Source: Lysobacter sp. Root76 (GTDB lineage Bacteria > Pseudomonadota > Gammaproteobacteria > Xanthomonadales > Xanthomonadaceae). Taken from it: a stretch of 64,000 bases of DNA. Where the stretch lies: NCBI RefSeq assembly GCF_001428685.1, contig NZ_LMIK01000005.1:184170-248169 (forward strand). Reading direction: 5' to 3'. Every line of letters begins with the position of its first letter. The stretch's first letter is position 1. The translations under genes and the position numbers were made by a program. The notes below the pieces were generated by a model. It searched no databases. It saw only the letters and a program-made list of their open reading frames with translations, and was not told where the DNA came from. Of this stretch, positions 1 through 64,000 are shown piece by piece.

Positions 1-1
1 A

Positions 2-196
2 GGCGCCATTCCCTCTGACGCGCCGAGCGTATTGGTAAAGCTGGATAGGGAGCCAAGCCGCTGGACGAAGCGGGTGAGGTCGGTGGGCTCGGGCTACTGG
101 CGTGTGGTCGGCGAAGCCCAGGATCTGATCGAACTGGCGCAACGACTGGGTCAGCGCTGGCTTAAAGGTGTGGGTCTGGCGGTCAAACTCGCCTAA
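2..196 (+). CDS. 3' end of an unidentified open reading frame, cut by window start
   Basis: The frame is open from the first bases to a TAA at 194-196, giving about 64 C-terminal residues that are rich in Arg, Trp and Leu and end in AVKLA. The last 51 codons recur exactly in the second copy of the 325-bp duplication (366-521), so two copies of this 3' end lie in tandem. I do not recognise the family. A basic C-terminus beside a duplication is compatible with the tail of a transposase, but nothing visible proves it. Confidence 0.35.
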   Translation, partial: GAIPSDAPSVLVKLDREPSRWTKRVRSVGSGYWRVVGEAQDLIELAQRLGQRWLKGVGLAVKLA

Positions 197-689
197 GGCG
201 CCTGAAAATGGCGGGAAGCGCGCGAGTAAGGGCTGACAATTATCCCTCCAGAGGCAATGGACCTGTGGCGTGACGGGGCTGGGCATCCGTCGACCTTTTG
301 TGAATCTCGCGATCCCTCAGGCTGTTAGTATTCGATGGGATATCTGTGGGTGTCCCATTCTTCGTCTGGATAGGGAGCCAAGCCGCTGGACGAAGCGGGT
401 GAGGTCGGTGGGCTCGGGCTACTGGCGTGTGGTCGGCGAAGCCCAGGATCTGATCGAACTGGCGCAACGACTGGGTCAGCGCTGGCTTAAAGGTGTGGGT
501 CTGGCGGTCAAACTCGCCTAAGACGCCTGAAAATGGCGGGGAGCGCGCGAGTAAGGGCTGACAATTATCCCTCCAGGGGCAATGGACCTGTGGCGTGACG
601 GGGCTGGGCATCCGTCGACCTTTTGTGAATCTCGCGATCCCTCAGGCTGTTAGTATTCGATGGGATATCTGTGGGTGTCCCATTCTTCG
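41..689. repeat. 325-bp tandem direct duplication (41-365 and 366-689)
   Basis: Starting with CTGGATAGGGAGCC at 41 and again at 366, two copies run head to tail. I found only three substitutions between them, all in the stretch after the shared TAA stop (aaggcg/aagacg, cgggaagcg/cggggagcg, ccagagg/ccagggg). Each copy carries the last 51 codons of an upstream reading frame plus about 170 bases of non-coding DNA with a lower GC content than the chromosome around it. The second copy runs directly into a short minisatellite and then into a truncated gene. A recent duplication or insertion-derived rearrangement is the simplest reading. Confidence 0.9.
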
Positions 690-734
690 CCTCCCCATTC
701 TTCGCCTCCCATTCTTCGCCTCCCATTCTTCGCC
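681..734. repeat. Minisatellite of CATTCTTCGCC units
   Basis: CATTCTTCGCC occurs at 681, 696, 710 and 724, that is, four times at a 14-15 base period. The first unit is the natural end of the 325-bp repeat; the others look like slippage copies between that repeat and the truncated gene that follows. Confidence 0.85.
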
Positions 735-735
735 T

Positions 736-963
736 TTCGCCCGCGATAACCTCAGCTGGCAGGACCGAGAGCTGGCCACCGTCGGCGCGCTTGCCGCGCT
801 GCAGGGAGTGGATCCTCAGATGCAGTCCCATATGCGCATCAGCCGCAATGTCGGCCTGGCAGAAGCACAGTTGCAGCAGGTGGTATCCGTGCTGCGTGAG
901 CGCGTCGGCACCGAAGCGGCCGACCGCGCCGAGGCCGCGCGCATAAGCACGGCCTCCAAGTGA
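736..963 (+). pseudogene. Carboxymuconolactone decarboxylase family protein, C-terminal fragment
   Basis: From FARDN at 736 the frame reads as the second half of a carboxymuconolactone decarboxylase/AhpD-like protein: WQDRELATVGALAAL, then a GLAEAQLQQVV helix, ending at TGA 961-963. The usual N-terminal half and the conserved active-site cysteine segment are missing. Upstream, the same frame stays open through the minisatellite and into the 325-bp repeat (a nominal ATG at 595), so a chimeric protein is possible, but that N-terminus is not homologous. I infer that the gene was decapitated by the rearrangement at 41-735. Intact family members form all-helical oligomers acting as decarboxylases or peroxidases. 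Confidence 0.7.
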
Positions 964-1038
964 CGTCGATGAAACTCGTGAACCTGCGGCCCGCGTGTTT
1001 CGTTGTCATCGATCGGTTCGGTGATGCATCTTGACCGA

Positions 1039-2253
1039 TCAATTGCCCTTCTTCTGACGACCGCTCAACGGCAGGCGCCACAACTCGTAGCGTTCTTCCC
1101 CAAGCGGGACGGAGCCTGCGAAGTGGTCGTTGAGGCGGCTCGAGGTGAAGATCAGATCGCCACCGGGCTGGATGGCGGGCGTATCGGGCCAGCGCACGCC
1201 CTCGTTGGACGCGATCAAGGACATCGATCGGGTCCTGTGGTCGTACTTCACGATGCCGTTGCGGGTGATGTCGGTGATGTAGAGGTCGCCTCGGGCGTCG
1301 GTCACGATGCCGTCGGTGTTGCCGCCCACCGCGCCCAGGTCCTGGATCGTCGCGGCGATCTGTTCGTCGGTGGAACCGGTTTTGCGCAGGATCGCCGTCG
1401 GCAGCGCGTGGATGCGCGTTCCGGTCGTCACCGTCCAGTACAGCGTCCTGGCGTCCGGCGAGAGTGCGATGCCGTTGATGCCGATCAGCAAGGGCTTGCC
1501 CGGCCATACGTCGGCGCCATGCGCGACGACCTTCACACCCGGTTCGATCTGCAGGCTCGGGTGCCGATCGAGGACGCGGCGGACCGTAGCGCTGGCGTAG
1601 TCGACCACGATCAGGCCGACCTTGTTATTCGGCGCACTGCGCGACCCGCTGTCGGAGATGTAGGCGATGCGACGGCGCTCGTCGACGACGATATCGTTGA
1701 GAAAACTGGCCTTGCGGTCGGCGACGCTATCCAACGGGATGCGCTTGACGGTACGGCCGGTTTTCAGATCCAGCACCAGCACCTTCTGCGAGCCCGCCGG
1801 CGCCTCGGCTTCGCCTGCGACGAAGCCCATGTCCAGCGCCCACAGCCAGCCGTTCCTGCGATCGACATGGAATCCGAGCACATTGCGCAGACTTCGTTCC
1901 GGCGCGCCCTCCACCGCGTTGCCTGGGTGTGACGGGAACGCGGTCAGCCGTGCCGGACCGGATTCGGCCCGGGTGTCCAGAATGCTCAGCGTGGCCGGCG
2001 CCCCGGCGGAAACCAGACGCGGCGTACTCACATAAGCGACACCTTGCGCATCGAAGTGGATGCCGGCGATGGGTGCGTCGACCGACGCGGCGAAAGGCGC
2101 AGGGTTCTTGCCGTTGTCCGGCGCATCCCAGCTCACGCCAGCGTAGCTGCGCCAGCGTTCCAGGGAGGGCCCATCCGCCGCACCGGCCGCGTTTGCGAAG
2201 GAAAGCAGGGCCGCCATCGCGATGGCGGACGTACGACAGGGGCGCTTGGACAT
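1039..2253 (-). CDS. Secreted yellow/major-royal-jelly-like (MRJP) beta-propeller protein
   Basis: 404 residues starting at the ATG of MSKRPCRTSAIAMAALL, a good signal peptide ending near AGA; longer upstream starts would bury it. The mature part shows repeated propeller strands typical of the bacterial MRJP/yellow family (SMP-30-like fold), including GFHVDRRNGWLWALDMG, SFLNDIVVDERRRIAYISDSG, LLIGINGIALSPDARTLYWT and GNTDGIVTDARGDLYITD. Some relatives are described as dopachrome-converting enzymes or ligand binders; the bacterial substrate is unknown. It should act in the periplasm or outside the cell. It is the third gene of a minus-strand run SDR - ABM - MRJP facing a divergent LysR gene, which suggests a co-regulated detoxification or aromatic/quinone-related set. 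Confidence 0.8.
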   Translation of the reverse strand: MSKRPCRTSAIAMAALLSFANAAGAADGPSLERWRSYAGVSWDAPDNGKNPAPFAASVDAPIAGIHFDAQGVAYVSTPRLVSAGAPATLSILDTRAESGPARLTAFPSHPGNAVEGAPERSLRNVLGFHVDRRNGWLWALDMGFVAGEAEAPAGSQKVLVLDLKTGRTVKRIPLDSVADRKASFLNDIVVDERRRIAYISDSGSRSAPNNKVGLIVVDYASATVRRVLDRHPSLQIEPGVKVVAHGADVWPGKPLLIGINGIALSPDARTLYWTVTTGTRIHALPTAILRKTGSTDEQIAATIQDLGAVGGNTDGIVTDARGDLYITDITRNGIVKYDHRTRSMSLIASNEGVRWPDTPAIQPGGDLIFTSSRLNDHFAGSVPLGEERYELWRLPLSGRQKKGN

Positions 2254-2300
2254 GGTCGTGTTCGGTAAGGGAAGGAGGAGATGCTGGAAGTCGGGCGGGC

Positions 2301-2591
2301 TCAGGCGACCTGGCGCATCTGCAGCAGGTCGAACGCGCCGATCATCGACCCGGCCTTGCTTCGGAACGCGTCCATGTGCGGACCGCGCATGTGGGTTTCC
2401 CACGCAGCGCGGTCGCGCCAGCGTTCGACGAATACGACCCGGCCCGGCTGCTCCAGGGACTCGTTCAACTCGTAGCTGATGCATCCGGGCAGTTGGCGCA
2501 CGACGGCGACCAGTTCGGCTTGCGCCTGGACCAGCGCGGCTTCGTAACCGGGCTTGGCCTGCGCGATGGCGATGACGATGAGGTCGGACAT
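2301..2591 (-). CDS. ABM-domain (antibiotic biosynthesis monooxygenase-like) small protein
   Basis: 96 residues with the ferredoxin-like ABM/YgiN pattern: IVIAIAQAKPGYEAAL, then CISYELNESLEQPGRVVFVERWRD and AWETHMRGPHMDAF. The family contains cofactor-free quinol monooxygenases (YgiN) and ActVA-Orf6-like enzymes, usually cytosolic dimers, but also proteins of unknown role. It lies 13 bases after the SDR gene and 47 bases before the MRJP gene, all minus strand, so it is probably in one transcript with them. The substrate cannot be read from the sequence. Confidence 0.85.
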   Translation of the reverse strand: MSDLIVIAIAQAKPGYEAALVQAQAELVAVVRQLPGCISYELNESLEQPGRVVFVERWRDRAAWETHMRGPHMDAFRSKAGSMIGAFDLLQMRQVA

Positions 2592-2604
2592 GATGGCTCC
2601 GGAT

Positions 2605-3399
2605 TCAGAGGATCGAACGGAAAGTGCCGCCTTCGACGCGAACCGCCGCGCCGTTGGATGCGGCGCCTAGCGGACTGGCCAGCAACGCGACCATCGCCGC
2701 GATCTCGTCGGCCTCGATCATTCGCGCGATCAGCGAACTGGGGCGATAGGTCTGGAAGAAGTGCGCTTCGATCTCCGCGTCGGTCATGCCAGGACGCGGC
2801 GCGGTCTGGCGCAGGTATTCGACGATGCCGTCGGAACGCGTGGCCGACGGCAGCACGCTGTTGACGGTGACGCCGGTGCCCTTGGTCAGCTCGGCCATGC
2901 CGCGCGAGACCGCCAGCTGCGCCGACTTGCTGACGCCGTAATGCACCATGTCCGGCGGCGTGAACGCGCCGACCTCGCTGGAAACGAAGATCACCCGGCC
3001 CCAGTTGCGCTGCAGCATGCGTGGGAAGTAATGCCGCGACAGGCGCACGCCCGACATCAGGTTGACGTCGAGCATGCGCAGCCAGTCCGCATCGGTGATC
3101 TCGGCGAAGGGCTTGGCTTCGTAGTAGCCGAGGTTGTTGACCAGGATGTCGGCGTCCGGCTGCGCCGCGGTCAGCGCAGCGGCGCCTTCGGCGCTGCCGA
3201 GATCGGCGACGATCGTGGCAACGCGGCTGTCGGGTGCGCCCTTGGCGATCTCGGCGGCGGCGTTCTGCAGTTTTTCCGGGTCGCGGCCGGTCAGGGTGAC
3301 GGCGACGCCTTCGCGCGCCAGGGTGCGGGCGATGGCCAGGCCGATGCCGGCGGTGGCGCCGGTCACGAGAGCGGTTTTGCCGGCGAGTTGAAGGTCCAT
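2605..3399 (-). CDS. Short-chain dehydrogenase/reductase (SDR)
   Basis: 264 residues; the ATG at 3399 is preceded by AAGGAAATCACC, so the longer upstream frame was rejected. Classical SDR features are visible: nucleotide-binding TGATAGIG at residues 13-20, NNLG (variant of NNAG) near 88-91, catalytic Ser at 140-141 (FVSSEVG) and YGVSK with Tyr154 and Lys158. The C-terminal VRVEGGTFRSIL is typical of the FabG-like clade. It should be an NAD(P)-dependent oxidoreductase in the cytosol; the substrate is unknown. It is the first gene of the SDR-ABM-MRJP run and is divergent from the LysR gene at 3769, a standard regulator-target arrangement. Confidence 0.9.
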   Translation of the reverse strand: MDLQLAGKTALVTGATAGIGLAIARTLAREGVAVTLTGRDPEKLQNAAAEIAKGAPDSRVATIVADLGSAEGAAALTAAQPDADILVNNLGYYEAKPFAEITDADWLRMLDVNLMSGVRLSRHYFPRMLQRNWGRVIFVSSEVGAFTPPDMVHYGVSKSAQLAVSRGMAELTKGTGVTVNSVLPSATRSDGIVEYLRQTAPRPGMTDAEIEAHFFQTYRPSSLIARMIEADEIAAMVALLASPLGAASNGAAVRVEGGTFRSIL

Positions 3400-3768
3400 G
3401 GTGATTTCCTTGAGACGAGCCGACGGCGCGCCCGCGCGAACGGACGTGCGCATCGCTCTGCGTAGAAAGAGTGGGGCCGACCGATCCGCCGGCCGCTGGT
3501 CGCGCAACCGGAGGTACTGCGACTTCAGAGGCCGGCCGCTTGCGGGTCAGCCAGGGGTGGATGACCTGCCCGAGCTAGGTGCCGGTCGGCCGTTCGTTGC
3601 CGCCCTGGCTGCCCTGACTCGGCACGGGCGGCACGAGTCTGGCGGAAGGGATGGAGGCGCTCTGGTTCATGGTCGTGGCCCTGCGATGCGGAATGGACTC
3701 ACTGTATTCAGCACTTATGCGGCGATAAACTGACCAGGGAGAAAAACATTTGTTCTTCTGAGGACAAG
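3400..3768. other. Intergenic region between divergent SDR and LysR genes
   Basis: 369 bases that must hold both promoters. Near the LysR side the DNA becomes AT-richer (3700-3768). I saw no unambiguous T-N11-A LysR box. A 31-codon minus-strand frame (3575-3670, beginning MNQSASIPSARL) has an AGGG about ten bases before its ATG and could encode a leader peptide, but the support is too weak to call a gene. Confidence 0.5.
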
Positions 3769-4662
3769 ATGAGCCGGAAATTCGACTATCTGGGGGACGT
3801 GGAAGCCCTCATCGCCGTGGTCGAGCACGGCTCTTTCACCGCCGGCGCCGTGGCGCTATCGACCACGCCCTCGGTACTGAGTCGCGCCGTCGCTCGGCTG
3901 GAGACGCGCCTGGGGCGGCAGCTGCTGCAGCGGACCACGCGCCGCCTGGGCCTGACCGAAGCCGGACGCCTCTACCTGGAGCAGGCGCGCTCGGCCTTCT
4001 CGCTGCTCGAAGACGCCGAGCGCGAGGTGCAGGGCCAGGAGGGCGAAATGGCCGGCCGCGTCAGGCTGAGCGTGCCGACCACCTACGGCCACTATCGGCT
4101 GCCGCCGCTGCTTGCGCGCTTCGCCAGGCAATACCCCCGGGTCCAGGTAGAACTCAACATCACCAACCGCAATGTCGACTTGGTGGCGGAAGGATTCGAT
4201 CTCGCCATCCGCCTAGGACATCTGCCCGATAGCGGCCTGGTCGCGCGCAAGCTCGAAGACGCCGCCCTGCTCCTGGTCGCATCCCCCGAGTACGTGCAAC
4301 GGATGGGCCTGCCGCAGGCGTTGGAGGATTTGCGGCGGCACCTGTGCCTGCCCTTCCTGATGCCGCGCACGGGTCGTCTCGCGCCCTGGGTGTTCCGCGA
4401 CGGCGGGAAAGATATCGATTGGTTGCCCGACGCGCCGATAGAAATTTCGGACGATGTGCTGGGCGTGGTGTCGCTGGCCGAACAAGGCGTCGGCATTTGC
4501 CAGAGCTACGAATTCATCGTTCGCGACCGGATGGAACGCGGCCGGTTGGTGGAAGTGCTGCCGCAGTTGCGGGGGCGATCGCGGCCGTTCTCGGTCGTCT
4601 ATGCGCCGCACCGGAGTCAATCCGCAGCGGCACGAGCCATGATCGACCTGCTTACGTCGTAA
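3769..4662 (+). CDS. LysR-family transcriptional regulator
   Basis: 297 residues. The N-terminal winged helix-turn-helix is clear (ALIAVVEHGSFTAGAVAL, then SRAVARLETRLGRQLLQRTTR, roughly residues 10-60), followed by the substrate-binding domain beginning GRVRLSVPTTYG. The DLAIRLGHLPDSGLVARKL segment is typical of the CrgA/DmlR-like clade, which regulates small-molecule catabolism or oxidoreductases. The gene is divergent from the SDR-ABM-MRJP run, its probable target. Effectors are not deducible from the sequence. Confidence 0.92.
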   Translation: MSRKFDYLGDVEALIAVVEHGSFTAGAVALSTTPSVLSRAVARLETRLGRQLLQRTTRRLGLTEAGRLYLEQARSAFSLLEDAEREVQGQEGEMAGRVRLSVPTTYGHYRLPPLLARFARQYPRVQVELNITNRNVDLVAEGFDLAIRLGHLPDSGLVARKLEDAALLLVASPEYVQRMGLPQALEDLRRHLCLPFLMPRTGRLAPWVFRDGGKDIDWLPDAPIEISDDVLGVVSLAEQGVGICQSYEFIVRDRMERGRLVEVLPQLRGRSRPFSVVYAPHRSQSAAARAMIDLLTS

Positions 4663-4920
4663 TACGACACGCTAAAATCGATGTCGAGAAGCTCAGCCTA
4701 TCGAAACTGAACTCTCTTCTGGTCGCCGCGGAGCAGCGGAGACAGCTGATATCCAGCCGTCGCCCATTGCCTTAGTGCGTCGATAAGGTGATCGCACTCG
4801 CTGCTCAGTACGGTTATACGATCGAGGACCCAATACCATTTCCCAGTCCGCATGCGCGCGCCACGCGGACACATAGGTCCGCGTAGCCGAACAGCCTGAA
4901 AACATGCGCGATGCCAGGCC

Positions 4921-5940
4921 TCAGCCCACTACCCGCACCACCACCTTGCCGAAATGCCTGCCCGCTTCGAGGTACTCGTACGCCTCGCGCGCCTGGTCGA
5001 AGCCGAACACGCGGTCGACCACCGGCACGATGCGATTGACCTCGACGAACTTCGCCAGCGCATCCAGCATCGCGCGGCTGCCGACGAAGATGCCGGCCAG
5101 GTGCTTCACGCCGACGATCAGCGCGAGCGGGTCGACCTGGGTGCCGCCGAAGCCGGTGACGCCGCCGATCACGGCGACGGTGCCGCCCATGCGCGTGGAC
5201 TGGATGGATCGGGCGAGGGTGCCTTCGCCGCCGACTTCGATCACGGCATCGACGCCGATGCCGTCGGTCAGGCGCAGCACTTCGTCCTGCCATTCCGGGG
5301 TGTCGCGGTAGTTGATGACGGCGTCGGCGCCGAGGGCGCGCACGCGTTCGAGCTTGTCGTCGCTGGACGAGGTGACGATGGCGCGCAGGCCGGCGGCCTT
5401 GGCCAGCTGCAGGGCGATGATCGAAACGCCGCCGGTGCCGAGCAGCAGCACGCTGTCGCCGGGTTTGAGCGTGGCTTCGACGAACATGGCATTCCAGGCG
5501 GTGATGCCGGCGCAGGACAGGACGGCCGCTTCGGCGTAGTCGAGGTGGGCGGGGATCGCGACCAGCGCGTCCTCGTGGGCGATGAACTGTTCGGCGAGCA
5601 CGCCGTCGATCTGGGCGCCGAACGAGTCGCGGGTCTTGGTCGGCGTCGGCCTGCCGTCGATCCAGTCGGGGAAATACGTGTTGATGACGCGGTCGCCGAG
5701 CTTGAAGCGGGTAACGCCGGCACCGACCGCGATCACTTCGCCGGCGCCGTCGGCCACCGGGATCATCGGGTGGGCGGCGGCCGGGCCGTACTGGCCGCGC
5801 GCGAACATCAGGTCGCGGTAGTTCAGGGACACGGCATGGGTGCGCACGAGCACCTCGTGCGGTCCGGCGACCGGGGCGGGGCGTTCGACGCGCTCCAGGC
5901 CGGCGACGTGGGCGCCGCTGACGATCTGGTAAGCCTGCAT
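4921..5940 (-). CDS. Zinc-independent MDR-family NAD(P)-dependent alcohol dehydrogenase/quinone reductase
   Basis: 339 residues from the ATG at 5940, which has GGAG suitably upstream. The medium-chain reductase layout is complete: GroES-like N-terminal domain with SLNYRDLMFARGQYG, GDRV at 82-85, then the Rossmann fold with LGTGGVSIIALQLAKAAG (167-183). The cysteine cluster that binds structural zinc is absent, and the position of the catalytic zinc ligand carries SLNYRD as in the quinone oxidoreductase branch, so I call it zinc-free. Likely reaction: NAD(P)H-dependent reduction of a carbonyl, enone or quinone in the cytosol. It is divergent from the LysR gene at 6056, which probably controls it. 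Confidence 0.88.
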   Translation of the reverse strand: MQAYQIVSGAHVAGLERVERPAPVAGPHEVLVRTHAVSLNYRDLMFARGQYGPAAAHPMIPVADGAGEVIAVGAGVTRFKLGDRVINTYFPDWIDGRPTPTKTRDSFGAQIDGVLAEQFIAHEDALVAIPAHLDYAEAAVLSCAGITAWNAMFVEATLKPGDSVLLLGTGGVSIIALQLAKAAGLRAIVTSSSDDKLERVRALGADAVINYRDTPEWQDEVLRLTDGIGVDAVIEVGGEGTLARSIQSTRMGGTVAVIGGVTGFGGTQVDPLALIVGVKHLAGIFVGSRAMLDALAKFVEVNRIVPVVDRVFGFDQAREAYEYLEAGRHFGKVVVRVVG

Positions 5941-6055
5941 GGGGTGGATCTCCGTAGGGGGTCCGGGCGGTCCGGACGGTGATCCATACGATATAGTCGC
6001 CTGATGGGCCCCGGTGGCTCTATTCAATCGCTAGTCTGTATCCTTATAGGCGCCA

Positions 6056-6958
6056 ATGGACGACAAACTCACCGGCATCGCCGCTTTCGTACAGGCCGTG
6101 GACTCGGGCAGCTTCGCGGTCGCGGCCGAGCGCATGAACCTCACCCGTTCCGCCGTGGCCAAGAGCGTGGGGCGTCTGGAACGGCGTCTGGGCGCGCGCC
6201 TGTTCCATCGCACCACGCGCCGGCAGAGCCTGACCGAGGACGGCCAGGCCTATTACGAGCGTTGCGTGCGGGCCCTGGCCGAGCTGGACGCAGCCGAGGC
6301 GACGCTGGACAGCGGCCGCCGCGAGCCGCGCGGCCGTTTGCGGGTGAGCGCGCCGGTGCTGTTCGGCCGTCATTGCGTGGCGCCGGTGCTGATGACGCTG
6401 GCGCAACAGCATCCGCAATTGCAGGTGGAGATCTCCTTCAGCGACCGGGTCGTCGATCTGCTGGAGGAGGGCATCGATCTGGCGATACGCATCGGTCCGC
6501 TGCCGGACAGCACCCTGCTGGCGGCGCGCCGTCTTGGCACGCAGCGCATGGGCATCGGCGCATCGCCCGCTTATCTGGCCCAACGCGGTCGGCCGGAGAA
6601 CGCCGAAGCGCTGGATGGCCACGCCTGCATCGTCTATGGCCGCGCCGGTCAGGACCTGCGCTGGCGGGTGCGCGACGGCGACGGCGTGCGCGAGCCGCGC
6701 ATGGACGTGAAGCTGCGCATGGACGACGTGCAGGCGATCGCCGATGCCGCGGTCGCCGGCGTCGGCCTGGCCTGGCTGCCGTGCTGGATGCTGTCGCGCT
6801 ATCTCGCCAGCGGCGAGCTGGAATGCGTGATGGGCCACGAGCTGGTGTACCCGAACGACGTGCACGCGGTGTGGCCGCAGTCGCGCTACCTGCCGTCGAA
6901 GACGCGGGTGGCGATCGATGCGCTGGTGGAGGAAATACCGAAGATCATCGGCAAGTGA
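6056..6958 (+). CDS. LysR-family transcriptional regulator
   Basis: 300 residues with an N-terminal winged HTH (GIAAFVQAVDSGSFAVAAERM, then SAVAKSVGRLERRLGARLFHRTTR) and a LysR substrate-binding domain starting GRLRVSAPVLFGR. The DLAIRIGPLPDSTLLAARRLG segment puts it in the same broad CrgA-like clade as the regulator at 3769, though the two proteins are not close duplicates. It is divergent from the MDR reductase at 4921-5940 across 115 bases, so that gene is the first candidate target. Confidence 0.92.
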   Translation: MDDKLTGIAAFVQAVDSGSFAVAAERMNLTRSAVAKSVGRLERRLGARLFHRTTRRQSLTEDGQAYYERCVRALAELDAAEATLDSGRREPRGRLRVSAPVLFGRHCVAPVLMTLAQQHPQLQVEISFSDRVVDLLEEGIDLAIRIGPLPDSTLLAARRLGTQRMGIGASPAYLAQRGRPENAEALDGHACIVYGRAGQDLRWRVRDGDGVREPRMDVKLRMDDVQAIADAAVAGVGLAWLPCWMLSRYLASGELECVMGHELVYPNDVHAVWPQSRYLPSKTRVAIDALVEEIPKIIGK

Positions 6959-6988
6959 CGGCCGATGCCCGGTGTCGGCGCATGTCCC

Positions 6989-7010
6989 GTGGGAGCGACG
7001 TAAGCCGCGA
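6989..7010 (+). repeat. Single REP element
   Basis: GTGGGAGCGACGTAAGCCGCGA, a palindrome-containing copy of the REP family found elsewhere in this window (13.7, 22.1-23.0, 58.8 kb). It lies in the 194-base gap between two convergent genes. Confidence 0.75.
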
Positions 7011-7152
7011 TCGTGCTTCCGGGCAACGTCCAAGACGGACGCAGTGCCGGTTCACTGCTTCCATATAAAGAACCCTGCGACGGGGCGCTGGCTTACTCGT
7101 TTCCGGCGACATCGAACTTATCGCCGAGCGAGCATGAGCCATCCAAAGCGCC

Positions 7153-8286
7153 TCAGCTCCCGCAGTTTTCGCGCAAGGACAACGCCTTGGCGATATCCCG
7201 CCAATCGAACGCGCCCACGCCCATGTCGTCGTGCACGGCGTAGAACACGCCGGCCGGGAAGCGCTTGGTCGCGCCCTGTTGCAGCCATACGCCGTCGGTG
7301 TTGCCGACGGTCTCGCCGGAGAACGCGCCCAGGTGGGCGAGGGTCTTGCGGTCGAAGACATGGAACAAGCTGCGGTCCTTGAACTGGTCGGTGGTGAGCC
7401 AGTAGCCGCTGCCGTCGGCGCAGGTCCACAGGGCGATGCCTTCGGCCTGCGCCTTGAACAGACCCAGGCCGATGGTGCGGCCGCGGTACTTGCCGGCGAG
7501 ATCGTACTCGCGCACGGCAGTGCCGGTTTTGAGGTCTTCTTCGGCGATCAGCAGACGGTCGTTAGCGACGTCGCCCCATAACGATTCGGGGACGCGGATC
7601 GCGCCGGCGGTGCTGGTGTCGCCGAACGCGCCGAAGTAGCGCGCCATGAACGGACCGGCGCCCGCGCCGACTTCATAGCCCTTGAAGCGCGCGTTCAATT
7701 GCGCCAGCGGCGGCGGGATCTCGTCGCCGTTGGCGTCCTCGCCGGCCATATAGGCATCGCTGACCAGCACTTCGACCTTGCCGCCGTCGATATCGCGCAC
7801 CCACAGGCCGTAGGGCTGCTGGAGTTCGCCAGTGCCGAAGCTGCCCAGCGATTCCAGGCCGGGCAGTTGCAGCACTTGCACGCGGCGGTTGTCGCGCTCG
7901 ACCACGTAGACGCGGTCGCCGTGCACGGCGATGCCGTTCGGGCGCAGGAACTGACCGGGCTTGGCGCCGGCGCTGCCGTAACGACGTAGTTCGGCGCCGG
8001 TGTCGCCGTCGTAGATCATCAGGCGGCTGGTCTTCTTCGACGTCGCCAGCAGCAGCACGCGGCCGTCGGGTGCGATCCAGGATGCGGGCGAGTCGACGTT
8101 TTCCGGCGGCGTGAGCGCGGTGAGGAAGGCTTCGCGGATCACTTGATGCGGGACGTTCGCGCTCGCGAGCATCGGCTCGGCACCGGTTTCGTCGGGCTCG
8201 CGTTCGACGCGATCGGTGGCGCAGGCGGACAGCAGCAACGCACTGACCAAGGACACGGTGACTAGCGGCGCGATGCGCAGGCGCAT
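7153..8286 (-). CDS. Beta-propeller phytase-like lipoprotein
   Basis: 377 residues starting MRLRIAPLVTV. A lipobox LLSAC puts the lipidated cysteine at residue 22. The body is a beta-propeller with NHL-like repeats (PGQFLRPNGIAVHGDRVYVVERDNRRVQVLQL written across two blades), and the C-terminal third follows the phytase (BPP, 3-phytase) pattern: EGIALW, GYWLTTDQF, SLFHVFDRKT, GNTDGVW and FPAGVFYAVHDD. BPP enzymes release phosphate from phytate with calcium. It is divergent from a TonB-dependent receptor, an arrangement known for BPP genes in Proteobacteria, and has a PhoB-box-like repeat upstream. Calcium-site residues were not checked in detail, so a non-enzymatic binding role is possible. 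Confidence 0.75.
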   Translation of the reverse strand: MRLRIAPLVTVSLVSALLLSACATDRVEREPDETGAEPMLASANVPHQVIREAFLTALTPPENVDSPASWIAPDGRVLLLATSKKTSRLMIYDGDTGAELRRYGSAGAKPGQFLRPNGIAVHGDRVYVVERDNRRVQVLQLPGLESLGSFGTGELQQPYGLWVRDIDGGKVEVLVSDAYMAGEDANGDEIPPPLAQLNARFKGYEVGAGAGPFMARYFGAFGDTSTAGAIRVPESLWGDVANDRLLIAEEDLKTGTAVREYDLAGKYRGRTIGLGLFKAQAEGIALWTCADGSGYWLTTDQFKDRSLFHVFDRKTLAHLGAFSGETVGNTDGVWLQQGATKRFPAGVFYAVHDDMGVGAFDWRDIAKALSLRENCGS

Positions 8287-8348
8287 GAGGGTCTCGCAGG
8301 ATTGAGGCGGAGCGACGGTCCGCGGCGCGCGGAGCTTAACCGGGTCGG

Positions 8349-8366
8349 ATGACAGCTTGCGGACAG
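8349..8366 (-). promoter_or_regulatory. PhoB-box-like direct repeat upstream of phytase-like gene
   Basis: Read on the minus strand this is CTGTCCGCAAGCTGTCAT: two CTGTC half-sites exactly 11 bases apart, which is the spacing of a Pho box (CTGTCAT, 4-base spacer, CTGTCAT). The downstream half-site matches CTGTCAT in full; the upstream one matches CTGTC only. It ends 62 bases before the phytase-like start codon. Control by phosphate starvation is inferred. Confidence 0.5.
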
Positions 8367-8457
8367 CGGCGTGCGCAGCGCAAACGACGACAGCGGTGTC
8401 ATCGTTCCGCCATGGGAGTGACGTAGATAGTCGCGCTTCCCTGAAGCGGACACCGCA

Positions 8458-10797
8458 ATGACCAAGACCCTCCTGGCCATCGGCCTGTCGCGCGCGCTCA
8501 CCGGCACGGCCTTGTTCGCCGTCGCCGGCGTGGCGCTGGCGCAGACGCCGAGCACCGCCGCCGCCGCCGCGTCCGAGGCGCGCGATCTGGACACAGTGGT
8601 CGTGCAGGGCGAGATCGTCTACCGCAATCGCACCGAGGCGGTCGCGCCGACGCTGTCCTACGATCTGGAGTACTTCCAGCGCTTCGAGCCGCTGACCGTC
8701 GGCGACATGCTCAAGCGCGTGCCCAGCGTGACCTTCGTATCGGACGTGCTCGAGTACGACGGCGCGCGCCTGCGCGGCCTGGACCCGGGCTACACCCAGA
8801 TCCTGATCAACGGCAAGAAGGTGCCGGGCGCGGGCGACGACCGTTCGTTCTTCGTCGACCGTATTCCGGCCGAGCTGGTCGAGCGCATCGAGATCGTGCG
8901 CAGCCCCAGCGCCAACCGTTCCGGCGACGCCGTAGCCGGCGCGCTCAACATCGTGCTGCGCGACGCCTACGAGTTCGACGGCGGCTACCTGCGCGCCGGC
9001 GCGCTGCGTTTCGACGACGGCGAGGTCAAGGGCACAGCCGGCGCGGTGATCGGCGGCGCCGTCGGCGAGGGCCGCCTGCTGGGCGGCATCAACATCCAGG
9101 GCCGCTACAACCCCAAGCTCAAGCGCAGCGACCGCTTCGAGCAGCCGGGCGGCGATTTCACCGATGCCGAGAACCAGACCGACACCCGCGACGGCACCGA
9201 CTACTCGGCCAATCTGTCCTACACCCGCGATATCGGCAGCGGCCGGCTGTCGCTGGGCGGCCTGTACGTGCGCACCGACCGCACCGAAAGCGAGCATTCG
9301 CTGGAGTACAACGACGCCTTGCTCAACGACCGTGCGCACCTGCTGTCGGACAACGACCAGGTAGTGGACATCGAGCAGAACAACCTGGCGCTGTCGGGCA
9401 GCTACCGTTTCGACATGCTCGGCGGTCGCACCACGCTGGACCTGGGCTACTCGCGTTTCGAGGACCGTCGCACCGACACCGAGGAAGAGAGCGGCTTCGA
9501 CGACGACGACAGCCCGCCCTCGTTCGACGAACGCGAGGGCACGCGCATCCTCAGCGATCAGGCCGACCGCGAGCGCACCGCGTCGCTGTCGCACCAGCGC
9601 GACCTCAGCGGCGGCCTGCGCCTGGAGTTCGGCGTCGACGCCACCGCCAAGGACCGCAAGACCACGCTGCGCACCAGCGAGGTCGACACCGACGACGAGG
9701 GGGCGCCGCTGCCGCCCTACGCCGATTTCGAGCGCGCCCGCAGCACCATCGAGGAACGCCGAGTCGATCCCTACCTGATGGTCTCCGGCAAGGGTGGCGC
9801 CTTCGACTGGGAAGCCGGCCTGCGCTACGAGACCACCGACGTGGACGTGCGCAACGACGAGGCGCGCGCGTCCAACGACTACGCGACCCTGCTGCCGTCG
9901 GCGCACCTGCGCTGGAACGTGAGCGAAAACGACCGCATCACCCTGTCGCTGGCGCGCACGGTACGCCGTCCCAACTTCAACTACATCCTGCCGCTGACCC
10001 TGGAAGAGGAGTACGGCGACAACGACTTCGTCGGCAATCCGCAGCTGGATCCGGAGACCGCCTGGGGCCTGGACCTGGGCTTCGAACGCCGTCTCGGCAG
10101 CCGGGGCATCGTCGGCGTCAATCTGTTCTACCGCGACGTCAAGGACCTGATCGAGATCACCAATACCGGAGAGGCCAGCGCGACCGCGCGCGACGACTAC
10201 GAGGACGAACTGGACGAGTTCCTGGACGATCATCCGGGCGCGACCCCGGCCACGCCGGGCTACCCGCAGTTCGATCCCGACAGCTTCGTCTATACCGCGG
10301 CCAACGTCGGCGACGGTTACGTCTACGGCATCGAGTTCGATATCTCCACGCCGCTGACCGTCATGGGGCTGCCGAACACCGGCGTGTTCGCCAACTATTC
10401 CTGGCTGGACAGCTCAGTCGACGATGCGCGGGGCGAACGCCGCTTCAACAACCAGTCGCGCTACGTCTACAACGTCGGCTTCATCCACGACATCGCCGAC
10501 TACGGCGTGGCCTTCGGCGCCAGCTACCGCCGCCAGGGCGACGTGCGTTCGCGGGTGCTGGCCGAGGAAGTGCTCACGCAGTACAGCGCGGACCTGGAAG
10601 TGTTCGTCGAGAAGCGCTTCGGCGAGCGCTTCTCGCTCCGCCTGACCGGCTCGAACCTGCTCGACGCCAAGAAGAGCGAGTTCTTCAACAAGTTCGACAC
10701 CCTGGCCGACCAGATCGACCGCGACTACGACGAGTACGAGCGCGAGCGCGAACAGGCAGGTCCGGTGTACCAGCTGATCGCGCGCTACAAGTTCTGA
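8458..10797 (+). CDS. TonB-dependent outer-membrane receptor
   Basis: 779 residues. A signal peptide (LFAVAGVALAQ, cleavage near residue 30) is followed by a plug domain (about residues 45-160: PLTVGDMLKRVPSVTF, GLDPGYTQILINGKKVPGAG, ERIEIVRSPSANRSGDAVAGALNIVL) and a 22-strand-type barrel ending in the canonical C-terminal phenylalanine (YQLIARYKF). Several predicted loops are strongly acidic, for example the FDDDDSPPSFDE stretch. Such receptors import large or scarce ligands using TonB energy. The divergent phytase-like lipoprotein suggests inositol phosphates or liberated phosphate esters as ligand; this is inference. A hairpin follows the stop. Confidence 0.92.
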   Translation: MTKTLLAIGLSRALTGTALFAVAGVALAQTPSTAAAAASEARDLDTVVVQGEIVYRNRTEAVAPTLSYDLEYFQRFEPLTVGDMLKRVPSVTFVSDVLEYDGARLRGLDPGYTQILINGKKVPGAGDDRSFFVDRIPAELVERIEIVRSPSANRSGDAVAGALNIVLRDAYEFDGGYLRAGALRFDDGEVKGTAGAVIGGAVGEGRLLGGINIQGRYNPKLKRSDRFEQPGGDFTDAENQTDTRDGTDYSANLSYTRDIGSGRLSLGGLYVRTDRTESEHSLEYNDALLNDRAHLLSDNDQVVDIEQNNLALSGSYRFDMLGGRTTLDLGYSRFEDRRTDTEEESGFDDDDSPPSFDEREGTRILSDQADRERTASLSHQRDLSGGLRLEFGVDATAKDRKTTLRTSEVDTDDEGAPLPPYADFERARSTIEERRVDPYLMVSGKGGAFDWEAGLRYETTDVDVRNDEARASNDYATLLPSAHLRWNVSENDRITLSLARTVRRPNFNYILPLTLEEEYGDNDFVGNPQLDPETAWGLDLGFERRLGSRGIVGVNLFYRDVKDLIEITNTGEASATARDDYEDELDEFLDDHPGATPATPGYPQFDPDSFVYTAANVGDGYVYGIEFDISTPLTVMGLPNTGVFANYSWLDSSVDDARGERRFNNQSRYVYNVGFIHDIADYGVAFGASYRRQGDVRSRVLAEEVLTQYSADLEVFVEKRFGERFSLRLTGSNLLDAKKSEFFNKFDTLADQIDRDYDEYEREREQAGPVYQLIARYKF

Positions 10798-10817
10798 GCG
10801 ACCCGTCTGCAAGGGGG

Positions 10818-10856
10818 CCGGGCGTGGCGGCGGGGCGGCCGCCGCGCCCGGAGTTT
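10818..10856 (+). terminator. Rho-independent terminator after the TonB receptor gene
   Basis: Arms 10818-10831 and 10838-10851 form a 14-bp stem with one G-U pair and a 6-base loop, followed by AGTTTT, 21 bases after the stop codon. Confidence 0.65.
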
Positions 10857-11231
10857 TGGGGGCTTGGGTACGGGATGGCGGTGCGCGGTCGCCGCAATGC
10901 GTCGCCGCAGGATGCGATCCGCCTCAAGCTCGGGATCAGTCCGGCCGCTTATCAGGCGCGGCTCGCCCGCGGCGGCTGAACGGGCCGTTGCCGTGGCCGG
11001 ATCGGCCGGCGCCGGCCGTTCGTACTCGGACGACGTCGACGCGAAGGACGCGCGCGGTAGTACGGCAGGCCAAGGAAGCGGCCCCGCGATGGGGCCGGGG
11101 CGAAGGAAGATCCGCCATGGCGTCGCCAACGCGCTGAAGATTTCGTGGTCGGTGTCCGCGCACGTCGTGGCGACGCTGAGCATCACGCGTGCCGCGCGTT
11201 CGACCCACGCGACAGGTCCAAGGAGGACCCC
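10857..11231. other. Intergenic region upstream of the secreted two-gene module
   Basis: About 375 bases of GC-rich DNA without a convincing gene on either strand. It should contain the promoter for the two genes that follow. AAGGAGGACCCC directly before 11232 is a strong ribosome-binding site. Confidence 0.5.
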
Positions 11232-12113
11232 ATGAACCCGAGCATCCGCATTCCCACCGTCGCCGCGCCGCGCGCGGCGCTCTATGCCTCGGCGCTGGCC
11301 GTGCTGCTGGCCGCGCCCGCGTACGCGATCGGCCCGGAGGCGCCGGTCGATTTCGTCGATCACTACGTGCGCGACGGTTTCGTCGTGATGGTGATCGAGC
11401 CCGAACGCCTGGCGTCGCTGGACGTCACCCGCGCGATCTACAGCGACGGCACGCCGCTGGCGCGCGAGCCCGATCCGGTGCCGTGGCGCAAGCTGCGCAT
11501 GTTCGACTACACCGCGCCGTTCACCGGGCCCAACGATTTCAAATACCGCGATCCGCGCGACAAAGCGCCGCCGCGGCGCGCGGCCGAAGCCGAGCGCCAG
11601 CTCCCGAGCATCGCCCGCGCCGAGCCGCGCGCGGAGCTGCGCCTGGCCGACGCGTCCGCCGCCGCGCGCACCGCGCTCCGGGACGAACGGCCCAAGCGCG
11701 TCGGCGTGCTGATCCCGCTGGCCAGCGACAAGGCCGCGCAGCTTAAGGACGGCGCCTACGCCGAGAAAATCCTCGCGCGTGCGCATGCGGCCAACGAGGA
11801 CCCGAAGAGCAAGCCGCTGCAGATGGTGTATTGGGCGCACTTCGTGGTCCGCGACGGAAAACCGGCCTATGTCAGCCAGGCCGAGTACTCGCGCATGGTC
11901 GATCCGCCTTACGACGGGCTCGATGCGTTGGGCGAGAAAGTGCAGTGGAACGAGGGCCGCGGCGCGGCGGCGAAAATGCCTGTGAGCAAGACCAGGCTCG
12001 GCCGCGCCATTCCGCTGGGGCGCGCGGGCGGGTTGCTGCCCGAACGCGAAGACGCGGCACGCCGCAAGGACCAGGACGCCGGCCGGAACGCCGACGAATC
12101 ACGCGAACGCTAG
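11232..12113 (+). CDS. Secreted protein of unknown function (partner of the putative metalloprotease)
   Basis: 293 residues; the ATG at 11232 is chosen for the strong AGGAGG six bases upstream and because a signal peptide follows directly (SALAVLLAAPAYA, cleavage near residue 33). The mature protein is charged and Arg/Ala-rich, with VDHYVRDGFVVMVIEPERL near the N-terminus, a conserved-looking centre (PLQMVYWAHFVVRDGKPAYVSQ split over two strands) and a basic, low-complexity tail. I recognise no domain. It is followed after 12 bases by a secreted HExxH protein, so the two are almost certainly co-transcribed; a chaperone, inhibitor or propeptide-like role for the partner is possible but unproven. 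Confidence 0.7.
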   Translation: MNPSIRIPTVAAPRAALYASALAVLLAAPAYAIGPEAPVDFVDHYVRDGFVVMVIEPERLASLDVTRAIYSDGTPLAREPDPVPWRKLRMFDYTAPFTGPNDFKYRDPRDKAPPRRAAEAERQLPSIARAEPRAELRLADASAAARTALRDERPKRVGVLIPLASDKAAQLKDGAYAEKILARAHAANEDPKSKPLQMVYWAHFVVRDGKPAYVSQAEYSRMVDPPYDGLDALGEKVQWNEGRGAAAKMPVSKTRLGRAIPLGRAGGLLPEREDAARRKDQDAGRNADESRER

Positions 12114-12125
12114 GAGGCACCCGCC

Positions 12126-13406
12126 ATGAACATCCGCATCATCCAATTCGCCGCCACGGCGGCCCTGTTGCTGGCCGCGCAAGTCGCGGCCGCGGCCGAA
12201 CGCAACGTCTGCTTCCGCCTGCAGCTGCGCGACGAGCGCGTGCAGTGCGCCGACACCTCCGAAGCCGGCGCGCGCCGCGGCTGCAATTCCGGCGGCTACG
12301 TCGACATGGTCGGCCACCAGATCGAAGTCTGGGACAAGGACTGGGAAGGCGACGACGAATACATCGGCACCTGGTACATCGGCGGCGGCGGCAGCCAGTG
12401 CGTCGCCTTCGAGTGGGAGAACTCCGACTACGACAAGGGCGAAGCCAATCCCGATCTGTACCTGCGCTACGTCAACAAGGTCAACCGCACCGGCTACAGC
12501 CACTACGTCGAAGTGCGCGGCGTGAACACCGACAACAGCGCCGCCAGCGTGACCTCGTGGCGCAACGGCCAGTCCGGCGACCCGGAACGCTACGTATCGA
12601 TGAACTGCAAGGCCAACACCACCTGCAGCGTGTTCGGATCGGGCACGCTGGTGCCGACCAACGACATCGCCTCCGATCGCGGCCTGCGGATCATGGCGCT
12701 GGATTCGGCCCAGCACACCCTGCAGGCCTTGGGCGAGATCATGGACACCAGCGTGCGGCTGCAATACCCGGGCCAGACCGATTGCCCGACCAGCTGCGCG
12801 CCGGACCGCGACCTGATCAAGATCACCCGCACCCGCGGCGCCAACGGTTCCAACGTGACCCACGAGCTCGGCCACGTGATCCAGATGCAGGAATTCGACC
12901 AGGATTGGCTGCGCGACGACTGCAGCCGCGGCGGCGACGGTCACAGCCTGGACTCGCTGGAACACGAGTCCTGCGCGACCACCGAGGGTTGGGGCAACTA
13001 CGTCGCCCTGGTGAGCTGGTACGAGCCGAACAACAGCGCGACGGTGCCGTTCGGCTGGGGCCGCAACTTCGAGACCGCGACCCTGGGCTTCGCCACCTGT
13101 TCGGACAACGCCCACAACGAGATCCAGACCGGCAAGGCGTTCTGGGACCTGGACGACTGGAATAACGAGGGCGGCAGCGGTGCGGCCAGCGGCGACGACG
13201 ATCGTCTGGCCTACGCCAGCACCGACATCGTCACCGGCTGGCGCCAGTTCGACGACGGCAGCGACAACCGCGAGGACGGCGAAGACGGCGCCGATGGCGT
13301 CAACGTGCGCGACTACTGGGGCAACAACAGCGGCCGCTTCACCGCAGCCGGCGTTTTCGAAACCCTGATCGACCACAACTGCCTGCAGGCGCAGGTCAAC
13401 GATTGA
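12126..13406 (+). CDS. Putative secreted zinc metalloprotease (HELGH motif)
   Basis: 426 residues with a signal peptide ending near AAAAAE (residue 24). The zinc motif HELGH is at residues 246-250, in the context SNVTHELGHVIQMQEF, and TEGWGNYVALV at 286-296 offers Glu287 as a third ligand, as in gluzincins with an EGWADY-type motif. The N-terminal 230 residues hold many cysteines (positions 29, 41, 53, 92, 161, 167, 220 and 224 by count), suggesting disulfide bonding and extracellular action. I do not recognise a named family. It is the second gene of a pair with a 12-base gap; a hairpin follows the stop. The substrate is unknown. Confidence 0.75.
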   Translation: MNIRIIQFAATAALLLAAQVAAAAERNVCFRLQLRDERVQCADTSEAGARRGCNSGGYVDMVGHQIEVWDKDWEGDDEYIGTWYIGGGGSQCVAFEWENSDYDKGEANPDLYLRYVNKVNRTGYSHYVEVRGVNTDNSAASVTSWRNGQSGDPERYVSMNCKANTTCSVFGSGTLVPTNDIASDRGLRIMALDSAQHTLQALGEIMDTSVRLQYPGQTDCPTSCAPDRDLIKITRTRGANGSNVTHELGHVIQMQEFDQDWLRDDCSRGGDGHSLDSLEHESCATTEGWGNYVALVSWYEPNNSATVPFGWGRNFETATLGFATCSDNAHNEIQTGKAFWDLDDWNNEGGSGAASGDDDRLAYASTDIVTGWRQFDDGSDNREDGEDGADGVNVRDYWGNNSGRFTAAGVFETLIDHNCLQAQVND

Positions 13407-13413
13407 ACCGCGT

Positions 13414-13446
13414 CGCGCGCACCGGTCCCGCGGATCGGTGCGCGCG
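13414..13446. terminator. Hairpin between convergent genes
   Basis: Perfect 11-bp stem (13414-13424 with 13436-13446) and an 11-base loop, just after the metalloprotease stop and just before the end of the opposing micro-gene. There is no T-run, so bidirectional termination is only likely, not certain. Confidence 0.5.
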
Positions 13447-13449
13447 TGG

Positions 13450-13560
13450 CTAGTTGTCGCGGCGCATGCGCAGCAAGGCGACCACCAGGATCACCACCAG
13501 GGTCAGGCAACCGACTAGGCCCAGGATGATGATCCAGTGCCACAGGCTGAGTCCTGCCAT
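13450..13560 (-). CDS. 36-residue single-span membrane protein resembling the TatA N-terminus
   Basis: Reading the minus strand from ATG 13558-13560 to TAG 13450-13452 gives a 36-residue protein that begins MAGLSLWHWIIILGLVG and ends LLRMRRDN. GGAGGAAGGG directly precedes the start, a strong ribosome-binding site. The first nine residues match the authentic TatA of this window (MGGLSLWHW, 60370) apart from position 2, but the conserved FG-containing hinge and the amphipathic helix of TatA are missing, and a basic tail follows one hydrophobic span. It may be a tiny membrane protein derived from, or interacting with, the Tat system. Too short for ordinary gene callers; expression is unproven. 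Confidence 0.65.
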   Translation of the reverse strand: MAGLSLWHWIIILGLVGCLTLVVILVVALLRMRRDN

Positions 13561-13925
13561 CCCTTCCTCCGACCGCTTGAGCTCCTGTCGAAGCGCAGGG
13601 TAACGGAGGTGGTTGTTGCGAAAGTGTGTGCGTCGTTAAAGCGTGACCTGCGTGTGTAGCGCGTGCTGTTCTTGTGTGGAGCGAGTCGGATCGCGATGTG
13701 GCTGTGGCCAATGATGGCTCGCGATCGCGGGTACGTCGGCGAGGGGAGGTTCAATCGCGACTTAGGTCGCTCCCACAGTCGCTGCGGGGTTCGGTCTGTG
13801 TGCCGGGCTGGACGATGAGAGCAGGACTTGCGCTGGTTCGCCGGCGACGCTGCTGCGTGGTCGAGTGCGGTCGCGGCTTACGCCGCTCCTACCCGAGGCG
13901 GCAGCGTGGTGCGGAAGAGCGGTGG
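13561..13925. other. Intergenic region with REP elements
   Basis: 365 bases between the micro-gene and zapE. It holds a degenerate REP pair (13674-13697 and inverted 13755-13776) and a further inverted copy at 13871-13892. No gene is visible. Confidence 0.6.
13674..13892. repeat. REP cluster (inverted pair plus one extra copy)
   Basis: A diverged forward copy at about 13674-13697 (GTGTGGAGCGAGTCGGATCG) faces an inverted copy at 13755-13776 (TCGCGACTTAGGTCGCTCCC), and another inverted copy, TCGCGGCTTACGCCGCTCC, starts at 13871. They belong to the same family as the array at 22.1-23.0 kb. Confidence 0.65.
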
Positions 13926-15026
13926 TCAGCCGCGGTGCTCCAAGGCCAGATATTCCGCCGACTGCATTTCGATCAGGCGCGACGCGGTGCGTTCGAAGGC
14001 GCCGCCGAGTTTGTGGCCCAGGTAGAGCTCGGTCGGCGCGACGGCGGCGGTGCAGACCAGGTTGACGTGGCGGTCGTAGAGTTCGTCGATCAGGGTGACG
14101 AAGCGGCGCGCGGGGTCGTCGTTGCGGCCGTCGAACAGCGGGATGTCGCCCAGCAACACGGTGTGGTGTTCGGTCGCGATCTCGATGTAGTCGCCGGCCG
14201 CGCGCGGGCCTTCGCACAGCGCGGCGAAGTCGAACCAGGCGTGGCCTTCGGCCAGGCCGCGCACCGGGATGTCGCGGCCGTCGATGTGCAGCGGGCCCTG
14301 TTCCTTGGGGCAGGCCATCGACAGTTCCTTCCAGCGCGCGGCCAGCCAGGCGTCGGATTCGGCGTCCAGCGGCGTGCGATACACCGGCGAGCGGGTCAGC
14401 GCGCGCAGGCGGTAGTCGTGGGCGCTGTCGAGCAGCAGCACTTCGCAATGCTGCTGGATCTGCGCGATCGCGGGTTTGAAGCGGTCGCGCTGCAGGCCTT
14501 CGGCGTAGAGGTTGGGCGGCGCGGTGTTGGAGGTGGTGACCAGGGCCACGCCCTCGGCGAACAGGCGTTCGAGCAGGCGCCCGAGCAACATCGCGTCGCC
14601 GATGTCGATGACGAAGAATTCGTCCAGCACCAGCACGCGCAGTTCGCGGCCCCACTGGCGCGCGATCTTGGCCAGCGGATCGCTCTCGCCGGTATGCGCG
14701 CGCAGCTGCGCATGCACTTCGCGCATGAAGCGGTGGAAGTGGGTGCGGCGCTTCCCGCGGATCGGAAGACCGTCGAAGAACAGGTCGATCAAGAACGTCT
14801 TGCCGCGACCGACACCGCCCCACAGGTACAGGCCCTTGGGGGTTTCCGGTTTCTTGCCGAGCAGGCCGTCGAACAGGCCGCGCTTGAGCGGTTCGCTCAA
14901 GCGCGCGTGGAGGCGGTCGAGTTCGCGCAGCGCGGGGTGCTGGGCGGGGTCGTCGTTCCAGTCGCCGCGGGCGACGCCGGCAGCGTAGGCGGCGGACGGC
15001 AGCGCCGCCGCGATCGGTTCACTCAT
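13926..15026 (-). CDS. zapE: Cell division protein ZapE (AFG1-like ATPase)
   Basis: 366 residues. Walker A is GGVGRGKT (70-77), Walker B VLVLDEFF (131-138), and the sensor-like stretch VTTSNTAPPNLYAEGLQRDRF is typical of ZapE/AFG1. In E. coli ZapE is a Z-ring-associated ATPase that destabilises FtsZ polymers under envelope or oxygen stress. Length and motif order fit the bacterial family. The start overlaps the stop of the upstream hydrolase gene by 8 bases, so the two are translationally coupled. Confidence 0.95.
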   Translation of the reverse strand: MSEPIAAALPSAAYAAGVARGDWNDDPAQHPALRELDRLHARLSEPLKRGLFDGLLGKKPETPKGLYLWGGVGRGKTFLIDLFFDGLPIRGKRRTHFHRFMREVHAQLRAHTGESDPLAKIARQWGRELRVLVLDEFFVIDIGDAMLLGRLLERLFAEGVALVTTSNTAPPNLYAEGLQRDRFKPAIAQIQQHCEVLLLDSAHDYRLRALTRSPVYRTPLDAESDAWLAARWKELSMACPKEQGPLHIDGRDIPVRGLAEGHAWFDFAALCEGPRAAGDYIEIATEHHTVLLGDIPLFDGRNDDPARRFVTLIDELYDRHVNLVCTAAVAPTELYLGHKLGGAFERTASRLIEMQSAEYLALEHRG

Positions 15027-15687
15027 GCGGTTGCGCAGGCAGGTAGGGCTTGATGCCGTTCTTGATCGCGCCGCGCAGGTCGATCAGGCGGCGGTGGAAG
15101 AAGTGGCTGGTGTCGGGCATGCGGACCAGGTCCGGCGGCTGCTTGAGGCTGTCGAGCCAGGCGTAGACGGCGCTGGGGTCGACGATTTCGTCGGCCTCGC
15201 CCTGGATCACCAGCCAGGGGCAGTCGGGGATGACGATGTCGGCGAAATCCCAGCGCCCGGCCGGCGGCGCGATCGAGATCAGCATGCCGGGCTTGAGTTC
15301 GTCGGCCACCTTCAGCGAGACGTAGGCGCCGAAGCTGAAGCCGGCCAGCCACAGGTGCGCGTCGGGACGGGTCGCACGGACCCAGGCGGCGACCGCGCGC
15401 AGGTCGTCGGCTTCGCCGCGGCCATGGTCGAACTCGCCCTCGGACTGGCCGACGCCGCGGTAGTTGAAGCGCACCGTGGCCGCGCCGGACTCGCGCAGGG
15501 CGCGCGCGGTCATGGTCACGACCTTGTTGTGCATGGTCCCGCCCTCGGTCGGCAGCGGGTGGCAGACGATCGCGACCAGCGGCCGCGGCGTGTCCTCGGC
15601 GGCTTCGACGATGGCTTCGAGCGCGCCGGCCGGGCCGCGCAGGCTGAGCGCGGTGGAGGCGTCGCCGGGGAAGGCAGGAGTGGTCAT
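15019..15687 (-). CDS. Alpha/beta hydrolase (YsgA/COG2945-like)
   Basis: 222 residues with the compact alpha/beta hydrolase fold. VAIVCHPLPTEGGTMHNKVV and RFNYRGVGQSEG are hallmarks of the COG2945 group; the nucleophile is Ser118 in GFSFG, with Asp in GEADEIVD and His in DTSHFFHRRL as the other triad members. The substrate is unknown; relatives are cytosolic esterase-like proteins. No signal peptide is seen. It is the first gene of the pair with zapE. Confidence 0.88.
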   Translation of the reverse strand: MTTPAFPGDASTALSLRGPAGALEAIVEAAEDTPRPLVAIVCHPLPTEGGTMHNKVVTMTARALRESGAATVRFNYRGVGQSEGEFDHGRGEADDLRAVAAWVRATRPDAHLWLAGFSFGAYVSLKVADELKPGMLISIAPPAGRWDFADIVIPDCPWLVIQGEADEIVDPSAVYAWLDSLKQPPDLVRMPDTSHFFHRRLIDLRGAIKNGIKPYLPAQPHE

Positions 15688-15756
15688 ACGCGCATCATAC
15701 CGAGCGACTGTTAGCGGGCCGGCGATCAGCCAGGTCTGCGGTCAACGGGCTTGCAG

Positions 15757-17553
15757 TCAACGGCTTTGAACCAGGCGGAACGACAGCAGCAGCGGGTCGT
15801 GGTCGGAACTGCGCCAGGGCCCGGCGGCGCCGGCGCGATAGCCGGCCGCCAGCGGTTCGTCGGCGTTGCTGTGCCATTCCACGGCGCCGCGCAGGCGTGC
15901 GGCCAGGCCGGGGCTGAGCAGGGCGTGGTCGAGGCGGCCGAGTTCGCCGTCGTAGACATAGCTGTAGGGGCGGGCGACCTTGGCCACCGCGAAGGCGTCG
16001 CGCCAGCCCGCGTCCTTCAGCGTGCGGACTGGCTCTTCTTCGGCGTAGGCATTCAGATCGCCGAGGATGACCGCAAGATCGCTGCCGGATTTCGTGGGAT
16101 CGGTTTTCAGCCAGGCGTCCAGGCGGCGCGCCGAATCGGTCCGCAGGGCGTTCCAGCAGGCGGCGCCGTCGCCCTGGTCGCGGTCCGCGCCCTGGGCCTG
16201 GCCACAGCCCTTGGACTTGAAGTGGTTGGCCACGACCGCGAACGCCGGGCCGGCCGGGCGGCCGCGGCGCAGCGAGACGAAGGCCTGGGCCAGCGGCACC
16301 CGGCTGCCGGCGCCGAACGGGCCGCCTTGCAGGGTGGCGGCGGCGCCGCGCGGCGCGACCCGGCTGGCGCGGTAGATCATGCCGACCCGGATCTGATCGT
16401 CGCCGGGGCCGCGCGCGTCGGCGGCGCAGGGGCGGCAGGGGGCGACGTAACGCCAGTCGCCGCCGTCGCGGTTGAGGCGTTCGACCAGTTGCGCCAGGGT
16501 CGAGTCGGGGCCGTAGCCGTCGTTCTCCAGCTCCATCAATGCGGCGATGTCGGGCTTCAGGCTCTGGATCGTGACGGCCAGTTTGTCCTGCTGCAGTTGG
16601 TATTCGGCGGCGTCGCGGGCGCCGCGCGGGGTCGGGAAGCCGCCGCCGCGGCCGTCGCCGTTGAACAGGTTTTCCAGATTGAAGGCGGCGATGCGCAGGT
16701 CGTTGGCGTCGCCGGCCTGCGGCGCGGGTTCGCGCGCGGCCGGGTGCAGGGTCGGGGTGGCGGTCAGCTGCAGGCGCCAGGCGCCGTCGCGCGCGTCGAG
16801 CACGCCTTCGACGCCTTCCAGGGTGCTGCCGCTGCGGGCTTGGGCATAGCCGGGCGGGAGCACGCCGCTGTCCAGCGCCGGTGCGCCGGCGATGCGGCCG
16901 TCGTCCAGCCACAGCCGGCGCCGGGCGTTGTCGGCGGCGACCGCGCGCGCGGCCTCGCTGCCGGGGGCGGCGCGTTCGCCGGGCTGCCAGAGCGGGCCGT
17001 CGAAGGCGACCAGGGCGCGTCCTTCCTTGAGGATATCGCCGGTGTCGGCCAGGGTCAGGCGCCGGCCGATGCCGATGCGCATGCCGGCATAGCGCGACCA
17101 GTCCGCGGGCGGCGCGTCCAGCACCAGGGTTTCGGCGCGGCCGGCGCCGAGAGCGCGCGCGGCTTCGGGTTCCAGCGCGGTGAGGCGGCTGCCGCGGCCG
17201 GTGTCGAGCTGGGTCGCGCGTCCGAACACGCGCACGCGATCGCCCACGTGCAGCGACACCTCCGGGGTGGCGGGCACGAACACGGCGTCGGAGGTGGCGT
17301 CGTCGCCGTCGCCGGCGTCCTGCACGAACCAGCCGACGAAACCGTCGTCCTCGCCGGTGAGGGCGGCGGTGACCGTGCCTTCGATGGTCAGCCGGGTTCC
17401 GTCCAGCGGGCCGCTGGCGTCGCGGCCGTGCAGCGCGCCGATCGGCGTCGTGGCTGCGGCATCGGCGAGCGGATCGCGCTGCAGGCTCGCGCAGGCGGAC
17501 AGCAGCAGGCAGGGCAACAGCAGGACGGCGGAACGGGGGCGGAAGGCAGGCAT
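15757..17553 (-). CDS. Secreted endonuclease/exonuclease/phosphatase lipoprotein (ExeM/NucH-like)
   Basis: 598 residues. Lipobox LLSAC gives lipidated Cys21. Residues about 40-270 look like the OB-fold N-terminal domains of large extracellular nucleases; from [17 protein letters not shown] onward it is an EEP catalytic domain with [19 protein letters not shown] (catalytic His), [12 protein letters not shown] (Asp/Asn) and the terminal [11 protein letters not shown] motif. All expected catalytic elements are present. Relatives such as Shewanella ExeM and Vibrio Xds degrade extracellular DNA for phosphate recovery and biofilm remodelling. The gene stands alone between convergent and same-strand neighbours; no regulatory site was recognised. 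Confidence 0.88.
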
Positions 17554-17656
17554 CGCGGAGGCGCCACGGAGAGGTCGCGCATTATCGAACGGATCGGGCG
17601 GCTTCCGTGTTGCAGGCGGCGAACGGACCGATCCGGATTGACGGTCGCGGAAACGA

Positions 17657-17680
17657 CGACGCCGCCCGAAGGCGGCGTCG
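17657..17680 (-). terminator. Rho-independent terminator after the cytochrome gene
   Basis: A perfect 10-bp stem (17657-17666 with 17671-17680) closed on the minus strand by a C(UUCG)G tetraloop and followed by TCGTTT. It lies 23 bases after the cytochrome stop. Confidence 0.75.
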
Positions 17681-17703
17681 CAGGCAGCGCGATGCGGCGG
17701 CGC

Positions 17704-18237
17704 TTACTTGAGGTTGCCCAGCATCCAGTCGACCGTGGCCGAGACCTGCTCGTCGGTCAGGGCCGGGTTGCCGCCCTTGGGCGGCATGACGCCGGAGGTG
17801 CCGGTGAAGCCTTCGATGGCGTGCTTGTGCAGGGTGTCCTTGCCCTTGGCCAGGCGCGGACCCCAATGCGCCTGATCCAAGGTCGGTGCGCCGCCGGCGC
17901 CGGACTTGTGGCAGCCCGCGCAGAGGCTGTCGAAGATCACCGCGCCGTCCTTGGTGCCGCCGTAGGCGACCTGCGAGGCGGCCTTGGCCGCGGCGGCCGC
18001 CTTGGCGGCGGCCTGGGCCGAGGCGCCGGTGCTGCCGGCGTAGACCGCGCCGACCGGAGCGATGCGCTGCTCGGTGCGCTTGACCGTGGCCGGATCGATC
18101 TCCGGCGGGATCTGCTGGTGCACGTAGTACGCGGCGATCATCAGCCCGAGGGTGACCAGCATCAGGAAGCCGATCACCATCGAGAATTTCTTCAGGAATT
18201 CGAGGTCGTAATTGCGCACGATCCACCTATTGCGCAT
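17704..18237 (-). CDS. Membrane-anchored cytochrome c5-type protein
   Basis: 177 residues from the ATG at 18237. One N-terminal membrane segment ([21 protein letters not shown]) is followed by an Ala/Lys-rich linker and a class I cytochrome domain with one haem motif CAGCH and a distal methionine in SGVMPPKGG, the usual axial ligand. An alternative GTG at 18219 (V-R-N-Y-D) has AGGTGG just upstream and agrees with many relatives that start RNYD; the true start may be there. It should carry electrons at the periplasmic face of the inner membrane, probably toward a terminal oxidase. The gene is followed by a clear terminator, so it forms its own transcript. Confidence 0.88.
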
Positions 18238-18334
18238 ACCCGTCGGGGGCATGCGGAGCCATCAACAAGAACCGCACCCAGGGTGCGGCCGCGCGCCAGT
18301 ATAAAGCCGGCTCCCCTGCCCGTAGGCATGGGAA

Positions 18335-18411
18335 TGGCGCGCCCGGAGGGATTCGAACCCCCGACCAATGGCTTCGGAAGCCACTACTCTATCCGGCTGA
18401 GCTACGGGCGC
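18335..18411 (-). tRNA. tRNA-Arg (anticodon CCG)
   Basis: The minus strand folds into a full cloverleaf: 7-bp acceptor stem (GCGCCCG with CGGGCGC), D-loop AGCTCAGCCGGATAG, anticodon stem-loop with loop TTCCGAA giving anticodon CCG (reads CGG), and T-arm with GTTCGAATCC. CCA is encoded (18335-18337). No integration-type repeat of the 3' end was seen nearby. Confidence 0.96.
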
Positions 18412-18555
18412 CTGGCTGAGATCCCGCCGCTCCGACCGATGAAAGTCGGGACCGCGCGGGACCGGCATTCTAGCCGCAAACGCAGGCGCAGGTCGCGCCG
18501 CGGCGGCGATCGGCCGCGCTCGCGGCGCGCTGGCCGGGCTTGGTACTCTGATCGG

Positions 18556-19470
18556 ATGAGTTACGAGCGCTACGAAAGCCCCGAACCGGCACCGCTTCCG
18601 GCCTGGAAAGTGCGGCTGCGGCTGTACTGGAAGCTGGTTCGCGGCGACCGCCCGATCGGCTGGCTGCTGCTGCTGTGGCCGACCTGGTGGGGCCTGTGGA
18701 TCGCCGCGCGCGGGGTGCCGCCGCTGTGGACCTTGTTCGTGTTCAGCGCCGGGGTCTGGCTGACCCGCGCGGCCGGTTGCGTGATCAACGACTACGCCGA
18801 CCGCTGGCTGGACCCGCATGTCGAGCGCACCAAGGACCGGCCGCTGGCGACCGGCGCGGTGCGCGGACGCGAAGCGCTGCTGGTGTTCGCCGTGCTGATG
18901 CTGGCCGCGTTCGCGCTGGTGGCGACGATGAACCGCCTGACCGTGCTGATGAGCGTGGTCGGCGTGGTCCTGGCCGCCAGCTATCCCTACCTCAAGCGCT
19001 ACACCTACCTACCGCAGGTCTATCTGGGCATGGCCTTCGGCTGGGGCATTCCGATGGCGTTCGCGGCGGTGCAGGGCGAAGTGCCGCCGGTGGCCTGGCT
19101 GCTGTACGCGGCCAACATCCTGTGGGCGACCGCCTACGACACCTGGTACGCGATGGTCGACCGCGAGGACGACCTGCGCATGGGCTCCAAATCGACCGCG
19201 ATCCTGTTCGGCGAAATGGACCTGATCGCACAGGGCGTGCTGTACGCCTTGTTCCTGGCCGCGCTGGGCCTGGCCGGGCAGCGCGCCGGCTTGGGCGTCT
19301 GGTACTACGGCGGCCTGGGCCTGGCGGCGCTGCTGGTGATCTACGAATTCGCGATCGCGCGCGGCCGCGACCGCGCCGGCTGCTTCAAGGCCTTCCTGCA
19401 CAACCACTGGGTCGGGCTGACGGTGTTCGCCGGCCTGGCCTTGGACTACGCCCTCGGCGGCGGCGCCTGA
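18556..19470 (+). CDS. ubiA: 4-hydroxybenzoate octaprenyltransferase
   Basis: 304 residues and about eight membrane spans. The two Asp-rich motifs of UbiA prenyltransferases are present: NDYADRWLD (NDxxDxxxD) and [12 protein letters not shown]. It attaches the polyprenyl tail to 4-hydroxybenzoate in ubiquinone synthesis at the inner membrane. The ATG at 18556 follows ATCGG. It starts 145 bases from the oppositely oriented tRNA-Arg gene. Length and motifs match the family closely. Confidence 0.95.
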
Positions 19471-19715
19471 AGCCGCGCATTGGACACGCTCCGCATGCGG
19501 TAGCCGTGCCTAGAATCGCCGCATCGTCCGCCAATGGAGTGCCGCGACGCGTCGTCTGCCTCAGTCCGTCCTGTGTGCCGTGCCCGTGCCGGGATCGCGC
19601 CGCCAACGCCGCCGGCCCGGCCCTGAGCGCGGATTCCGGCGCTGCGCGACAGCGGTGCCGGACGCCGGAGCGACCGGCGATGTGAGGACCAGTTCAGGTT
19701 TTCTTGCCCAGTATT

Positions 19716-19731
19716 TGTGACACTGGTCACG
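19716..19731. promoter_or_regulatory. CRP/Clp-type site upstream of the surface protein gene
   Basis: TGTGACACTGGTCACG: the left half matches TGTGA, the right half TCACA with one mismatch, and the spacer is 6 bases. In Xanthomonadaceae this consensus is bound by Clp, a CRP homologue controlling extracellular products. It ends 14 bases before the ATG at 19746, so if real it would more likely repress or sit at a promoter overlapping the leader. Confidence 0.4.
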
Positions 19732-19745
19732 TTACAGGGGGATCC

Positions 19746-21971
19746 ATGACTCATCGCCGTTTGCTTCGCGGCCTGACCGCGCTCGCCGCCGCCTGCCTTG
19801 CCCTGCCTGCCGCCGCGCAGGTCCAACGCAGCTTCGTCAACATCGGTTTCGAAGCGCCCGTGCTCGGCAACGGCACCACGGCCTGCTATGCGCTGATTCC
19901 GGAAGCCGCGGTTCCCGGCTGGACCACGACCCATCCGGTCGGCACCGCCAACGGCAGCTGCGTGCCACCTGCCTGGGCCGGCACCAGCGGCCGCCTGATG
20001 GAGCTGTGGGCCAACAGCTTCAACGGCGTGCCCGCGCGCGAAGGCCGCCAGTTCGCCGAACTCAACGCCGCCGCGACGTCGCGCATGTACCAGAACGTGT
20101 GCATGATCAACGGCGAGCGCATCGACTGGGTGTTCAGCCACCGCGGCCGCTCCAGCGCGACCGTGCGCGATGTGGCCGAGATGAAGGTCGGCGCGTCCTC
20201 GACCGTGATCCGGGTCGGCACCACCACCAACGGCAGCTTCAATACGCCGATCGTGTCGCAAGGCACCGCGGCCACGCCGGTCGCCGGCGGCAACGGCTGG
20301 GTCGACTACAGCGGCAACTTCACCTACGCCGGCGCCACCGGCACCAACAGCCTGGGCTTCGAGTCGATCAGCACCGCCGGCGGCGACCTCACCGTCGGCA
20401 ACTTCCTGGACGCGATCCAGCTGGTGCTGCGCCCCTTCGTCGAATTCGACCAGCCCAGCAGTTCCTCGCCCGAAGCCAGCGGCGGCAACCTGCCGGCGCT
20501 GCGCATCAACGGCATCGTTCCGGCCGGCGGGCTGAGCGTGCAGGTGCAGGTCACCGGCGGCAGCGCGACCCTGGGCGTGGACTACACCACCCCCGGCAAC
20601 GCCACGACCTTCACCGTCGCCGTGCCTGCCGGCACCTACGACGGCGGCGCCGGCAGCATGATCGCGCTGCCGATCGCGATCGCCAACGACGCGCTGGCGG
20701 AAGGCAACGAGACCATCGACCTGCGGATCTCGCCGCCCAGCGGTTCGCCGCTACCGTTCCTGCTGACCTCCGGCACCAGCTGCGGCGCCGCGGCGCAGAG
20801 CGTGCGCAGTTATACGATCACCGACGACGACGCCAGCCTGGCCATCACCAAGAACGCTGCGGCTCCCGTGGTCGTGGCCGGCAGCGCCGACCTGTCCGAC
20901 ATCCGCTACACGGTGGTGGTCGGCAACCCCAGCATCGTCGCCGCCAGCTACAGCCTCACCGACACGCCCGGCCTGGATCCGGACGTGAGCGTGGTGTCGG
21001 CCAGCTACAGCCTCAACGGCGGCGCCGCGACGGCGCTGGCCGGCAGCGGTCCGTGGCTGCTGCAGGGGCAGTGGCGCAACCTCAACGCCGGACAGACCGA
21101 TACCTACACGATCGACGTGCGGGTGCGGATCAACCGCGGCGGCAGCACCGGCAACGACGCCTGCGCCGTGCCCAGCGTCGCCGGCCAAGGCCTGCACAAC
21201 GCCGCGCGCGCGGTGCTGCGCGGCCTGGCGAGCAATACCGACTTCGACGCCAGCGCCTGCCGTCCGACCCCGACCCCGGTCTGGGTCAGCCTGAGCAAGC
21301 AGTTGCAGGGCCGCGTCGGCGCCAGCGACCAGGCGACGGTGCGGATCTACTCCGGCGGCGTCCTGGCCGCCAGCGCCACGACCACCGGCGGCACCGCGCC
21401 GGCCAGCGCCGGCACCGGTACCGTGGTCCTGGCCCCGGGCAGCACCATGCAGTTCGAAGAGGCGATCCGGACCACGCCGGCCGGCGCCGACCAGGCGCCC
21501 AGCGCCTACCGCGTGTCGCTGAGCTGCAGCAGCGCGACCGTCGGCTCGGCGACCGTGCTGCCGTCCGGCGCGGGCACCAACGTCGGCAACCGCCAGCAGT
21601 GGCCCGAGTTCTCGCCCAGCGCCGGCGACGACCTCAGCTGCACCATCGTCAACGCCCTGCGCCAGGCCGACCTGTCGATCAGCAAGAGCGACGGCGCCGC
21701 CACCTACACCCCCGGCGGCACCGCCAGCTACACCCTGTCCGTGGTCAACAACGGCCCCGATGCGGCCAACGCCGCGCAGATCAACGACAGCCTGCCCAAC
21801 GGCGTGACCTTGAGCGGCCCCTGGTCGTGCGTGGCCAGCGGCGGCAGCTGCCCGTCCTCGGGCGGCAACGCAGGCGACAGCGTGGTGAACCTGAGCGTGA
21901 ACCTCAACAGCGGCGGCAGCGCGACGGTCACGGTGCCGGTGCGGTTCGCCGCGAACGCGACGGGCTATTGA
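19746..21971 (+). CDS. Secreted Calx-beta/DUF11 repeat surface protein
   Basis: 741 residues; the ATG at 19746 is chosen because a signal peptide (LRGLTALAAACLALPAAAQ) follows directly. The N-terminal 200 residues look like a jelly-roll or DUF642-like domain (FVNIGFEAPVLGNG, GRQFAELNAAATSRMYQNV). A Calx-beta-like domain follows (about 230-350: GGSATLGVDYTT, LAEGNETIDLRI), then immunoglobulin-like segments and a C-terminal DUF11 domain (DLSISKSDGAATYTPGGTAS to NLNSGGSATVTVPVRF). Such modules occur in adhesins and cell-surface proteins. No LPXTG-like or autotransporter barrel is visible, so how it is held at the surface is unclear. It stands alone between ubiA and the REP array. Confidence 0.75.
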   Translation: MTHRRLLRGLTALAAACLALPAAAQVQRSFVNIGFEAPVLGNGTTACYALIPEAAVPGWTTTHPVGTANGSCVPPAWAGTSGRLMELWANSFNGVPAREGRQFAELNAAATSRMYQNVCMINGERIDWVFSHRGRSSATVRDVAEMKVGASSTVIRVGTTTNGSFNTPIVSQGTAATPVAGGNGWVDYSGNFTYAGATGTNSLGFESISTAGGDLTVGNFLDAIQLVLRPFVEFDQPSSSSPEASGGNLPALRINGIVPAGGLSVQVQVTGGSATLGVDYTTPGNATTFTVAVPAGTYDGGAGSMIALPIAIANDALAEGNETIDLRISPPSGSPLPFLLTSGTSCGAAAQSVRSYTITDDDASLAITKNAAAPVVVAGSADLSDIRYTVVVGNPSIVAASYSLTDTPGLDPDVSVVSASYSLNGGAATALAGSGPWLLQGQWRNLNAGQTDTYTIDVRVRINRGGSTGNDACAVPSVAGQGLHNAARAVLRGLASNTDFDASACRPTPTPVWVSLSKQLQGRVGASDQATVRIYSGGVLAASATTTGGTAPASAGTGTVVLAPGSTMQFEEAIRTTPAGADQAPSAYRVSLSCSSATVGSATVLPSGAGTNVGNRQQWPEFSPSAGDDLSCTIVNALRQADLSISKSDGAATYTPGGTASYTLSVVNNGPDAANAAQINDSLPNGVTLSGPWSCVASGGSCPSSGGNAGDSVVNLSVNLNSGGSATVTVPVRFAANATGY

Positions 21972-22066
21972 ACGGCGCGGGCCGGCTTGCGGCCGGCCCG
22001 GCGACCCCTGCGACGGTTCGCGCGCCATAACGCAGCGATCGCTCAGAAGCCCGGCGTTCCTGCCTC

Positions 22067-23003
22067 GCCTCCGGCGGCTGCGAGACGCCCGAGGCGATGG
22101 CAGTCGCACAGCGCATCGAAACCTGCCCTGTGGGAGCGATGTGAGTCGCGATTGCGTGGTGGCCGAATGGCGCGGTCGCGACTCACGTCGCTCCTACACG
22201 AAGCCGCTTCGCAGGCGATGGGTGGTTGCTCGCTTGGTCGGCGGAGCGCCGGTGTGCGGGTTTCGCGGTCGCGGCTTGCGCCGCTTCTACCTCGCTTCCG
22301 GCTTTGGCTGCGAATGGATGCCGGAGGCGATGGCGCTCGCGCAGCGCGCCGAAACCTGCCTTGTGGGAGCGACGTGAGTCGCGATTGCGTAGTGGCCGAC
22401 TGGCGCGGTCGCGACTCACGTCGCTCCTACACGAAGCGGGTTCGCGGGCGGTGGGTGGTTGCTCGCTTGGTTGGTGGAGCGCCGGTGTGTGGGTCTCGCG
22501 GTCGCGGCTTGCGCCGCTCCTGCCTCGCCGCCGGCCATAGCTGAGAATGGATGCCGAGGCGATGGCAGTCGAACAGCGCACCGAAACCTGCCCTGTGGGA
22601 GCGACGTGAGTCGCGATTGCGTAGTGGCCGACTGGCGCGGTCGCGACTCGCGTCGCTCCTACACGAAGCGGGTTCGCAGGCGGTGGGTGGTTGCTCGCTT
22701 GGTCGGCGGAGCGCCGGTGTGCGGGTTTCGCGGTCGCGACTCGCGCCGCTCCTGCCTCGCCTCCGGCCATAGCTGAGAATGGATGCCGAGGCGATGGCAG
22801 TCGCACAGCGCACCGAAACCTGCCCTGTGGGAGCGACGTGAGTCGCGATTGCGTAGTGGCCGATTGGCGCGATCGCGACTCACGTCGCTCCTACACGAAG
22901 CGGGTTCGCAGGCGGTGGGTGGTTGCTCGCGGTCGGCGGAGCGCCGGTGTGCGGGTTTCGCGGTCGCGACTCACGTCGCTCCTACACGAAGCGGGCTCGC
23001 GGG
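22067..23003. repeat. 232-bp tandem array of REP-containing units (about four copies)
   Basis: GTGGGAGCGA starts at 22130, 22363, 22595 and 22827, a period of 233, 232 and 232 bases. Each unit holds a forward REP, an inverted REP about 45 bases later (TCGCGACTCACGTCGCTCC) and a second inverted REP further on, with unique-looking spacer DNA that is itself repeated. A partial unit precedes the first full one (from about 22067) and the last is shortened, ending near 23000. The array fills most of the gap between the surface protein and the fatty acid transporter. No REP-associated tyrosine transposase (RAYT) gene is in this window. The apparent reading frames inside it are repeats of the palindromes, not genes. 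Confidence 0.92.
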
Positions 23004-23114
23004 ACGTTGGAGGCATCCCGGTCGGTCTACGGCGCGGGCGCGCTGCGACTAAAGTGCTAGCGGCGCCGCGCATCGCGCGGCCGACAATGACGTTGCCGCT
23101 GCCTGGAGCCGCCG

Positions 23115-24551
23115 ATGACCGCCACCGCACCGAACGCCTCTGCCGCCAGCGACGGCCCGCTCGCCCGCTTCGCCCTGCGCAGCGCGGCCTGGGCCGAGCG
23201 CTGGTTCCCCGATGCCTACGTGTTCGCCGCCTTGGCCGTGGTCGTGGTCGCGATCGCCGCGCTGGGGTTCGGCGCCACGCCCAAGGCCACCGCGACCGCG
23301 TTCGGCGACGGCTACTGGAGCCTGATCCCGTTCACCATGCAGATGGCGTTCGTGGTGATCGGCGGCTATGTGGTCGCGACCGCGCCGGCGGTGGCGCGCC
23401 TGATCGACGCGCTGGCGCGGGTGCCGCGCAGCGGCCGCGGCGCGATCTGCTACGTCGGCCTGCTGAGCATGCTGACCTCGCTGCTGAGCTGGGGCTTCTC
23501 GCTGGTGTTCGGCGGCCTGCTGGTGCGCGCACTGGCGCGGCGCGAGGACCTGGACATGGATTACCGCGCCGCCGGCGCCGCCGCCTATCTGGGTCTGGGC
23601 GCGGTCTGGGCGATGGGGCTGAGTTCGTCGGCCGCGCAGTTGCAAGCCAATCCGGCCAGCATGCCGCCGGCGCTGCTGGCGATCACCGGCGTGCTGCCTT
23701 TCAGCCAGACCATCTTCCTGTGGCAGTCGATCGTGCTGACCGCGGCGCTGATCGGCGTGTCGCTGATCGTGTGCTATGTCACCGCGCCGCGCGGCGCCTC
23801 GGTGCGGCGCGCCAGCGCGTTCGGCGCCGACCAGGGCCCGGCCACGCCGACCCTGCCGCCGCGCACGCGTCCCGGCGAATGGCTGGAATACAGCCCGCTG
23901 ATCACCATCGCCCTAGCCGCGCTGGGCCTGGGCTGGCTGGTCTACGAGTTCGCGAGCAAGCCCGCGGTCACCGCGATCGCCAGCCTCAACACCTACAACT
24001 TCCTGTTCCTGACCCTGGGCCTGCTGCTGCACTGGCGGCCGCGCAGTTTCCTGGACGCGGTCGCACGCGCGGTGCCCAGCACCACCGGCGTGCTGATCCA
24101 GTTCCCGCTCTACGGCGGCATCGCCGCATTGCTGACCTCGGCGCCGGGCCACGGCGGCGAGACACTCGCGCATCACCTGTCCAGCGTGTTCGTGCGCATC
24201 GCCAGCGCCGAGACCTTCTCCCTGGTGATGGGCGCCTATTCGGCGGTGCTGGGTTTCTTCGTGCCGTCCGGCGGCGGCAAATGGATCATCGAAGCGCCGT
24301 ACGTGATGCAGGCGGCGATCGACCTGAAGGTGCACCTGGGCTGGGCGGTGCAGGTCTACAACGCCGCCGAGGCGCTGCCGAACCTGATCAATCCGTTCTG
24401 GATGTTGCCGCTGCTGGGCGTGCTGGGCCTGAAGGCGCGCGACATCGTCGGCTTCACCTTCGTGCAGCTGCTGGTGCACATCCCGCTGGTGCTCGGCCTG
24501 CTGTGGGCGTTGGGGCTGACGCTGACCTACCAGGCGCCGGTGATGCCGTAA
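23115..24551 (+). CDS. Short-chain fatty acid transporter (AtoE family)
   Basis: 478 residues, about 11-13 hydrophobic spans. The family signature is clear: an opening FALRSAAWAERWFPDAYVFA, then GYWSLIPFTMQMAFVVIGGYV, LSWGFSLVFGGLLVRALARR and near the C-terminus FFVPSGGGKWIIEAPYV. Members import acetoacetate, butyrate or related acids across the inner membrane. No ketone-body degradation genes are adjacent, so it is an isolated transporter gene here. It lies just downstream of the REP array. Confidence 0.9.
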   Translation: MTATAPNASAASDGPLARFALRSAAWAERWFPDAYVFAALAVVVVAIAALGFGATPKATATAFGDGYWSLIPFTMQMAFVVIGGYVVATAPAVARLIDALARVPRSGRGAICYVGLLSMLTSLLSWGFSLVFGGLLVRALARREDLDMDYRAAGAAAYLGLGAVWAMGLSSSAAQLQANPASMPPALLAITGVLPFSQTIFLWQSIVLTAALIGVSLIVCYVTAPRGASVRRASAFGADQGPATPTLPPRTRPGEWLEYSPLITIALAALGLGWLVYEFASKPAVTAIASLNTYNFLFLTLGLLLHWRPRSFLDAVARAVPSTTGVLIQFPLYGGIAALLTSAPGHGGETLAHHLSSVFVRIASAETFSLVMGAYSAVLGFFVPSGGGKWIIEAPYVMQAAIDLKVHLGWAVQVYNAAEALPNLINPFWMLPLLGVLGLKARDIVGFTFVQLLVHIPLVLGLLWALGLTLTYQAPVMP

Positions 24552-24653
24552 GCGATCGCTCGGCTCAATCCGCCGGTCGCATAGTTCCTTCTGCCGTTTG
24601 CGGCGCGCGAAGGCGTCGTTGCTGTCGCCGTCAATCACCAACCCACCCGCGAC

Positions 24654-25175
24654 TCACCGCTCCAGGCTCGGCCGCCGCTGCGTAGGATCGCCCGTCATCG
24701 CCGTATAGATTTGGTCCGCCTCCTCGGCCGTGATCCCCGACAACCGCATCCCCGAGGAGAACACCCCGCGGTTCACGGCCACGCTCAGCACGCGCTCCTG
24801 CGCGACCCAGGCGATGAGTTTCCCGGTCTGCTCTTCGCTGACCGAGCGCACGCGATCCTGCGCTTCGGGCTTGAAGTCGAGCTGGATCGCGTAGCCGCCG
24901 CCGATATCGATCACCTTCGACACCGCGGCGATGTGCTGGGCGGACAGCAGCGGACGGCGGCGCAGATAGACCGTCTGCCCATCCGGGCCTTTGCGCTCCA
25001 GACAGCCCGGGCAGGGCTCGCGCGAAGCCGAATGCAGGCCGACATCGGCGCGCGGCGTATGGGTGATCGGTTCCTGCGGCCGCCACATGCAGCCGGCGAG
25101 CGCGATCGGCACGAGAACCGCGATCGCGAGCGCTGTGCTGCGCAAAGCCGTGCTGCGCAAAAAAGATGCCTGCAT
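24654..25175 (-). CDS. Lipoprotein with SecD P1-head-like domain
   Basis: 173 residues from ATG 25175, with a signal peptide ending in lipobox ALAGC (LVPIALAGCMW). The mature part contains YAIQLDFKPEAQDRV, then VSEEQTGKLIAWVAQERVLS and SGITAEEADQIY, a succession that matches the first periplasmic (P1 head) subdomain of SecD, where similar stretches end in an NFTAEEA-type motif. No membrane channel part of SecD is present. Standalone proteins of this type are of unknown function; a link to periplasmic protein export or folding is inference. It converges with the fatty acid transporter and is divergent from the membrane protein at 25277. Confidence 0.7.
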   Translation of the reverse strand: MQASFLRSTALRSTALAIAVLVPIALAGCMWRPQEPITHTPRADVGLHSASREPCPGCLERKGPDGQTVYLRRRPLLSAQHIAAVSKVIDIGGGYAIQLDFKPEAQDRVRSVSEEQTGKLIAWVAQERVLSVAVNRGVFSSGMRLSGITAEEADQIYTAMTGDPTQRRPSLER

Positions 25176-25276
25176 GGTGATATTCCGTGCCCCAGGGTGC
25201 CGGCGAGCATAGCCGAGGCCGCCCGCCCGCCATCGCAAGGGCGATCCGACGCGCGCCCTGTGCTTAAAATCGCGCC

Positions 25277-25774
25277 ATGGAGATTTCAACGATAGCGGAC
25301 ATCCTCGGCATCTTCGGCGGCGTGGTGCTGATCGGCAGCGGCCTGTGGCGCTTCGCGCGCTACCTGCGCCAGCGCATCGCCGAGATTCGGCGGGCGAGCG
25401 AGCAGGGCCGGGCGCTCGCGCGCGAACTGGCCTCGCGTGCGACCAACCCCGAGCGCCGCGCCGACATTCACGCCTACCTGGCGCTGCGCGCGATCGAGTT
25501 CGAGGGCGAACACACCCGCGAGGCGGTGTATATGAGCGCTATCGGCGTGGTGGTGATCGGCCTGACCATGGTTTCGTTGCAGACCGTGCGCAACAGCGAC
25601 CTGCCCTGGTCCGATCCGTGGGTGATCGCGCTGATGGCCACCCTGGCCGGCTTGTACGCCATGGTGGGCGTACTGCTGTTCTACGGCCGCGTACTGCGCC
25701 AGCTCCGGGGCGGTTGGCAGCAAGGCGCGATGGACGCCATGAACGCCAAGATCGGCAAGCACCTGGCGGACTGA
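25277..25774 (+). CDS. Small membrane protein of unknown function
   Basis: 165 residues. Three hydrophobic stretches are visible: ILGIFGGVVLIGSGLWRF at the N-terminus, IGVVVIGLTMVSL in the middle and VIALMATLAGLYAMVGVLLFY near the C-terminus. Between the first and second lies a charged helical segment rich in Arg and Glu. I do not recognise a family. It is divergent from the SecD-P1-like lipoprotein and converges with comF. Confidence 0.6.
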   Translation: MEISTIADILGIFGGVVLIGSGLWRFARYLRQRIAEIRRASEQGRALARELASRATNPERRADIHAYLALRAIEFEGEHTREAVYMSAIGVVVIGLTMVSLQTVRNSDLPWSDPWVIALMATLAGLYAMVGVLLFYGRVLRQLRGGWQQGAMDAMNAKIGKHLAD

Positions 25775-25825
25775 GCGCGGTGCGCGACGGCGTCGGCCGT
25801 TCTTCGCGCCGATCAACCGCCCCGA

Positions 25826-26560
25826 TCACGGCACCCGCGCGCAGACCCAAGCCTCCACCCTCGCCACACCTGCGCGCCGCAAAGCCGCGGCCGCCGCATG
25901 CAGGGTCGCGCCGGTGGTCATCACATCGTCGATCAGCAGCACTCGCGCCGGCACCGCGCCCGCAAAACCGGCGGCGAACGCGCCGCGCAGATTCCGCCGC
26001 CGCGCCAGCGCGCCGAGGCTGGATTGCGGCGGGGTGTCGCGGACCCGCTGCAGCGCCCGATCCAGCAGCGGCAGGCCCAGCGCCCGCGCCAGGGGCCGGG
26101 CCAGTTCGCGGGCCTGGTCGTAGCCGCGTTCGCGCAGCCGCGCGCGCGCCAGCGGCACCGCGACCAGGGCCGTCGCTGCGGCCGCGGCCGGGCGTCGCGG
26201 ATCGTCCAGCATCAGCGCCGCCAGCAAGCGTCCCGCGGCCAGGTCGTCGTGGAACTTGAGCCGCGGCAGCAGCCGGTCCAGCGGCGCGGCGTAGACGAAG
26301 GCGGCACGGGCCGCGTCCAGTGCCGGCGGGCGGCGGAGGCAGCGTCCGCACAGCTCGGCCGGGGCCGGCAGCGGGATCGCGCAGCGCCCGCAGGCGCTGC
26401 GGTTCCAGGGCAGGGCGCCGGCGCAGGCCCGGCACAGGTCGCGGCCGCCGGCGCCGCGCTCGCCGCAAACCAGGCAGCGCGGCGGCCACAGCCCACGCCC
26501 GAGCCGGGCCAGGCGCCCGTCAACCTCGGCGGAGGGGATTTGGTTGACAGCGTCGTCCAT
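25826..26560 (-). CDS. comF: ComF family phosphoribosyltransferase-like protein
   Basis: 244 residues from the ATG of MDDAVNQIP. The N-terminus has a zinc-ribbon-like double CxxC set ([20 protein letters not shown]) and the C-terminus a PRPP-binding motif [13 protein letters not shown] preceded by [15 protein letters not shown], the standard ComF layout. ComF is required for natural transformation, acting in the cytosol on incoming single-stranded DNA or with helicase partners. The start is only 49 bases from the divergent bioB start, so the two promoters are back to back; comF next to bioB is common in related genomes. Confidence 0.9.
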
Positions 26561-26609
26561 GCTTTCCAGACTGCCGCTCCTGCCCCGTGTCGTCTGCCGG
26601 AAAACCTCC

Positions 26610-27695
26610 ATGTCCGTTGTCAGTAAAGTCCCCGTCGCCGAGTCGGCCGTCCCGCCCCCGCGGGCCCTGCGCCACGACTGGTCGCGCAGCGAAGTGCGCG
26701 ACCTGTTCGATCTGCCGTTCCCGGAACTGCTGCACCGCGCCGCCAGCGCCCACCGCGAGAATTTCGACGCCACCGAGGTCCAGGTCAGCACCCTGCTGTC
26801 GGTCAAGACCGGCGGCTGCCCGGAGGATTGCAGCTACTGCCCGCAGGCCGCGCGCTACCACACCGGCGTAGACGCGACCAAGCTGATGAGCACCGAGGCG
26901 GTGCTGGAGAAGGCCAAGCAGGCCAAGGCCGCCGGCGCCTCGCGTTTCTGCATGGGTGCGGCCTGGCGCTCGCCCAAAGACCGCGACATCCCGAAGGTCG
27001 CGGCGATGATCCGCGAAGTGAAGGCGCTGGGTCTGGAAACCTGCGCGACCCTGGGCATGTTGTCGGGCGAGCAGGCCAAGTCGCTAAAGGCGGCCGGCCT
27101 GGACTACTACAACCACAACCTCGACACCGCGCCGGAGTTCTACAACGAGATCATCCACACCCGCGAGTTCCAGGACCGCCTGGACACGCTGGCGCACGTG
27201 CGCGACGTCGGCATGAAGACCTGCTGCGGCGGCATCGTCGGCATGGGCGAGTCGCGCAACCAGCGTGCCGGCCTGCTGCAGACCCTGGCCAACCTGCCCG
27301 CGCACCCCGATTCGGTGCCGATCAACCGTCTGGTCCAGGTCGAAGGCACCCCGCTGGCCGGCACCGCCGAGCTGGACCCGTTCGAATTCGTCCGCACCGT
27401 CGCGGTCGCCCGCCTGCTGATGCCGCGCTCGATGGTGCGCCTGTCGGCCGGCCGCGAGAGCATGTCCGACGAGCTGCAGGCCTTATGCTTCCTGGCCGGC
27501 GCCAATTCGATCTTCTACGGCGAAAAGCTGCTGACCACCGGCAACCCCGACACCGAGCGCGACCTGGCCCTGTTCGAGCGCCTGGGCTTGCGGCCGATGC
27601 AGGTTGTCGAGGACCATGCCGATAACGGCGGCGGCACCGTACACGCCGACATCGTCGAAACCGACGCGTCGCCCGCCCACTCCTGCGCAGCCTGA
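26610..27695 (+). CDS. bioB: Biotin synthase
   Basis: 361 residues; start at ATG 26610. Radical-SAM CxxxCxxC is at residues 70-77 (CPEDCSYC), and further family motifs are [23 protein letters not shown] and the [17 protein letters not shown] segment. The enzyme inserts sulfur into dethiobiotin using two iron-sulfur clusters. It is the first gene of the cluster bioB-bioF-ACT-bioH-bioC; six bases separate its stop from bioF. No BioR or BirA operator was recognised in the short divergent gap. Confidence 0.97.
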
Positions 27696-27700
27696 CCACC

Positions 27701-28935
<1,235 letters not shown>

Positions 28936-28939
<4 letters not shown>

Positions 28940-29370
28940 CCGCGGCGCCCGCCGCCGCGCGTCCGGCCGCCCAACGCGACCTGGCGCAGATGCTCGCCAG
29001 TCTCGAGGTCGCGCAACGCGCGGGCGAATACGTGTTCGTCGCCAGCCCGCAACACGATCCCGCCCTGGCCGCGCTCGCCCACGCCAGCGTGCGCGAGGAC
29101 GAAGGCGCCAGCTACGTGCTCGCGCGCGCCGACGCCGATGCGCATGCGCTCGACTACGGTTTCGTCGCCGCCTGGCTGAGCCTGACCGTGCATTCGGCGC
29201 TGGACGCGGTCGGCCTGACCGCTGCGGTGTCGAGCGCGCTGAGCGAACGCGGCATCGCCTGCAACGTGATCGCCGGTCTGCATCACGACCATCTGCTGGT
29301 GCCGGCCGAACGCGCCGCCGACGCGGTCGCGGCCCTGGCCGCGCTGCGGCGCCCGGCCGACGCGCGCTGA
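28936..29370 (+). CDS. ACT domain protein inside the biotin cluster
   Basis: 144 residues. The segment beginning GEYVFVASP and containing [20 protein letters not shown], then [20 protein letters not shown], fits the paired ACT-like domains of a small family (DUF2241/ACT_7) often annotated as regulatory. ATG 28936 overlaps the bioF stop (ATGA), and the stop is 8 bases from bioH, so it is translated together with the biotin genes. A role in biotin synthesis is not known; it may only share the transcript. Confidence 0.8.
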
Positions 29371-29378
29371 GGGCGGCC

Positions 29379-30170
29379 ATGTACGCGCAGACCCTCGGCA
29401 GCGGACCCTCGCTGGCGCTGATCCACGGCTGGGCCATGCATGGCGGGCTGTTCGCGTCGCTGGTCGAGCGCCTGGCCGACGATTACACCCTGCACCTGAT
29501 CGACCTGCCGGGCCACGGCCATGCACGCGAAGACCGCACGCCGCTGGACCCCGCGCCGATCGCGAGCGAACTGGTCGCGCGCATCCCCGATGCGGTCTGG
29601 CTGGGCTGGTCGCTGGGCGGGCAGTTCGCGCTGCGCGCGGCGCTCGACCATCCGCAGCGGGTGCGCGGGCTGGTGATGATCGCGTCCTCGCCGCGCTTCG
29701 TGACCGGCGCCGACTGGCCGCACGGCGTCTCGCCCAGCCTGTTCCGCGATTTCGGCGACGCTCTGAAGCGCGATTTTCGCGGCACGCTCGAAGGTTTCCT
29801 GGCGCTGGAGGCCCTGGGCTCGGCCAGCGCTCAAGACGAGTTGCGCAAGCTACGCAGCCAGGCCTTCGAGCGCGGCGAGCCGGCCGAGCATGCGTTGCAG
29901 GAAGGCCTGCGCCTGCTCGATACGATCGACGTGCGCGCCGAGTTGCCGCGGTTGGCCGTGCCCAGCCTGTGGATCTCCGGACGTCGCGACCGCCTGGTGC
30001 CCGCCGGCGCGATGCCGGCCGCGGCCGCGCTCGCGCCCCAGGCACGCAGCGTCGTGCTCGACCGCGCCGGCCACGCCCCGTTCCTGAGCGCGGCCGAGCA
30101 GGTCGCCCAGCTGATCGACGAATTCGCCTCGGCCCTGCCGCCGCAGAGCGCCGCCGAGGCATCGCTTTAA
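29379..30170 (+). CDS. bioH: Pimeloyl-ACP methyl ester carboxylesterase
   Basis: 263 residues. Alpha/beta hydrolase with LIHGWAMHGGLF (oxyanion region), nucleophile Ser78 in GWSLGGQ, Asp in SGRRDRLVP and His in RAGHAPFLS: the BioH triad. It releases pimeloyl-ACP from its methyl ester, ending the BioC-BioH route. Position between bioF/ACT and bioC confirms the assignment. Confidence 0.95.
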   Translation: MYAQTLGSGPSLALIHGWAMHGGLFASLVERLADDYTLHLIDLPGHGHAREDRTPLDPAPIASELVARIPDAVWLGWSLGGQFALRAALDHPQRVRGLVMIASSPRFVTGADWPHGVSPSLFRDFGDALKRDFRGTLEGFLALEALGSASAQDELRKLRSQAFERGEPAEHALQEGLRLLDTIDVRAELPRLAVPSLWISGRRDRLVPAGAMPAAAALAPQARSVVLDRAGHAPFLSAAEQVAQLIDEFASALPPQSAAEASL

Positions 30171-30231
30171 TTCCCCCACTACGCGCCCGTCGCGCCCACG
30201 ACGAGCGCCTGCCATCGAATCCGCCTTACCG

Positions 30232-31143
30232 ATGACCGATCTGTTCGACCACCGCCAGGTACGCCGCGCCTTCTCGCGTGCCGCGCACGGCTACGACGGC
30301 GCCGCCGCGCTGCAGCGCGAAGTCGGCGCACGCCTGTCCGAAACCCTGGATTATCTGGACGACCGCGCGCCCGAGGTCGTGGTCGATATCGGCTGCGGTC
30401 CCGGCCACGCCGCGATCGCGATGCAGAAGCGCTGGCCGCGCGCGCAGCTGATCGCGCTCGACCTGGCCCTGCCGATGCTGCAGGAAACCCGCCACAACGC
30501 CGGTGGCGGCGGTCTGCCGCGTTTCCTCGGCGGCGCGCGTCGGCCCGATGCGGTCTGCGCCGACGCGCGCGCGCTGCCGCTGCGCGATGCCAGCGTCGAC
30601 GTGCTGTATTCCAATCTGTGCCTGCAATGGGTCGAGGACCTGCCGGCGGTGTTCGCCGGTTTCCGCCGCGTGCTCAAGCCCGGCGGCCTGCTGCTGGTAT
30701 CGACCTTCGGCCCGGACACCTTGTTCGAGCTGCGCGGCGCGTTCGCCGAAGCCGACAACACGCCGCACGTGAGCCTGTTCCCGTCGATCGCGCAGTTCGG
30801 CGACGCCTTGATCGCGGCCGGCTTCAAGGACCCGGTGCTGGACCGCGACGAGTTCACCCTCAAGCACGACGATCTGGGCGATCTGATGCGCGAGCTGCGC
30901 ACCCTGGGCGCGACCAACGCCATGCGCGAGCGCCGCCGCAGCCTGACCGGCCGCGCCCGTTTCGCCCGCGCGGCGCAGGCCTACGAAGCGCTGCGCGGCG
31001 GCGACGACGGCCGCCTGCCCGCGACCTGGGAAGTGGTCTATGCCCACGCCTGGGGCCCGCAGCCGGGCACGCCGATCCGCGTCGGCGGCATCGACGAAGT
31101 GCAGGTGCCGGTGGCGAAGATTCCGATCCGGAGACGCACGTGA
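30232..31143 (+). CDS. bioC: Malonyl-ACP O-methyltransferase
   Basis: 303 residues. The SAM-binding motif is VVVDIGCGPGHAAIAM, and the BioC-typical elements VRRAFSRAAHGYDGAAALQREVG at the N-terminus and SNLCLQWVEDLP in the middle are present. It methylates malonyl-ACP to disguise it as a primer for fatty acid synthesis, beginning pimelate formation. Its stop codon overlaps the GTG start of the next gene (GTGA). Confidence 0.95.
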   Translation: MTDLFDHRQVRRAFSRAAHGYDGAAALQREVGARLSETLDYLDDRAPEVVVDIGCGPGHAAIAMQKRWPRAQLIALDLALPMLQETRHNAGGGGLPRFLGGARRPDAVCADARALPLRDASVDVLYSNLCLQWVEDLPAVFAGFRRVLKPGGLLLVSTFGPDTLFELRGAFAEADNTPHVSLFPSIAQFGDALIAAGFKDPVLDRDEFTLKHDDLGDLMRELRTLGATNAMRERRRSLTGRARFARAAQAYEALRGGDDGRLPATWEVVYAHAWGPQPGTPIRVGGIDEVQVPVAKIPIRRRT

Positions 31144-32132
31144 GCGCACGCCGTCTCGCCCTGGCCGCCGTCGCGATCGCGCTGGCGTCCGCGTTCTTCT
31201 TCACCTGCACCTACGTGCTCAACCGCGCGGCCGCGGTCGGCGGCGGGCACTGGGCGTGGACGGCGTCGCTGCGCTACCTGATCACGCTGCCGCTGCTGCT
31301 GGTGGTGATGCCGATGCAGGGCGGCGCGGCGCCGGTGTGGCGCGCGATCCGCGCGCATCCGGGGCCGTGGCTGGTCTGGAGCGGAGTGGGTTTCGGGCTG
31401 TTCTACGTCTGCCTGAGTTGGGCCGCGGCGAGCGGGCCCTCATGGCTAGTCGCGGGCACGTTCCAGCTCACCGTCATCGCCGGCATGCTGTGCGCGCCGT
31501 TCCTGTACCGCGACCAGCGCGCGCGGATTCCGCTGCCGGCGCTGCTGGTCGGTGCGGTGGTGGTGGTGGGCGTGCTGCTGATGCAGTTCGGCCACGGCGG
31601 CGGCCGCTTGGATCGCGAAGGTTGGATCGCGTTGATCTGCGTGGCGGTGTCGGCGTTCGCCTATCCCCTGGGCAATCGCGGTCTGCTGTTGCATCTGGAG
31701 CGCAGCGGGATCGAATTGAACGCGACCCAACGCGTGTTCGGCATGACCCTGGCCAGCCAGCCGCTGTGGCTTGCGGTCGCGGCGTATGCATTCGCTCAGG
31801 CCGGCGCGCCTTCGGCCGGACAGCTGTGGCTGGCCGCCGGTGTGGCGCTGGGCGCGGGCGTGATCGCGACCGTGCTGTTCTTCCAGGCCACCGGCATGGT
31901 CCGCAACGACCCGACCGCGCTGGCCGCGGCCGAAGCGATGCAGGCCGCGGAGATTCTGTTCGCGACCTCGATCGGCGCGCTTTGGCTGAGCGAAGCCTGG
32001 CCGCAGGGACGCAGCCTGATCGGCGCTTTGATCGTGATCGCCGGCATCGTCGCCTTCAGTCTGGTCGCCGCACGCACCGCGGCCGGCGACGATCACCGCA
32101 CCAAGGAACTGCGCAGCGACCGCGGCGCCTGA
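31140..32132 (+). CDS. DMT-superfamily multidrug resistance efflux-like transporter
   Basis: 330 residues beginning at GTG 31140, chosen because GTGA overlaps the bioC stop and because the first membrane span (LALAAVAIALASAFFFTCTYVL) follows directly. About ten hydrophobic spans are present, with the sequence pattern of the EmrE-like DMT group (PF13536 type): GTFQLTVIAGMLCAPFLYRD, ATVLFFQATGMVRNDPTALAAAEAMQAAEILF. Substrate unknown. Coupling to bioC raises export or import of a biotin-pathway compound as a guess only. It ends 6 bases from the opposite-strand glycosyltransferase gene. Confidence 0.82.
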   Translation: MSARRLALAAVAIALASAFFFTCTYVLNRAAAVGGGHWAWTASLRYLITLPLLLVVMPMQGGAAPVWRAIRAHPGPWLVWSGVGFGLFYVCLSWAAASGPSWLVAGTFQLTVIAGMLCAPFLYRDQRARIPLPALLVGAVVVVGVLLMQFGHGGGRLDREGWIALICVAVSAFAYPLGNRGLLLHLERSGIELNATQRVFGMTLASQPLWLAVAAYAFAQAGAPSAGQLWLAAGVALGAGVIATVLFFQATGMVRNDPTALAAAEAMQAAEILFATSIGALWLSEAWPQGRSLIGALIVIAGIVAFSLVAARTAAGDDHRTKELRSDRGA

Positions 32133-32138
32133 GCCGCG

Positions 32139-33662
32139 TCAGTGCGGCGGCGCCGCCGGCTCCGCCAGGCGCGGCGCGAATTCGACCTGGAAGATCACCC
32201 GGCGCTCGTACGGCGTGCCCAGCTCGGTCGCGCGATGGCCCAGCATGGCGATGCGCGTTCGCAGTTGCGGCCACGCCGCCTGTTTGCAGATCCAGACGGC
32301 GCCCGGCTCGTGCTCGGCCAGTTCCTGCGCCAGCGATTCGTCGAACTCCGGGTTGAAGCGCGCGCCGGCGACAGGTTCCAGCGAGATCTTCTCGATCTCG
32401 GTATCCAGGTGCAGGTGCAGGCCGTAACGCGCCATGTCTTCGACGAACACCACCTCGCGCACCGGGCCGGGTGCGCGCGCCCGGATCGCCTCGGCCCAGG
32501 CCGACGCGTCCTTGTGGGTCGGCCAATAGACCGCGGCTAGCTTGAGCGCGAGCAGGACCGCGATCAGCGCCGCCAGCCGCGGCCACGACGGCAGGCCACG
32601 GCCTTCGCCGTGGCGCTGCCGGGCCGCGATCACCGCCAGCGGCAGGAACAGCGGCAGCAGGTACAGCGGCATGCGCGATTGCGCCAGGCAGAACACCAGC
32701 AGCGGCAACAGCAGCCAGATCGCGAGCAGCAGGGCGGGCGCATCGTCCGTGCGCCGCCCGCGCTCGCGCCAGGCGCGCAGCGTCGCCGGCAACGCGCGCA
32801 CCCAGCGCCACAGCGCCGGCGTCCACGGCAGGGTGCCGAGCAGGAGCGTAGGCGCGTAGACCTCGATCCAGCCGTACCACTCGCCGTGGCGGCCGAACTC
32901 GTTGGTGGCGACGCGGTTCATCACCTCGTCGCCGATGAAGTAACGGAACAGACCCGGATGATTGGCGATCACCGCCACGTACCAGGGCAGGGCCAGCAGC
33001 ACGAACAGCAGCAGGCCCGACCACTGCAGGATGCGGAAGCCGCCCGGCGCGAGCAGGTTGAAGGCCAGGATCGGCAGCAACAGCAGCAACGCCGGCGGCC
33101 CCTTGCACAGGAAACCCAGCGCGAAGCCCACCCACATCAGCGCGATCCAGCTGCGCGCACGCAGGCGTTCGCGCGCGGGCTCGGCCAGGGCCGGGCCGAA
33201 GCGCGCTTCGACGTAGGCCCACATCGCCAGCCCGGTGCAGGCCGACAGCAGGTAGTCGGTGGTGATCAACTGCGAGGCGCCGACCGTGAACGGCATGGTC
33301 GCGTAGATCGTCGCGGCCTGGGCCTGCGCGCCCGGTGCGAGCCTGCGCGCGACCCGCCAGGCCAGCCATACGCTGAGCAAATAGGCCAACGCCGCCGGCA
33401 GCCGCGCGGCCCAGGCGTGGTGGCCGAACGCGGCGACGCTGGACGCGATCGCCCAATAGGTCAGCGGCGGTTTGGTCCAGTGCGCGACTTCGTGGCTGCG
33501 GCGCGGATTGATCCAGTCGCCGGTGTCGAGCATGTTCAGCGCGACGTTGGTGTAGCGGCCTTCGTCGGGATCCCAGATGCCGCGGCTGCCGAGAAAGCAC
33601 AACGCCAGCGCCAAGGCGAGCGCGGCGATCCAGAAGGCGGGCGAACGCGGGAGTCGCAGCAT
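32139..33662 (-). CDS. ArnT-like membrane glycosyltransferase (GT39/GT83 type)
   Basis: 507 residues, with about 11-12 membrane spans. The first periplasmic loop contains GIWDPDEGRYTNVALNML, the acidic motif of the protein O-mannosyltransferase/ArnT superfamily, followed by HWTKPPLTYWAIA. Members move a sugar from a polyprenyl-phosphate donor to lipid A, protein or polymer at the periplasmic face. No lipid A-Ara4N genes lie nearby, so the acceptor is unknown. The C-terminal part (EIEKISLEPVAGARFNPEF) is a soluble domain. Confidence 0.85.
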   Translation of the reverse strand: MLRLPRSPAFWIAALALALALCFLGSRGIWDPDEGRYTNVALNMLDTGDWINPRRSHEVAHWTKPPLTYWAIASSVAAFGHHAWAARLPAALAYLLSVWLAWRVARRLAPGAQAQAATIYATMPFTVGASQLITTDYLLSACTGLAMWAYVEARFGPALAEPARERLRARSWIALMWVGFALGFLCKGPPALLLLLPILAFNLLAPGGFRILQWSGLLLFVLLALPWYVAVIANHPGLFRYFIGDEVMNRVATNEFGRHGEWYGWIEVYAPTLLLGTLPWTPALWRWVRALPATLRAWRERGRRTDDAPALLLAIWLLLPLLVFCLAQSRMPLYLLPLFLPLAVIAARQRHGEGRGLPSWPRLAALIAVLLALKLAAVYWPTHKDASAWAEAIRARAPGPVREVVFVEDMARYGLHLHLDTEIEKISLEPVAGARFNPEFDESLAQELAEHEPGAVWICKQAAWPQLRTRIAMLGHRATELGTPYERRVIFQVEFAPRLAEPAAPPH

Positions 33663-33755
33663 ACGGGGGCCGTGGGCGGCGGTCGGAAACCGCCACAGCC
33701 TAGCGGAGCGGATGTTACGGATCGGTCGCAGGCGCGGCGGCGCCGAGGCGGCCGC

Positions 33756-34181
33756 TCAGCTGACCTGGGCGATCCATTCCTGCAGGTTGTAGTAGTTGCT
33801 CACGCGCTGGATGCGGCCGTCGCGCAATTCGAAGAACGCGCCGCCGGGCAGTACGTACTTCTGCCCGCGCGCTTCCGGCAGGCCGGCGTCGCTGGCCAGG
33901 TATTGGCCGTGGACCACGTACTCGGCCGCGGCGCGGCTGCCGTCGGGCGAGACCAGCACCACGATGTCGTGCAGTTGTTCGCGATAGCTGGCCTGCATGC
34001 GTTGCAGGAACTCAGCGAACGCGGCGCGGCCGGTTTCGCGCGGGCCCTGGTTGAGGTCGTGGGCGACATCGTCGGAGAGCAGGGCGAGCATGCCGTCCCA
34101 GTCGCCACGGTTGAAGGCTGCGTAGTAGGCCAGCACCACCTCGGTGGCGCGGTCGTGGCTGCGGGTGCCGTCTATCTTCAT
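33756..34181 (-). CDS. SnoaL/NTF2-like ketosteroid isomerase-related protein
   Basis: 141 residues from ATG 34181 (MKIDGTRSHDRATEVVLAYY). The NTF2-like cone fold is suggested by YYAAFNRGDWDGMLALLSDDVAHDLNQG, then GRAAFAEFLQRM and a C-terminal FFELRDGRIQRVSNYYNLQEW. Members include polyketide cyclases, isomerases and proteins without known activity. It stands alone on the minus strand. No signal peptide. Confidence 0.85.
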   Translation of the reverse strand: MKIDGTRSHDRATEVVLAYYAAFNRGDWDGMLALLSDDVAHDLNQGPRETGRAAFAEFLQRMQASYREQLHDIVVLVSPDGSRAAAEYVVHGQYLASDAGLPEARGQKYVLPGGAFFELRDGRIQRVSNYYNLQEWIAQVS

Positions 34182-34296
34182 CGGGGGCCTGGCTGATCGG
34201 GCGTGGGTCGCGGCGATGATACCCACGCCGTGCGCAGGCCACGTGAGCGCGGTCGAAGAACGCACGATCGGCCGCGTCGGACGCGCCCGCAAACAC

Positions 34297-34322
34297 CGAG
34301 GGCCCGCGATGGCGGGCCCTCG
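34297..34322 (-). terminator. Rho-independent terminator after the MHYT gene
   Basis: Perfect 11-bp stem (34297-34307 with 34312-34322), 4-base loop, and on the minus strand a following TGTTTG. It lies about 40 bases after the MHYT stop at 34361. Confidence 0.65.
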
Positions 34323-34360
34323 GCGCGGACTGCGGTCGAGGCGGAGCTTAGATCTGCACC

Positions 34361-35110
34361 TCAGATCTGTACCATCGCACGCTGGCGCTGGCGCAGCATG
34401 CTCAGGGTCAGCACCGTGGCCAGCAGCAGCGTGGTCACCGCGAAGATGCCCATGCCCAGGTTGGCGCCGCTGATGCCGCCGGCCAGCGCGGCCGCGCCGG
34501 CCTGGTTGGGCGTGAAGCTGGCGGCGAGCATGCCGGTGTAGTGCATGCCGCACACCGCTACGCCCATCACCAGCGCGCTGCCCAGCATCTGCAGCCAGCC
34601 GCGCAGGTTGAAGGCCAGCCACAGCGCCACGATCGAAGCCACGATCGCGATCGCCGCCGAAACCGCGACCAGGGTCATGTCGTAGTGGATGTCGGCCGGC
34701 ATGCGCATCGCCGCCATGCCGCTGTAGTGCATGCCGGTCACGCCCAGGCCCATGAAGATGCCGGCCACGATCAATTTGCCCCAGCCGAATACGCCGGCGC
34801 TGGCGATCGCCAGGCCGGCCATGCACGAGACGATCGCGATCACCGCCGAGGCGATGGTGATGGTCAGGTCGTACGTCACCGGAATCTTCATCTGGCAGGC
34901 CAGCATGGCGATGAAGTGCATCGCCCAGATCGCACCGCCGCCCATCGCCGCGCCGGCGGCGAAGATCGCGCGCCAGCGTTGCGCGCCGTGCGCGGCCGGG
35001 ATCGCGATCGCGAGCTGCAGGGCGGTGAACGAGCCCAGCACCGAAACCAGGTAAGAGAGCACGACCAGCAGCGGGTCGTGTAGGCATTGGATGGCGTGAT
35101 CGTGCGGCAT
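34361..35110 (-). CDS. MHYT-domain integral membrane sensor protein
   Basis: 249 residues starting MPHDHAIQCLHDPLL. Seven hydrophobic spans, with the MHYT signature (M-H-Y-T/S-G-M type) visible as WAMHFIAMLA, GMHYSGMAAM and GMHYTGMLAA. The paired Met and His residues are thought to bind copper, and the domain is proposed to sense oxygen, CO or NO. Unlike many MHYT proteins it carries no GGDEF, EAL or kinase domain, so output must come from a partner. The V4R-like gene 28 bases upstream is the obvious candidate. Confidence 0.9.
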   Translation of the reverse strand: MPHDHAIQCLHDPLLVVLSYLVSVLGSFTALQLAIAIPAAHGAQRWRAIFAAGAAMGGGAIWAMHFIAMLACQMKIPVTYDLTITIASAVIAIVSCMAGLAIASAGVFGWGKLIVAGIFMGLGVTGMHYSGMAAMRMPADIHYDMTLVAVSAAIAIVASIVALWLAFNLRGWLQMLGSALVMGVAVCGMHYTGMLAASFTPNQAGAAALAGGISGANLGMGIFAVTTLLLATVLTLSMLRQRQRAMVQI

Positions 35111-35138
35111 GGGTAGTCCCCCGTGGTGGTTGGCGTAC

Positions 35139-35921
35139 TCAGGCGTGGAACTCGAAGCAGCAAGTCTCCGCGCCGGTGTTGCGGCAATGGCTTTCGACCA
35201 CACGCACTCCTTCGGCACCGTGGAGTCCGCCGAGCAGGCCGCCGAGCATGCCGCGCAGGAAATGGCAGGAGGCGCCGTGCTCGCCGCGATGGCAGAAGGG
35301 GCTGTTCTTGATCCGCAGGGTGTCTTCTTGGAGTTCGGCCTGGACCAACTGGCGCATGGCCGGCAATGCGATGTGGCGGACCGAGTCGGCCAGGGCGAGG
35401 TGGCCGCCCAGGGCGTAGTCGCGCTTGTAGACCCAGGCGCCGACGCGCTGGCCGATGTAGCGCAAGGTGGCTTCGCGTTGCGGCGGCGGCAGGTCGTGTT
35501 CCAGGGCCAGCAACTGGATGAAGATGTTGGGGTAGTCGCGGGCGAGCTGCGGCAGCAGCGACTCGACCCGGCGCGTGTCCATCGCGGTGGCGGCATCGTC
35601 GGCGGCGCCGGCGGGCTTGGACGGCGCCCCGCCATTGGCCTTGGGCGCGGCCGGCGCGGGCGCGCTGACCGTGTTGGCGACGCTGGCGTCGATCGCCGAG
35701 GCCTCGAAACTATTGACCAGGTGATGGGTGCCCAGACGCTCTTCGAGCATCAGCAGCCCGTTTTCCGGGCCGCGTACCACCATGGTCAGGACGACGCCTT
35801 CTTCGCTGTTGACCATGCGCTGGCGCAGCAGGGTGAACCCCGCGGCGATCACGGTCTGGCCCAGGGCCAGCAACAACCCATCGCGGCGGTCTGCGACCAC
35901 CCGAAACTCGACATCCACCAT
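35139..35921 (-). CDS. V4R-like protein with N-terminal ACT-like domain, paired with MHYT gene
   Basis: 260 residues. The N-terminal 75 residues (VDVEFRVVADRRDGLLLALGQ, VNSEEGVVLTMVVRGPENG) resemble an ACT-type ligand domain; an Ala/Pro-rich linker follows; the C-terminal 150 residues end with FLRGMLGGLLGGLHG, VRVVESHCRNTGAETCCFEF, the typical close of a 4-vinyl reductase (V4R) domain. Cysteines in CHRGEHGASCHF and in the final CRNTGAETCCF could bind metal or a small ligand. Such domains act as small-molecule sensors. It is co-oriented with the MHYT gene 28 bases downstream; shared function in gas or redox sensing is inferred. Confidence 0.65.
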   Translation of the reverse strand: MVDVEFRVVADRRDGLLLALGQTVIAAGFTLLRQRMVNSEEGVVLTMVVRGPENGLLMLEERLGTHHLVNSFEASAIDASVANTVSAPAPAAPKANGGAPSKPAGAADDAATAMDTRRVESLLPQLARDYPNIFIQLLALEHDLPPPQREATLRYIGQRVGAWVYKRDYALGGHLALADSVRHIALPAMRQLVQAELQEDTLRIKNSPFCHRGEHGASCHFLRGMLGGLLGGLHGAEGVRVVESHCRNTGAETCCFEFHA

Positions 35922-36069
35922 CAGCCACCCCTTCGGCTAAACGTTGTTCATGCTTGAACGAAATGGTCGGATCTCGTCGCGCACGGGCGTTCAATGAATC
36001 AACGCCGTGGGGTGCGCTGCGTAGCTCAGCGTGCCAGTCGCATACGCAAAAAAATGGTAGGGATGTCAC

Positions 36070-36100
36070 AAATAAAACATAAGGCATCGTCGTCGATGCC
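36070..36100 (-). terminator. Rho-independent terminator after the dehydratase gene
   Basis: On the minus strand GGCATCG-ACGA-CGATGCC (36100-36083) is followed by TTATGTTTTATTT, 23 bases after the stop at 36124. Confidence 0.8.
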
Positions 36101-36123
36101 AGTCGTTGCGACCGACGCTGCAG

Positions 36124-37089
36124 TCAGCGCGCGAACAGACTCGCCAACGCGTCCGGATCGACGTTGCCGCCGGACAGGATCACGCCGACTTTTTGCCCGG
36201 CGAAACGCGAACGGTTCGCGAATACCGCCGCCAGCGCGACCGCTGCGGAGGGCTCCAGCGCTTGTTTTGCGCGCTGCAGGAACAAACGCATCGCGGCCAC
36301 GGTGTCGGCGTCGTCGACCACCAGCGCTTCGACGGCATAGCGTTGCAGCAAGACGAAATTCGGCGCGCCCAAGGTGCCGCGCAATCCGTCGCAGATCGTG
36401 TCCGGTTCGAACTCCGTAATACGTTTGCCGTCGCGCAGCGAAGCATAGGTCTCGGCTGCGCCGGCCGGTTCGGCCACGAACAACCGCGTCGACGGCGATA
36501 CCGCGGCGCTGGCGATGGCGGTGCCGCTGGCCAGGCCGCCGCCGCCGACCGGCGCGATCAATGCGTCCAACCCGCGCACGGCGGTCAGCAGTTCCAGCGC
36601 CGCCGTGCCTTGCCCGGCGATCACGCGCGCGTCGGTGTAGGGATGGACCAGTTCGGCGCCGGTCTCGGCCTGGACCTGCGCGCACTTGGCCTCGCGCGCG
36701 GCGATGTTCGGCGCGCAGCGGTGCAGGGTGGCGCCGTAGGCTTCGATCGCCGCCAGCTTGGCCGCGACCGCGCCGTCGGGCACGACCACGTGGCAGGCGA
36801 TGCCGCGGGTGCGCGCGGCCAGCGCCAGCGCCGCGCCGTGGTTGCCGGAAGAATGGGTGACCACGCCGCGCAGCGCCTCGGCCTGCGAGAGGGACCACAC
36901 CGCATTGCAGGCGCCGCGGAACTTGAACGCGCCGACCCGTTGCAGGTGTTCGGCCTTGAAGTGCAGCTCGCAGCCGGCCAGGGCGTCGATCGAGCGCGAG
37001 CGCAGCACCGGGGTGGCGTGGGCGTGAGGGGCGATGCGTGCGGCCGCGGCCAGCACGTCGTTGAAACCGGGCAGGGGAAGTTCGCTCAT
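36124..37089 (-). CDS. PLP-dependent serine/threonine dehydratase (or serine racemase-like)
   Basis: 321 residues from ATG 37089. The PLP lysine is Lys56 in GAFKFRGA, SSGNHGAALA binds the substrate carboxylate and GGGGLASG the cofactor phosphate: fold-type II dehydratase. Length and the lack of a C-terminal ACT domain match catabolic threonine dehydratases and serine racemases rather than biosynthetic IlvA. It should deaminate L-serine or L-threonine to 2-oxoacids in the cytosol. It is followed by a good terminator; the EamA gene lies 57 bases upstream on the same strand. Confidence 0.88.
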   Translation of the reverse strand: MSELPLPGFNDVLAAAARIAPHAHATPVLRSRSIDALAGCELHFKAEHLQRVGAFKFRGACNAVWSLSQAEALRGVVTHSSGNHGAALALAARTRGIACHVVVPDGAVAAKLAAIEAYGATLHRCAPNIAAREAKCAQVQAETGAELVHPYTDARVIAGQGTAALELLTAVRGLDALIAPVGGGGLASGTAIASAAVSPSTRLFVAEPAGAAETYASLRDGKRITEFEPDTICDGLRGTLGAPNFVLLQRYAVEALVVDDADTVAAMRLFLQRAKQALEPSAAVALAAVFANRSRFAGQKVGVILSGGNVDPDALASLFAR

Positions 37090-37146
37090 TGTCGCGAGAC
37101 TAACGCACCCGATGCGTCGCACTCCATGCCGCGGCCGCGGCGCCGT

Positions 37147-38118
37147 TCATGCCCGTTCGTCAGCCGCCTCGCGCCGGCCGAGCAGGCTGACCGCGGCCGA
37201 GCCCGCGACCACCAGGGCCGCGCCGATCCAGCCCAGCGTGGAGATCCGTTCCGGCGCCAGCATCTGCGGCCAGAACGCGTGCACCACGGTCACCGCGACG
37301 ATGCACAGCAGCGGCGTGGTCGCCAGGATCGCCGACACCCGCGAGGCCTCCCAATGCGCCAGCGCCTCGGCGAAGGCGCCATAGGCGCCGATGGTGTTGA
37401 GCGCGCAGTAGGCCAGCATCGCCCAATGGAAACCGTCCAGTTTCAGCAGCGTCGAGGGCTGCGCGAACGGCAACAGCAAGACGCTGGCGGCGATATAGAT
37501 GAACAGCAGGATCTGCATCGAGCCCAGCTTCATCAGCAACTGCTTCTGCAGCAGCGCGTACAGCGCCCACACCACCGCGCCGACGATCACGAAGGCCGAA
37601 CCCAGCACGTAGCCGCCGGCGCGGCTCGCGCTGGCGGGCGCGGCCTCGGCCGCCCAGGCGTGGACCAGCTGGTCGCGGAAGAACAGTCCCAGCCCGGCCA
37701 GCAACAGCATCAGGCCCAGCCACTGCGCGGCGCGGAAGCGCTCGCCGAACACCCAGATGCCGCCGAGGGTCATCAGCAAGGGCGCCAGCTGGATCAACAG
37801 CTGGGCATTGGCCGGCGAGGTGTACTGCACGCCCAGCAGATACAGCACGTAGTTGCCGATCAGCATCACCGCGGCGGTCGCCAGCAGCGCCCAGCCGCGC
37901 CGGCCGAGGCTGCGGTAGCCGCCCAGGCGCCCGCGCATCCCGAGCCAGGCGCCGGTGAACCCCGCCGCGACCAGGAACCGGAACCAGGTCAGGGTGATCG
38001 GGTCCAGGGTTTCCAGCACGATCTTCAGCGCGATCGGCAGGGTCGCCCAGCACGCCGCGGTGATCAGGGTCAGCAGCAGGCCCAGCCGCCAATGGCCGGA
38101 GGTACGGTGCAGGGTCAT
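37147..38118 (-). CDS. EamA-family (DMT) transporter
   Basis: 323 residues from ATG 38118 with about ten membrane spans in two EamA repeats: GLLLTLITAACWATLPIALKIVL in the first and GSAFVIVGAVVWALYALLQKQLLMKLG in the second. These transporters export or import small metabolites, often amino acids. Its position directly upstream of a serine/threonine dehydratase makes an amino acid related substrate plausible, not shown. Confidence 0.9.
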   Translation of the reverse strand: MTLHRTSGHWRLGLLLTLITAACWATLPIALKIVLETLDPITLTWFRFLVAAGFTGAWLGMRGRLGGYRSLGRRGWALLATAAVMLIGNYVLYLLGVQYTSPANAQLLIQLAPLLMTLGGIWVFGERFRAAQWLGLMLLLAGLGLFFRDQLVHAWAAEAAPASASRAGGYVLGSAFVIVGAVVWALYALLQKQLLMKLGSMQILLFIYIAASVLLLPFAQPSTLLKLDGFHWAMLAYCALNTIGAYGAFAEALAHWEASRVSAILATTPLLCIVAVTVVHAFWPQMLAPERISTLGWIGAALVVAGSAAVSLLGRREAADERA

Positions 38119-38338
38119 GGGGGACTCGAAAGCGGAGAACGGGGCCGCATGCGCGCCCGCGGACCGGCATGCTGGCACCGGTGCGCGCGAGCGGCAATGC
38201 GGGTCCGGTCGGTTCGGCCGCCGACACTGGTCGCGCGAGGCTGAACCGGTCAGGATGGGTCGTCCCGCAACCCGCCGAGTTAAGCCCGAGTTCAATGCGT
38301 CGGGCCGAAGCTGACGGCACACCCTGGGGGGTCCTGCC

Positions 38339-38920
38339 ATGATCCGCAAACTGATCCTGCCCGTCGTAGCCGCCGTCCTGTTGGCCGGCTGCTATCCCGA
38401 CTACGTCTATCGCGACGGCGCGCGCGGCGACTATTACTACGGTCAGCCGAGCACCGAGTACCGCTATTACGGTTCCTACGGCGGCTACTACCCGTACGGC
38501 GATTCCTACCGCTTCGGCTACCGCTACGGCGGCGGCTACCCGTATCCGTATGGCTACGGCTATCCGGGCCGCTACGGCTATGGCTACGGTTATCCGGGCT
38601 ATTACCCCGGCTACGGCTACCCGGGCCACCGTCCGCACCGCCCGCATCGTCCGCCGGTGGTGACCAATCCGGGCCAGCCGACCAACCCGCCGCCCCCGGG
38701 CCGGCCGGACAACGACCGCTCGCCGTGGCGCAATCTGGACGGCATCCGCCGCCAGCACGCCGACGGCAACCGTCCGCCGACCTACGTGCCGTCGCAGCCG
38801 ATGCCCCGGGTCCAGCAGAGCGCCCCGCCGCGCCGTGAAGGCGGCTCGCGCATGGAGCAGACCTTCCGTCGCGCCGTCGAGAGCCGGAACGACCACCGGC
38901 CGGCCACCCACGAGCAGTAA
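38339..38920 (+). CDS. Tyr/Gly-rich lipoprotein
   Basis: 193 residues. Lipobox LLAGC gives lipidated Cys18 (MIRKLILPVVAAVLLAGCYP). Residues about 30-105 are a low-complexity stretch of Tyr, Gly and Pro with repeats of the YGYGYPG type, followed by HRPHRPHRPP and a disordered Pro/Asn/Arg-rich tail. The composition suggests an outer-membrane anchored, unfolded surface polymer; no catalytic domain is visible. It is monocistronic by context. Confidence 0.8.
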   Translation: MIRKLILPVVAAVLLAGCYPDYVYRDGARGDYYYGQPSTEYRYYGSYGGYYPYGDSYRFGYRYGGGYPYPYGYGYPGRYGYGYGYPGYYPGYGYPGHRPHRPHRPPVVTNPGQPTNPPPPGRPDNDRSPWRNLDGIRRQHADGNRPPTYVPSQPMPRVQQSAPPRREGGSRMEQTFRRAVESRNDHRPATHEQ

Positions 38921-39220
38921 ACCGGCCGTCGGTACCGGGGGCCGCAAGCGCCGCTGCCATAGCGGGTTTGCGGTCACATCTCAGGGTATTGCATCGGGAC
39001 CGGACTGACCGCAATCTACGGGTATTGACCGGCTGCGTCGCATTTGGACGTAGTCGGTAAGACAGCCTGACTATGTCGGCGCCCGGCGAGGAATCACGGA
39101 TCCCCCCTGTTCCGTCCCCGTCGGGCGTCGGCGCCTCTCCCGGCCACGGCGCAAGGCTTTGCGCCCCGCGCGTTCGACGCGCCAGGCCCACCGGATAGCT
39201 GAGAATCGGCGCGAATCGCG

Positions 39221-39260
39221 CAAAAAATAAGGGGCCGAATGTCCCCCGACATTCGGCCCC
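39221..39260 (-). terminator. Strong intrinsic terminator of the candidate small RNA
   Basis: A perfect 13-bp stem (39231-39243 with 39248-39260), four-base loop, followed on the minus strand by TTATTTTTTG. The plus strand has no T-run after the hairpin, so the direction is clear. Confidence 0.85.
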
Positions 39261-39337
39261 CTGCTTCCCCCGCGAGCGCTTGGCCAGCCCCTGTTCCAAT
39301 TCCGACCGGCGTCTAGCGCCTGCCCCGCTGGGTGCAT
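39221..39337 (-). ncRNA. Candidate sigma54-dependent small RNA upstream of mnmG
   Basis: Between a sigma54-type promoter (39348-39362) and an intrinsic terminator (39221-39260), both on the minus strand, lies about 115 bases with no believable reading frame. The predicted transcript starts near 39336. It is G-rich, with several GGGG runs and four GGA trinucleotides (two in the stretch complementary to 39285-39300, one near 39266 and one spanning the terminator loop), a pattern reminiscent of RNAs that bind CsrA/RsmA. No family was recognised. Promoter, transcript and terminator are all predicted from sequence. Confidence 0.55.
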
Positions 39338-39347
39338 GAGTTATGAC

Positions 39348-39362
39348 GCAGGAACCGTGCCA
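39348..39362 (-). promoter_or_regulatory. Sigma54 (RpoN) promoter
   Basis: Minus strand TGGCACGGTTCCTGC. GG of the -24 element (39361-39360) and GC of the -12 element (39349-39348) are separated by exactly 10 bases, and TGGCACG is a full match; CTGC differs from TTGC by one base. It points away from mnmG into the 115-base segment that ends in the terminator. Confidence 0.65.
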
Positions 39363-39437
39363 AGTTTCGACGCCGACGCACCCTCCGGCGCCATGCCCTA
39401 AAATTCCGCCCGCCGCCCCGCGGCGCCGGACCCTGCG

Positions 39438-41327
<1,890 letters not shown>

Positions 41328-41465
41328 GGCGCAGGTCGGTTCGCGCTGCGGCCGCATAGGCGGCCGCATGGAACCACGCGTCGCCGTATCGGGCACCGGC
41401 TTCGAAGATCCGACACCCGCGGCCCGGCGCATGCGCACCCCGTCGGGCTGGATTACCCTGCCGGG

Positions 41466-42755
41466 ATGAAATCCAGCCTAGCCCTCGCGATCGCGTTCGT
41501 CCTGAGCCTGGCCGCCTGCGAGCGCGCCGCTGCGCCGCCGCCCACGTCGGACATCGTGGCGGCACGGACGCCGGCCGTGCGGCTGGACGCGAGCGCCTGG
41601 CGCTTGCCGGTCGAGGCCGCCGCCGCGCAGCCGGACCTGCTCGCGACGCCCGACGGCCGTTTGCTGTTGCTGTGGATCGAGCCGCGCGAAAGCGGCCATG
41701 CGCTACGTCTGGCGCAATCGCGCGATGCCGCGCATGCGGCCTGGTCGGCGCCGACGCAGGTCGCGGCCGGCGACGACTGGTTCGTCAATTGGGCCGACAC
41801 GCCGCACGTGATGGCGACGCAGGACGGCGCGCTGTGGGCGCATTGGCTGCGCAAGTCGGCGAGCGCACCCTATGCCTACGACGTCGCCCTGGCGCGCTCC
41901 GGCGACGAGGGCATGACCTGGTCCGCGCCGGTCCTGGTCAACGACGACGGCACCGCGACCGAGCACGGTTTCGTCTCGTTGTGGCCGGCCGCCCGCGACC
42001 GCCTCGGTATCGCCTGGCTGGACGGTCGCCGCAACGCCGCCGCGCCCGCCGACAAGGCGCACGCCGGCCACGATGCGCACGGCGGCACGATGACGCTGCG
42101 CAGCGCGGTGATCGACTCGCAATTGCGGCGCAGCGACGAGCTCGAACTCGACCGCATGACCTGCGACTGCTGCCAGACCGACGTCGCACTCACCGAACAC
42201 GGCGCGCTGCTGGTCTATCGCGATCGCAGCGCCGAGGAAATCCGCGACATCGCCGCCTCGCGCCGCGATGCCACCGGCTGGACCGCGCCGCGCCCGGTGC
42301 ACGCCGACCGCTGGACCATGCCGGCCTGCCCGGTCAACGGGCCGGCGGTGGCCGCGCGCGGATCGCGCGCCATGGTGGCCTGGTACACCGCGACCGGCGA
42401 AGTGCCCACGCTCAAGCTCGCGCGCAGCGAGGATGCCGGCGACAGTTTCGCCGCGCCGCGGGTGCTGGACCAGGGCGCGCAACTGCAAGGGCGCGTCGAT
42501 GTCGCGCTGGGCGAGGATGCGGTCTGGCTGCTGTGGCTGCGCGAGGATGCGAACGGACAGTCGCTGCAGCTGGCGCGCTACGCCGCCGATCTGTCGGGCG
42601 AACCGCAGCGCATCGAAGTCGCCCGCTTGCAGGGGCGCGGCCGCGCCACCGGTTTCCCGCAACTCGCGCTGTCCGGCGATGCGGCCTATGCGGTCTGGAC
42701 CGACGTGGTCGACGGCCGTCCACGCCTGCAGGGCGCGCGGATCGTCGCGCGCTGA
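41466..42755 (+). CDS. BNR/sialidase-like lipoprotein with CDCC motif
   Basis: 429 residues. Signal with lipobox SLAAC gives lipidated Cys19. The body is a beta-propeller with Asp-box like blades (RSGDEGMTWSAPV, RSEDAGDSFAAPRV), as in sialidases. A central DRMTCDCCQTDVAL segment with three cysteines and ALSGDAAYAVWTD later on are characteristic of a lipoprotein group of unknown function; the cysteines and the His-rich HAGHDAHGG stretch could bind metal. No sialidase Arg triad was identified, so enzymatic activity is doubtful. Confidence 0.7.
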   Translation: MKSSLALAIAFVLSLAACERAAAPPPTSDIVAARTPAVRLDASAWRLPVEAAAAQPDLLATPDGRLLLLWIEPRESGHALRLAQSRDAAHAAWSAPTQVAAGDDWFVNWADTPHVMATQDGALWAHWLRKSASAPYAYDVALARSGDEGMTWSAPVLVNDDGTATEHGFVSLWPAARDRLGIAWLDGRRNAAAPADKAHAGHDAHGGTMTLRSAVIDSQLRRSDELELDRMTCDCCQTDVALTEHGALLVYRDRSAEEIRDIAASRRDATGWTAPRPVHADRWTMPACPVNGPAVAARGSRAMVAWYTATGEVPTLKLARSEDAGDSFAAPRVLDQGAQLQGRVDVALGEDAVWLLWLREDANGQSLQLARYAADLSGEPQRIEVARLQGRGRATGFPQLALSGDAAYAVWTDVVDGRPRLQGARIVAR

Positions 42756-42759
42756 AGGC

Positions 42760-43272
42760 TCAGGCCGCGTCGCTGGCGTACAGCAACAGCTCCTCGGTGT
42801 CGTCGCCGAGCTGCACGGTGCGCTGATAAGCCAGGCCGATCTTGTCCAGCACCTTGGTCGAGGCCCCGTTGCCGGGCGACACGATCGCCAGCACCCGCGG
42901 CAGCGCCAGCGGACCGACCGCATGCGCGAGCACCGCGGCGCAGGCTTCGGCCGCATACCCTCGGCCCCAGTAGCGCGGCAGGAAGGCGTAGCCGATGTCG
43001 GCATCGGGCAGGGTGACGCGCCGCACCAGGCCGCTCAAGCCCATGGCCGCGCCGTCGTCCTTGCGCCGCACCAGCCACAGGCCGTAGCCGAGCTTGGCGT
43101 AGTTCGCGACCTGGCCTTCGATGTAGCGCGCCGCGCCTTCCAGATCGTGCACGCCACGGTCGCCGATGTTGGCGAGGAACGAAGGTTCGTTGAGCAGTTC
43201 CAGGATGAACGCCGCGTCCGTCGGCGTCAGTTCGACCAGCGTCAGGCGTTCGGTTTCGATCACAGTAACCAC
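42760..43272 (-). CDS. GNAT-family N-acetyltransferase
   Basis: 170 residues. Start taken as GTG 43272 because GGAGGG lies nine bases upstream; a second GTG at 43263 (VIETERL) is the alternative. ETERLTLVELTPTDAAF, IGYAFLPRYWGRGYAAEAC (acetyl-CoA binding R/Q-x-x-G-x-G/A region as RGYAAEA) and LPRVLAIVSPGNGASTKVLDKIGL identify the RimJ/RimL-like GNAT subgroup. Substrate unknown. It converges with the BNR lipoprotein, the stops being 4 bases apart. Confidence 0.88.
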   Translation of the reverse strand: MVTVIETERLTLVELTPTDAAFILELLNEPSFLANIGDRGVHDLEGAARYIEGQVANYAKLGYGLWLVRRKDDGAAMGLSGLVRRVTLPDADIGYAFLPRYWGRGYAAEACAAVLAHAVGPLALPRVLAIVSPGNGASTKVLDKIGLAYQRTVQLGDDTEELLLYASDAA

Positions 43273-43523
43273 GCAGCACTGCCCTCCGATTGCACGATGG
43301 ATGTTGCCGGATACGGATGTCGCTAAATACGATGTCGCCCAGTGTCGCCGCTCGGCTAAGCTCGACGCCAGTCCTTGCCTGTCCTTATGCGATGAACCGC
43401 GACGCCGATCCCAGCGATGCGGCCCGGCTGGACGCGTGCTTCCGTCGCGCCATCGAACCTGTCCGATCGTTACGCTGCTGCGAGTGTCCGGTCGCTCGGC
43501 CAGCGCGCGCAGTTGGCGCGGGC

Positions 43524-43838
43524 TCACCTCGAAGCGGGGAGTCCGGCGACGATGGCCGGGTCCGTAGCGAACCAAAGCACGAAGACCGAGATCAGCACGG
43601 ACAGCAGCGCGACCACGTACGAGCCGGCGACGCTGGGCCTCGACCGCCTGAAGCCGAAACGGAGCGGCCGTCCGAAGATCGCGAACGCCAGGATAAAAGC
43701 CGCGTACACCGGTGCCAGATAAATACCGAGCGCGAAGCTGCGCCCCGCAGCCGCCATCGCCAGGATCACGCAGGCCAGCGCGCCGGCGCCGAAAAGCAGA
43801 CGGTAGAAGCCGGACTTCAAGCCCCGCGTGATGATCAA
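43524..43838 (-). CDS. Small membrane protein starting at TTG, coupled to VOC gene
   Basis: 104 residues if translation starts at TTG 43838, which has GGGAGC just upstream and lies one base after the stop of the VOC gene; the longer ATG frame from 43889 would overlap that gene heavily. Hydrophobic spans: LLFGAGALACVILAMAAAG, IYLAPVYAAFILAFAIFG and AGSYVVALLSVLISVFVLWF. I do not recognise the family. Co-translation with the VOC protein is suggested by spacing. Confidence 0.6.
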   Translation of the reverse strand: MIITRGLKSGFYRLLFGAGALACVILAMAAAGRSFALGIYLAPVYAAFILAFAIFGRPLRFGFRRSRPSVAGSYVVALLSVLISVFVLWFATDPAIVAGLPASR

Positions 43839-43839
43839 G

Positions 43840-44235
43840 TCAGCTCCCGTCGCCTGACGCGGGCACCTCGCCCGCGATCTGCTGCCCAATCATGATCCGA
43901 TGCCCGTCGGCGGTGCGCAGTCCGAATTCGCGCATGCCCCAAGGCTGGTCCTTGACCGGGCCGCAGGCGCCGGGCGCGTGGGCTTCGATGCGGGCGCGGT
44001 AGCCATCGGCATCGTCGACCATCAGATAGGCGTAGTAGCCGTGGCTGCCCAGCGCGGACGGCGCCAGATCGTCCGGGCATTCGCCGAGCATGATCATGCA
44101 GTCGTCCTTGCGCACGAACACCCAGCCGGGATGTTCGGCGACGACCGAGAAATCCAGCGCCTCGACATAAAAGCGCACGGAGGCCTGCAACTCGTGGACC
44201 GCGAGTACGTAGTGGTGGCGCAGGATCGTGGACAT
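43840..44235 (-). CDS. VOC (glyoxalase/bleomycin resistance) superfamily protein
   Basis: 131 residues. HHYVLAVHELQASVRFYVEALDFSVVAE and the closing WGMREFGLRTADGHRIMIGQQI fit the paired beta-alpha-beta-beta-beta modules of the VOC fold, with His and Glu positions able to bind metal. The substrate (dioxygenase, lyase or drug-binding role) cannot be decided. It lies 37 bases downstream of tamB on the same strand and is followed directly by the small membrane protein. Confidence 0.85.
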   Translation of the reverse strand: MSTILRHHYVLAVHELQASVRFYVEALDFSVVAEHPGWVFVRKDDCMIMLGECPDDLAPSALGSHGYYAYLMVDDADGYRARIEAHAPGACGPVKDQPWGMREFGLRTADGHRIMIGQQIAGEVPASGDGS

Positions 44236-44272
44236 GGACGGCCTTGCGACTGCGGCGACTCGGCCCGGTCGC

Positions 44273-47200
44273 CTACTTTTCCTTGCGCCAGTTGACCGAA
44301 GCGCGGTTCTCTATCGTGCTCGACTCGATTTCGATGTCGAAGCCTTTGCGCAGCAGGTACTTCAGCGTCAGCACCTGGCCGGTGCCGAGCAGGGACACGC
44401 CGTAGCCGACGTACAGCCGCGGCGACAGGTACTTGCCCACGCCCAGCACCGAGCCGCCGAGGGCGCGGCTTTCCATCACGCCTGCATCGTCCAGGCCGAT
44501 CTTGGCGCCCAGCTGCGAGGCCAGCATGCTGCCGCCGGCCGACAGCGCGGCGCTGGCGGCGTTGAGCTGGCGGCTCTCGTCGCCGCTGGCGCTGGACAGC
44601 GGGCGGCCCAGCGCGAGGTAGGCCAAGGCTTCGGACTGCGAGCTGGCCGGGTTCGACCAGACGTTGGCCTGCGGCGCGCTGGCGCGGCCGCTGATGTCGA
44701 CGCCGGCGGTGACTTGGCCGACTTCGCGTTCGGCGCGGATGTCGAGGATGGGGTCGGACACCGGTCCGTTCGACCAGGCCAGGTGGCCGCGGGTGATCTG
44801 CAGCTTCTGGCCGTAGGCGCGATAGCGGCCGTCGACATCGAGGCGGCCGCTCGCGGTCATCTCGCGGCCGGGGCGCGCGCGCACGCGCATCTGGCCTTCG
44901 AGGCTGCCGTCCAGGCCGAAGCCGTTGAGCTTGACGTCGTCGCCCAGCGCCAGGGTCAGGTCCAGGTCCAGCGGCGAACTGCCGGTGTCTTCGGGATCGG
45001 CCGGATCGAGCACGACCACGTCCGGCGACGCCGACACGCCCTGGTCGAGACGCTCCAGGTCGATCCGCGCCGAAGGAATCGTGACCGTGCCGGTGACCTG
45101 CAGCGGTTGCCTGGCGGCGTAGCGCACGGTCAGGTCGGGGTCGGCGATCGCGCGCAGGTCGCGCGTATCCGACATCAGCACGTTCTTGCCGCGCAGGCTC
45201 AACACCAGCGGGGTGTCGTCGCCCTGCCAGCCCAGGGTGCCGTCGATGTTGAGCGTGCCTTCGCCCGAACGCACGCTGCCGGCGATGCGTGCGCTGCCGT
45301 CGGGCTGCGCGTCCAGGCGCACGTCGCCGTTCTGCAGTGCGATCGCCAGCGCCGGCAGTTCGGTGCTGAATTCGCTCAGCCGCGCCTGTCCGCCCAGGCG
45401 CGGCGCATCGCGCGTGCCGCTCAGGCTGATGCGGCCGTCGAGCTTGCCCTTGGGATCGACGATGTCGGGCGAGAACAGTTCGACCCAGGTCAGTTCGTCG
45501 GTGTTGATCGCGACCTCGCCGTCCAGCGGCGAGTACGCGTCCCAGCCGGTGGCGATGCGCGCGTCGATGCGGCCGTCGTCGTTGAGTACTGCGCCCAGGT
45601 CGGCTTCGATCCGGCGCGGGTCGAAGGTCGCACGCAGGCTGAGGTTGCTGTAGCGCACCGGTTCGCGGCGCGAGCGTTCGCTGAACTTCATGCCGCCGCC
45701 GGCCGAGGTCACGGTGGCCTGGCCGCGCCAGGCATTGCCGACCGGATGCAGTTCGCCGTCGACCGCGATTTCGCCGCGCAGCAGCCACGGCCGCTTGTCG
45801 GAGCGTTCGGGCAGATACGGTTGCGCCAGCGTCAGCGGCAGGCCCTGGCCCTTCACGTCCAGCCCGCGTCGCGGCCAATCCGCGCTCGCGCACAGCGAGC
45901 CGCCGCCGCTGGAGGCGAGGCAGGCATTGCTGAGCGCGCCGTTCTTGCCGTCCCAACGGAACTGCGCGGCCTGCTGCAAACGCCAGGATGCGCCCTTGCT
46001 CGGCGCCAGCTGCAAGCTCGCCAACGCGCCCTGCCAGCCCGCGCCGCGCTTGTCGGCATGGCCGGACAATTCGAGCGTGCCGATCTCGCCGCGCGCGTTG
46101 CCCTGCAGTTGCAGCGACTCGACCGCGCCACGCGCGTCGAGCGCGACCGTGTCCATCGGCAGGCCGACGTCCAGACCGCTGGCGCGCACTTCGATCGCAC
46201 CGCCGCGGCCGCGCCAGGGCAGCTTGCCCTTCGCCAGCAGGGTCTCGGCGCGGTAGTCGCCGTACTTCAGGCCGCTGCCGCTGAGGTCGGCATCGACGTT
46301 GGGCGCATCGCGCGCGCCGGTGAGCTTGAGCGTGCCGCGCAGGCTGCCGGCGGTATCGGGCAGCAGGTCGTTGAGCTGCAACGGCGAGAACTTCGCGTCC
46401 ACGTCCATCGTCTGCGCGAGTTTGCCCTTGGCGTCGATGCGGCTGCCGCCCAGCGACAGCGCGACCTCGCCTTCATAGGCGTCGTCGCTCTTGCCGGTCG
46501 CGGCGCCGTGCATCAGGAAGCGGCCGCGGCCCTGCAAGGGGCGGTCGCGCAGGCGGCCGCCGAGCTGGCTGGCATCGACCGCGATCTCCAGGCCGCCGTC
46601 GGCGCGGGTGTCGCCGCGCGTGACCAGCTTGCCGTTGACCGCGCCCTTCCAGTCGGGCGCGAAGTAGCCCGGATCGAAACCGGCCAGGATCGCGTCGAAG
46701 TTCCAGCCCAGCTTCGGCGCCCAGGCCACGTCGCCCTTGCCGTCGAGGCGGCCGGTCGGCATCTGCGCCTGCAGGGCGTTGAGGGTCATGCACTGGTCGT
46801 TGCCGCGGCCGTCGAAGCGCACGGTCGCGACTTGCTTGTCGCGCTCGATGCGCGCCTTGCCGATCGCGGCCCAGGCCTGGACCGTGCCGGCGAAGCCGAG
46901 GTCGGCGTCGGCGACGATCGCCGCCGTGGTGGCGGCCGCCGGCGGCAGCGGCGTCTTCGCGCTCGGCGCTGGCGCCGAGCCGCCCCAGCGCAGGCCGCGC
47001 GCATTGACCGCGAACTTGAAGCGGCCGTTCTGCGCGTCGGTGAAGTCGGCGTGGCCGCGCAGGGTCGCGGTGCCGTCGAAGATGCGCAGCGCCAGCGGCT
47101 GCACGTCCAGCACCTGTTCTTCCAGTCTGACCTTCGACGGCAGGATCTCGGCGCGCAGATCGCCCTGCGCGAAACGGCCGCTGAGTTCGGCCGCGCCGCC

Positions 47201-48136
47201 GACGCCGTGCAGGTCGAGCTGCGCCGCCAGCGGGGTTTCGCTGGGGGCGGCGTCGGGCGAAAGCAGCATGCCGATGTCGAGCGCATCGGCCTTGGCGCGT
47301 AACTGCCAGCGCGGATCGTCCTTGCCGCGCAGGGTCAGGCTCGCGCGCAGCGGGCCGGGCGCGTAGCCGGCCACGGCGACGTCCATGCGCGCCAGATCGC
47401 CCTTCGCGACCAGGCCCAGCCGCGGCGGCGTGCGCCCGGCGGACGCGGGCAGCACCGCGGTGGCGACCAGGTCGGTGCGGTAGTCGTCGCGCGGCGCGTA
47501 CTCGCCGTGCAGGGTGATATGCGCGCGGTCGCTGTCGACGTTGAGCTTCTCGACCTTGAGCTTGCCGGTTTGCGCATCCAGGCCGCCGCGCAGCTTGCGG
47601 ATGTCGATGATGTGCTCGCCGGCCTGGCTGATCTTCATGCGGTCCACGCGCACGTCGTCGGCCTGCAGCGACAGCGGCGGCGCGATGTCGGGCAGCACGT
47701 CGGGCCAGCTCGGGAACTTGAAGGGCTCCTTGCTCTTGGGCACGTCGAGGGTGGCATCCTCGACCTGCAGCGCGTCCAGGCGCAGCTTGCGGCCCAGCAG
47801 CGGGCGGATATCGGTGTCGAGGTAGACGCGCTCGGCGCGGAAGTCGATGCCTTCGTAGGCGAAGTGCACGCCGCGCAGGGTCAGCGGACCGGACGCGGGG
47901 CCGTCGGCGTCGCGCCAGGTGAAAGTCGCGTTCTCGGGCAGGCGCGCCTTGATCTGGTTCAGCAGCACATTGCGCCCGCCGACCGTGGCCAGCAGCCAGT
48001 ACAGGGCGAACGCGATCAGCAGGGTCAGCGCGCCGGCGACGAAACTGCTGCGCCAGGCCCAGCGGCGCGCGGTCGCGCGTCGGCGCTGGCGGCGCTCGGC
48101 GAGCAGTTCTGCGGCGGTCTTGGGCGTGTCGCTCAT
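44273..48136 (-). CDS. tamB: Translocation and assembly module subunit TamB
   Basis: 1287 residues. One N-terminal membrane anchor (SSFVAGALTLLIAFALYWLLATVGG, about residues 30-55) is followed by a very long repetitive beta-rich region and a C-terminal DUF490/TamB domain (VQTAG-like LTLALGDDVKLNGFGLDGSLEGQ, GGSMLASQLGAKIGL, SPRLYVGYGVSLLGTGQVLTL). TamB forms a periplasmic groove with TamA for outer-membrane protein assembly and lipid transport between membranes. It lies 42 bases downstream of tamA on the same strand, the usual order. Confidence 0.95.
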   Translation of the reverse strand: MSDTPKTAAELLAERRQRRRATARRWAWRSSFVAGALTLLIAFALYWLLATVGGRNVLLNQIKARLPENATFTWRDADGPASGPLTLRGVHFAYEGIDFRAERVYLDTDIRPLLGRKLRLDALQVEDATLDVPKSKEPFKFPSWPDVLPDIAPPLSLQADDVRVDRMKISQAGEHIIDIRKLRGGLDAQTGKLKVEKLNVDSDRAHITLHGEYAPRDDYRTDLVATAVLPASAGRTPPRLGLVAKGDLARMDVAVAGYAPGPLRASLTLRGKDDPRWQLRAKADALDIGMLLSPDAAPSETPLAAQLDLHGVGGAAELSGRFAQGDLRAEILPSKVRLEEQVLDVQPLALRIFDGTATLRGHADFTDAQNGRFKFAVNARGLRWGGSAPAPSAKTPLPPAAATTAAIVADADLGFAGTVQAWAAIGKARIERDKQVATVRFDGRGNDQCMTLNALQAQMPTGRLDGKGDVAWAPKLGWNFDAILAGFDPGYFAPDWKGAVNGKLVTRGDTRADGGLEIAVDASQLGGRLRDRPLQGRGRFLMHGAATGKSDDAYEGEVALSLGGSRIDAKGKLAQTMDVDAKFSPLQLNDLLPDTAGSLRGTLKLTGARDAPNVDADLSGSGLKYGDYRAETLLAKGKLPWRGRGGAIEVRASGLDVGLPMDTVALDARGAVESLQLQGNARGEIGTLELSGHADKRGAGWQGALASLQLAPSKGASWRLQQAAQFRWDGKNGALSNACLASSGGGSLCASADWPRRGLDVKGQGLPLTLAQPYLPERSDKRPWLLRGEIAVDGELHPVGNAWRGQATVTSAGGGMKFSERSRREPVRYSNLSLRATFDPRRIEADLGAVLNDDGRIDARIATGWDAYSPLDGEVAINTDELTWVELFSPDIVDPKGKLDGRISLSGTRDAPRLGGQARLSEFSTELPALAIALQNGDVRLDAQPDGSARIAGSVRSGEGTLNIDGTLGWQGDDTPLVLSLRGKNVLMSDTRDLRAIADPDLTVRYAARQPLQVTGTVTIPSARIDLERLDQGVSASPDVVVLDPADPEDTGSSPLDLDLTLALGDDVKLNGFGLDGSLEGQMRVRARPGREMTASGRLDVDGRYRAYGQKLQITRGHLAWSNGPVSDPILDIRAEREVGQVTAGVDISGRASAPQANVWSNPASSQSEALAYLALGRPLSSASGDESRQLNAASAALSAGGSMLASQLGAKIGLDDAGVMESRALGGSVLGVGKYLSPRLYVGYGVSLLGTGQVLTLKYLLRKGFDIEIESSTIENRASVNWRKEK

Positions 48137-48178
48137 ATCCGTGTGCGGTCTTGTCCTGGGGCGCAGGTGCGCGGCGCT

Positions 48179-50209
48179 TTAGAGATCGGCGCCGATGTTG
48201 AGGTAGAGCTGAAAACCGGAATCCGGATCGTTGAGGCCGCGCGCGATGTCCACGCGCAGCGGGCCGACCGGCGAGCGCCAGCGCACGCCGACGCCGACGC
48301 CGGTGTGCCAGTCGGGCGTGCCGTCGAAGGCGCTGCCGCTGTCGACGAACACCGCCGCGCCCCAGCTGTCGTTGAAATACTGCTCGAACTCGAGGCTGCC
48401 AGTGGCGACGTTCTTCGCGCCCAGCGCGTACTGCTTGCCGTCGTTGCCGGGAATGCGCGGGCCGACTTCGCGCCAGGCGTAGCCGCGGATGCTGCGGTCG
48501 CCGCCGGCGAAGAAGCGCAGGCTGGGCGGCATGTCGATCAGCGCGTCGGTAAAAGTGTGGCCGAGCTCGCCGCGCGCGATCAGGCGGCTGCGCTCGCCCA
48601 ACCCGCGGTACCAGCGCGCGCTGGCGTGGGCCTGGGCGAAGCTGGCGTCGGAGCCGGCGCCTTCGACGCCGCCGCGCAGCATGACGGTCGCGCCGAAGGC
48701 GTTGCGCGGGTAGATGCGGTCGTCGGCGTCGACGTATTCGGCGCGCAGCGAGGGATAGGTGAAGGTGGCGCTGCGGTAGTCGACCGGCGTGCTGGCGTCG
48801 TCGTCGTCGTCGATCGCATAGGCCCAGCGCTCGCGCAGCACATGAACGGAGGCGGTCGCGTTCCAGCGCCGGTTGATCTGGCCGCTGCGGCTGGCGACGA
48901 TCTCGACCCGGCGCGAGTCGATGTAGTCGGTCTGCTCGTCGGCGAGCTGGGCGCTGAAGGTGTACCAGCCGTCCAGCCAGGTGAACGCAGGAATCCGGTA
49001 CTGCAGGGTCGCGGTCTTGCGCTTCTCGGCCCAGTCGACCTGGGCCAGCGCCTTGTGGCCGCGGTCGTTGACGTAGCGGCGCTCCACGCCCATGCGCACG
49101 CCGGCGCCGCTGTCGGTGCCGAAGCTGACGCCGGCGGTGTAGATGCTGCGCTTGGCCGGAGTCAGGGTGACCTTGACCGGCACTTCGCCGCCGACCGCGT
49201 TTTCCGGCTGCGGCTGGATGTCGATGCTGGCGAAATAGTCCAGCCGCGCCAGCGATTCGCGAAAGCGGTCGAGCTTGCCCTGGTGGTAGTAGCTGCCCTG
49301 TTCCCAATACACCAGCTTGTCGAGCAGGCTGTCGCGGATGATCCGCTGGGGCGTCTGCTCGAAGCTGATCGGGCCCATGTCGTAGCGGTCGCCGCTGCTC
49401 CAGACCAGGTCGATGTCGGCGGCGCGCTCGGCGCGCGTGACCTCGACCCGGCGCGAGGTGAAGTCGGCGTCGAAGTAGCCGCGCTCGGCCAGGCGGCGGG
49501 TGATCTTGGTCTTGCTGGCTTCGTAGATCTCGTGGTCGAAGACGTTGCCGATCTGCGGCTGGAACGCGGCCAGGTCTTCCTTGAGATAGCGGTCCTCGCT
49601 GCCGGCGCCGAGGATGGCGACGTCGGAGCGGCGCACCCGCACCGGCTCGCCCTTGTCGACGGTGATGACCACCGAGACCTTGGCATTGGAACGCGGGGTG
49701 GCGGCGTTGGGGTCGTTGGGGTCGGACGACGCGAGCGCGGCTTCCTGGGCGGCGGCATCGGCGCGTTCGGCACGGGCGATGGCCTCGCTGGGCGCGTCGG
49801 CGCTGGTCGGGTCCACGCGGTTCGGCGCTGCGCGGTCCGCCGCTGCCGAGTTCGCGTCGGCGCCGGCGTTGGCGTCCTGGGCCGGCGCCGCGGCAGCGTC
49901 GGCCGCCGCATTGCGCGTGCCGTTGCCGCCGCTGCGGGTGTCTTCGACCTTGATCGTCGGCGAGTAGTAGCCGAACGGTTCCAGCGCCTCGCGCGTCTCC
50001 TTCTCGGCCTCGCGCAGCAGATAGCCCAGACGCCGGCCCGACACTTCCTTGCCGATCGCGTCGACCAGCGACAGCGAGGTGCGGACGTTGAGGGTCATGG
50101 TCTCGTCCAGACCGCGGACCTCGACCGCGGTGACGGTCGCCGCCTGCGCCACGCCGCAGGCGCTCAGGGCCAGGGCAGCAGCGAGGATGAGGCGGGGGAA
50201 ATGGGGCAT
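48179..50209 (-). CDS. tamA: Autotransporter assembly complex protein TamA (BamA family)
   Basis: 676 residues; start taken at ATG 50209 (MPHFPRLILAAALALSACG), with signal peptide ending near AQA. POTRA domains follow: VTAVEVRGLDETMTLNVRTSL (first), then an unusual Ala/Asp-rich stretch of about 85 residues (about 95-180), then VRVRRSDVAILGAGSEDRYLK and later POTRA-like repeats, and a C-terminal Omp85 barrel (PLRVDIARGLND, FQLYLNIGADL, ending in leucine rather than phenylalanine). With TamB it works in outer-membrane biogenesis. The linker insertion is not typical of E. coli TamA. Confidence 0.92.
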   Translation of the reverse strand: MPHFPRLILAAALALSACGVAQAATVTAVEVRGLDETMTLNVRTSLSLVDAIGKEVSGRRLGYLLREAEKETREALEPFGYYSPTIKVEDTRSGGNGTRNAAADAAAAPAQDANAGADANSAAADRAAPNRVDPTSADAPSEAIARAERADAAAQEAALASSDPNDPNAATPRSNAKVSVVITVDKGEPVRVRRSDVAILGAGSEDRYLKEDLAAFQPQIGNVFDHEIYEASKTKITRRLAERGYFDADFTSRRVEVTRAERAADIDLVWSSGDRYDMGPISFEQTPQRIIRDSLLDKLVYWEQGSYYHQGKLDRFRESLARLDYFASIDIQPQPENAVGGEVPVKVTLTPAKRSIYTAGVSFGTDSGAGVRMGVERRYVNDRGHKALAQVDWAEKRKTATLQYRIPAFTWLDGWYTFSAQLADEQTDYIDSRRVEIVASRSGQINRRWNATASVHVLRERWAYAIDDDDDASTPVDYRSATFTYPSLRAEYVDADDRIYPRNAFGATVMLRGGVEGAGSDASFAQAHASARWYRGLGERSRLIARGELGHTFTDALIDMPPSLRFFAGGDRSIRGYAWREVGPRIPGNDGKQYALGAKNVATGSLEFEQYFNDSWGAAVFVDSGSAFDGTPDWHTGVGVGVRWRSPVGPLRVDIARGLNDPDSGFQLYLNIGADL

Positions 50210-50582
50210 GCGGGGGAGGATAACCAACGAAGGCGGCCATTGCTTGCGCGCATGTGGCGATCGAGCACCGTGTTAAGCGCACGTGATGCAATGTGCACGC
50301 CGATGGTGATTTTCTGTGCCGCTCGATGTGCCTTTGCTTTCCCTTCTTGCAACAGGGCAAAGGGATTCGCTACTCGGCGTCGTAGCGACAGCAAGCCCTC
50401 GCGCGCGTTACGCGCCCGCCGCCCCATTCTCGAAAGGGAGCAGGGGGCTGGCTTCGCCTTTGCAAGGGTAGCTACGGAGCGTTTGCGACCGGTTTCCCCC
50501 TTTGCGAAAGGGGCCGAGCAGCGCCTGCGGCCAGCTTCCCCCCTTTCGCGAAAAGGGGGGCGCTTTTCAGCGTCGTCGCCTG
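50210..50582. other. Intergenic region with two short GC-clamped hairpins
   Basis: 373 bases between tamA and glyS. It contains CCCCCTTTGCGAAAGGGG-like and CCCCCTTTCGCGAAAAGGGG-like palindromes (around 50495-50515 and 50538-50560), embedded in degenerate repeats of a phrase containing AAAGG and GGCTGGCTTCGC. They look like members of an intergenic repeat family. The last one may terminate glyS transcripts but has no T-run on that strand. No gene is visible. Confidence 0.55.
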
Positions 50583-52762
50583 TCAGATCGACAAATGCTC
50601 GATCGCCGCGACGCTGCCCAACCTGTCCGACAAGCGCTTGAGCAGGGCCAGGCGGTTGTTGCGCACGGCCGCGTCGTCGACGTTGACCATCACGCCGTCG
50701 AAGAACGCGTCTACCTGCGGCCGCAAGCCGGCTAGAACTGCCAAAGCACGAACATATTTCTTTGACTTGAGGTCATCTTCGGTTTGAGCGATAGCTTTTT
50801 CAAGCGCATCGTATAGCTCTCGCTCTGCACCCTCACTCAAAAGCGAAACGTTTATGTCCTCGTAAACACCTTCGTCAGCCTTCCGAAGGATATTGCGGCA
50901 ACGTTTGTTGGCAGCAGCCAAAGCTTCTGCTTCCGGAAGCTTCGCAAATTCTCCAATAGCTTCGAGCCGATGGTTGAAGTCAAGGAGTGAGTCTGGTTGT
51001 ACCTCTTCGACAGCGGTGAAGTACTGCGGAGGGATAGATTTCTCTGCGTAGTAACTACGTAAGCGGTCAATGATGAAGTCTCGAAGCTCACCTATAGCGG
51101 CTGAGGAGTAGGATTGAATACTGCTTTGAGAATCAGAGATGACGGCGCCTTTTTCGCGCGCTTCGGTTACTGCATCCTGCTTCTTCTGCGCAGCGACTCT
51201 AGCCATGTCGAATTTGGCTTGATCATATGCGCGATCCAAAAGAGGCCAAAGTTGGAGATCAAGATATGACTCGATCATCGTACGGGCCAAGCCGAGCGCA
51301 TTGCGACGTAACGCGAAAGGATCTTTGTTTCCAGTGGGCTTCAGTCCCGCAGCGAACCCGCTTGCAAGCGTATCTAGTCTTTCCGCAATCGCTAGTACGC
51401 GACCCAGATCGCTATGAGCGATCGCGTCGCCGGCGTAGCGCGGCATGTAGGCTTCGTCGAGCGCGGCGGCCAGTTCCAGCGGCTGGTTCTCGACCGCGGC
51501 GTAATAGCGGCCGGCGATGCCCTGCAATTCCGGGAATTCGTTGACCAGGCGCGATTGCAGATCGGCCTTGGACAGTTCCGCCGCGCGCCGCGCGAGTTGC
51601 GGGTCGACGCCCGCGGCCTGGGCCACGGTCTCGGCCAGCGCGGCCACGCGCGCGACCTTGTCGGCGATCGTGCCCAGCTTGTCCTGGTACTTGACCGTCT
51701 TCAGGCCCTCGTTCATCGAGGCCAGACCCTGCTTCATGTCCTCGACGAAGAAGAACTTGGCGTCGGCGAAGCGCGGGCGGATCACCCGCTCGTAGCCCTT
51801 GCGCACTTCCGACTCGTCGCGGCTTTCGATGTTGGCGATGCCGATGAAGCGCTCGCTGAGCTTGCCGCTGGCGTCCAGCACCGGGAAGAACTTCTGGTTC
51901 GCTTCCATGGTCGCGATCAGCGCTTCCTGCGGAACGGCCAGGAACGCGGCCTCGAAGCTGCAGGCGATCGCCTTGGGCCATTCGGTCAGGCCGTTGACCT
52001 CTTCCAGGATGCCGGCGTCGATGCGCGCGCTGCCGCCGTCCGCACTGGCGGCGGCGGTGACTTCCTGGACGATGCGCTCGCGGCGCTCGTCCGGATCGAC
52101 CAGCACTTTGGCGCCACGCAGGAATTCCACGTAATCGTCCGGCGTGCTGAACCACACCGACTTGTCGTGCATGAAACGGTGGCCGCGGCTCATGCGGTCG
52201 CTGCGCACGCCGAGGATCTCGGCGTCGACCACGTCCTTGCCCAGCAGCACCACCAGCCAATGCACCGGCCGGGCGAAACCGTAGTCGTGGTCGCCCCAGC
52301 GCATCGGCTTGGGAATCGGCATGGCGGCGAGCGCGTCGCGGATCACGTCCTGCAGCAGCTCTCGGGTCTGCGCGCCGGGCTTGACCGCGCGGTGGACGAA
52401 GCGTTCGCCCTTGGCGTCGCTGGTCTTCTCCAGCTGCGTCCAGTCGATGCCGGCCTTGGCGGCGAAGCCCTGCAGGGCCTTGGTCGGCTGGCCGTCGGCG
52501 TCGAGCGCGATGTTGAGGTAGGGGCCGAGCACTTCGGACTTCTGCTCCGGCTGCTCGGTGGCGACGCCCTTGAGCAGCACGGCCAGGCGGCGCGGCGTGT
52601 ACAGCGGCTTGGCGCCGTCGCGGTCGTAGGCGATGCCGCGCTTGGCCAGGCCGTCGATCACGCCGTCGAAGAAGGCCTGGGCCAGGCCGGGCAGGGCCTT
52701 GACCGGCAGTTCTTCGGTGCCCAGTTCGATCAGCAGCGGCTGCATGTGGGTCTGCTGGGACA

Positions 52763-52763
<1 letters not shown>
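50583..52763 (-). CDS. glyS: Glycyl-tRNA synthetase beta subunit
   Basis: 726 residues, beginning [20 protein letters not shown], the conserved opening of GlyS; ATG 52763 overlaps the glyQ stop by one base (TGATG). Motifs include [40 protein letters not shown] and [12 protein letters not shown] near the anticodon-binding domain. With GlyQ it forms the alpha2beta2 enzyme. Notable: the DNA from about 50730 to 51420 is far lower in GC than either side (for example 28 G+C of 60 at 50941-51000, against 49 of 60 at 51601-51660), covering roughly residues 448-678, yet the reading frame and family motifs are intact. Confidence 0.97.
50730..51420. other. Low-GC block inside glyS
   Basis: About 690 bases whose base composition and codon choice differ sharply from the rest of glyS and from every neighbour: many codons ending in A or T appear on the coding strand. 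The borders are abrupt, near the ends of the helical and anticodon-binding region. The protein remains colinear with GlyS, so a homologous gene segment from a lower-GC donor, inserted by recombination, is the favoured explanation. Confidence 0.85.
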
Positions 52764-53701
<938 letters not shown>

Positions 53702-53780
53702 GTTCAAAGAGTGCCGTGAACGGGGCGCGCTAGTATAGCGGCCGCCCCCACGGTGTCTGAGCAGGCAGGAGCTGTACCCG

Positions 53781-55598
53781 GTGGAATATCGGCAAGGTCC
53801 CGCATCCACGGCCGCATCCGGTCGCGGCGCGCCGCGTCTGCCGCCGGGCCGCCTGACCCTGGATCACGTGGCCGCGGCCCTGGCCGAGGACGGCCTGATC
53901 GGTCCCGAGGACGTCAAGCGCGTGCAGCTGCCCACCGGCGCCCGCCATTCCAGCGACGTCCACCCGCTGGTGCTGATCGCCAACCTCAAGTTCGCCTCCG
54001 GCCAGACCCCGGGCACCGATCTGGGCCTGGAGCGGCTGAGCGAGTGGCTGGCCCAGGTCAGCGGCCTGCGCTACCTGCGCATCGACCCGACCCGCGTCGA
54101 CGTGCCCGCGGCGACCGCGGTGGTCTCGCACGCCTACGCGCGCCGGCACCGCATCCTGCCGCTGGCGGTGAACGCCGAGCGCGTGCTGATCGCGACCAGC
54201 GAACCCAACGACCTGGACTGGCTGCCCGACGTGCGCCACCTGACCCGGCGCGAGATCGAGCTGGCGGTGGTCAATCCGCTCGACCTGCACCGTTACACCA
54301 TGGAGTTCTTCGGCGTGACGCGCTCGGTGCGCGGCGCCCGCGACGGCAATCGCGAGCAGGGCACCGGCATGCCCAGCTTCGAACAGCTGGTCGAACTGGG
54401 CCGGGTCGGCGAAGTCGGCGCCGACGACCATCACATCGTCCATATCGTCGACTGGCTGCTGCAGTACGCCAACGAGCAACGCGCGTCCGACATCCACCTG
54501 GAGCCGCGCCGCGACATCGGCCGGGTGCGGTTCCGCATCGACGGCGTGATGCACAAGGTGTTCGAGATGCCGCCGCCGGTGATGAACGCGGTGGTCAGCC
54601 GGATCAAGGTGCTGGGCCGCATGGACCTGGCCGAACGCCGGCGCCCGCAGGACGGCCGCATCAAGACCCGCTCGCCGGGCGGGCGCGAAGTCGAGATGCG
54701 TCTGTCGACCATGCCGACGGCGTTCGGCGAGAAGTGCGTGGCGCGGCTGTTCGATCCGGACACGGCGCTGAAGACGATCGACCAGCTCGGCTTCAGCGCG
54801 CAGGAGTCGGCGGGCTGGAACGACCTGGTGCAGCGTCCGCACGGGATCGTGCTGGTGACCGGCCCGACCGGGTCGGGCAAGACCACCACGCTGTATTCCA
54901 CGCTCAAGCAGCTGGCGACGCCGGACGTGAACGTCTGCAGCGTCGAGGACCCGATCGAAATGATCGCGCCCGAGTTCAACCAGATGCAGGTGCAGCCCTC
55001 GATCGACTTGGATTTCGCCAGCGGCGTGCGCACCCTGCTGCGCCAGGACCCCGACATCATCATGATCGGCGAGATCCGCGACCTGGAAACCGCGCAGATG
55101 GCGGTGCAGGCCGCGCTGACCGGCCATCTGGTGCTGTCGACCCTGCACACCAACGACGCCGCTTCGGCGATCACGCGCCTGCTCGACCTGGGCGTGCCGC
55201 ATTACCTGGTCGCGTCCACGCTCAACGGCGTGCTCGCGCAGCGCCTGGTGCGGACCCTGTGCCCGCACTGCAAGCGGCCCAGCCCCTTGGGCGAGGCCGA
55301 ATGGCAGGCCCTGCTCGGCGTCGGCCAGACCCCGCCCTCGGGCGCCGGCGCCCACGCCCCGGTCGGCTGCCTGGAATGCCGCCGCACCGGCTACCTGGGC
55401 CGGGTCGGCCTGTACGAGCTGCTGCCGATCACCCCGGGCCTGCGGCGGCTGATCCGGCCGGATCTGGACCTGGCTGCGTTCAACCGCGCCGCCACGGCCG
55501 AGGGCGTGCGTTCGCTGCGGGTGGCCGCGGCCGAAAAGGTGGCGCTGGGATTGACTACAATCCCCGAAGTCGTATCGGTATTGCCCCCGCAGGAATGA
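53781..55598 (+). CDS. GspE/PulE-family secretion or pilus assembly ATPase
   Basis: 605 residues beginning at GTG 53781 with AGGAG upstream. An N-terminal GspE-II domain ([15 protein letters not shown] to [14 protein letters not shown]) precedes the ATPase core: Walker [11 protein letters not shown] (361-370), Asp box [15 protein letters not shown], Walker [16 protein letters not shown] and the zinc-binding tetracysteine loop CPHC...CLEC. Such ATPases power type II secretion or type IV pili. No other gsp or pil gene is in this window, so it is an orphan copy, translationally coupled (ATGA) to a glutamine amidotransferase gene instead. Confidence 0.93.
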
Positions 55599-56326
55599 AC
55601 AGCGCCCCTTTCTTGATCCTCGAGACCGGCCAACCGGTCGCCACGATGCGCCGCCACCGCGGCTTTCCGCATTGGATCCGCGTCGCCGCGGGCCTGGAGC
55701 GCGACGAGGCGGTGACCGTCAACGTCGAGGCCGGCGAGCCGCTGCCGAGCACGCGCGAAGGTTTCGCCGGCACCATCGTCACCGGTTCCGGCGCCATGGT
55801 CACCGACCGCGCCGACTGGAGCGAACGCAGCGCGGCCTGGCTGCGCGACGCCGCCCACGCCGGCATGCCGCTGTTCGGCATCTGCTACGGTCACCAGCTG
55901 CTCGCGCACGCGCTGGGCGGCGAGGTCGGCGATCATCCGCAGGGCCGCGAGATGGGCACCATCGGCCTGGAGCTGCATCCGCAGGCCGGCGACGATCCTC
56001 TGTTCGGAGGCCTGCCGGAGCGCTTCGAAGCCCAGGCCACGCACCTGCAGACCGTGCTGCGCGCACCCGACGGTGCGACCGTGCTGGCGCGCTCGCCGCA
56101 CGACGCCTGCCACGCGTTCCGCTGGGGCGATCGCGCCTGGGGCGTGCAGTTCCACCCCGAATTCAGCGCCACCCACATGCGTGGCTACGTGCAGGCGCGC
56201 AAGGTCGCGCTGCAGCGCGAGGGCCACTGCCCGAAGACGATCGCCGGCAACATCGCCGCCACGCCGCACGCGCGGCGCGTGCTGCGCCGGTTCGTCCACC
56301 ACGCGCGCGGCCTGCACGGACGCTGA
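55595..56326 (+). CDS. Class I glutamine amidotransferase
   Basis: 243 residues; ATG 55595 overlaps the GspE stop (ATGA). Catalytic Cys97 lies in GICYGHQ, and the His/Glu pair in GVQFHPEFS. The layout matches the YLR126C/GuaA-like standalone GATase family (COG0518) annotated as glutamine amidotransferase or GMP synthase-like; a few relatives hydrolyse gamma-glutamyl compounds. Substrate unknown. Cytosolic. Confidence 0.9.
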   Translation: MNSAPFLILETGQPVATMRRHRGFPHWIRVAAGLERDEAVTVNVEAGEPLPSTREGFAGTIVTGSGAMVTDRADWSERSAAWLRDAAHAGMPLFGICYGHQLLAHALGGEVGDHPQGREMGTIGLELHPQAGDDPLFGGLPERFEAQATHLQTVLRAPDGATVLARSPHDACHAFRWGDRAWGVQFHPEFSATHMRGYVQARKVALQREGHCPKTIAGNIAATPHARRVLRRFVHHARGLHGR

Positions 56327-56399
56327 GGCGGCGACGGAAGGACCGCGGTTTGGTACGCATGCGCTCACTACAGGCCACAGGGCCGGGGAACAGATCGGA

Positions 56400-57326
56400 A
56401 TGATCCAGATTCGCAAGGTGCCGCTCAGCCAGGGCGTTCAATGGCTGGTGCAGGCGGTCAATATCGGCGCGCGCAATCCGCGCGCCGTGTTCGGCGCGGC
56501 GCTGCTGTTCATCGCCACGCTGTACACGCTCACCTTGCTGTTCGTGCTGCCGTTCGCCGCGAGCATGCGCGAAGGCGCCGCGGCGTCGCCGGACCCCACG
56601 CGGGTGCTGACCGCGATGGCGCCGTTGTTCCTGATGCTGGTGTTCGTGCTGCCGATCCTGCTCGGCGGCCTGATGCACGTGATCCGCGAGGCCGAGGCCG
56701 GCCGTCCGGTGCGCGCGCGCGACCTGTTCGCGCCGTTCCGCCTGCGCAAGGCCGGCTCGCTGGCCTTGCTGGGCGTGATCCAGATCGTCCTGGCCGCGTT
56801 GAGCATCCTGTTGGTGGTGCTGCTGGCCGGCGACGACTACTGGACCGACTACATGACCGCGATGCGCACGGTGATGACCGGCGGCACCCCGGTGATGCCG
56901 CAGCCGAACCATCCGGGCCTGATGATGGCGGTGCAGCTGGTCTTCAACTACTTCACCTACACCCTGCTCCTGCTTTGCATTCCCTTGATCCTGTTCTCCC
57001 GCGCCGGCCTGGTCGACGCGGTCAAGGCCAGCCTGCGCGCTTCGGTGTCCAACGTCGGCGCCAATCTGCTGGCCGGCGGCCTGTTCATGGCGAGCATGCT
57101 GCTGGCCGCGCTGATCGTCGGCGTGCTCGGGCTGCTGGCGGCCCTGATCGGCAGCGTGGTTCACCCGCTGCTGGGCGCCCTGTTGTCGCTGGTGCTGTAT
57201 GCGGCCTTCGGTGCCGCGGTGCTGGTGGTATTGGTCGGCGGCAGCTACCTGGCCTGGCGCGACACCTTCGGCGACGAAGACGCGCCGGTGCCGCCGCCGG
57301 CCGGGAACGGCCACATCGAGGCCTGA
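56400..57326 (+). CDS. BPSS1780-like multi-pass membrane protein
   Basis: 308 residues from ATG 56400. The N-terminal MIQIRKVPLSQGVQWLVQAV and six hydrophobic spans (for example AVFGAALLFIATLYTLTLLF, PLFLMLVFVLPILLGG, LLAALIVGVLGLLAALIGS) are the pattern of the BPSS1780/DUF2189-like family, whose role is unknown. It ends in an acidic, Pro-rich tail. A hairpin follows (57340-57361). Confidence 0.8.
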   Translation: MIQIRKVPLSQGVQWLVQAVNIGARNPRAVFGAALLFIATLYTLTLLFVLPFAASMREGAAASPDPTRVLTAMAPLFLMLVFVLPILLGGLMHVIREAEAGRPVRARDLFAPFRLRKAGSLALLGVIQIVLAALSILLVVLLAGDDYWTDYMTAMRTVMTGGTPVMPQPNHPGLMMAVQLVFNYFTYTLLLLCIPLILFSRAGLVDAVKASLRASVSNVGANLLAGGLFMASMLLAALIVGVLGLLAALIGSVVHPLLGALLSLVLYAAFGAAVLVVLVGGSYLAWRDTFGDEDAPVPPPAGNGHIEA

Positions 57327-57339
57327 GTTCCGGACGTTC

Positions 57340-57361
57340 CGGCCCGGCGATGGCCGGGCCG
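57340..57361. terminator. Hairpin between convergent genes
   Basis: Perfect 9-bp stem (57340-57348 with 57353-57361) and a GATG loop, in the 70-base gap between the BPSS1780-like gene and the MFS gene. No T-run; possibly bidirectional. Confidence 0.45.
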
Positions 57362-57396
57362 CGTGGCGTTCGCGCGGCGAGGGCCGAGACCTCCGA

Positions 57397-58608
57397 TCAG
57401 GCCGCCGCTTCCAGAGCCGCGCCGCGGCGCAGATCGTGGCGCGCCCACAGATAGATCAGCAGGCCTGCGACCGCGGTCGCGGCGCCGATGTAGCCGGTCG
57501 ACGTCCATCCGTAGCCGGCCGTGATCGCCATGCCGCCCAGCCAGGGGCCCAGCGCGTTGGCGGCGTTGAAGGCGGAGTGGTTGGAGGCGGCCGCCAAGGT
57601 TTGCGCGTCGGCCGCCACGTCCATCAGATGCGCCTGCAGCACCGGCGCCAGCGCGCCCATGGTGCCGACCGCGATCACCGCCGGCAGCACCGCCCACACC
57701 GATTGCGCGGCCAGCGGGAACACGAGCAGCAGCAGGGTCGACCACAGCAGCACCGCGGCGGCGGCGCGGAACTGCAGGCGGTCGAACAGCCAGCCGCCGG
57801 CGAGGTTGCCGAGGATGCCGCCGACGCCGAACGCGACCAGCGCGAACGGAGTCCAGGACTCGGGCACGCCGGTGACGTGGATCAGGGTCGGCGCCAGATA
57901 ACCGAACACGCAGAACATGCCGGCGAAGCCGATCGCGCCGATGCCCAGGGTCAGCCACACCGGCGCGCGGTTGAAGTCGCGCAGTTCGCGGATCGGGTCC
58001 TGGCGCGGCTCGGCCGGATCCGGCGGCAGGGTGCGCGCGACCATCGCCACGGTCATGGCCGCGATCACGGTGACCAGGCCGAAGGCGTAGCGCCAATCCA
58101 GCACCTGGCCCAGCCAGGTCGCGAACGGATTGCCGATCAACAGCGCGATCGCCAGGCCCAGCAGCGGCCGGCTGACCGCGACGCCGCGCTGTTCGGGCGG
58201 ACTGATCGCCGCCGCCACCAGCGCCGCGACGCCGAAGTAGGCGCCGTGCGGCAATCCGGCGATGAAGCGGAACAGTAGCATGGTCGGGTAGTTGGGCGCG
58301 AGCGCGCTGGCGATGTTGCCCAGCGCGTAGAAGGCCATCAGCGCCAGCAGCAGCGTGCGCCGGCGCAGGCGCGCACCCAGGATCGCCAGCAGCGGCGCGC
58401 CGACCACCACGCCCAGCGCGTAGGCGCTGATCACGTGCCCGACCTGCGGTTCGGTCACCGACAGGCCGCGGGCGATATCGGGCATCAGGCCCATCACCAC
58501 GAACTCGCTGGTGCCGATGGCGAAGCCGCCCATCGCCAGCGCGAACAGGATCAACGCGACCTGGCGCCGGGACAGGGTCGGCGACATCGGGATGCCGGAA
58601 TCGGCCAT
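57397..58608 (-). CDS. MFS transporter (AraJ/YdhP-like drug or sugar efflux group)
   Basis: 403 residues and 12 predicted spans. GGFAIGTSEFVVMGLMPDIARGLSVTEPQVGHVISAYALGVVVG and FRFIAGLPHGAYFGVAALVAA match the arabinose efflux/DHA1 group of exporters. Likely drug or metabolite efflux at the inner membrane; the substrate is unknown. ATG 58608 (MADSGIPMSP) could be replaced by the second Met (MSPTLSRRQVAL). Confidence 0.9.
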   Translation of the reverse strand: MADSGIPMSPTLSRRQVALILFALAMGGFAIGTSEFVVMGLMPDIARGLSVTEPQVGHVISAYALGVVVGAPLLAILGARLRRRTLLLALMAFYALGNIASALAPNYPTMLLFRFIAGLPHGAYFGVAALVAAAISPPEQRGVAVSRPLLGLAIALLIGNPFATWLGQVLDWRYAFGLVTVIAAMTVAMVARTLPPDPAEPRQDPIRELRDFNRAPVWLTLGIGAIGFAGMFCVFGYLAPTLIHVTGVPESWTPFALVAFGVGGILGNLAGGWLFDRLQFRAAAAVLLWSTLLLLVFPLAAQSVWAVLPAVIAVGTMGALAPVLQAHLMDVAADAQTLAAASNHSAFNAANALGPWLGGMAITAGYGWTSTGYIGAATAVAGLLIYLWARHDLRRGAALEAAA

Positions 58609-58955
58609 GGTGGGGTCCGCGGAGGGGAGGCCGGGTATTATTGCTGCGTCGCAGCAAATACGTCAGCGGCGCGGATGCATCGCTGCGTCCCGCGAGCGGG
58701 GCTCGGTGCTGCGCGCGGGCTGGGAATGCACGGCCCGCGAGGCGATGTTTGCCGAATCTGGCGACTGGGTCGGGCGGGCGATGCTCGGCCCTTTGTGGGA
58801 GCGACGTGAGTCGCGATAACGAATCTTCGGGGGCGGACGAATCGCGACTCACGTCGCTCCCACAGGAGCGGCGCGGCTAAGCTTCGGGTAGGAGCGGCGT
58901 AAGCCGCGACCCGGCACCGCGACGACCGATCCCAGGACCGGCGCCGCAAGCCCGA
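58609..58955. other. Intergenic region with a REP pair
   Basis: 347 bases between the MFS gene and tatC. The left 180 bases show nothing recognisable apart from the MFS promoter; the right part is REP DNA (58795-58910). Confidence 0.6.
58795..58910. repeat. REP inverted pair (REPIN) plus one extra REP
   Basis: GTGGGAGCGACGTGAGTCGC starts at 58795 and its exact inverse is completed at 58863, 23 bases on each arm with a 23-base spacer between. A third, direct, slightly different copy (GTAGGAGCGGCGTAAGCCGC) starts at 58888. It is a textbook REPIN. Confidence 0.9.
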
Positions 58956-59732
58956 TCAGCCCGCCGCTTCCGGCTCGCGCGGCGTGACCCAGCCCGCAGC
59001 GACGATGCCCAGCTCGTACAGCACGCACATCGGGATCGCCAGCATCAGCTGCGAGACCACGTCCGGCGGGGTGATCACCGCGGCGATGATGAAGATGCCG
59101 ACCACCGCGTAGCCGCGGCCTTCCTTCAACTGCTTGGGCGTGACCCAGCCGAGCAGGACCAGGATCACCAGCGCCACCGGCAGCTCGAAGCTGGCGCCGA
59201 AGGCGAGGAAGATCACCAGCACGAAATCCAGGTACTTGCCGATGTCCGGCGTCATCGCCACCACCGACGGGGTGAACCTGACCAGGAAGCCGAACACCGC
59301 CGGCAGCACCAGGAAGTAGGCGAACGCGCAGCCGGCGTAGAACAGCGTCACCGCCGAGGCCAGCAAGGGCAGGGCCAGACGCTTCTCGCGCTTGTACAGC
59401 CCGGGCGCGACGAAGGCCCAGGCCTGGTAGAGCAGCCAGGGCACGGTCAGGAACAGCGCGGTGAAGAACGCCAGTTTGACCGGGACGAAGAAGCCGCCGG
59501 CCGGATCGGCGGCGATCAGCTTGCCCGATTCCGGCAGCTTGCCCAGCAGCGGGCCGGCCAGCAGCGAGAAGATCTCCGAGGCGAACGGCATCAGCGCCAG
59601 GAACACGATCATCAGGCCGACCACGGCGCGCAGCAGGCGCGCGCGCAGTTCGATCAGGTGATCGAGCAGGCGCGGCTCGGCGCCGGCTTCGTCTTCGGCC
59701 GACGACGCGGCGCGGGGATCAGCGTCGCTCAT
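58956..59732 (-). CDS. tatC: Sec-independent translocase protein TatC
   Basis: 258 residues, six spans. HLIELRARLLRAVVGLMIVFLAL, the FTPSVVAMTPDIGKYLDFVLVIFLAFGASFELPVALVIL stretch and APGLYKREKRL are classical TatC motifs. It binds twin-arginine signal peptides. The start overlaps the tatB stop by 14 bases; tatABC order is conserved. Confidence 0.97.
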   Translation of the reverse strand: MSDADPRAASSAEDEAGAEPRLLDHLIELRARLLRAVVGLMIVFLALMPFASEIFSLLAGPLLGKLPESGKLIAADPAGGFFVPVKLAFFTALFLTVPWLLYQAWAFVAPGLYKREKRLALPLLASAVTLFYAGCAFAYFLVLPAVFGFLVRFTPSVVAMTPDIGKYLDFVLVIFLAFGASFELPVALVILVLLGWVTPKQLKEGRGYAVVGIFIIAAVITPPDVVSQLMLAIPMCVLYELGIVAAGWVTPREPEAAG

Positions 59733-60105
59733 CGTCGGGCTTCGTGTCGGTAGGGGCGTCGGCGGGCAGCGCCGCGGGCTCGGCGGCCGGGCTGGAGTTC
59801 AGCGCTTCGACGCTGCGCTCGGCGTCGCGCAGCTCGCGCTGCACGGTGTCGCGGCTGTCGTGGATCTGGTTGCGCAGGCTTTCCTGGGCTTCGCGCAGGT
59901 CGGCCTGGGTCTGGCGCAGGCTGCGGCGCAATTCCTCGTCGGCCAGTTCGTTCTCGAGTTCGGATTTCACCGAATACCACTGCGCGCGCGCGCGCCGCAC
60001 CCACAGGCCGGCGAAGCGCGCGGCCTTGGGGAGGCGTTCGGGGCCGAGCACGAGCAGGGCCACGACCGCGATGACGAAGATTTCGGAGAAGCCGATGTCG
60101 AACAT
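59719..60105 (-). CDS. tatB: Sec-independent translocase protein TatB
   Basis: 128 residues. MFDIGFSEIFVIAVVALLVLGPERLPKAAR is the TatB N-terminus (single span plus hinge), followed by an amphipathic helix (AQWYSVKSELENELADEELRRSL) and an acidic tail. It forms the receptor with TatC. Confidence 0.96.
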   Translation of the reverse strand: MFDIGFSEIFVIAVVALLVLGPERLPKAARFAGLWVRRARAQWYSVKSELENELADEELRRSLRQTQADLREAQESLRNQIHDSRDTVQRELRDAERSVEALNSSPAAEPAALPADAPTDTKPDDERR

Positions 60106-60145
60106 GACCGCGCGCCGGAAACGTCGGGGGGGACGCTAACGGGTA

Positions 60146-60370
60146 TCAGCGCGGGGTTTGTTCGTCGTTGCGCGTCTGCGCGTTGGCGTCTTCGCGCCGG
60201 GTTTCGTCGGGGAGCTGTGCGGCCGGCTTGTCTTCGTCCTGCACGCCCTTCTTGAAACCCTTCACCGCTTCGCCGAGGTCCTGGCCCACGTTCTTCAGGC
60301 GCTTGGTGCCGAACACCAGCACCACGATCACCAGCACGATCAGCCAGTGCCAAAGACTCAAACCGCCCAT
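60146..60370 (-). CDS. tatA: Sec-independent translocase protein TatA
   Basis: 74 residues beginning [29 protein letters not shown]: span, FG hinge and amphipathic helix of TatA. It forms the transport pore. First gene of tatABC. The opening nine residues recur almost exactly in the micro-gene at 13450-13560. Confidence 0.96.
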
Positions 60371-60465
60371 GTGTGATTCCGCCGAAGTTGGGTGCTCAGG
60401 ATACCGCAAGCCTTGTTACGGGACCCGTGACCGCAGGCATGTCTGCGCATGAATGGGCGCCGGGC

Positions 60466-61314
60466 TCAGGGCAGCGGTTCGACCTTGGTCTGGCTGGGCT
60501 CGTCGGCCGGCTCGGTGGGCGTGGCCGGCTGGATCGGAGCCGGCTGGACGGGGGCCGCGGCGGGCGTCGGGTTGGAGGGGTAGACGGTCGCGCCGGTGGC
60601 CGGGCGCGGCTCTTCCTGGCGGTTCGTGCGGGCGATCGCGCTGGCTTCTTCCAGGCGATCGCGGAAATCGACCACGGCTTCCGACGGCGCCTGCGCCGAA
60701 CGGCCTTCGAAGATCATGCGCGGGGTGGTGCCGTTGCCGTAGACGACCTGGTTGGCCTGATCGTCGATCTGCAGCACCGCGCCGTCCAGGGCCACGCCCG
60801 CGAACAGGCCGCGCGCGCGCGACCAGGACCAGATTTCGGCCTTGAGCTGGCCGTCGGTGGCGGCCGCGGCGCTGCGGCCGACCGGGCCGGCGGCGACGCC
60901 GGCATCGGCGCCCAGGGTGATCTTGCCGTTGACGATCGAATCCAGGCCGCGCTCGCCGCGGAACACCAGCACGATGTCGGAGGACTGCACGCCGGCCTGG
61001 AAGCCGATGCTGCCGCCGGTGAGCTTGACGAAGCTCGGGTTGGACCAGGTGCCGTCGGGATTTTTGACCGACACCAGGCCGTGGCCGCGGCGGCCGCCCA
61101 GCACCAGGCCGACCTTGAGCGTGTCGGGCACGACCACGATCGCGCGCGCCTCGTCGAACAGCTTGTCCGGAATCGCCGACTCCGGAATCTGCTGGATGTC
61201 GCTGAGCACGCGCACCGCGTTGCGGGCGCGGGCGTCCTCGTCGGGGCCGGCGACGGCGGACGCGGCGAAGCTCAGGCTGAGCACGAGGAGGGCGAGACGC
61301 GACGGACGGGACAT
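60466..61314 (-). CDS. SYLF-domain (Ysc84-type) lipid-binding secreted protein
   Basis: 282 residues from ATG 61314. Signal peptide MSRPSRLALLVLSLSFAASAVAG; then the SYLF domain: ESAIPDKLFDEARAIVVVPDTLKVGLVLGG, GHGLVSVKNPDGTWSNPSFVKLTGGSIGFQAGVQSSDIVLVF and SRARGLFAGVALDGAVL. The domain binds phosphoinositides in eukaryotes; the bacterial role is unknown. It ends in a Pro/Ala/Thr-rich tail. Monocistronic between tatA and the divergent hemH gene. Confidence 0.88.
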   Translation of the reverse strand: MSRPSRLALLVLSLSFAASAVAGPDEDARARNAVRVLSDIQQIPESAIPDKLFDEARAIVVVPDTLKVGLVLGGRRGHGLVSVKNPDGTWSNPSFVKLTGGSIGFQAGVQSSDIVLVFRGERGLDSIVNGKITLGADAGVAAGPVGRSAAAATDGQLKAEIWSWSRARGLFAGVALDGAVLQIDDQANQVVYGNGTTPRMIFEGRSAQAPSEAVVDFRDRLEEASAIARTNRQEEPRPATGATVYPSNPTPAAAPVQPAPIQPATPTEPADEPSQTKVEPLP

Positions 61315-61479
61315 GGACGGACTCCGGCGAAGACGGGGGATGGCGCGCATGCGTATGACCGCGAAGGCGCGCCGTGGTTCAGGCTAGTAACGCGGCGATG
61401 AATCGCCACGGAACCGCGACGGCATCGCGCCGCGACCGCGCATGCTGCCCGGCCGCGTCGGTGCTGTCATCCTATAGGC

Positions 61480-62505
61480 ATGCCCGCCGACGCCAGCATC
61501 GACCCCGATACCTCCGTTCCCGACGACGGTTCCTGCGCCGCAGCCGCGCGCGACACCGCTGTGGTGCTGGTCAACCTCGGTACGCCCGAGGCCCCGACCG
61601 CGCCCGCGGTGCGCCGCTATCTGTCCGAATTCCTGCACGACCGCCGCGTGGTCAGCCTGACCCGCTGGCTGTGGTGCCCGTTGCTGCACTTCGCGATCCT
61701 GCCGCTGCGCTCGTCGCGGGTCGCGCACAAGTACGCCAGCATCTGGCTGCCCGGCGAGGACGGCGGCTCGCCGCTGGCCGTCTACACGCGGCGCCTGGCG
61801 CGCGCGGTGCAGCGCGAACTGCCGCAGGTACGGGTGCTCGATGCGATGCGTTACGGCACGCCCTCGCTGCGCGGCGCCCTGCGGCAGCTGCGCGCCGACG
61901 GCGTGCGCAGGCTGCTGGTGCTGCCGCTGTACCCGCAGTACTCGACCTCGACCACGGCCTCGGTGGCCGATGTGATCGCGCGCGGCGAAGGCCCGACCAC
62001 GCGCATGGTCGAGGACTACCACTGCGATCCGGGCTGGGTCGCGGCGGTGGCGAACTCGATCCGCGCCCATCGCGAGGCGAACGGCGCCGGCGAGCACCTG
62101 CTGTTCTCGTTCCACGGCCTGCCGCAGCGCCTGGCCGACGACGGCGATCCCTATCCGCAGCACTGCGAGGCCGGCGCGCGCGCGATCGCGCAGGCGCTGG
62201 GCCTGGCCGACGAGGCCTGGACCCTGAGCTACCAGTCGCGCTTCGGCCGCGAACGCTGGCTGGAACCGGCGACCGCGGCCACCCTGCAGGCCCTGGCCGC
62301 GCGCGGCCTGCGCCGGGTCGACGTGGTCGCGCCCGGGTTCGCGGTCGACTGCCTGGAAACGCTGGAAGAGGTGGCGATGATGCTGGCCGAGGATTTCGCC
62401 GCGCGCGGCGGCGAGCTGCGCTACATCCCCTGCCTCAACGACAGCCCCGAGCATGCGGCGGTGCTGGCGGCGATCGCGCGCCGCGAACTGGAGGCCTGGG
62501 CATGA
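61480..62505 (+). CDS. hemH: Ferrochelatase
   Basis: 341 residues. [23 protein letters not shown] at the N-terminus, [15 protein letters not shown], catalytic His in [11 protein letters not shown] and [17 protein letters not shown] are the family motifs. It inserts iron into protoporphyrin IX at the membrane surface. It overlaps the following hydrolase gene as ATGA. Confidence 0.97.
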
Positions 62506-63410
62506 GCGGCGACGGCCAGCGCGCCGCCGCGGCCTTGCGCGAGTTCGCGGTCGACACCCCGTTCGGCCGCCTCGGCGGCCTGCGCAACAACGTCCACGGC
62601 GCGCCGCGCCTGCTGGCGCTGCATGGTTGGCTGGACAATGCGGCGAGCTTCGTGCCGCTGGCGCCGCATCTGGCCGGTTTCGACCTGGTCGCCCCGGACC
62701 TGCCGGGTCACGGGGTCAGCGCGCATTTGCCGCCGTCCGCCGAGTACACCCTGGTGGCCGCCGCGCGCGCCGCGTTCGCGGTCGCCGATGCGCTGGGCTG
62801 GGACCGCTTCGCCCTGCTCGGCCATTCGATGGGCGGCGCCACCGCCAGCCTGATGGCCGCCGCGGCGCCGCAGCGGATCGAGCGCCTGCAGCTGATCGAG
62901 GCCCTGGGCGGCTTGTCCGAAGCCGAAGAGCGCACCGCATCGCGCTTGCGCGACGCCTTCGCCGACCAGGCCGCCTTGTCCGGCAAGCAACTGCGCGTGT
63001 TCGGCGACATCGCCACCGCGGTGCGCGCGCGCATGCAGGCCAACGGCCTGAGCGAGCCCGTGGCGCGGTTGCTGGTCGAGCGCGGCATCGCCCCGGTGCC
63101 CGCCGGCCGCTACGCCGACGACGCGGCCGGCGGCTACATCTGGCGCAGCGACCCGCGCCTGACCCTGGCCACGGCGGTGCGCATGACCGAGGCGCAGGTG
63201 CGCGACGTGATCGCCTCCATCCAATGCCCGACCCGGGTGATCTACGTCGAACCCGCGTTCCAGTACTTCAACACCGAACTGCGCAATGCGCGCATCGCCC
63301 TGCTGCGCCACGGCGAAAGCGCGGCGGTGCCCGGCGGCCATCACCTGCACATGGAAGACCCCGATGCGGTCATGGCCGCGATCGGCGACTTCCTGACCCG
63401 GCCGCTGTAA
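62502..63410 (+). CDS. Alpha/beta hydrolase
   Basis: 302 residues; ATG 62502 overlaps the hemH stop. [33 protein letters not shown], nucleophile Ser in [16 protein letters not shown], and the His in [14 protein letters not shown] identify the catalytic machinery. The group resembles mesoderm-specific-transcript/serine hydrolase-like proteins; the substrate is unknown. Coupling to hemH may be incidental. Confidence 0.88.
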
Positions 63411-63445
63411 GGGCCGAGCGCACGACGAGATAGCCAAGCGCCTGC

Positions 63446-63709
63446 CTACGGCGTCGGCGGCTTTCCATCCGGGCAGCGGATCGGTGCCAAGCCGAGGTAC
63501 TCGCGCAGGCCGTTGTCGTCGAGCTTGATGAAATGACAGCCGGTTTCGCTGTCGCATTCGCCGGTGTAGATCGCGCCGCGCCAGCGCACCGCGGGAGTCA
63601 CGTCGTAGCAGTAGCCGCCGCCGTCGAAGCGGACCCACCAGAACGCAGCGGCGCCCGCGCCGATTAGGGCGACGGCGAACAGAGCCAGGGCGACGCGTTT
63701 GAGCGTCAT
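63446..63709 (-). CDS. Small exported or membrane-anchored protein of unknown function
   Basis: 87 residues from ATG 63709. An N-terminal hydrophobic segment (VALALFAVALIGAGAAAFWWV) is followed by about 60 residues with four cysteines (YCYD, GECDSETGCHF, IRCPDG), suggesting disulfides and a periplasmic position. I recognise no family. It converges with the hydrolase gene. Confidence 0.6.
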   Translation of the reverse strand: MTLKRVALALFAVALIGAGAAAFWWVRFDGGGYCYDVTPAVRWRGAIYTGECDSETGCHFIKLDDNGLREYLGLAPIRCPDGKPPTP

Positions 63710-63842
63710 CGAGGCGATCGCCGCGGAACTGGCCGCATGGTGGGGGCCGCGCTGAGCGCGGCGCAACGCGCGACGGTTGCGTCCAGGCCGGTCTCGATAT
63801 CGCCGCGCCAGCGTGAGTGCACGCGGCGGTCGACGACGGCGC

Positions 63843-64000
63843 TCAGCTCGTCTTGCCGCATAGGGCGTTGAGCGCTGCCTTCAACGGCCGCCCTTCGTTG
63901 CGGAAATACTCGCGCTGGTCGCGCCAGCGCGGGCTGCGCGCTTCGACCTCGCGCCAGAACGCGCGCGAGTGGTCGGCGTGGATCAGATGGCACAGCTCGT
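63843..64000 (-). CDS. YgjP-like (M48 superfamily) metallopeptidase, C-terminal part
   Basis: The frame is open from the window edge to TGA 63843-63845 and reads ELCHLIHADHSRAFWREVEA, then a Trp/Arg-rich tail ending ALCGKTS. The two leftover bases at the edge (AC) fit the preceding codon as CAC, completing HELCH. This is the YgjP/WLM-type HExxH-x-x-x-x-H motif (CHLxHxDHSxxFW). Most of the gene lies outside the window. Confidence 0.85.
   Translation of the reverse strand, partial: ELCHLIHADHSRAFWREVEARSPRWRDQREYFRNEGRPLKAALNALCGKTS

Follow-up and report, generated by a model that had tools for sequence, protein, structure and literature searches.

What controls the small RNA gene that lies divergently from mnmG in Lysobacter sp. 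Root76, and what might its RNA act on? The locus was analyzed within a window of 64,000 nucleotides, the whole stretch of DNA under study. The mnmG (gidA) gene (39438-41327, plus strand) encodes a 629-aa protein that scored 885.6 bits against TIGR00136 (cut-off 524.85), and a candidate -10 box for this gene, TAAAAT, was read from the sequence at 39399-39404 (plus strand), downstream of the asX1 promoter described below. Of 99 family loci examined, 94 contained mnmG; some of the 99 are short, and two are hairpin rather than asX1 loci (L066, possibly others). Elsewhere in the window, a tRNA gene is located at 18338-18411 (minus strand).

The minus strand at 39225-39334 matched the Rfam asX1 model (RF02235) over its full length (93.9 bits, gathering score 70, model positions 1-115 of 115). 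By sequence, the RNA is a member of an already described family, and nothing in this member is divergent. The founding paper of the family is reportedly that of Schmidtke in 2012. The predicted asX1 RNA (39223-39336, minus strand) would start near 39336 and extend for about 114 nt downstream of a -24/-12 element, and its fold was better than those of 200 of 200 shuffled sequences (z -4.7). It ends in an intrinsic terminator (39222-39262, minus strand), a GC-rich stem of 14-15 pairs from 39262 to 39229 with the loop GGGG, followed by TTATTTTTT; a reading made from the sequence alone had recognized this GC-rich hairpin and given its length as 13 bp. The main loop holds GGAACAGGGG at 39288-39297 (minus strand), and GAACAGG was present in this loop in 41 of the 43 genus representatives. 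The same sequence-only reading had described about 115 bases without a credible reading frame. An 88-aa open reading frame is in fact present on the minus strand, with its ATG at 39337, and a protein-coding interpretation of 39337-39071 was rejected, as an ATG occurred at that place in only 3 of 43 genus representatives. Expression of asX1 homologues has been reported, in the available text of the two sources, for X. campestris pv. raphani (PMC4652430) and for Xylella fastidiosa cells (PMC12189769); the titles, abstracts and partial texts that made up most of the literature searched mentioned no role for asX1.

A sigma54-type -24/-12 promoter element lies upstream of asX1 at 39348-39362 (minus strand). 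Its sequence, TGGCACGGTTCCTGC, reads TGGCACG-N4-CTGC, in which the CTGC of the -12 box in place of TTGC is the one mismatch and the GG-N10-GC spacing is intact, as had been noted from the sequence alone. Within the window the motif is unremarkable, since 33 of 100 shuffled windows contained at least one TGGCACG-N5-TGC; that it stands far beyond chance follows from conservation across genera. For that comparison, one representative from each of 44 genera was positioned by its Rfam match rather than by the motif. TGGCA-N7-TGC was located 26-33 nt upstream of the Rfam asX1 start in 41 of the 44 genera (0.01% of shuffled upstream regions), and GG-N10-GC was found at a fixed distance from asX1 in 43 of them (6% of shuffled upstream regions). 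In the remaining genus, g8 (L109), the motif lies farther upstream, because the weak Rfam match is misplaced. When the motif itself served as the anchor, the element was present in 51 of the 51 first loci. Column information over the 44 genera reached 1.8-2.0 bits at TGGCA and TGC, equal to that at the 5' end of asX1, and was mostly 0.0-0.6 bits both over the 30 columns that precede the element and over those separating its GC from the start of the RNA. The predicted asX1 start falls 2-4 nt upstream of the Rfam start, as expected for a sigma54 promoter. The prospect that the -24/-12 element might lack conservation in close relatives, which the sequence-only reading had named as grounds for giving up its proposal, is thus not borne out; and its central proposal, that promoter, RNA and terminator form one sigma54-type small RNA gene divergent from mnmG, is supported by the RF02235 match and the co-conserved element. 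These comparisons indicate that asX1 very probably has a sigma54 promoter, and we would predict with high confidence that its transcription depends on sigma54.

The genome encodes one rpoN match (G000:C1:888012-888485, E 5.3e-63). rpoN was detected in 40 of 42 genomes examined, and because it is so widespread a test of co-occurrence has little power. The two genomes in which rpoN was not detected are G177, which has neither asX1 nor the convergent RNA described below, and G161, which is 82% complete and has a degenerate asX1; the G161 loci (L080/L108) show both a degenerate -24 box and a degenerate asX1 loop. Throughout the Root76 genome, TTGGCACG-N5-TGC occurred 7 times, compared to once for the reversed control. 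One of the seven boxes (L254, G000:C10:130686-130701) lies 69 nt before glnA, a classical sigma54 target, and offers a useful positive control for the sigma54-type element. A further observation concerns the region between asX1 and mnmG in Xanthomonas, where a TGTGA-N6-TCACA palindrome, presumably a Clp/CRP-like site, has its midpoint 57 nt ahead of the predicted start of asX1 in 19 of 22 records (L170-L191). By eye it is also present in part of genus g9; the window contains no exact copy. As far as published work is concerned, no link between asX1 and sigma54 was found in the literature searched, which consisted mostly of titles and abstracts and did not extend to Schmidtke 2012. The available text of a review of RpoN names crcZ and crcY as RpoN-dependent RNAs, with Qrr2 appearing in a reference title (PMC8657755).

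A second conserved element faces asX1. In all 51 first loci, which were picked solely by their asX1 match with no loop pattern required, GAACAGGG occurs twice on the asX1 strand, once within asX1 and again some 115-230 nt farther along. This more distant copy corresponds to the opposite strand of a hairpin at 39075-39132 on the plus strand (arms 39075-39088 and 39119-39132). The hairpin folds better than its shuffles on the plus strand (z -2.9), and its mean energy over the 51 loci was -37.3 kcal/mol; a minus-strand reading of the same hairpin was rejected, with a fold no better than shuffles (z -0.3) and a mean energy of -27.3 kcal/mol. Double compensatory changes were found in 8 of 19 pairs among 25 aligned sequences and in 11 of 17 pairs among 55 sequences from several families. 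The pair table of the 25 sequences held 67 G-U cells and 6 A-C cells on the plus strand, which places the RNA on that strand; as the structure had been predicted there to begin with, this placement calls for caution. We refer to this element as the C-loop RNA. It is unannotated, is predicted to span 39025-39136 (plus strand) with a start near 39025, and was missed by the sequence-only reading, which had otherwise correctly recognized a small RNA gene, although one of an already known family. Its C-rich loop (39098-39113, plus strand), GGATCCCCCCTGTTCC, contains AUCCCCCCUGUU. The loop core CCCCCTGTTC was identical in 55 of 55 aligned sequences, a set picked by a pattern that demanded most of the loop; L073 was dropped from it for GGACT, and L088, with the variant loop CCCCCTGTTT, lies outside it. 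No Rfam family scored above its cut-off at the hairpin in the window and seven further loci searched, and the sX13 covariance model (RF02232) gave no match at the hairpin locus. A C-rich apical loop within a conserved, covarying RNA hairpin, which is a feature of sX13-like regulatory RNAs, is nevertheless present.

As a gene, the C-loop RNA is poorly defined at both ends. A weak candidate sigma70-type promoter consists of a -35 box, TTGCAT (38989-38994), and a -10 box, CAATCT (39012-39017), separated by 17 nt on the plus strand (38989-39017). This promoter seemed recurrent by eye; of the 43 genus representatives, 12 contained the strict pattern TTGNNT-N16-18-CANNCT (0.1% of shuffles) and 21 contained CANNCTA (6.5% of shuffles). 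A T-run within 110 nt after the C-loop was found in 7 of 43 genus representatives, following a separate hairpin in Xanthomonas and relatives and directly following the C-loop stem in, for example, L072, L076 and L081; the window has none after the C-loop RNA. A transcript longer than 39025-39136 is possible, and the C-loop RNA is a putative independent transcript. Its 5' part forms a second hairpin of 12 pairs in the window (39028-39059, plus strand), and TGAC..GCGTC in this part recurs by eye in many family loci.

The two elements are closely linked across the family. The covariance-model comparison across relatives that had been proposed along with the gene found RF02235 in 218 of 247 family genomes, and a hairpin model, R1, matched 230 of the 247. 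All 218 asX1-positive genomes carry the C-loop hairpin, and none of the 17 hairpin-less genomes is asX1-positive; weak asX1 matches in two of the latter, G208 (L107) and G348 (L110), have neither the hairpin loop nor asX1 features. In 12 family genomes the hairpin is present with no asX1 match at E 0.001 under stricter filters. Ten of these were inspected (all except G228 and G253), and in nine the hairpin is faced by a diverged stretch that resembles asX1 and bears a GG-N10-GC element. In the tenth, G267 (L066), asX1 is lost and the C-loop hairpin is kept and abuts mnmG, which argues that the loop is under another constraint. A broader hairpin model, R2, run with stricter filters, matched 3 family members and 0 of 271 class genomes outside the family (274 in total), a set that may or may not include other families of the order; this result argues against the model being loose.

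The loops of the two RNAs are complementary. CCCCUGUUCC, within the C-loop RNA, perfectly complements GGAACAGGGG of the asX1 loop, giving 10 Watson-Crick pairs, and in the window 10 strict pairs were reached by 31 of 2000 shuffles (0.0155). Among the 43 genus representatives, the longest contiguous Watson-Crick stretch was 10 pairs in 26, 9 pairs in 15 and 6 pairs in two, genera g76 and g79. The shuffle fraction was below 0.05 in 37 of the 43, which, the genera being related, are not 37 independent tests. When G-U pairs were allowed, an average of 23% of shuffles attained the observed length over 98 family loci. Co-folding of the two window RNAs yielded a gain of -16.4 kcal/mol, which was reached by 5 of 150 shuffles. 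Because asX1 is G-rich, complementarity to a C-rich loop is cheap. From the matching loops we infer that asX1 and the C-loop RNA may pair.

Relatives of the locus were found beyond the family. Among 151 genomes of the order, R1 matched 58, of which 33 belong to other families (E 1e-6 to 1e-3). RF02235 matched 24 of the 151, all in the family of the window (24 of the 25 family members drawn) and none in these other families. Twenty of the 33 other-family loci were fetched: 12 from family f12, four from f11, two from f3, and one each from f2 and f5. mnmG adjoins the hairpin in 19 of the 20, and a TGG-N9-TGC motif faces the hairpin in 18, the exceptions being L240 and L242. In the 12 loci of f12 and the two of f3, the facing RNA contains CAGGGG, and its longest complement to the C-loop is 6-9 nt; the shuffle fraction was below 0.05 in 0 of these 14 loci. 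The pairing is statistically weak in f12, as it is in single genomes. The four f11 loci have a different facing RNA, short and of sigma54 type, which reads GUCAGGGGGAAUC or a variant of it and is complementary to the opposite side of the C-rich loop, GGAUUCCCCCUG, over 11-12 nt including G-U pairs and in a shifted register. With 60 shuffles per locus, shuffle fractions there ranged from 0 to 0.033; the complementary stretch is identical in two of the four loci. Pairing kept with another sequence in f11 is the best single argument, at the level of sequence comparison, that both RNAs would meet.

In the reading we consider best, asX1 is induced through sigma54 and antagonizes the C-loop RNA, and the two form an RNA switch beside mnmG, a proposal we hold with moderate confidence. 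Sigma54 RNA polymerase, together with an enhancer-binding protein, would transcribe asX1 from 39336 to about 39223 (minus strand), and another promoter, probably a housekeeping one, would drive the C-loop RNA toward it from about 39025 to 39136 (plus strand). The long hairpin of the C-loop RNA would expose the C-rich AUCCCCCCUGUU and, in the manner of sX13, would repress mRNAs that carry G-rich motifs close to their start codons. Once sigma54 is active, the asX1 loop GGAACAGGGG would pair with the C-rich loop, and the paired C-loop RNA would be titrated or destroyed, freeing its targets. This titration model is drawn from the sX13 precedent, the C-rich loop and the presence of its complement in asX1 under a sigma54-type promoter. 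The retention of the C-loop where the asX1 side is short or lost would fit a C-loop RNA with targets of its own, tracked by a decoy. In a wider form, which we put forward more tentatively, such a switch would operate in several families of one order: sigma54-induced asX1 and its unlisted relatives would oppose the C-loop RNA tail to tail beside mnmG, with complementarity kept through different sequences, and sigma54 activity would switch off a C-rich-loop repressor at the post-transcriptional level.

Two alternatives bear on asX1 itself. It is highly improbable that asX1 is transcribed by sigma70 and that the likeness to a -24/-12 promoter is accidental. A CATAAC hexamer located 5 nt upstream of the Rfam start matches the -10 consensus at 4 of 6 positions, but the stretch from the GC box to the start of the RNA holds 0.1-0.6 bits per column, whereas TGGCA and TGC are nearly invariant across the 44 genera. 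A consensus scan also found no sigma70 promoter in the region, although it likewise missed the promoters proposed here for mnmG and the C-loop RNA. With no consensus promoter and no conservation of the hexamer, this interpretation was rejected. The suggestion of the sequence-only reading, that asX1 sequesters CsrA/RsmA, appears very unlikely to us. The four GGA motifs on which it was based, one of them at the terminator loop, were counted again in the predicted RNA; at least four are present in 31 of 43 genus representatives, GGGGGAC is also kept by 31 of the 43, and the loop GGAAC by 40. However, ANGGA occurred in only 9 of 43 rather than as several conserved copies, and genera g7, g13 and g90 (L019-L022, L075, L079, L084) have lost the loop GGA and kept GAACAGGGG, which favors base-pairing over CsrA binding by a small margin (GAACAGG in 41 of 43, GGAAC in 40 of 43). 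In addition, the Xanthomonas RNA that sequesters RsmA is named RsmU in the available text of its report, which sets it apart from asX1 by name alone (PMC7694677).

The other two alternatives concern the relationship between the RNAs. asX1 may be a sigma54-dependent small RNA with its own mRNA targets, and the C-loop RNA an independent neighbor whose complementarity follows simply from one loop being G-rich and the other C-rich. The conservation of the asX1 promoter does not depend on a partner, complementarity in f12 and f3 was no better than in shuffles and is cheap in a G-rich RNA, and the C-loop RNA outlives the loss of asX1 in G267. Nevertheless, the side-by-side linkage in all 218 asX1-positive family genomes and the complementarity retained in f11 by another sequence speak against mere proximity, and we consider an independent neighbor rather doubtful. 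The regulation might also run in the reverse direction, such that the C-loop RNA silences asX1 or the two form a duplex that undergoes cleavage, the C-loop RNA thereby setting a threshold for asX1. The pairing evidence is identical for either direction, titration is symmetric, and the sequences are silent on which RNA has targets. Yet across the order the C-loop is under tighter conservation than the loop of asX1 (part of these sequences having been picked by loop pattern), and its persistence alone in G267 points to targets of the C-loop RNA, which makes the reverse direction improbable. The switch in which asX1 antagonizes the C-loop RNA thus remains our preferred reading.

Matches to GGAACAGGGG were searched near start codons. 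The motif occurred 3-13 nt before an ATG in 90 of 119 genomes, a count to be read with the caution that it resembles a ribosome-binding site, so that the reversed control is unfair to it. No mRNA target recurring across genera was seen among the 30 loci and the matches listed from the 119-genome scan. In the Xanthomonas genome G061 (L146, at about 1501), a cardiolipin-synthase-like gene starts 8 nt after GGAACAGGGG; it scored 273.7 bits against TIGR04265, below the cut-off of 290. In G198, of the same genus as Root76 (L156, at about 1501), GGAACAGGGG precedes the start of ihfA, which encodes integration host factor alpha (TIGR00987, above cut-off). Integration host factor (IHF) aids transcription from many sigma54 promoters. 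The X. oryzae RNA trans3287 is reported, in the available text of two sources, to repress cardiolipin synthase (PMC11435070, PMC6192180); trans3287 might be this locus, which we note as a lead only.

A tie to sigma54 would give asX1 an input, and the convergent C-loop RNA would give it a candidate output. Motility, pilus and metabolic regulators of Xanthomonas act through RpoN, according to the available text of published sources. If the proposed switch is correct, a sigma54-controlled antidote to a C-rich-loop repressor, kept across several families, would represent a new layer of control. As far as the literature was searched, a scope that stopped short of Schmidtke 2012, the sigma54-type promoter of asX1, its relatives in other families and the complementary convergent partner are new.

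Comparison with known systems places the locus as follows. The asX1 of the window shares its terminator and its GGAACAGGGG loop with the relatives of RF02235 in the Xanthomonadaceae. Qrr, GlmY and GlmZ are under sigma54 control. CrcZ and CrcY are described, in the accessible part of the review, as transcribed from RpoN-dependent promoters and as antagonists of Hfq-Crc (PMC8657755). Like all of these, asX1 is a small RNA with a -24/-12 promoter; none of them gave an Rfam match at the locus, and here, in contrast, the RNA presumed to be the decoy sits next to its partner, converges with it and is complementary to it. GlmY has been termed a decoy small RNA in the text available to us (PMC7073468), and the decoy logic proposed here is similar, although the asX1/C-loop pair lies outside the GlmY family.

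The sX13 RNA of Xanthomonas (RF02232) has in common with the C-loop RNA a C-rich apical loop, and it differs from the single long hairpin of the C-loop RNA in having three stems, as given in the part of its description that was available (PMC3771888). According to the same partial text, sX13 acts without Hfq, its C-rich loops repressing mRNAs in which G-rich motifs lie close to the start codon, and many Xanthomonas genes are repressed through these loops (PMC3771888). The sX13 homologue of the Root76 genome is located outside the window (L052, G000:C5:390320-390429), and the C-rich stretches of this homologue might likewise encounter the G-rich asX1 loops. Finally, a locus that encodes a small RNA plus its own RNA antagonist has been described, in the text accessible to us (PMC8687705). 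The asX1/C-loop locus would likewise encode a small RNA and its antagonist, and it is not of that family. The described system is, we presume, CJnc190/CJnc180 of Campylobacter. CJnc190 and CJnc180 overlap as antisense RNAs, whereas asX1 and the C-loop RNA do not overlap and would pair through their loops only.
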